Below, piece by piece: positions 1 to 22,394 of a stretch of DNA of 22,394 bases. The position numbers were made by a program, and so were the translations under genes. How positions within the stretch are numbered: the stretch's first letter is position 1; each line of letters opens with the position of its first letter. This stretch comes from a virus, in IMG/VR virus record IMGVR_UViG_3300049483_000306, positions 1 to 22,394 of that record; one strand, given 5' to 3'. The notes below the pieces were generated by a model. It did not search any database and was not told where the DNA came from. It saw nothing but the letters and a program-made list of their open reading frames with translations.

Positions 1-1251
1 CTTCAGGAAGGTCGAGGCGCCGCCCTGTGCCGACGGCCACGTCAGGCTGTGTGAAGTTGTGGTGGCCGCGGGGATGTGGGTGAGCGTGCCGGACGTCGCG
101 CCGTTCAGCAGCAACTGCTTCGACGAGAAGTAGCCGTCCTTGGTCACCGACGAGAGCAGGACGTCGGAGTTGTTTCGCCAATCCTGCAGGTTCGCCGTCT
201 GGCCGGAGTAACCGAGGATCGCGAGCGGGACCATCCCTACTTCCGAGGGCACTACTGTGAGCGAGCGGGTGAGCGCCAGCGCCCCCGTCCCGACGCCGAA
301 ACGACCCGAGATGTCGACCTTCGAGACCACGGACCCGTTGTAGTCCCAGCGCGTCAAGTCAGAGGCTGACGCCGTCGATGCCTCGAACTCCACCCACGAG
401 ACCTGGAAGTAACCGTTGGCCGCGTTGCCGCTACCGCTGAAGTAGATCTTCAGCGTCGAGTACGGATTGGACTGCGCCTGGAGTAGCGCGACTTCCGCGG
501 AAGACAGAACGTGCGTGATAGTGGCGAAGCTGGTGGTAAGTGCGTTGCCGGTGCTGTTGATGATCCGCGTTCCGCCGGCGTAGAACTCGTAGTTGAAGGT
601 CGGGTCGGGGTTGCCGGTGTCGATCAGTCGAGCACGCACCCGCAGCGTGTGCGGCGTGGACGCCGCCTGCACCGAGATCGCCGACATCGCAATCTGGCAG
701 ATACTGCCGAGACCCCCCGCGGCCTGCGTGATGTAGTCCGCGTCGTCGGCCACGACTTCATCAATGTAGCTGTAGAGTTGCGTTCCGGCGTCGCTGCCGA
801 CCCAGGTTCCGTCTCCCAGATCCGAGGAGGGGCGAGCGTAGGCGACCGTGGTTTCCTCGGTAAGCTCCAGAACCGCGTTGGGGCTGGTGGTTCCGATGCC
901 GAGGCGAACATTCGCCTCGTCGTATCCCATCAATGACCCGAACAGGATCTTGCCCTTATCGGAGTCGAGCGTGCTGGCGAGAGTCAACGTCCCGTTGGCC
1001 TCGACGCCGCCGTGAGCCACCTGCCCGCCGAGGCGCCCGAGCAGTTTCAGGAAGGTGCCATCGTCGCTGTTCTGGAGCAGCGAGTTGCCGCTGCCGTCCG
1101 GGGTCTGGCCCTGTTGGATGCGGGCCATGCCGCGGCTGTTGTCGCGCAGGTAGTAGTCGATCTGCCCGATGATGCTGCGGAGCCGCGGGACGAAGTCTTC
1201 CTCCAGCGGCGACGGGATCGACGCGTAGGGCACGCCCGTGTAGTCGCGCAC
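1..1251 (-). CDS. Putative tail fibre / minor structural protein (partial, C-terminus beyond left edge)
   Basis: The minus strand is open from a GTG at 1251 to the left edge, 417 codons with no stop, so the gene is cut by the window. The start is set by a GGGAGG ribosome site about six bases upstream and by only 3 bases of gap to the nozzle gene stop. The protein begins MRDYTGVPYASIPSPLEEDF and has a hydrophilic N-terminal segment (about residues 1-60). After this come Gly/Ser/Thr-rich beta-strand segments such as GTLTLASTLDSDKGKILFG and LLLNGATSGTLTHIPAATTT, a style common in phage fibre and baseplate-associated proteins. Host recognition is the likely role but is inferred from position (last in the tail cluster) and composition. 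No catalytic motif is visible. The receptor-binding end is not in the window. Confidence 0.7.
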   Translation of the reverse strand, partial: MRDYTGVPYASIPSPLEEDFVPRLRSIIGQIDYYLRDNSRGMARIQQGQTPDGSGNSLLQNSDDGTFLKLLGRLGGQVAHGGVEANGTLTLASTLDSDKGKILFGSLMGYDEANVRLGIGTTSPNAVLELTEETTVAYARPSSDLGDGTWVGSDAGTQLYSYIDEVVADDADYITQAAGGLGSICQIAMSAISVQAASTPHTLRVRARLIDTGNPDPTFNYEFYAGGTRIINSTGNALTTSFATITHVLSSAEVALLQAQSNPYSTLKIYFSGSGNAANGYFQVSWVEFEASTASASDLTRWDYNGSVVSKVDISGRFGVGTGALALTRSLTVVPSEVGMVPLAILGYSGQTANLQDWRNNSDVLLSSVTKDGYFSSKQLLLNGATSGTLTHIPAATTTSHSLTWPSAQGGASTFLK

Positions 1252-1254
1252 CGG

Positions 1255-3825
1255 CTACCTCCCGCTGTCCTCGAGCCCGAACCCGGTCCCGTCGATGATC
1301 AGCTGCTCGAAGGCCAGCCCCGAGGCGGTCGCCTGCATCGTGATCTTCGCGCCCTCGTTCATCTGGCGGAACACCACCTTGTGCAGCGGGGCCCCGGCGA
1401 GTGTGACCGTCTTCGCCCCGTTGGTGGTCTCGCCGGTGTCGTTGGTCTTGGTCGTCTTGGTGGTGTAGGAGAGCGTCGGCGTCGTTGAGCCGTAGTCCAC
1501 CGCGTAGCCGTAGACCTCGCCCAGCTCCCACTCGTTGCCCATGCCGTTGAGGTACATCCGGCGGGTCGTGAACTCCATCCGCGGGTCGTGGGCCGGGATC
1601 GCCGTGCCGTTCTCGCGGTAGACCTTGCCCGCCCCCGCCGCCGTCGCCGACCCGCCGTAGCCGAGATAGACGCTGGCGTCCCCGGAGGCCCGCGTCGCCG
1701 CCCACGCGCTCTTGAGGTCCGCATAGGCGGCGCTGCCGGCATCGTAGTTCCGCATCCGCAGCAGCCCGCCGACCTTGGGCTTGCCGTTGATGATGTGCTC
1801 GGCGTGGTAGGACAGCGGCAGGCAGAGGTAGGTCTCGGGCGTGTAGTAGTCGTTCCTGAAGTAGAACAGCAGCAGGCGGCGCTCGCGGTCATTGATCAGC
1901 GCGATCGGAGTGCTGGTCACCGTGCTCGAGATGATCGTCCGCCAGTCGATGTTGTCGGTCAGGGTGATGAAGCTGAACCCGTCGGTGGCGTGGATGCCCT
2001 GGTTGGAGACGAACGCCGCCAGCTCCGGCTTCTCGTCGGTCGAGAAGGTGCAGACGCACATCGGTCCGACGCAGCCGAAGGAGCTCGAGATCACCTTCAT
2101 CGCCTTGCCGCGATCGAAGGACGAGTCGCGCTCGCTCGGCAGGTAGTTCAGCCGGTAGGTCGCCGAGTCCAGCCACACCACCAGCGTGCTGTTGACGGTG
2201 CGGATCGCCCGAACCTGGTCGTTCTCACGCGATTCGATGTCGAGGAAGTAGGTCGACGGGAAGTAGTCGGGCTCCCCAGGCGTGCTCCAGCGCACCAGCG
2301 ACGGATTGGTGGTGTCGTTGATGACCAGCGAGTCCTCGTAGAAGTCACCGCACGAGGCGTTCGAGGGCGGCCCGTTGCGCCCGACCTGCACGTTGATCCC
2401 GCCGAACTCGTAGACCACCGTCGGGAACTGGACTGCCGTGTCGGCCGTCCCGCCGTAGTTCACCCTCACCCTGGCGTAGTCCACCGACAGCGTGGCCGCC
2501 TTGCCGGGGGAGCTGCCGGGGCCCGAGTAGTAGGTGCTGTTGTAGCAGATGATCGAGACGCCGAAGGAACCGTCGAAGTCGGCTGGCTCGAGGCGCTGCT
2601 CGTCGGGCTGCGTCCAGAGTCCGGTGAAGACCACCGTGTTGGCGCCGCCCAGGGTCGTCGCCGTGATGTCGTAGTGCTGGGAACCAGTCTTGAAGTTGTT
2701 GTAGCCGACGCGCCCCGCCAGCCCGTCGATGGAGTCCGACGTGCGCTTGCCGATCTTGACGTTCATCCGCACCGGAGCCGCGCCCGCCGACACCCACGCC
2801 TTGACCTCGACGTCGATGCTCGTGATCGAGCCCGAGACGCCGGTGAAGGCGAAGCCGTAGAGGGTCTGTCCCTTCGGCCCCCCGCCGACCGTGGTCGCCA
2901 GCGTCATCGCCGCCCCGCCGTCGGACGACGAATAGGCGTTCGAGACGCTGCCCGCGTCCGCCCATTCCTGCGCCCCGGTGTTGGAGGCGGTCGGCAGGAA
3001 GTAGCTGGTGAAGTTGCCGGTCAGCTGGTCGTACTGGGCGGTCACCGCGTTGGGGGCCTCGGCCACCTTGAATCCGATCGGGAACGCCTTGTCGGAGGCG
3101 AACTCCTTCTTGGTGCTGCGGTAGAGCCGCCAGTCGGTGGTCCCGGCGTTGCGCGGCTGCGGCACCGTGATGATCGGGACCTGCGCCGTGCTCGCGACCA
3201 GCACCGTCACCGGGTTGCCGACGAAGGTGCTCTCGACCTCCTGCACCACCCCGTCCTGCGTGTACTTCCTGACCTCGGTCGTCCAGTACTCGTAGTAGCC
3301 GGTGATCGGCTGGCTAAAGTTGCCGGCCGCGGTCGTTGCTCCGGGGGTCGTGTTCACCGGCAGCAGCCCGTGCGGGCGCACGCTCATCGTCGAGCCGACT
3401 CCGGTCGATGAGAGATAGGCGACCAGGTTGGAGTTGGCGACCGTGGTCGCGGTGCTGGTGGTGCCGTTGAAGAGGTAGTAGCGGTTGCGGTACTGCGCCG
3501 CCTCGAGCTGGGTGCCCATGCCGATGCCGGCGGTCACCAGCGCGAAGGTGCCCGTGTCACCGACCGGCGCCGAGTAGTAGCCGCCGCTCGCCAGCCCGAT
3601 CAGGTACTGGTCGCTGTTGTCGAACTGGATGTCGCGCAGCCCGACCACGTCGACCGCGGTCGCCGAGACGGTGCCGAACGGCGTCCGCCCCATGCTGCGC
3701 TGGAGCGCCCCCTGGCCGGGCAGGTAATAGCAGTTCCAGGCGTCGGCAAGCTGGCCCGGATCGAGCGTCGCGGGGTCGGAGATGTTGTCCAGCCCACCGG
3801 TGAGCGGTTCGATGTGGCGGGCCAT
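1255..3825 (-). CDS. Nozzle-like tail protein (tail tubular protein B-like)
   Basis: This 856-residue protein probably forms the tail nozzle below the adaptor, as in podoviruses. The start chosen is the ATG at 3825 (MARHIEPLTGGLDNISDPAT), one base after the adaptor stop; an upstream GTG at 3897 would only add a low-complexity tail overlapping the adaptor. The N-terminus has the pattern seen in nozzle-type proteins: a GGL segment, then a description-like stretch (DAWNCYYLPGQGALQRSMGR). Aromatic beta-rich repeats follow. The region around residues 510-640, with NDTTNPSLVRWSTPGEPDYF and later FVSNQGIHATDGF, looks like a beta-propeller. Direct similarity to T7 gp12 is not obvious by eye. The call rests on size, beta-rich composition and its place between adaptor and tail fibre. 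Confidence 0.65.
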   Translation of the reverse strand: MARHIEPLTGGLDNISDPATLDPGQLADAWNCYYLPGQGALQRSMGRTPFGTVSATAVDVVGLRDIQFDNSDQYLIGLASGGYYSAPVGDTGTFALVTAGIGMGTQLEAAQYRNRYYLFNGTTSTATTVANSNLVAYLSSTGVGSTMSVRPHGLLPVNTTPGATTAAGNFSQPITGYYEYWTTEVRKYTQDGVVQEVESTFVGNPVTVLVASTAQVPIITVPQPRNAGTTDWRLYRSTKKEFASDKAFPIGFKVAEAPNAVTAQYDQLTGNFTSYFLPTASNTGAQEWADAGSVSNAYSSSDGGAAMTLATTVGGGPKGQTLYGFAFTGVSGSITSIDVEVKAWVSAGAAPVRMNVKIGKRTSDSIDGLAGRVGYNNFKTGSQHYDITATTLGGANTVVFTGLWTQPDEQRLEPADFDGSFGVSIICYNSTYYSGPGSSPGKAATLSVDYARVRVNYGGTADTAVQFPTVVYEFGGINVQVGRNGPPSNASCGDFYEDSLVINDTTNPSLVRWSTPGEPDYFPSTYFLDIESRENDQVRAIRTVNSTLVVWLDSATYRLNYLPSERDSSFDRGKAMKVISSSFGCVGPMCVCTFSTDEKPELAAFVSNQGIHATDGFSFITLTDNIDWRTIISSTVTSTPIALINDRERRLLLFYFRNDYYTPETYLCLPLSYHAEHIINGKPKVGGLLRMRNYDAGSAAYADLKSAWAATRASGDASVYLGYGGSATAAGAGKVYRENGTAIPAHDPRMEFTTRRMYLNGMGNEWELGEVYGYAVDYGSTTPTLSYTTKTTKTNDTGETTNGAKTVTLAGAPLHKVVFRQMNEGAKITMQATASGLAFEQLIIDGTGFGLEDSGR

Positions 3826-3826
3826 C

Positions 3827-4756
3827 TCAGCCCCACATGTTGTCGAGCGTGTTGCGGACGCTGTTCGGTCCCCACGCCGGGTTGTAACTGTAGGCACCGG
3901 GGATGAACATCAGGTCCTCGTCCGGCACGCGCGTCTGGTCCGCCATCATGGTCTTGATGCCGTCGTTCGCGAACGCCAGCCAGGTCGCCGCCTGCTCGCC
4001 GCGCCCCTCGCCCTTGTCCATCAGGAAATGCCACTTCGCCCAGGCGATGACGTAGGGCTCGAAGTCCTGCGGGACGTCCAGCGCGTCCGCAGTCGCCGTG
4101 GTCGTGGGGACCGTCATGCGTCGGTAGTACCGCAACTGGAGAACGTCCGTTGCCGCCGGTGGCGGTAGCAGCTGGATCTTTCCCTTCGATGCGATGTTGA
4201 AGATGTCGTAGCCGACCGAGGTCCTGATGGTGAACTCGTTGACGATTGACCGGTCATACATGCGCCGCCGGATCGGGCGCAGCGTCGACTGCTGGGCGTA
4301 GAGCCTGGCCGAGTACGGGGTCCGCCAATCCGTGGGCAGCGGGTAGTAGTCCCGGTTGCCGTAGGCGGTGAGCGGATCCGTCGTGGCGACCCCGGCGGCA
4401 ACGCTTCCGCTAAATCCCACTGAGCTTACTGCCGTGGCCGTCACGCGGGTGCCGGGCGGCGTGCTCACGCTGATGAGGTCGTCGACGAGGAATCCGTGGC
4501 CGACTGGCATCTGCGCGGAACTCTGTCCGGCGGACGCCGTCACCCCGGTCACCGAGAACGGGGGGAAAACGGTGATGGGTGGTGCCTCGGTGAGCAGGAA
4601 CTCCCAGTTGGCCCGCGTGTTCCAGTGCTCGAGCGCGGCGTTCAGTGAGCGCCCGGCGCGGTTGCACATCTCGGTGTCGCCCGAGGCCCCGGCAGCGTCC
4701 GCGATCTCCTGCACCGCGGCACTGATCGCCTTGGTGCTCTGGTTGAACAGTGCCAC
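3827..4756 (-). CDS. Head-tail adaptor (tail tubular protein A-like)
   Basis: This 309-residue protein probably attaches under the portal and connects head to tail. It starts with GTG at 4756, directly abutting the TAG of the glycosyltransferase gene, and ends one base before the nozzle start. The N-terminal helical region (ISAAVQEIADAAGASGD, then LEHWNTRANWEFL) is followed by a beta insertion (about residues 60-130), then YYPLPTDWRTPYSARLY, LQLRYYRRM and VPQDFEPYVIAWAKWHFL. The pattern of an N-terminal helix bundle, a PxDW segment and a late helical block with PxxFE is typical of adaptor proteins in podoviruses and in SU10-like phages. Function is inferred from these features and from the portal-capsid-adaptor-nozzle order. 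Confidence 0.7.
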   Translation of the reverse strand: MALFNQSTKAISAAVQEIADAAGASGDTEMCNRAGRSLNAALEHWNTRANWEFLLTEAPPITVFPPFSVTGVTASAGQSSAQMPVGHGFLVDDLISVSTPPGTRVTATAVSSVGFSGSVAAGVATTDPLTAYGNRDYYPLPTDWRTPYSARLYAQQSTLRPIRRRMYDRSIVNEFTIRTSVGYDIFNIASKGKIQLLPPPAATDVLQLRYYRRMTVPTTTATADALDVPQDFEPYVIAWAKWHFLMDKGEGRGEQAATWLAFANDGIKTMMADQTRVPDEDLMFIPGAYSYNPAWGPNSVRNTLDNMWG

Positions 4757-6064
4757 CTAGCCCTCCGTGGGCGCAGGCACCTCGGCAGCCTTCTCGGCCT
4801 CCTCGGTCTTGCGCTTGAACTCCTCCCACTGGTCCTCGGGCATGTGCGGCTGCTCGAGCTTCGCCGCCTCGCGGAGCTCCTCGTAGAAGGCGATCTGCTT
4901 CGCGACGTGCTTGAAGGCGTCGCGGTTCTCGGCCACCCAGTCCTTGGCGTTCGCCGCCAGCGTCTGCCGCAGCGTCTCGTCCTCGATCAGCCGCGAGAGC
5001 TGGGTCTCGAACTCCTGCGGGGTCTTGAACAGCAGGCCCGTCTCACCGTCCACCATCTCGTCGAGATAGGGCCCCGTCGCCTGCGCCAGCGTCGCCGCGG
5101 GCTTCCGCATCACCGAGCCCTCGTAGAACTTGATCGCCGAGCGGCACTGGTTGAAGCGGTTGTCGTTCAGGGGCGCGAGATTGATCTGGTGGCCCATCAT
5201 CACCAGCCGCAGCTTGTACTCCTGGTAGGGGCACCAGTTCACGAACGTGTACCGGTCTGGCGGAATCAGCTCGGTGACCCAGTGGTAGAGCTGGCCCCAG
5301 ATGATCCAGTGAACGTGCGGGTACTTCTTGGTCAGCGCCCCGAGCTGGTCGCGCAGCGGATACCAGTCCTCGTAGTGCGACGCCCCGCCCTGCCACAGGA
5401 TGTTCAGCCGCGACGGATCGTCCGCCAGCCGGACCTGCTCGTAGTGGTCGAACCGCACCAGGTTAGGGAACACCTTGACGCGCCGCGGCATCGTGTCCTG
5501 ATGGATCGCCGCCGCGACCCGCGGGGTCGTACAGGTCACCGCGTCGGACATCTCGACGATGCTGCGGTAGGTCTCGAGCGTGTGGCGATTGCGGGCGAGG
5601 TCGAAGCCGTTCTGGCCGTCCTCCCACAGCACCTTGCGCTGGCCGTTCTGCACCACGCCGATCTTGTGGCCGATCGGGATGTCGCGCCCCTCGTGATCGC
5701 GGATGCCGAGGCCGCGATAGGCGACGTTGTACGGGTTGACGTTGAACAGGTTGTCGTCGGTGTCGACCACCATCGACGGCGACCACTTCCAGACGTCGTC
5801 GCGCTTCGAGGGCAGGAACGACTTGGCGATCCTGATGTTGTGCAGCGTCGAGTCACCGATCGGCTGATAGAGCAGGATCACGTCGGCTTCGCAGAAAGCC
5901 TTGACGCGCTGCTCCTCGCCGATGCCGGCGTCGTTGGTGTCGACGTGGACACGGATCGGCAGCCCCATCTCGTGGGCGGTGTGAAACGGAACGAACACGC
6001 GGTAGTAGTAGCTCGCGTGCCAGTTCCTGGGAACGTAGGTGTACACCGTCAGCGGCTCAGCCAT
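4757..6064 (-). CDS. GT4-like glycosyltransferase
   Basis: This 435-residue protein has the two-domain GT-B pattern. The N-terminal half starts MAEPLTVYTYVPRNWHASYY and contains FCEADVILLYQPIG. The C-terminal half has VKVFPNLVRFDHY, then LNILWQGGASHYEDW, HVHWIIWGQLYHW, and the donor-site-like KFYEGSVMRKPAATLAQ followed by DGETGLLFKTPQEFETQL. The last block is characteristic of GT4 enzymes (glycogen synthase-like fold), which move a sugar from a nucleotide donor. Donor and acceptor are unknown. The C-terminal tail is charged and possibly coiled. The ATG directly follows the TGA of the upstream gene (TGAATG). Its place among tail genes suggests action on the virion or on host surface sugars; this is inference. 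Confidence 0.8.
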   Translation of the reverse strand: MAEPLTVYTYVPRNWHASYYYRVFVPFHTAHEMGLPIRVHVDTNDAGIGEEQRVKAFCEADVILLYQPIGDSTLHNIRIAKSFLPSKRDDVWKWSPSMVVDTDDNLFNVNPYNVAYRGLGIRDHEGRDIPIGHKIGVVQNGQRKVLWEDGQNGFDLARNRHTLETYRSIVEMSDAVTCTTPRVAAAIHQDTMPRRVKVFPNLVRFDHYEQVRLADDPSRLNILWQGGASHYEDWYPLRDQLGALTKKYPHVHWIIWGQLYHWVTELIPPDRYTFVNWCPYQEYKLRLVMMGHQINLAPLNDNRFNQCRSAIKFYEGSVMRKPAATLAQATGPYLDEMVDGETGLLFKTPQEFETQLSRLIEDETLRQTLAANAKDWVAENRDAFKHVAKQIAFYEELREAAKLEQPHMPEDQWEEFKRKTEEAEKAAEVPAPTEG

Positions 6065-6289
6065 TCACTTCCCCTTGCGCTTGCCGAACATCTTCCCCCA
6101 CGCCGCGCCGATCTTCTCGAACGGAGTGGGCTGGTCGAACTCCGGGTGTGCCCCGGCGCGGATGCCGCCGCCCTGCTTCGCCGCGCTCTGGAATCGCCCG
6201 GCGAGATCGCTCGGGTTGAACCCGACGGTGTCCGGGGCCGAGCGCTGCTTCGGCGCCGGACGCTTGCCGAAGGTGAAGATCGCGGCCAT
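6065..6289 (-). CDS. Small basic protein of unknown function (74 aa)
   Basis: I do not recognise this protein. The start is the ATG at 6289, which follows the stop of the upstream gene by one base (TGAGATG); longer upstream reading in this frame is Arg/Pro-rich shadow sequence. It begins MAAIFTFGKRPAPKQRSAPD and ends GAAWGKMFGKRKGK, so both ends are Lys/Arg-rich and the middle holds GRFQSAAKQGGGIRAG. There is no signal peptide, transmembrane segment or cysteine. It is the last of five short genes between capsid and the GT4-like gene and is probably co-translated with them. A minor virion or assembly role is possible but unsupported. Confidence 0.7.
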   Translation of the reverse strand: MAAIFTFGKRPAPKQRSAPDTVGFNPSDLAGRFQSAAKQGGGIRAGAHPEFDQPTPFEKIGAAWGKMFGKRKGK

Positions 6290-6290
6290 C

Positions 6291-6479
6291 TCAGCCTCCC
6301 TTGCCGTGGCTGACGATCTTCGCCGAGCGGTTGCTGCCGGCCTTGCCGGCCTTGTGCTTCTCGGCGTCCTGCCCGCCCTGCGGCAGGGCCTTCGGGCTCT
6401 TGCGACTGCCGAGCGGGGGAGCGTTGTCGTCCGCGAGGGGCGGGGCCATCTTCCGAGACTTGATCGCGCTGCGTGCCAC
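6291..6479 (-). CDS. Small Lys/Arg-rich protein with MAR-xx-KSRK N-terminus (62 aa)
   Basis: A GTG start at 6479 is preceded by a strong GGAGG site five bases upstream, overlapping the stop of the previous gene's region. The protein starts MARSAIKSRKMAPPLADDNA and ends with a basic KAGKAGSNRSAKIVSHGKGG. The first ten residues nearly match the start of the small protein at 19434-19619 (MARAQIKSRK), and the neighbour at 6489-6674 begins MARQKVRKRD, so these short proteins may share an N-terminal signal or a common origin. No fold or function is recognisable; the sequence looks disordered. Confidence 0.7.
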   Translation of the reverse strand: MARSAIKSRKMAPPLADDNAPPLGSRKSPKALPQGGQDAEKHKAGKAGSNRSAKIVSHGKGG

Positions 6480-6488
6480 GTCGACCTC

Positions 6489-6674
6489 CTAGTCGTCGTA
6501 GGTGTAGACCCGCTCCCGCTTGCCGGTGGTGCGGATCGCCTTCGACACCTTCCTGTCCGATGCGAACTTCCGCGCCGGCCGCGTGTACTCACGACCCGAC
6601 ACGGCTTCCGTCTCGAGCACCGCTTCGGTGTTCTTCGGCGGCAAATCGCGCTTCCTCACCTTCTGCCTCGCCAT
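6489..6674 (-). CDS. Small basic protein MARQKVRKRD (61 aa)
   Basis: The start chosen is the ATG at 6674, which overlaps the upstream stop (TGATG) and has a GGAAGGTGG ribosome site. A GTG at 6692 is in frame but lies within that ribosome site. The sequence begins MARQKVRKRDLPPKNTEAVL, continues with REYTRPARKFASDRKVSKAI and ends RVYTYDD. It is strongly basic with no cysteines and no hydrophobic segment. Function is unknown. It belongs to the short-gene cluster between capsid and adaptor. Confidence 0.7.
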   Translation of the reverse strand: MARQKVRKRDLPPKNTEAVLETEAVSGREYTRPARKFASDRKVSKAIRTTGKRERVYTYDD

Positions 6675-7030
6675 CACGGCGCCACCTTCCACGACAGCTC
6701 GGGCACCATCATCCCGTGGCCGTCTGCCGTCTGCCCCGACCCGCGCTGGGTGCGGCGATCGTAGGTGCAGTGCTGCGGATGCGCGTCGAGCCAGGCGTAA
6801 AACTTGCGCTTGTTCTGCATGAAGTCCGCGTCGAGCAGGATCTCGAGGTCGAGCAGTGGGCCCTGAATGCTGGCGACGCGGCGGAACTCGTTGCCCTTGT
6901 GCAGCGTGCCATCATCGAGCGCGCGCAGTTCCTTGATGGCTTCGTAACGGTCGGCGAAGACCGGGTCTTCGGCCATCCGCTCGGCGATCAGGTCGCCCGC
7001 GTCCTCGTTCGGAGCCACGAAGAAACTCAT
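6674..7030 (-). CDS. Hypothetical protein in the capsid-tail cluster (118 aa)
   Basis: The start is the ATG at 7030, just after the TAG of the preceding gene; longer reading in this frame only shadows that gene. The protein starts MSFFVAPNEDAGDLIAERMA, has a helical acidic N-terminal half with DPVFADRYEAIKELRALDDG, and a C-terminal half with LLDLEILLDADFMQNKRKFY and WLDAHPQHCTYDRR. I do not recognise a family. Position after capsid and before the adaptor would fit a head-completion or neck protein, but nothing in the sequence proves it. Confidence 0.7.
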   Translation of the reverse strand: MSFFVAPNEDAGDLIAERMAEDPVFADRYEAIKELRALDDGTLHKGNEFRRVASIQGPLLDLEILLDADFMQNKRKFYAWLDAHPQHCTYDRRTQRGSGQTADGHGMMVPELSWKVAP

Positions 7031-7032
7031 GG

Positions 7033-7314
7033 CTACTGCCTGCCGGCGCCCGGCTTGTAGCGCGAGAACGGCTGCGTCTTGCCGTGGTCCTCGTTCTCCC
7101 GCAGCACCGGGGTGTGGAACGACGGCTTCGTCCCGGCCTCGGTGTCCGGGCACGCGGACTGCGGGTCCGCCGCGCCGCCCGGAATCGGCCCGGTCACCGA
7201 CTTGAAGATGTCCTCGCGCGGGAAAGTCGTCTCGCCGACGATTTCGTTCGGGTCCCAGCCCTGCTGCTTCGAGATGATCTGCAGCGACCGCGCGGTGTTG
7301 TTCGCACGTCCCAT
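7033..7314 (-). CDS. Hypothetical protein directly downstream of the capsid gene (93 aa)
   Basis: The ATG at 7314 is preceded by GGAGGAACTG, a strong ribosome site, so it is preferred over an upstream in-frame start at 7365, which would run through a hairpin. The protein begins MGRANNTARSLQIISKQQGW and contains DPNEIVGETTFPREDIFKSV, then a Pro/Gly-rich tail ending FSRYKPGAGRQ. It is likely structural or regulatory by position. No motif of known function is visible. The hairpin at 7335-7358 lies in its leader and may lower its expression relative to the capsid protein. Confidence 0.7.
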   Translation of the reverse strand: MGRANNTARSLQIISKQQGWDPNEIVGETTFPREDIFKSVTGPIPGGAADPQSACPDTEAGTKPSFHTPVLRENEDHGKTQPFSRYKPGAGRQ

Positions 7315-7334
7315 CAGTTCCTCCACCGGGGTGA

Positions 7335-7358
7335 GGGGAGGAGCAACGGCTCCTCCCC
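7335..7358 (-). terminator. Perfect 10-bp hairpin after the capsid gene (possible attenuating terminator)
   Basis: GGGGAGGAGC and its exact complement GCTCCTCCCC flank a 4-base loop, between the capsid stop (7385) and the next start (7314). No U tract follows on the minus strand, so it is not a canonical intrinsic terminator. It may act as a partial terminator or protect the capsid mRNA 3' end, comparable in position to the T7 terminator behind gene 10. Confidence 0.45.
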
Positions 7359-7384
7359 ACCCCATTCGCCTGCCGGTCGCCCGG

Positions 7385-8398
7385 CTAGGTCACCAGCCCC
7401 GACGCGCCGGTCACGTTGACGAACGCCCCCCAGGCGCTGGGGTGCGTCATCTCGAGCGTGAGCTCCATCAGCACGATGCCGCGCGTGTTGTCGCCCTGCT
7501 TCCCCATCTCCTTGTGCTGCGGGGGACGGTAGAAGGCGAGCTTTGCCATCGAGCGATCGCCGATGAAGTAGGCGTATCCGGATGCCGACGCCGGACCCAT
7601 CGGGATGAAGCGGTCGGTGATGACCGCGAACAGCTGGTTGAACGGCGACTCGAAGACGTCGATGTTCGCCACCAGCCGCTGGTCGGTGGCCGCGATGTTG
7701 CGGACGTTGATCGCGGAACCGATCGTCGCGTTGACGAATTGCAGCTTGGTCGCCGGAGAGAACCAGAGCGAGTCGGGCTCGGCTCCGCCGGTGAACATGC
7801 CCTGCGCGAGGCTGATCATGTCACCGGTCGTGAACCCCGTCGCCGCAGACGCGGTGACGATCGGGATGGAGGCTCCGCCGCCGAACAGGCCGCGCAGACC
7901 GACCATGTACGGAGCTGCGGTGATCGCAGCCGTCTCCGTACCGGTCGCTGCTCCGGTTGCCGTCACCAGTCCGTTCTTGAACACGGTGTACTCGCAGTTG
8001 CGGGCGAGCACCTTGAACTCCTTCATGATCTGGTGCTCGTACATGTCGCGAATGCCGGCGGGGTTCGCCTGGCGCTCGCGGTCCGACACGATGACGTCGC
8101 GTCGGAAGATCTGCGTGTTGTTCCAGAGACGCAGCGGAACGGTCAGGGTGTCGCCGCTGAAGTCGACGCCGTCCGGCGCTCCGGCCGAGGACACCGCGGC
8201 CAGTGTGTCGATCGGCCATGAGTGGACGACGTCGCGGGCGCGGATCTTCGGGGCACCCGAGAAGAAGGGCGTCTGGAAGGAGTCGATGATCGTCAGGACG
8301 TCGGTCAGATCCTCGTGATGGATCGCCGTGTCCGTGGGGAAGAACCCGATGTCGAACGTCGACACCAGATTCGCGGGAAGTGTGTAAGTCGCCGGCAT
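7385..8398 (-). CDS. Major capsid protein, SU10/DUF5309-like (HK97 fold)
   Basis: This 337-residue protein forms the head shell. The diagnostic N-terminal part is HHEDLTDVLTIIDSFQTPFF followed by GAPKIRARDVVHSWPIDTLA, matching the arrangement in the SU10-type major head protein family (DUF5309), where an EDLT segment and a TPF segment precede a W-x-x-D-T-L motif. Downstream are NNTQIFRRDVIVSDRERQAN, the helix YEHQIMKEFKVLARNCEYTV and a C-terminal beta region with FYIGD-like YAYFIGDRSMAKLAFYRPP. The ATG at 8398 has a near-perfect AAGGAGGGG site. It follows the scaffold gene by 33 bases and precedes a hairpin. No protease gene or long N-terminal delta domain is visible, consistent with a separate scaffold. 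Confidence 0.87.
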   Translation of the reverse strand: MPATYTLPANLVSTFDIGFFPTDTAIHHEDLTDVLTIIDSFQTPFFSGAPKIRARDVVHSWPIDTLAAVSSAGAPDGVDFSGDTLTVPLRLWNNTQIFRRDVIVSDRERQANPAGIRDMYEHQIMKEFKVLARNCEYTVFKNGLVTATGAATGTETAAITAAPYMVGLRGLFGGGASIPIVTASAATGFTTGDMISLAQGMFTGGAEPDSLWFSPATKLQFVNATIGSAINVRNIAATDQRLVANIDVFESPFNQLFAVITDRFIPMGPASASGYAYFIGDRSMAKLAFYRPPQHKEMGKQGDNTRGIVLMELTLEMTHPSAWGAFVNVTGASGLVT

Positions 8399-8431
8399 TT
8401 CGGATCCCCTCCTTGGGATGTGCCGCTGGGT

Positions 8432-9121
8432 CTATCGGGTGTAGAAGTCTTCCGATACGACCTGTCGCAGTCGTGCCTTGGCGAACGCCGTCGGATCTCC
8501 GGTCTTCTGGTAGTGGTCCCACGCGCGGGCGGCCTGATCCTGGCTCTCCGCCGGGATCGGGTTCGTCCCGCTGCCGGTCCGCATCGACGGGATGGAGGCT
8601 TCCTTGCGCGGCCCCCCGTTGGGGGTCGGCTCCGGCGTCCCAGCCCTGCGCCGGGACTCTCCGAACTTGAGGAAGGCGTACTCCATCGCTCCGACCGGAT
8701 CGGTGTTGAACATCTTCGAGTACCGCTGCTTGACCGTACTGTCCGTCTCGATGTACTGAGCGACGTCCGACTCGAACTTCTGGTAGTCGGGATACTCGCC
8801 GACGAGCGTTCCGCGCGCCTGGATCCCCTGTGCCAGCGGTGCGAAGGCATTGCCCACCACCGCCTGCACGAACTCACCCAGCGCATCCACCGGGATGCCG
8901 TAGTCGGTCAGGCGGTCGATCGCAGTGGCCTGGAAGCGGCCACTCGCATCGCGCTGGGGCACCGACTGTCGCGGCTGACTCACCTGCTGTTCGAGCTCGG
9001 TGAGCCGGTCCTTCAGTCGCTTCGCCTCGGCGCCCGAGGCCCGGTACGCCTGTGCCAGCGCCTCCGGCGACGGGTAGCCCGCGAGATCGGGGGTCGGGTT
9101 GTTCGGGTTCTCGTCAGCCAT
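8432..9121 (-). CDS. Capsid assembly scaffolding protein
   Basis: This 229-residue protein lies immediately upstream of the capsid gene, the usual scaffold position. It starts MADENPNNPTPDLAGYPSPE, then has a short heptad-like helix EAKRLKDRLTELEQQVSQPR (about residues 31-50), a helical middle with LGEFVQAVVGNAFAPLAQGI, a Pro/Gly-rich disordered segment (about 160-195) and a charged C-terminal helix with AKARLRQVVSEDFYTR. Acidic, coiled, partly disordered proteins of this size beside the capsid gene are typical scaffolds, whose basic C-terminus binds the capsid protein. A GAGGAAGGA ribosome site precedes the ATG. Sequence alone does not identify the family. Confidence 0.75.
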   Translation of the reverse strand: MADENPNNPTPDLAGYPSPEALAQAYRASGAEAKRLKDRLTELEQQVSQPRQSVPQRDASGRFQATAIDRLTDYGIPVDALGEFVQAVVGNAFAPLAQGIQARGTLVGEYPDYQKFESDVAQYIETDSTVKQRYSKMFNTDPVGAMEYAFLKFGESRRRAGTPEPTPNGGPRKEASIPSMRTGSGTNPIPAESQDQAARAWDHYQKTGDPTAFAKARLRQVVSEDFYTR

Positions 9122-9136
9122 CGCAAGGATCCTTCC

Positions 9137-9430
9137 TCACGGGTTCGCCGTGGCAGGAGTGCCGGAGTCGAGTTCGTCGAGCCGGCTGTTGTGCTCGTAC
9201 TCAGCGATGAGGTTCGGCCAGATGCCCACCATCCATTCGGCTTCACGGATGCGGGCACGCAGATCCTCGTCGCTGACAGTCGCCATCGGGCCACGCCGTT
9301 CGGGCGGGCTCACGACGATCGCCTTCAGGGCTTCATGCCCGCGGGCGAGTACGAGCGGTCGAATGACATCATTCCATCCTGCGGTCTGCAGGACAAGCCG
9401 AAGTTTCGCAACCTGCTGTTCGTCGAGCAT
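9137..9430 (-). CDS. Hypothetical protein between portal and scaffold (97 aa)
   Basis: The ATG at 9430 overlaps the portal stop (ATGA), indicating coupled translation. The protein starts MLDEQQVAKLRLVLQTAGWN and continues VIRPLVLARGHEALKAIVVS, then EEDLRARI-like helical sequence (SDEDLRARIREAEWMVGIWP) and a short Pro/Thr-rich tail. It is predicted largely helical with no transmembrane segment. Small helical proteins at this place are frequent in podovirus-like genomes, but their function is generally not known, and I assign none. Confidence 0.75.
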   Translation of the reverse strand: MLDEQQVAKLRLVLQTAGWNDVIRPLVLARGHEALKAIVVSPPERRGPMATVSDEDLRARIREAEWMVGIWPNLIAEYEHNSRLDELDSGTPATANP

Positions 9431-11379
9431 CAGGCCGCCGCTCCGGTCGGGCTCATCGACCCGGCCAGCCCGCCCACCGGAGACTGCTGCTGGTTGTTGC
9501 CGAGCAGCGCCAGTAGTTCGGGGGAGAGTTGTGGCAGGTTGCTCGAGGATGCGGCATTCGCCACCGCTCCGGGCGACACCCCGGCCTGCTCGGCGAGCTG
9601 GTTGACCGCCGGGACCTGGTTCACCAGCAGCTCATCGACGTTCTTCATGTCGAACATCTGGAAGGTCTGGCGGGCGAAGTTCGCCCAGTTCACCAGCTGC
9701 ATCATCGCCGGGTTCGAAGACATGATCTGGACCAGCTGGAGCACGTTCTGCTGGCGCACGGACTTGCCGAGCGCCTGCGAGGCGCCCACGGCGCGCGCAC
9801 GATAGTCGGGAGCCAGGTCTTCCTCGTCGATCGTCACCCGTTCGGGTGGCAGGGGAAGCCCGGTGACCGGGTCCACGGAGGCGAGGCTGCCGAGGATCCT
9901 GACCTCGTGCGGCGTCGTGAGCAGCATGCGGTCGAGATCGCGGAACCCGTTCGCCAGCGGCTCGACGAACTGCTCCTCGAGGATGCGGCTCTCGAACGCC
10001 AGCCGCGTCATCACGTTCTCCTGCCGGCCGAGGAAGCCGCGGGCAGTCTCGCGGTCACCCGACTGCAGGCCCATGATGATGTCGTTGATCCCGGCCCCCA
10101 GCTGCATGAACTGCCACAACTGGCCGATCTCGTTGTAGGCCAGCGAGACGCCCTGCATGTTGGGCTGCAGCGCACGGATGTTCGAGTCGTCCGCGGCGCC
10201 GTCGACCAGGATCATCCGGCCGGCGCGGGTGAAGAGGTGCTGGGTATTGATGTTGGCCGTCGAGCTGACGACGTACATCGGGTCGATCAGGAGGTCGAGC
10301 GCATCGAGTTTCTGGTTGGCGATGCGGTTGACCGTCTGCTGGGGGCCGTAGGCGACCTCGGCCTTGCCGACACCGTCGAAGCTGTAGGGGTCGGGCATCG
10401 GCGAGTAGGACTTGAACGGCTTCACGTTGGGCTGGCTCGAGGGCCGGTTCTTCAGCACCACGCGGCCGTTGCCGATGGCGATGCAGCGGTGGCGGATGCC
10501 GTCGGGGCAGAACTCGTCCGGCACCAGCCCGTGCATCTCCCAGATCTCGACCGGCTTGGCGAACTTCTCGCTCTGGCGGGCCATGTAGTCGTACTCGTTG
10601 CGGAAGACCACCCGCCGAGCGACGTACTCGCCGTGCGCGAAGCCCTGCAGCGGGAAGTCGCGCAGCAGTTTCACCGCCTTGGGGTCGAAGTAGGGATCCT
10701 CGCTGTTGGCGTCCTCCATCATCTCGTCGAGGCCCAGCCAGTAGCGATGGATCACCCAGTCCATGTCGTCGATGCGCTTCTTGCCCGGCTGCTGCCAGAA
10801 GTCGAGGCGGTCGACGGTGTTCCACGTCGGCCCGTCGAAGATCGTCAGGTCCTTCTCGTACTGGACCGGGATCGTCATGCCGGGCATGACCGTCTCGCGG
10901 CGCATGAACTTCGACTTCCTCACCTGGTGCTTCCAGCCGTAGCGCGCGATCGCGGTGCCGCAGATGTCCGCCTGCAGCATGAAGTCGATCGCCTGCACGA
11001 TCGAGTCGGCGTCCTTCAGCTGGGCGGAGACCAGCACCTCGTTCTTCTTGGCCCGCGCCACGTCCTCGGGAGCGTAGCCCTCAAAGGAGACGATCGGCCA
11101 GGTGCCGAAGGTGGTCTGGACCTTGCGGGCGACGTCCGACTGGATCATCGCGAAGGTGAAGGGGATGGTGACGTTGTTGCGGAACTGGGAGACGCGCCCC
11201 TGCCAGTAGCCGCGGTAGGCGTTGTACCAGTTCTGGAGCCGGATCATCACGCCGTGGTTGTAGCGCAGCGAGTGCTGCCGACGGTAGTCGACCAGCTCGA
11301 TGAAACGGGCGGAGGACGGCATGTCCCGCCGATCACGCCCTGTCGGGACACCTGAGTTCAGATCCTTGCCGGTTGCCAT
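9430..11379 (-). CDS. Portal protein (head-tail connector)
   Basis: The 649-residue portal forms the dodecameric ring at the capsid vertex through which DNA is packaged. The start chosen is the ATG at 11379 with GGAGG eight bases upstream; a GTG at 11388 gives three more residues. Supporting sequence includes the helical N-terminus (WYNAYRGYWQGRVSQFRNNV), NNVTIPFTFAMIQSDVARKV, the strand-rich middle with FDGPTWNTVDRLDFWQQPG, then GPQQTVNRIANQKLDALDLL, typical of portal crown/stem regions, and the C-terminal Gln/Asn/Pro-rich tail ending SMSPTGAAA. DIIMGLQSGDRETARGFLGR also matches the pattern in podovirus-like portals. Gene order (terminase, portal, scaffold, capsid) agrees. Confidence 0.85.
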   Translation of the reverse strand: MATGKDLNSGVPTGRDRRDMPSSARFIELVDYRRQHSLRYNHGVMIRLQNWYNAYRGYWQGRVSQFRNNVTIPFTFAMIQSDVARKVQTTFGTWPIVSFEGYAPEDVARAKKNEVLVSAQLKDADSIVQAIDFMLQADICGTAIARYGWKHQVRKSKFMRRETVMPGMTIPVQYEKDLTIFDGPTWNTVDRLDFWQQPGKKRIDDMDWVIHRYWLGLDEMMEDANSEDPYFDPKAVKLLRDFPLQGFAHGEYVARRVVFRNEYDYMARQSEKFAKPVEIWEMHGLVPDEFCPDGIRHRCIAIGNGRVVLKNRPSSQPNVKPFKSYSPMPDPYSFDGVGKAEVAYGPQQTVNRIANQKLDALDLLIDPMYVVSSTANINTQHLFTRAGRMILVDGAADDSNIRALQPNMQGVSLAYNEIGQLWQFMQLGAGINDIIMGLQSGDRETARGFLGRQENVMTRLAFESRILEEQFVEPLANGFRDLDRMLLTTPHEVRILGSLASVDPVTGLPLPPERVTIDEEDLAPDYRARAVGASQALGKSVRQQNVLQLVQIMSSNPAMMQLVNWANFARQTFQMFDMKNVDELLVNQVPAVNQLAEQAGVSPGAVANAASSSNLPQLSPELLALLGNNQQQSPVGGLAGSMSPTGAAA

Positions 11380-11405
11380 CCTTGGCACCTCCGCCCATCA
11401 CGTTA

Positions 11406-11645
11406 CTAGAACTTCGGCCGCTCGTCTATGTCTGCCCGCCCGTTGCGTGCCGCTTGATCGAGAATCCGGTCGATCGCGGTCATCAGGCGATTCCGTTGGA
11501 AGTTCAGGTCCATCAGCGCCTTCGCGTCACCGGCCGGCAAGCCCTTGGACTCGGCCACCGCCCGGTGCAGGCGGTCCTGCGCGAACCAGAGCTTGATGTT
11601 CACCACTATCAGGTTGTCGACCAGCGATCCCAAGGTGTCGCTCAT
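11406..11645 (-). CDS. Small helical protein upstream of portal (79 aa)
   Basis: The ATG at 11645 overlaps the preceding stop (ATGA) and the gene ends with tandem stops TAG TAA. The protein starts MSDTLGSLVDNLIVVNIKLW and contains DRLHRAVAESKGLPAGDAKA and LNFQRNRLMTAIDRILDQAA, suggesting two or three amphipathic helices with a KL/RL hydrophobic face. Such short helical proteins near portal genes are common in phages, but I cannot name a family. It is probably made together with portal. Confidence 0.75.
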   Translation of the reverse strand: MSDTLGSLVDNLIVVNIKLWFAQDRLHRAVAESKGLPAGDAKALMDLNFQRNRLMTAIDRILDQAARNGRADIDERPKF

Positions 11646-12310
11646 GTCGTCGCCACGCCCGCTCGGGCGGCGATTGCGTCGCGCAACTTCCTGATGATCT
11701 TTGGCCGCTCCAGCGCGATGCTCGGAAGCAAGTTTCGCGCATCTGCCAGCGCCCTGGTGGTCATTGTGATTTCCACCTTTCCGGGCAGGCCGAGGTGCTT
11801 GATGGCAAAATCGCTGTTGGCCGCGTAGGCAATCTGCGTCGCCTCGCCCAGCAACTCAATCATGATGTCCCAGTAGTAGTGAACGCAGGCGGGCCACGCG
11901 AGGTGTCCCACGACCTCGATCCACTCCGACGTCGCCCACGGGAAATCCATCCGCTCGGATCCGTTCGATCGTGGAGCCATTACTCCGATGCCGGATTTGA
12001 ATGCCGCCGCCGTCTTCATGACCCACCGGTCCCATCCTGGGCTCACGAACTCACAGTCGTCCGTGGCCGCCCCATAGGCGACGTAGCCGGGGTGGAGGCG
12101 GACCAGCTCGTTCATGGACTTCACGGGCCCAATCCGGTCGCCGATGGTCAGTAGTGCACCCGTAGTGAAGCCCTTGTATTGGCCCTCCTGGTCCTCGTCG
12201 ACGTAAATGGCTACGTCCGCATTGGTGCTGGTCTTCAGCGCTGAGTCGATCATCTGTTGGGCCAGCGAAGCGCGGTCCCGCGTGGCACAGACGACGAGGA
12301 CGCGACTCAT
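11642..12310 (-). CDS. GT-A-like glycosyltransferase (copy 2)
   Basis: The start is the ATG at 12310, which overlaps the stop of the GT9-like gene (ATGA); an upstream in-frame start at 12325 is less likely. The 222-residue protein begins [20 protein letters not shown], the start of a GT-A nucleotide-sugar-binding domain, followed by a D-x-D-like YVDEDQEGQY, GDRIGPVKSMNELV, and DDCEFVSPGWDRWVMKTA. It is clearly paralogous to 18526-19245: both share VC-x-TRDR, YVD-x-D, GPV, DDC-x-FS/VS-x-HGWD-like and IELLG-x-x-T-x-I-x-YA blocks. It probably transfers a sugar in the same pathway as the neighbouring genes. Substrates are unknown. Confidence 0.75.
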   Translation of the reverse strand: MSRVLVVCATRDRASLAQQMIDSALKTSTNADVAIYVDEDQEGQYKGFTTGALLTIGDRIGPVKSMNELVRLHPGYVAYGAATDDCEFVSPGWDRWVMKTAAAFKSGIGVMAPRSNGSERMDFPWATSEWIEVVGHLAWPACVHYYWDIMIELLGEATQIAYAANSDFAIKHLGLPGKVEITMTTRALADARNLLPSIALERPKIIRKLRDAIAARAGVATT

Positions 12311-13120
12311 GCCTTCGCCAGCCACCGGTCACGGAACTCCGGCCACAGTTTCCGCAGGTCCTTCTCGGTCTCATTCATCTGGTTCGGGCCGAGTCCCGAC
12401 CAGATCACCTTCGGATGCTCGCCGATCGGGTCGTGGACGCGCACGCAGGGCACCTTCAGCACGCTCGCCAGCGCCGCGACGCTCGAGCCGCAGCCGATGA
12501 CCAGCCGCGAACCCTTCATAAGCCGCGCCAACTGAAGGAAGTCTGCATTGTCGTCGAAGTCGGTCCAGCCCGGATAGAGTTCCAGCGCCCGCTTCCGTTC
12601 CGAAGGCAGGCCGACGAACACCTTCTCCGCCGGCAGGTCGTCCTTAACGTCGTAGAGGAAGCGCCAGAAGGTCGGGGTCCCCGCGGTGTGGGACATGAAT
12701 CCACCGTGGAGCACGACGCGGTCGCGAACCTCCGCGACTCCTCCAACATCGAGGCTCTCGTCCTGCGCCACCCCCTCGGGGTCGATCCGCAGCGGCACCG
12801 TCGCCAGCGTCTCGAGCGTGATCTGCCGCGTCGGGAACTTGCGGAATCCGAGGTGGTAGATCTCGTGGTCGAGGTGGTCGGAGGTCTTCAGGCCGAAGTC
12901 GAACGGCTGGCCGCCGCAGGAGTAGTTCTCGATGCCCCCACGAAGTTCAACCGCCTCCACGCACGGCTGCGCCTCGAACAGCGGCACCAGGGGCTTCAAC
13001 GTCTTCTCGTCGAGCCACAGCGTGCAGCGCTTCTCTTGCTGCTGGCAGTAGTGGTAGGCCACGGGCCACTGGAGCAGCGCGTCGCCGAGCTTGCCGCTAA
13101 AAAGTGAACACCAGGCTCAT
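12307..13120 (-). CDS. GT9/heptosyltransferase-like protein with an apparent +1 frameshift
   Basis: The ATG at 13120 overlaps the previous stop (ATGA) and has an AAAGGAGGG ribosome site. In that frame only seven codons (MSLVFTF) precede a TAG at 13099-13097. Skipping one base of the TTTTT run (13103-13099) joins it to the long frame, giving [20 protein letters not shown], the expected start of a GT9-type glycosyltransferase. The body then has [49 protein letters not shown], and the donor-site-like [20 protein letters not shown] followed by VRVHDPIG. The frame break is either a homopolymer error, a mutation, or a programmed +1 shift at TTT-TAG-C, which lets the Phe tRNA re-pair after the shift. 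If not shifted, translation could begin only at a GTG at 13062, losing the glycine-rich loop. Confidence 0.7.
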
Positions 13121-13317
13121 GCCGTGGTGCCCTCCTTTCGCCTTGTGAGTCCGTGACGGCGCGACCGCTCGCGCTGTTCGTCCATCAGGCGATCGAAACC
13201 TGCGACGTCAACGTCGAAGCCGCGCTCGCCAGCGATCTCGACCGTCATCTCGATGGGGAACCCGTAGGTGTCGTGGAGCATGAAGGCGTCCTCCGCGGAT
13301 ACCGTTGGCGGGCTCAC
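13117..13317 (-). CDS. Alanyl-tRNA synthetase-like fragment protein (66 aa)
   Basis: A GTG at 13317 overlaps the previous stop (GTGA); the gene ends in an ATGA overlap with the GT9-like gene. The protein contains [20 protein letters not shown] followed by [20 protein letters not shown]. This matches the segment after the catalytic core of alanyl-tRNA synthetase, where bacterial enzymes have a DTYGFP motif and then a conserved GF-x-x-x-M-x-x-Q-R helix. Only about 50 residues are present; the ATP-binding, editing and C-Ala domains are absent, so it cannot charge tRNA alone. It may bind RNA or interfere with host AlaRS; function is unknown. Its intact frame and coupled overlaps argue against a decayed remnant. 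Confidence 0.75.
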
Positions 13318-13490
13318 TTCGCGGGCTCCTTCACGACGATCATCGCGACGATCTCCGGGTTGATGAACATGGTCTCGCCAGGGCCCTCGATGACGTAGGC
13401 CATCCGCGTGTCCTGCGGCGCGTAGACCATCTTCACGTCGAGGAACTCCTGTGGCGGAAACTTCTCGCGAAACGTGACGAGTGCCTTCAC
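13314..13490 (-). CDS. Small hypothetical protein (58 aa)
   Basis: A GTG at 13490 overlaps the methyltransferase stop (GTGA) and the gene ends in a GTGA overlap with the synthetase-like gene, so both boundaries are defined by coupled junctions. The protein begins [20 protein letters not shown] and continues [20 protein letters not shown], ending [11 protein letters not shown]. It looks like a compact alpha/beta protein with alternating hydrophobic strands. I recognise no family. Inclusion rests on the overlaps and a protein-like composition. Confidence 0.65.
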
Positions 13491-14680
13491 ACGACACTCA
13501 CGATCTCGGGCAGCGGGTACATGAACACCGTCCCGGCGCGGATCAGTTCGTGCTCGCGGACGTCGAACTCCTTCTTAAACGCCCACGGCAGCACCAGCAC
13601 CTGGGGCGGCTTCGCGGCCCGCAGCTCCTCCTCGGTCTTGATCGGCAGCCAGGATCCGACCATCTTCAGGCCATGCTTCTCGGGGTTGCGGTCAGCCACC
13701 GCCTCGAACTGCTGGCAGAAGCCGAGGTACTGCAGCAGCACCGTGCCCTTGGTCGAGGCTCCGTAGCACCACGTCTGGCCCGAGTGCATGTCGAGCGTGT
13801 GCAGCATCCGCTCGCGCCAGCGCGGGATCCGCTGGCAGAAGTCCTCGAGCTTCTCCGCGAAGTCGGGGCCCTCGGCCTCGAGCAGGCCCCCCAGCGGAGC
13901 GGGGTGAGCGAGCGGTCCGGTCTTCATCGCCGTCACCCGCATGCTGCCGCCGTTCACGTCGTTGTGCGAGATGTTGGTGATCGTCATCCCGTGCCGCTCG
14001 TAGAGCTTCCGCAGCGTGCCGATGTCGTAGTAGCAGAGGTGCTCGTGACAGATCGCGTCGAAGGCGTTCTGCTCGAGCATCGTCGGGGCGTCGTTGAGCT
14101 GGTTGATCCAGACGCCGTCGGGGGTCAGGCTGTCGCGGATGTCGTCGATGAACGGACCCGGCTCGTCGAGGTCGTAGAACATCGCCGCCGACGTGATCAC
14201 GTCGCAATCGCCGCGCAGCTCGTCGAGCGCCTTGAAGTAGTCGACCACGACGCGGTCGGAGTGTCGCATCAGGTCGGGCGTCAGGTTCCGCGCCGGCTCG
14301 AAGGCCACGCGCTCGAACTCGCGCGGCACGCACGAGAGCAGGTAGCCGTCGTTCGCACCGATGTCCACCCAGACCCCGCCGTGATGGTACGAGAGGCCGT
14401 CGCGCACCAGATCCTCGAGCGCGTAGCGCATCGTGCCGTTGATGCCGCTGCGATACCAGAACTCCCTGAACAGGAGCTCGGGGTTGGTGGTGTGACCGAG
14501 CTGCATCAGGCCGCAGGCGCGGCAGAAGCAGAGGTCGAGAGGCGCCCGTGGCAGCGTCGCGTCCGCCTCCTTCACGAACCGCGGCAGGAACTGGTTGCCG
14601 AGGCTCAGCGCCGGCTGCAGCCCGACACCACCGCATGCACGGCAGGTATCTCGTTCGACGTAGACGGCCCCGGCCGTCAC
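13487..14680 (-). CDS. SAM-dependent sugar C-methyltransferase-like protein
   Basis: The start chosen is the GTG at 14680, which overlaps the terminase stop (GTGA) and has a GGGAG site; an ATG at 14713 would add 11 residues. The 397-residue protein has three parts typical of C-methyltransferases acting on dTDP-type deoxysugars (NovU/TcaB9-like): a zinc-binding N-terminus with CRAC (residues 13-16) and CFCRAC (51-56), a Rossmann methyltransferase domain with VDIGANDG (105-112) and the conserved HEHLCYY block, and a C-terminal domain with [17 protein letters not shown] and [11 protein letters not shown]. It probably adds a methyl group to a nucleotide sugar used by the neighbouring transferases. 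The sugar is unknown. Confidence 0.85.
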
Positions 14681-16449
14681 CGGATCGGCTCCCGCGGCAC
14701 TTCGTCCATCCATTGGCTGACCTCGTCGTCCTCAAAGAGTCGCTGGCTGAGCCCCTCGACCTCGAAGGGCGTGGCTCCGCGGTCGTAGGGAGCCTTCTGC
14801 TGGGAGAAGCGGCGCATCGGCTGGTAGAGCTCGGGCTGGAACGCGTCGGCGTGAGCGTCGGCCCAGTCGATCTTGAGCCGCTGGTTCACCATGTACTGGC
14901 CGATGCGCGCCATCTGCTCCATCAGCCGATCGGAGCCGGGGGAACCCTGCACCACCTTGACGTGCCCGTCAACCCAGAATGAAGCCGCAGCTACCAGACG
15001 TTGGGGCTTACGCGTGCCGCCGCGGCTGAACTGCTGGTAGTTCGGCATCGGGATGTTGACGTCGTGGAACATGTTCTGGAGTGCCAGTTTCCAGACGTCC
15101 TTCAGCCCGGCCATCGCGACTTCGTTGGTGATCGCGAAGATGTGCCGGCCTTGCTTGCGGTAGCGCTGCACCAGCGCCACGATGCGGGCGCCGAACTCCT
15201 CGGCCCGCCACATCGGCGAGCCGTAGCCCTCGATGACGTAGACGTCGCCGGAGCCGTTGCGCGGGTAGCCGTGGACGATGAAGACGGTCTCGTCCTTGCC
15301 GACCCGCTTGCTGCCGTCGTCGAGCGCCAGGTCGCAGGTGATCGCGTACCGCAGGGCGTGCCACGGCACGTCCTTGGCGTCAATCAGGCACTGGCGGATC
15401 TGGTCCTTGGTGATCGGGTTGAACTCCGAGACCGCGGGGTCGTTCATCACCTGCGCGGCGTAGCGCAGTGGGTCGCGGCGCTGGTAGTCGGCGAGGCGCT
15501 TCTCCGGCCAGACCTTGGGAGTGGTAGGCCGGTTCTCCTGATCACGGCCGGCGAGGAAGTAGACGTGCCACTTCCCGTCGGGGTCGGTCGTGATCGAATC
15601 CGTCGGGGACCCGGTCAGGGTCTTGACGCCCTCGTCGCGGAAGGCGATGCCGAAGTGGTCGTCGTCGTCGTAGCGCGTTCCGACCATCACCACCAGGCCG
15701 TCCGACTGGATCACCGGGAACAGCGAGGTCAGCTGGCCGTTGACGGTCTGCAGCCAGTTCTTGTCCGAGACCAGCCGCTCGTAGGAGATCGGGTCGTCGT
15801 AGAAGATCGCGTCGGGGTGGGCGCCCACGATCGAAGTCTCGACCGCGAAGGTGCCGAAGCTCGGGTCCTTCTTCGAGGTGTTCTTGCGCCCGATGTGGAC
15901 GATTTCCTTGCCGGTCCACGTCCGCGCCCCGGTCGACCAGTTGCCGTAGAGCTTGGTGAAGAGGGAGTACGGGTCGGAACCGTCGAGCACCGCCTTGATG
16001 CCGCCGAGCATCTTCGCCGAGAGCTCGCTGCGTTCCGACCCGATGTAGATCGACAGTTCCGGGTCGAGCAGCTGGAGCCAGTTCGATCCGGCCTGCGTGA
16101 TCAGCGTGGTCTTGCCGACCTCGCGGTGAACCACCACGGCGAGGTGCTTCTGCTCGCCGCGACCGTGCTTGCGCTTCGCCAGCCACTCGAGAACGTGACC
16201 CTGGAACCAGTCGGCCAGCGGCTTGTGGACCTCGGGCTCGATCCAGAACTCGCCACGCGGGTTGATCCCCGCCCCGAATCCAGCGTTGAAGAAGGTCCAG
16301 AAGTCCGTCTGGCAGAAGTGGCGGAGCAGCTGGAGCTCATCCTCACTCGGCCACGGGAACTCCTTGTGGGACTCCGTCACCAGTCGCTTCGGCCGGCGGT
16401 TCGCCAGTGTTCGGTGTCCGCGCGGCTTGCTGCCGAGCAACAAGGGCAT
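14677..16449 (-). CDS. terL: Terminase large subunit (TerL)
   Basis: This 590-residue motor ATPase and nuclease packages and cuts phage DNA. It has a Walker A-like HREVGKTT (about residues 108-115), a Walker B DAIFYDD (213-219), the coupling motif MVGTRY (255-260) and a C-terminal RNase H-like nuclease starting at CDLALDDG (372-379) with later acidic residues in DWADAHADAF. The ATG at 16449 has a GGAGGG site about six bases upstream, but it overlaps the small terminase gene by 107 bases; a GTG at 16380 is an alternative with a weaker site. The gene follows the small terminase and precedes a glycan gene rather than the portal directly, which is unusual. Identification is strong. Confidence 0.92.
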   Translation of the reverse strand: MPLLLGSKPRGHRTLANRRPKRLVTESHKEFPWPSEDELQLLRHFCQTDFWTFFNAGFGAGINPRGEFWIEPEVHKPLADWFQGHVLEWLAKRKHGRGEQKHLAVVVHREVGKTTLITQAGSNWLQLLDPELSIYIGSERSELSAKMLGGIKAVLDGSDPYSLFTKLYGNWSTGARTWTGKEIVHIGRKNTSKKDPSFGTFAVETSIVGAHPDAIFYDDPISYERLVSDKNWLQTVNGQLTSLFPVIQSDGLVVMVGTRYDDDDHFGIAFRDEGVKTLTGSPTDSITTDPDGKWHVYFLAGRDQENRPTTPKVWPEKRLADYQRRDPLRYAAQVMNDPAVSEFNPITKDQIRQCLIDAKDVPWHALRYAITCDLALDDGSKRVGKDETVFIVHGYPRNGSGDVYVIEGYGSPMWRAEEFGARIVALVQRYRKQGRHIFAITNEVAMAGLKDVWKLALQNMFHDVNIPMPNYQQFSRGGTRKPQRLVAAASFWVDGHVKVVQGSPGSDRLMEQMARIGQYMVNQRLKIDWADAHADAFQPELYQPMRRFSQQKAPYDRGATPFEVEGLSQRLFEDDEVSQWMDEVPREPIR

Positions 16450-16957
16450 CCATGCCCTCCGGTTCTGGGAGCGCGCCAGCCTTCGCCCGCTCCCGGTCCA
16501 CGATCAGGCGGATCGCAGCGCGCTTGAGCCACTCACGCTGCACTGCGATACCGCGTGCTGCCGGGTAACCCTTCGGCGTTCCGGGCTTCTTGATCTCGGG
16601 GAACATCCGGTACAGCACCTTCAGCGACGAGACCTTCTCGGCCTCCTCGAGAACCTCCGATGGCACGTCCTCGATGTGCAGCTCAGGCTTGTTGGTGATC
16701 TTCCACGAGCGCTTGGTCGGGAAGGCGCGGTGGTAGGCCACCTGCGCGATGTTCGAGCCGGCGGCGAGGATCATCCGCGAGAGCCGGTCGGTGACCTCTT
16801 TGGCGGTCAGGGGCTCGGGGAGGACCACCGCGGTGTTGGTCGCGGAGGCGAGCATCTTCAGCGCGCGGAACCGGTCCGCTCCGGCATTCGGGTCCTGCGC
16901 GATCTCGGTGACCGTCGCCAGGACCTCGTCGATCGACATGCGCTTGGTCTCGTTCAT
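16343..16957 (-). CDS. Putative terminase small subunit (TerS)
   Basis: The ATG at 16957 overlaps the previous stop (ATGA) and has a GAGGGG site. The 204-residue protein starts MNETKRMSIDEVLATVTEIA and contains FRALKMLASATNTAVVLPEP, TAKEVTDRLSRMILAAGSNI, then RAAIRLIVDRERAKAG and a Gly/Pro-rich tail (GVPQGVPVAE). Direct DNA-binding motifs are not obvious by eye. The call rests on its size, helical composition and position directly before TerL, where DNA-recognition subunits normally lie. Its tail overlaps the start of TerL, so the two may be translated together. Confidence 0.6.
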   Translation of the reverse strand: MNETKRMSIDEVLATVTEIAQDPNAGADRFRALKMLASATNTAVVLPEPLTAKEVTDRLSRMILAAGSNIAQVAYHRAFPTKRSWKITNKPELHIEDVPSEVLEEAEKVSSLKVLYRMFPEIKKPGTPKGYPAARGIAVQREWLKRAAIRLIVDRERAKAGALPEPEGMDALVARQQAARTPNTGEPPAEATGDGVPQGVPVAE

Positions 16958-17748
16958 ACGCCCCTCACGATGATCCCCTGCACGCACGCCTCTCGACTCG
17001 TGTACCCACTGTAGGTGACCGTGTGTGTGCCGCCGTCGTGGACGGCGACCCATGGTCCCGTCGCGTCAGCGATCGTCATGTTGAGGGTGGCGCCGCCGGT
17101 CGTACCATCACGCTGACCGGCAGTGAACCCGTTGTTCCACGTTCCGGCCGTGTCGCCGACCGGACCCAGCGTGGCGAAGAACATCAGCGGGAAGAAGTTG
17201 TCGACTCCTGGGCCATAAGGACTGCAGGTTAGCGCAGTGCCGGAGTTCTGGGATCCTTCTGCGTCTGACCCCAGCGTCGGGTCGTGGGGATTTGCCGGAA
17301 CTTGCGACAGACGTCGCGCGCAGACGGCCCCGGCGAGGGGTGGTATCGACCACGTCACGACCAGCGACCCGGTGCCGGCCGTCATATTGGCGAGCGAGAA
17401 CAGCAGCAGCCCTGTGTTGCTGCTGAACGAGCCTCCGTAGGCGCTGCGGTCGACGAGCGAGATCCCGTTCCACTTCGCCGTGGGCGGCGATCCTCCGAGG
17501 TCGGAGGCGATCCCGCAAATCAGCGCCTCGCCGGTCGCGAAGGTGAGTGCCGGAATCGTCAGTGTCGCGGGGTCGAAGCCCTTGGCGATGCCGAGCGCCG
17601 CGCTGGTGGGCGGAATCGCGGGCGCCCCACCGCCACCAGCCGTGAAAACCACCTTGCCCTCGACCGGCTTGATGTAGCGGCAGCGCGGGCACCGACCGCC
17701 CTGCACAGGAGCTCCGCAATACCGACAGGTCTCGGGCCACGACGTCAC
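16954..17748 (-). CDS. Zinc-ribbon protein with Gly/Thr-rich beta domain (264 aa)
   Basis: A GTG at 17748 overlaps the previous stop (GTGA). Residues 1-27 form a four-cysteine zinc ribbon: CRYCGAPVQGGRCPRC, with CxxC pairs at about residues 8-11 and 20-23. The rest is Gly/Ser/Thr-rich and beta-like, with VFTAGGGGAPAIPPTSAALG, LLFSLANMTAGTGSLVVTWS, CARRLSQVPANPHDP and IADATGPWVAVHDGG followed by a TVTYSGYTS ending. The second part resembles secreted or virion surface beta-sandwich proteins rather than a nucleic-acid enzyme. A zinc ribbon ahead of such a domain is odd. Function is unknown; a decoration or adhesion protein with a virion anchor is possible. Confidence 0.7.
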   Translation of the reverse strand: MTSWPETCRYCGAPVQGGRCPRCRYIKPVEGKVVFTAGGGGAPAIPPTSAALGIAKGFDPATLTIPALTFATGEALICGIASDLGGSPPTAKWNGISLVDRSAYGGSFSSNTGLLLFSLANMTAGTGSLVVTWSIPPLAGAVCARRLSQVPANPHDPTLGSDAEGSQNSGTALTCSPYGPGVDNFFPLMFFATLGPVGDTAGTWNNGFTAGQRDGTTGGATLNMTIADATGPWVAVHDGGTHTVTYSGYTSREACVQGIIVRGV

Positions 17749-17921
17749 GCCTTCACCCCCTCGAGGCCGTTCTCAGTGACGACGCCCCAGTCGTGCGGGC
17801 CCTTCTCCGGGTCACCGCTCGAACACCAGTAGTCAGCACCGACCGCGGGACGCCCGTTCGAGATGTCCTCGCATGAGAACTGGAGCGGGGCTCCACAACG
17901 GCATTTCTTCTTCCAGGACAT
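17745..17921 (-). CDS. Small Cys-rich zinc-binding-like protein (58 aa)
   Basis: The ATG at 17921 lies 8 bases after the methyltransferase stop, and the gene ends in a GTGA overlap with the zinc-ribbon gene. It starts MSWKKKCRCGAPLQFSCEDI and ends with YWCSSGDPEKGPHDWGVVTE and a short tail. Cysteines at residues 7, 9, 17 and 33, with His43, suggest a small metal-binding site. I do not recognise a family. It is adjacent to the larger four-cysteine protein, so the two may share a partner or role. Confidence 0.7.
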   Translation of the reverse strand: MSWKKKCRCGAPLQFSCEDISNGRPAVGADYWCSSGDPEKGPHDWGVVTENGLEGVKA

Positions 17922-17929
17922 CTGCCCGC

Positions 17930-18529
17930 CTAGTCCCTCACCCAGATGTCGTCGAGCACCGAGCGCACCGCAAGGTGATAGCCGGGCGGCGGCTGGTGGG
18001 TCCCGTCGCGGTCTTCGCAGACGATGATCTTGGGCTTCCAGCGCTCGATGTCGAACCCCTTGAGCACCTCGAGCTCGTAACCCTCGACGTCGATCGAGAC
18101 GTAGTCGAGGCCGGGGAATCCGGCCTCCTCGACCAACCGATCGAGGCGCCGAACGACAGTCTGTACCGTTCCCATAGGGGACGCATCGTTCCCGTATCTC
18201 GGGTCGATCACCAGCCCGGAGGCCGATGGATACGGATACCCGCCGCAGTAGGTGAACGGCGCCTGTTCGATGTCCTCCGCGCCGCAGGCGGCGACTCTCC
18301 ACAGCTTCCGGTATTTGCGGCCGTCCTCTTCCAGCAGGGGGTTGGCCTCGATGCAGAGGACATTCCAGCCGGCGACCTCCAGCCAGTGGGTGTTGCTGGC
18401 GAAGATCCCGTCGTTGGCCCCGACATCCACGGCGTAGCCGAACTGGGGGAGGACGTCGAGCAGGTTCTCGACGATCCATCGGTCGTCGCCCATGTCCGAC
18501 CTGAACTCTGGATAATCCTTGAGGATCAC
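17930..18529 (-). CDS. FkbM-family methyltransferase
   Basis: A GTG at 18529 overlaps the glycosyltransferase stop (GTGA). The 199-residue protein has the FkbM (Methyltransf_21) pattern: SAM-binding VDVGANDG (residues 34-41), EANP (61-64) at the end of strand two, and the conserved LDYVSIDVEGYELEVLKGFD (about 141-160). FkbM enzymes put O-methyl groups on sugars or polyketides. It sits between a glycosyltransferase gene and a zinc-binding gene, so a sugar O-methylation step is the natural reading. The acceptor is unknown. Confidence 0.85.
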   Translation of the reverse strand: MILKDYPEFRSDMGDDRWIVENLLDVLPQFGYAVDVGANDGIFASNTHWLEVAGWNVLCIEANPLLEEDGRKYRKLWRVAACGAEDIEQAPFTYCGGYPYPSASGLVIDPRYGNDASPMGTVQTVVRRLDRLVEEAGFPGLDYVSIDVEGYELEVLKGFDIERWKPKIIVCEDRDGTHQPPPGYHLAVRSVLDDIWVRD

Positions 18530-19245
18530 GCTCGCATCCTTTCCAGCACTCGCTCAACGACCCGGTGCCGTTCGTCGATGCACCACCGAATGAACTCCGT
18601 GGCGTCCGCCTTGTAATGCCAGTTGTTTGCCGATGGGCGCTGCTCGTGTTCCATCATCATCTCGTGCTTCTTGGCGTAGACGATGTTCGTGCAGTCCCCG
18701 AGTAGCTCGATGATCCCATCTCCGCAGTAGTGGAAGTTCTGGGGGTAGAAGTACCACCCCACCGCGTCGACCCATTCGCGCGAGACCCACATGAAGTTCG
18801 CATAGTCGTGGTTGTTGTGCGGTGCCGACACAACGCCGATGCGATTCCTCATGTTGTCGACGGTCTTGATGAGGTACTCGTCCCAGCCGTGAACTGAGAA
18901 AACGCAGTCGTCAGGCACCACGCCGTAAATCCGTAGTGGCGCTCGATACCAGTTGATTATGTGGTTGGACGCGGCCACTGGGCCAACGCGCTTACCGCAG
19001 TGCATGATGACGCGCTCGCTGGGATCGCCGGACTCTCGTCTGATCGTGGTTCGGTCCAAGTATTCAGTGGCATAGCGTATGCCGGAGTTCTGCATCGCCT
19101 TGCCGTAGAGCCCGGACTGATCGTTGTCGACATAGAGGATGGCCCGAGCGCGCTTCGAGGTCAGGAGGACCGACTTCAGCATCTCGACGCATGCCTCCGG
19201 CCGATCGCGCGTAGGGCAGACGACCCCGATCTCTGGTTCAGTCAT
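18526..19245 (-). CDS. GT-A-like glycosyltransferase (copy 1)
   Basis: The ATG at 19245 overlaps the upstream stop (ATGA). The 239-residue protein starts MTEPEIGVVCPTRDRPEACV, a GT2-like nucleotide-binding start, then YVDNDQSGLYGKAM with a possible D-x-D, CGKRVGPVAASNHIINWYR, DDCVFSVHGWDEYLIKTVDN and later YCGDGIIELLGDCTNIVYA. It is a paralogue of the protein at 11642-12310. It likely transfers a sugar in a short glycan pathway with the adjacent FkbM methyltransferase. Its local base composition is somewhat less GC-rich than the structural genes, which may reflect separate acquisition. Confidence 0.75.
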   Translation of the reverse strand: MTEPEIGVVCPTRDRPEACVEMLKSVLLTSKRARAILYVDNDQSGLYGKAMQNSGIRYATEYLDRTTIRRESGDPSERVIMHCGKRVGPVAASNHIINWYRAPLRIYGVVPDDCVFSVHGWDEYLIKTVDNMRNRIGVVSAPHNNHDYANFMWVSREWVDAVGWYFYPQNFHYCGDGIIELLGDCTNIVYAKKHEMMMEHEQRPSANNWHYKADATEFIRWCIDERHRVVERVLERMRA

Positions 19246-19427
19246 CAGCGCTTCGCCCTCGTCGGTCGCTTGCGGGGCACGAACGTGGCGTCGTGCTCGT
19301 AGGCACGCAGCAGTCTCAGTTGCGCGTCGGCCTTGTCCTCGGTGGTGTCCTTCGCGTGCATCTTGCCGCTCTCCGCGTTGACCACCGAGTAGCTGCCGTC
19401 CTGGTGGCGGATCTTCTTGTAGGGCAT
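19245..19427 (-). CDS. Small conserved phage-type protein (60 aa)
   Basis: The ATG at 19427 starts MPYKKIRHQDGSYSVVNAES followed by GKMHAKDTTEDKADAQLRLL and a basic tail (VPRKRPTRAKR). The arrangement of a short beta hairpin, then HAK-x-T(T)-x-x-KA-x-AQ-x-x-LL, is one I associate with small proteins repeated across phages and large viruses, but no function is known to me. The gene ends in an ATGA overlap with the glycosyltransferase, supporting its reality. Confidence 0.8.
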   Translation of the reverse strand: MPYKKIRHQDGSYSVVNAESGKMHAKDTTEDKADAQLRLLRAYEHDATFVPRKRPTRAKR

Positions 19428-19433
19428 GGCGGG

Positions 19434-19619
19434 CTACTTCTTCGCGACCTTCTTCATCGCCTTGGTGACGACCTTGTGGAGGGCCTCGTCCTCCTTCTCG
19501 GCCTTCTTGAAGGCCTTCTTCTCGGAGATCTTGCCGCCGTTCTCCTCCTCGTCGTCGTCTTCCTTCTCGTCGTCGTCGTTCTCGACCGGCTTGCGGGACT
19601 TGATCTGCGCGCGGGCCAT
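19434..19619 (-). CDS. Small acidic/basic low-complexity protein (61 aa)
   Basis: The ATG at 19619 has a GGAGG site. The protein starts MARAQIKSRKPVENDDDEKE, has an acidic tract (DDDEKEDDDEEE, about residues 15-26) and a Lys/Ala-rich tail (KKAFKKAEKEDEALHKVVTK and KKVAKK). The N-terminal ten residues match the small protein at 6291-6479. The body looks disordered with a charged helix. Possible roles such as nucleic-acid mimicry or binding are speculation. An in-frame start at 19667 is less likely because it would run through a structured intergenic segment. Confidence 0.7.
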   Translation of the reverse strand: MARAQIKSRKPVENDDDEKEDDDEEENGGKISEKKAFKKAEKEDEALHKVVTKAMKKVAKK

Positions 19620-19641
19620 CGGGCCTCCGGTGAAAGTGGCC

Positions 19642-19710
19642 GGCGGATCAGCTGCAGGAGGCCGCACCCCCGCGACCGGGGAATCCGCCAGCCGGAAGGG
19701 GTCCCCGGCT
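19642..19710. repeat. Inverted repeats in an intergenic gap (structured leader or weak terminator)
   Basis: The 101-base gap between the zinc-finger gene (stop 19721) and the next start (19619) contains GGCGGAT (19642-19648) complementary to ATCCGCC (19683-19689), enclosing CCCCG-CGAC-CGGGG (19668-19681). A second pair, AGCCGG and CCGGCT, lies at 19690-19710. No U tract follows. GC-rich DNA forms such hairpins easily. Confidence 0.35.
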
Positions 19711-19720
19711 GCTGCGGAGC

Positions 19721-20017
19721 CTACGACTCGCCGCGCATCCAGCGCAAGATGACCTTGTTCGCGGCGATGATGTTGGGGCGGTCGATCTGCTCGAGGATCT
19801 CGTGGGCGCGGGCACGGTCGAGCGGGTCACTGTACTGACCGAGCGGGGCGCTCGGCGGGACGACCTTCCGCAGGGCGCGGCGCTCGCGGTTGCGCGCGAC
19901 GGAGCGCTCGCGCCTCCGCTTCGCCACGCAGTCGTCATGGCCGACACTGCGCGAGTTCCGCATGATGTAGGACCTGCCGCAGATCTGACACTTGCTCGGG
20001 CGGCGATTGAAGGCCAT
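19721..20017 (-). CDS. Treble-clef-like zinc finger protein (98 aa)
   Basis: The start is the ATG at 20017, overlapping the previous stop (ATGA). The N-terminus is MAFNRRPSKCQICGRSYIMR, then NSRSVGHDDCVAKRRRERSV: a CxxC knuckle followed by H-x-x-C about 13 residues later, suggesting a small treble-clef zinc site, then a very basic Arg-rich helix. The C-terminal half is helical, with LDRARAHEILEQIDRPNIIA and NKVILRWMRGES. It probably binds nucleic acid. Its place in the early part of the transcript suggests a regulatory or host-takeover role, which is inference. Confidence 0.72.
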   Translation of the reverse strand: MAFNRRPSKCQICGRSYIMRNSRSVGHDDCVAKRRRERSVARNRERRALRKVVPPSAPLGQYSDPLDRARAHEILEQIDRPNIIAANKVILRWMRGES

Positions 20018-20187
20018 CAGCGCTCCACGCGCCGGGCGTGGCCGAGGTTCATGCCGACGCCGGCAATCTTCACGGTGACGAACAGCCAACGATGGCGGGG
20101 ACAGGCAGAGAACTGGAAGTCCATGTGCCAGCGATCATGGTCGGTGAAGACCGAGAACCACCAGTCGCCGAACTCCCACTCCTTCAC
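20017..20187 (-). CDS. Small hypothetical Trp-rich protein (56 aa)
   Basis: The start chosen is the GTG at 20187, which has a GGAGG site 4-5 bases upstream; an ATG at 20235 would add 16 residues but has a poor site. The protein starts MKEWEFGDWWFSVFTDHDRW and continues HMDFQFSACPRHRWLFVTVK and a short basic tail. It is rich in Trp and Phe arranged as alternating beta strands, like a small beta barrel. It ends in an ATGA overlap with the zinc-finger gene. I recognise no family. Confidence 0.6.
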   Translation of the reverse strand: MKEWEFGDWWFSVFTDHDRWHMDFQFSACPRHRWLFVTVKIAGVGMNLGHARRVER

Positions 20188-20318
20188 GCGACCTCCGGGA
20201 AAAAGAAAGGGGCGCTGCTGGGATTTCTCCTGCATGGGCCGCACCGTCACCTTGAGGGATGGAGAAGGCAGGCGGTGATGGAGGTGCAACTATGCCCTCG
20301 GCCGACGCCCCGATTGTA
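20188..20318 (-). promoter_or_regulatory. 131-base gap with a possible -10 element (weak)
   Basis: On the minus strand the sequence just after the upstream stop contains TACAAT (20318-20313), one mismatch from TATAAT, but the best -35 (TTCGCT, 16-base spacing) is poor. It could supply extra transcription to the genes from 20187 leftward. An A/T-rich run (GGGAAAAAGAAAGG on the plus strand, near 20197-20210) is also here. Nothing else is visible. Confidence 0.25.
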
Positions 20319-20885
20319 CTACCGCGTGAATCCCAGCGAACCTCGGACCGCCGCGGCGACACCCTCACCGATCTCGCCGAGCGACGGCTGCTTCACCGGG
20401 CCGAACTGCTTGTCGAAGAACCCGCACGACTTGATCGCCGCGCGGATCTTCTGCTGCGTGATGATCTCGGCCGCCTTGAACGCCCCGTCTGGAGTTGACC
20501 CGACGTACTCGCCGTTGTGGAACCAGTGCGCGGCCCTGTCGGCGCCCCGCTTGAACACGAGGTCGACGCCCACGTCTACCATTTCTGGCGGCGGCTCCGT
20601 CGGGTCATGCTGCATCTGCGCCGCGTATGCTATCTGCGGCGCCGTCGAGAAGTTCGCCATCTGCTGATCGACGAGCGCCCTCGCCCGTGAAGCGGACAGG
20701 CATCCGGTGGTCGTGGTCGGATAGTTGTCCCAGCGCGTGCAGTTGCTGGTCGTGTCCCAACTGATATGCGGGGACGTCGTCGCTGCCATCCCCGTGACGG
20801 CGGCGTGTCCATATGTGAATGGCTTGAGCATCACCAATTTACGGTACTCCCGGTACACGTCGTCGTACCACTTGGAGTCCGCCAC
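20319..20885 (-). CDS. Hypothetical protein (about 188 aa, start uncertain)
   Basis: The protein begins MADSKWYDDVYREYRKLVML from a GTG at 20885 without a clear ribosome site. It contains VTGMAATTSPHISWDTTSNC, SASRARALVDQQMANFSTAP, YAAQMQHDPTEPPPEMVDVG, VGSTPDGAFKAAEIITQQKI and ends GVAAAVRGSLGFTR. The middle is Ser/Thr-rich and less GC-rich than other genes. Upstream of the GTG the frame stays open and reads as a Pro/Thr-rich linker (VGEPAAPPTTPSPQ) but offers no usual start codon, so either the start is the GTG, or ribosomes enter from the preceding gene by a frame change near its stop. No known family is recognised. Confidence 0.6.
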   Translation of the reverse strand: MADSKWYDDVYREYRKLVMLKPFTYGHAAVTGMAATTSPHISWDTTSNCTRWDNYPTTTTGCLSASRARALVDQQMANFSTAPQIAYAAQMQHDPTEPPPEMVDVGVDLVFKRGADRAAHWFHNGEYVGSTPDGAFKAAEIITQQKIRAAIKSCGFFDKQFGPVKQPSLGEIGEGVAAAVRGSLGFTR

Positions 20886-20926
20886 GTCTTGCGGCGACGG
20901 CGTCGTAGGCGGTGCCGCGGGTTCGC

Positions 20927-21142
20927 CTACGACGTAGGAGGGAACTGACGGACGTGCGCCTTGAGGGTGGAGCCGTCGGTGGTGTTCATCTTCTCGCCGG
21001 TGCGGCCGGCGAGGATGGCGATCGCCGAGGCGTTGTCCTTGGCGCAGACCGCGGTCGGCGGGACGAGCAGCGTCTCCTCGGCGCCGGACTCCTGGGCCTT
21101 GATGGACGGGACGAGCGTGAAGGCGACTTCGAACAGCGGCAT
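20927..21142 (-). CDS. Small conserved phage-type protein, first gene of the minus-strand unit (71 aa)
   Basis: The ATG at 21142 has GGAGG six bases upstream; longer in-frame reading crosses the promoter and palindromes. The protein starts MPLFEVAFTLVPSIKAQESG and continues EETLLVPPTAVCAKDNASAI and AILAGRTGEKM, ending HVRQFPPTS. A strand, then (L/V)-x-P-T-x-V-x-AKD followed by a helix, resembles a small protein type I recall from marine T7-like phages, without known function. As the first gene after the divergent promoter it is probably strongly expressed. Confidence 0.75.
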   Translation of the reverse strand: MPLFEVAFTLVPSIKAQESGAEETLLVPPTAVCAKDNASAIAILAGRTGEKMNTTDGSTLKAHVRQFPPTS

Positions 21143-21168
21143 GGTGGACCTCCGTGAAAGGGTGGGTG

Positions 21169-21181
21169 CTGCGGGCCGCAG
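21169..21181. repeat. Short palindrome in the leader of the minus-strand unit
   Basis: CTGCGGGCCGCAG is symmetrical around its central base. With the motifs at 21200-21215 (CGCGAC-ACCG-GTCGCG) and 21220-21233 it makes three short dyads within 65 bases, between the minus-strand promoter and the first start codon. They could be operator sites or RNA hairpins. Confidence 0.35.
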
Positions 21182-21199
21182 TTGTATGTTTCGCCGGGT

Positions 21200-21215
21200 C
21201 GCGACACCGGTCGCG
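21200..21215. repeat. Inverted repeat CGCGAC/GTCGCG
   Basis: Six-base arms flank a 4-base loop. It is the second of three dyads between the minus-strand promoter and the first gene, and would lie in the 5' leader of that transcript. Confidence 0.35.
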
Positions 21216-21219
21216 CCAC

Positions 21220-21233
21220 CCGCAGCGCTGCGG
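21220..21233. promoter_or_regulatory. Perfect 14-bp palindrome at the expected minus-strand start site (possible operator)
   Basis: CCGCAGCGCTGCGG is a perfect palindrome directly next to the proposed -10 element (21234-21239) of the minus-strand promoter, so the transcription start would fall within it. This is a classic operator position. GC-rich composition makes chance palindromes more likely. Confidence 0.4.
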
Positions 21234-21262
21234 ACACTAGCAAGACGTCGGGTATCACGCAA
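21234..21262 (-). promoter_or_regulatory. Possible promoter of the minus-strand operon
   Basis: On the minus strand TTGCGT (21262-21257) and TAGTGT (21239-21234) are separated by exactly 17 bases, about 90 bases upstream of the first start codon. Both boxes match the consensus only partly (about three of six each), so this is a candidate. It is the best one in the gap. Confidence 0.4.
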
Positions 21263-21277
21263 GGGTTCTTTTCGGAC

Positions 21278-21306
21278 TTGACTGGGGGTGGGCCGGGGCG
21301 TAGGTT
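21278..21306 (+). promoter_or_regulatory. Sigma70-like promoter of the plus-strand replication unit
   Basis: TTGACT (21278-21283) and TAGGTT (21301-21306) are 17 bases apart, on a locally C/G-rich spacer. The -35 box differs from consensus at one base. Transcription would begin near 21313, exactly at the first arm of the structured leader, and read into the gene at 21430. Confidence 0.6.
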
Positions 21307-21312
21307 GCGCGG

Positions 21313-21420
21313 CGCGAGGACGGATGTTCGGCTGAGAGTGGTGCCCGGGGTAGGGTCCGTCCTCGCAGACTGGCTCCTACCGACCTACCCGGCGCCACTC
21401 TCAGCCGTTTTCGTTTCGGA
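21313..21420 (+). ncRNA. Structured leader or small RNA with interleaved arms A-B-A'-B'
   Basis: Arm A (GCGAGGACGGA, 21314-21324) is exactly complementary to A' (TCCGTCCTCGC, 21356-21366). Arm B (21329-21345, core GGCTGAGAGTGG) pairs over 17 positions, one a G-U wobble, with B' (21391-21407, core CCACTCTCAGCC); an inner GGGTAGG (21348-21354) pairs with CCTACCC (21384-21390). A encloses B, and B-B' encloses A', so the two helices are either mutually exclusive or a pseudoknot; the 4-base link between A and B makes a full pseudoknot unlikely. B-B' ends in UUUUCGUUU. Predicted start is near 21313. It may be an attenuator for the replication gene or a stand-alone RNA of about 105 bases. Confidence 0.55.
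21329..21416 (+). terminator. Intrinsic terminator-like hairpin directly before the replication gene
   Basis: The long B-B' stem (17 pairs plus an inner 7) is followed at once by TTTTCGTTT (21408-21416). The ribosome site GGAG (21418-21421) and ATG (21430) follow directly, so the same structure could affect both transcription and ribosome access. On the minus strand no U tract follows, so it is oriented for plus-strand transcripts. Confidence 0.6.
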
Positions 21421-21429
21421 GAGCCCGCC

Positions 21430-22197
21430 ATGTCCAGGGAAGGACCGCCGAGTTTCCAGTTCTACCCGCGCGACTGGATCGTGGACACCCGGAAGCTGAC
21501 CCGTGACCAGCGCTGCCGCTACCACGACGCCCTGTGCGAGTCCTGGGTGTCCGGCTCCTACGGGGTCGCCGCGGAAGACCAGTGGCGCGACTGGCTGGAC
21601 TACACGCCCGAGCAGTGGGATCTCGAGCGGTCGGCGTTCGTTCGCCTGTTCTCCGTCCGGGAGGATGGGCAGTGGGTCCAGAAGCGGATGGTCGAGGTCC
21701 GCGAAGAGCAGTTGCGGCGGTACGAGCGATCGCAGGCCGGGGCGGAGCTGACCAATCAGCGACGGTGGGGCGATCGGGTAGCGATCGGTGAGCGATCGGG
21801 CGGCGGTCGCAGTGCGGTCACCCCTGCCTCTGCCTCTGCCTTTGCCTTAGAGAATCTAAACACTAACCCCCCCTCCCCCCTTGAACCGGCTCCCTCCGGT
21901 CGCGATGGTGTTCCTGTCAGGAGAAAGTCAAGGAAACCACCCCCTGAGCACCCTGACTTCCCGGCGTTCTACTCCGCCTACCCCCGGCACGAGGCGCCCA
22001 GGAGGGCAGCGAGTGCCTTCGCCCAGGCGCTGAAGCGCCACCCGAGCTACAAGGGGTCGGACCTGATCCAGGCGGCGGAGCTCTTCGCCGGCGAGAAGGC
22101 GGGCAAGGACCCCGAATTCCTACCCTATCCGGCGAGCTGGTTGAACGCCGACAGTTTCCGCAAGTACTTCGACGAGGAGGAGCCCGATGTCGCGTGA
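21430..22197 (+). CDS. DUF1376-like replication protein (255 aa)
   Basis: The N-terminus PSFQFYPRDWIVDTRKLTRD followed by QRCRYHDALCESWVSGSYG has the DUF1376 pattern: a YPRDW motif, then an LT-x-x-QR-x-Y-x-x-L-x-x-x-W helix. Such winged-helix-like proteins occur in phage replication modules, often as initiators or helicase loaders. A low-complexity linker (about residues 105-160) carries the DNA repeats described separately. The C-terminal part (FPAFYSAYPRHEAPRRAASA, then LIQAAELFAGEKAGKD and YPASWLNADSFRKYFDEE) resembles the C-terminal domain seen in related replication proteins. The ATG at 21430 has a GGAG site eight bases upstream. It is the first plus-strand gene and overlaps the next by 11 bases. 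Confidence 0.7.
   Translation: MSREGPPSFQFYPRDWIVDTRKLTRDQRCRYHDALCESWVSGSYGVAAEDQWRDWLDYTPEQWDLERSAFVRLFSVREDGQWVQKRMVEVREEQLRRYERSQAGAELTNQRRWGDRVAIGERSGGGRSAVTPASASAFALENLNTNPPSPLEPAPSGRDGVPVRRKSRKPPPEHPDFPAFYSAYPRHEAPRRAASAFAQALKRHPSYKGSDLIQAAELFAGEKAGKDPEFLPYPASWLNADSFRKYFDEEEPDVA
21759..21824 (+). repeat. Tandem 11-bp repeats (iteron-like) inside the replication gene
   Basis: Units start at 21770, 21781, 21792, 21803 and 21814, exactly 11 bases apart: GCGATCGGGTA, GCGATCGGTGA, GCGATCGGGCG, GCGGTCGCAGT, GCGGTCACCCC. A degenerate unit (GCGACGGTGGG) starts at 21759 and another good match (GCGATCGCAGG) at 21726, in the same 11-base register. Because 11 is not a multiple of 3, the encoded peptide is not repeated, so selection acts on DNA. 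Four of the matches contain GATC. Confidence 0.6.
21825..21882 (+). other. Pyrimidine-rich, locally AT-rich stretch after the iterons (possible unwinding element)
   Basis: Four 6-base units (TGCCTC, TGCCTC, TGCCTT, TGCCTT; 21825-21848) precede TTAGAGAATCTAAACACTAA (21847-21866), one of the most AT-rich short stretches in this GC-rich region, and a run of C and T to 21882. A strand-biased, easily melted segment beside iterons is the layout of a replication origin. The hexamer is in frame and encodes Ala-Ser/Ala-Phe, so it could also be simple linker. Confidence 0.4.
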
Positions 22198-22394
22198 GGT
22201 GCGGTTCACCGAGTACGTCCGCCGGCCGGAGGCGGGGCCGGGGCATGCGAAGATCCTGGTGCTCGAGCAGCCGGATGGTGGGCTGGCGCTGATCGCCGAG
22301 ACCGGCGAGGTCCAGTGCTACACCCTCGACCGGATCCCGTTCGCGATGCGGCAGAGCCGCTTCGCGTCCCACTACCAGCGGGTCGAAGGTGAGT
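22187..22394 (+). CDS. Hypothetical protein, partial at right edge
   Basis: The ATG at 22187 lies inside the end of the replication gene (11-base overlap) with a GGAGGAG ribosome site. The visible 69 codons start MSREVRFTEYVRRPEAGPGH and continue AKILVLEQPDGGLALIAETG and CYTLDRIPFAMRQSRF. It reads as a compact beta-rich N-terminus with no known motif. The stop lies beyond the window. It is probably the second gene of the replication unit. Confidence 0.7.
   Translation, partial: MSREVRFTEYVRRPEAGPGHAKILVLEQPDGGLALIAETGEVQCYTLDRIPFAMRQSRFASHYQRVEGE

Follow-up and report, generated by a model that had tools for sequence, protein, structure and literature searches.

A leader RNA of two crossed helices in front of the early genes of uncultivated phages is probably an undescribed RNA switch

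Two long helices that cross each other in the order A-B-A'-B' lie between an early promoter and the first gene after it in the genome fragment of an uncultivated tailed phage, and the same layout, built from largely different helix sequences, occurs in 13 other uncultivated phages, which makes 14 elements in total, all on metagenomic contigs. This crossed-helix leader is probably a real, so far undescribed RNA switch. As to its role, we see about an even chance of transcription attenuation in cis at the head of the early (replication) operon, and we prefer this reading because it covers the crossed arm order and the order of folding as well as the U run and the position ahead of the first gene.

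The whole stretch of DNA analyzed here (the window), 22,394 bases long, makes up one complete IMG/VR record. Its minus strand carries SU10-type portal and capsid genes, and the leader sits between this structural block and a plus-strand gene for a replication-organizer or primosomal protein of 255 aa (21430..22197, ATG at 21430), the first gene 3' of the leader. The protein matched phrog_9327 (primosomal protein; E 3.7e-17) and phrog_270 (replication initiation; E 2.7e-8), as well as DUF1376 with an E value of 1.7e-4, which is below the Pfam cut-off. Inside the gene, at 21769-21802, are iteron-like direct repeats GCGATCGG (gcgatcgggtagcgatcggtgagcgatcgg), and by analogy with lambda O these possibly mark an origin within the replication gene. 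The minus strand also holds, at 4757-6064, 13487-14713, and 17930-18529, one glycosyltransferase-like gene and two ORFs that look, on inspection by eye, like sugar-related methyltransferases. Neither the window DNA (by BLAST) nor its replication protein (by tblastn) gave a match among isolate phages, and the contigs of the closest capsid/terminase relatives (L008/L047 and L009/L048; L-numbers are contig labels) stop short of the leader region.

Read directly from the plus strand, the promoter consists of a -35 hexamer, TTGACT (21278..21283), and a -10 hexamer, TAGGTT (21301..21306), separated by 17 nt. Seven nucleotides further on lies arm A, GCGAGGACGGA (21314-21324, or 21314..21325 with a U-G pair), which would form the 5' end of the RNA. 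It is followed by arm B, CGGCTGAGAGTGGTGCC (21329..21345), by the 5' arm of an inner helix, GGGTAGG (21348..21354), by arm A', TCCGTCCTCGC (21356-21366, or 21355..21366 with the U-G pair), by the spacer L3 from A' to B' (21367..21390), and by arm B', GGCGCCACTCTCAGCCG (21391..21407). Directly 3' of B' is a U run, TTTTCGTTT (21408..21416), the predicted termination zone, and then come the ribosome-binding site GGAG (21418..21421) and the ATG. A and A' form 11 Watson-Crick pairs (12 counting U21325-G21355), while B and B', the 5' and 3' arms of a terminator-like hairpin that holds A' inside its loop, form 17 pairs, one of which is U-G. The inner helix lengthens B-B' in the minimum free energy (MFE) structure and has two alternative registers, 21348-21354/21384-21390 (7 bp) or 21349-21354/21376-21381, because CCTACC occurs twice in L3. 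An earlier note on this DNA had described the two interleaved pairs of arms and the inner helix, and all of its coordinates proved correct to the base; its reading of B-B' as a terminator-like stem running into a U run, a ribosome site, and the ATG of the replication gene also agrees with the sequence. The promoter scores 8/12 against the consensus and was thus unlisted by a consensus scanner with a cut-off of 9. We call it because the same promoter recurs in relatives, which have a TTGAC/TTGAT box about 35 nt 5' of A. The note's placing of the RNA 5' end at A is supported as well.

To assess the fold quantitatively, we compared it with shuffled sequences. The segment 21313-21420 was far stabler than its shuffles, with an MFE of -63.3 kcal/mol (z = -5.2) that 0 of 200 shuffles equaled. 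The summed stacking energy of the interleaved A-A' and B-B' helices was -66.7 kcal/mol, compared to -34.8 ± 4.1 kcal/mol for 4000 dinucleotide shuffles, the best of which reached -53.0 kcal/mol, so that none came near the window value. Within the whole window, the A-B-A'-B' arrangement at 21314-21407 was the top interleaved pair.

Relatives were gathered from viral contigs via their capsid, terminase, and replication proteins. In an initial scan for crossed stems, the window came out top, and similar sites, different in sequence, appeared directly upstream of other replication genes. In a homology-based test, we took the 260 nt 5' of every replication-gene homologue and scored them against 100 dinucleotide shuffles; 11 of 39 distinct upstream regions (window included) beat at least 99 of the 100, with A directly after a TTGAC/TTGAT promoter. 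No shuffle was as good for the window, L064, L058 (= L067), L052, L059, L074, L054, L084, L089, and L003, and one of the 100 was as good for L060. L094 also beats its shuffles but has its hairpin upstream of a promoter and was excluded from the count. A descriptor scan of 2.8 Mb of DNA, which required a promoter, crossed stems, and a U-rich tail, returned 13 matches, compared to 1 in the same quantity of shuffled DNA. A starts 5-8 nt after the -10 box in ten clear matches; the three others (L008, a second L074 site, and L076) look like background. The descriptor scan confirmed L062, L050, and L095, which a looser scan had first shown. These three were found by a scan that selects for the features, and only the homology-found set is without that bias.

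The elements share a common order: TTGAC/TTGAT, 16-18 nt, the -10 box, 5-8 nt, A, L1, B, L2, A', L3, B', usually a U run, and the first gene. Helix A has 7-16 bp and helix B 12-27 bp. L1 measures 3 nt in four elements (window, L054, L062, and L058) and 11-25 nt in seven others, L3 measures 19-31 nt in 9 of the 14, and B' lies about 15-30 nt from the first start codon in most. The -10 box of L084 is irregular, and in L003 the start of A shifts if an outer helix part (GGTGAAGGG/CCCTTCACC) is counted. At least 5 U in the 8 nt right after B' were present in 8 of 14 elements, against a background of 1%; L058, L060, and L074 have U-rich sequence within the 3' arm, and a U run is absent from L059 and L089. 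L084 (1880-1975) and L089 (1900-1990) both contain GAAATTTCC in L1 despite different helices, and this is perhaps a subfamily motif.

Covariation among relatives, which the note had proposed as the test of its structure, was positive for both helices. In an alignment of the window, L054, L062, and L052, compensatory changes on both sides were found in 4 of 11 pairs of the A helix, and 97.5% of cells were paired compared to 35-43% when the arms were slid; in an alignment of L064, L060, and L074, both-side changes were found in 4 of 23 pairs of the B helix, with 97.1% of cells paired compared to 32-45%. These sets are small (4 and 3 sequences), and shuffled 3' letters reached the score in 17/500 (A) and 4/500 (B) cases. 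Alignment A4 had lost the register of B, and the B covariation was therefore counted on A5 and by helix register. Stronger evidence than the alignments comes from whole helices that have been replaced with complementarity kept across the 14 phages.

The pairing also bears on whether the element works as RNA. The 14 elements have 407 pairs, including 59 G-U pairs, and in 14/14 pairing is better on the sense than on the antisense strand (e.g., -66.2 versus -34.4 for L054), which is a hallmark of RNA. These differences are large, with some selection bias since the elements were picked on the sense strand. On this G-U content and strand asymmetry we reject a DNA-level element, namely a replication origin or an operator of inverted repeats, which we regard as extremely unlikely. 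The leader does adjoin a replication-organizer gene with internal iteron-like repeats, as such an element might, but its layout is tied to the promoter start and it also precedes a ParB-like gene.

That ParB-like gene (L062, 4546-5277, minus strand) is not a replication organizer and is the first gene after the leader of its contig. In L050 and L095 the leader ends about 0.7 kb and about 0.2 kb, respectively, before the next gene, with no adjoining ribosome site; since the U run of L095 lies about 0.2 kb from the gene, it is not merely ribosome-site sequence. The link to the replication gene drawn in the earlier note is thus not a strict one, given L062, L095, and L050. Conversely, many relatives have the replication gene and no leader: L053 (5780-5860) has the same TTGACG promoter directly before its replication gene without a leader. 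L049, which has a replication gene of the same family, is a borderline case with only weak crossed stems, an approximately 100-nt spacer, and no U run. We conclude that the element tracks the early promoter, not the replication gene. Several of the replication proteins (L064 2834-3733, L067 2010-2807, L052 598-1395, L059 2535-3302, and L049 1450-2298) look chimeric, with unrelated N-terminal domains, either DUF1376-like or of the FGKxFxSLWDG type, joined to one conserved C-terminal domain.

Further searches marked out the range of the element. L129 and L130, further relatives of L084, had no element. The descriptor scan gave no match in isolate loci with related capsid, terminase, or replication genes (P26218, phiM5, MW202481, TL, and EBPR podovirus 2) or in the parts scanned of the isolates ArV2, BrutonGaster, Pam1, and P19250A, and no leader-bearing relative was found among bacterial genome contigs scanned with the terminase and replication protein. 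A degenerate DNA pattern for the GCGAGG subfamily, run on all viral contigs, hit 26 places and found the element in only two that were already known. Similar GC-rich inverted-repeat clusters in L147, L148, and L151 (GCGAGGGG...CCCCTCGCAGCAGG) matched this pattern and have another layout.

The leader could also be a phage small RNA, as the note had allowed, which we consider possible, if on the unlikely side: B-B' would be an ordinary terminator and A-A' would close the 5' end, giving a stable crossed fold of about 100 nt that acts in trans on host or phage, while read-through would feed the operon. Both ends of the leader are paired and its end is strongly terminator-like, the elements of L095 and L050 end about 0.2-0.7 kb before the next gene, and phages and satellites are known to make noncoding RNAs in very large amounts (PMC7567579), all of which we counted in favor of this possibility. 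It fits less well with a B' arm within about 15-30 nt of the first start codon in most elements. Moreover, no unpaired sequence is conserved across clades, so that no common target or protein site is visible, and the examined parts of the same contigs contain no second copy of an arm, only isolated 11-mers. A leader that protects the 5' end of the early mRNA, with a hairpin blocking 5' decay, or that insulates the ribosome site, with the U-rich stretch as a standby site, would agree with the start of A at +1 in nearly all elements and with the end of B' shortly before the ribosome site in most. However, one hairpin would suffice for this and two crossed ones would be unneeded, L095 and L050 lack a ribosome site beside the element, and a U run exactly at the end of the stem is terminator-like; we therefore hold this explanation to be unlikely.

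We then considered the order in which the helices would form. In MFE folds of the growing window transcript, A-A' is present alone at 49-84 nt and B-B' from a length of 86 nt on, when the last 8 nt of B' have still to be made. Across the elements, in prefix folds that ignore pseudoknots, A-A' was the first MFE helix in 14/14, and B-B' took over within B' or a few bases later in 13/14; the exception is L050, where B-B' is weaker than A-A' and never wins. With 14 nt assumed to sit inside the polymerase, transcripts reaching the end of the U run just favored B-B' in seven elements, A-A' in six, and neither in L059. This modeling suggests a contest between A-A' and B-B' near the decision point.

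If the leader is an attenuator, transcription would start at the first base of A, and once A' had left the polymerase, the 5' end would fold back as hairpin A-A', whose loop would hold B. B' would emerge about 25 nt later and could form B-B', a long GC-rich hairpin that together with the U run would make an intrinsic terminator ahead of the ribosome site. A-A' and B-B' have no base in common and would compete by crossing. With A-A' closed, the strand entering the polymerase could not fully wind round B, chiefly at the base of the hairpin needed for termination, because by helix geometry the 3-nt L1 cannot span 17 bp and the 3' side would be held by the polymerase; A-A' would thereby favor read-through. 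If, on the other hand, A were kept from A', B-B' would form and transcription would end near 21411-21416, with an RNA of about 100 nt as its product. We thus infer that B-B' would terminate, that A-A' would prevent termination, and that some factor would shift the balance. In the seven elements with an L1 of 11-25 nt, there is steric room for both helices to coexist as a complete pseudoknot, and exclusion is therefore not forced everywhere. Of the mutually exclusive helices claimed in the note, the formation of A-A' and then of B-B' is accordingly retained as a prediction, while strict exclusion would be imposed only in some elements.

The predicted folds also bear on what the terminated leader might do. 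After closure of B-B', the predicted probability of A-A' is near 0 and A is about 40-90% unpaired in 13/14, with A as a 5' tail and A' in the loop. The terminated leader of about 100 nt might thus be its own trans-acting repressor, pairing with A or A' of a new transcript, blocking A-A', and forcing termination, a proposal that we judge improbable. It would explain clade-specific A/A' sequences with one layout, and, if true, it would mean an RNA-only feedback and a block against a second phage of like sequence. A search of 19 records turned up no tyrosine integrase, and lysogenic immunity is therefore not a likely setting.

Comparison with known systems places the attenuator reading most closely beside transcription attenuators. 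The leader resembles these in its promoter-proximal, noncoding position between the promoter and the first gene, in an early hairpin predicted to oppose a later GC-rich hairpin with a U run (directly adjoining in the window, and lacking its U run in L059 and L089), and in predicted sequential folding. The two hairpins of a usual attenuator have an arm in common and replace each other by strand displacement. In contrast, the hairpins of the leader have no base in common, so that crossing (A-B-A'-B') would be their only means of exclusion, and we recognized no leader peptide, ligand, or protein site. In HDV-like ribozymes, the order is P1, P2, P3, P1', P4, P2', to which the leader order of A, B, inner helix, A', spacer, and B' is alike. 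Such a ribozyme was rejected, as the helix lengths vary widely (A 7-16 bp) and there is neither a conserved core nor an Rfam match; cleavage would moreover remove nothing because A sits at +1.

A riboswitch gated by a metabolite or protein, with a conserved binding site, would likewise have alternative helices and a terminator before a gene, and the fluoride (crcB) riboswitch provides a precedent in which a pseudoknot forms first in transcription and competes with an intrinsic terminator (PMC11077080). Unlike the fluoride riboswitch, the leader has helices of 7-16 bp and 12-27 bp and no conserved aptamer core. Conserved unpaired nucleotides were not seen across the 14 elements. A search of the window against Rfam gave nothing at the gathering score, in keeping with the note, which knew of no named RNA family of this form; below that score, up to E 5, only chance matches to long hairpins of the eukaryotic miRNA type appeared. 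We thus find a gated riboswitch very unlikely: of the attenuator and the riboswitch named in the earlier note, the attenuator-like layout was borne out and the metabolite riboswitch was not.

Among phage RNAs, the cis-acting HK022 putRNA lies, like the leader, just 3' of an early promoter (PMC9378689), as would a put-like element whose nascent RNA binds RNA polymerase and confers resistance to later terminators. Put acts on polymerase, is about 70 nt long, and has two stem-loops that are separate and share sequence (PMC9378689). In the leader, by contrast, the helices are crossed, sequences differ between elements with no conservation across clades, and the element carries a terminator-like stem and U run at its own 3' end; we thus consider a put-like action highly improbable. 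In P4 immunity, transcription terminates prematurely when the CI RNA pairs with seqA and seqC, both located in the replication operon's leader (PMC4825925), which is similar in principle to the leader acting as its own repressor in trans. We compared the leader with P4 CI and with c4 RNA of P1 and P7. CI is processed from the transcript and pairs with seqA upstream and seqC downstream, whereas our leader has a terminator-like stem running into a U run, two helices that are independent of each other, and a setting of 19 records without a tyrosine integrase. No Rfam match to a C4-type RNA family was obtained in the window, either at the gathering score or below threshold. The openly licensed literature yielded attenuators, put RNA, P4/c4 RNAs, and pseudoknotted riboswitches, and no A-B-A'-B' phage terminator leader.

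Together, these comparisons suggest that the leader is of an attenuator-like kind, with crossed, non-overlapping helices as the new part. If so, it would represent a phage leader RNA family that is recognized by layout and is missed by sequence searches such as Rfam and BLAST. It would also be a natural transcription switch of two crossed helices, in which the topology of cotranscriptional folding, and not strand exchange, decides between stop and go. Placed on what are likely the first-expressed genes, such a leader would time the onset of replication in phages that have no isolates.
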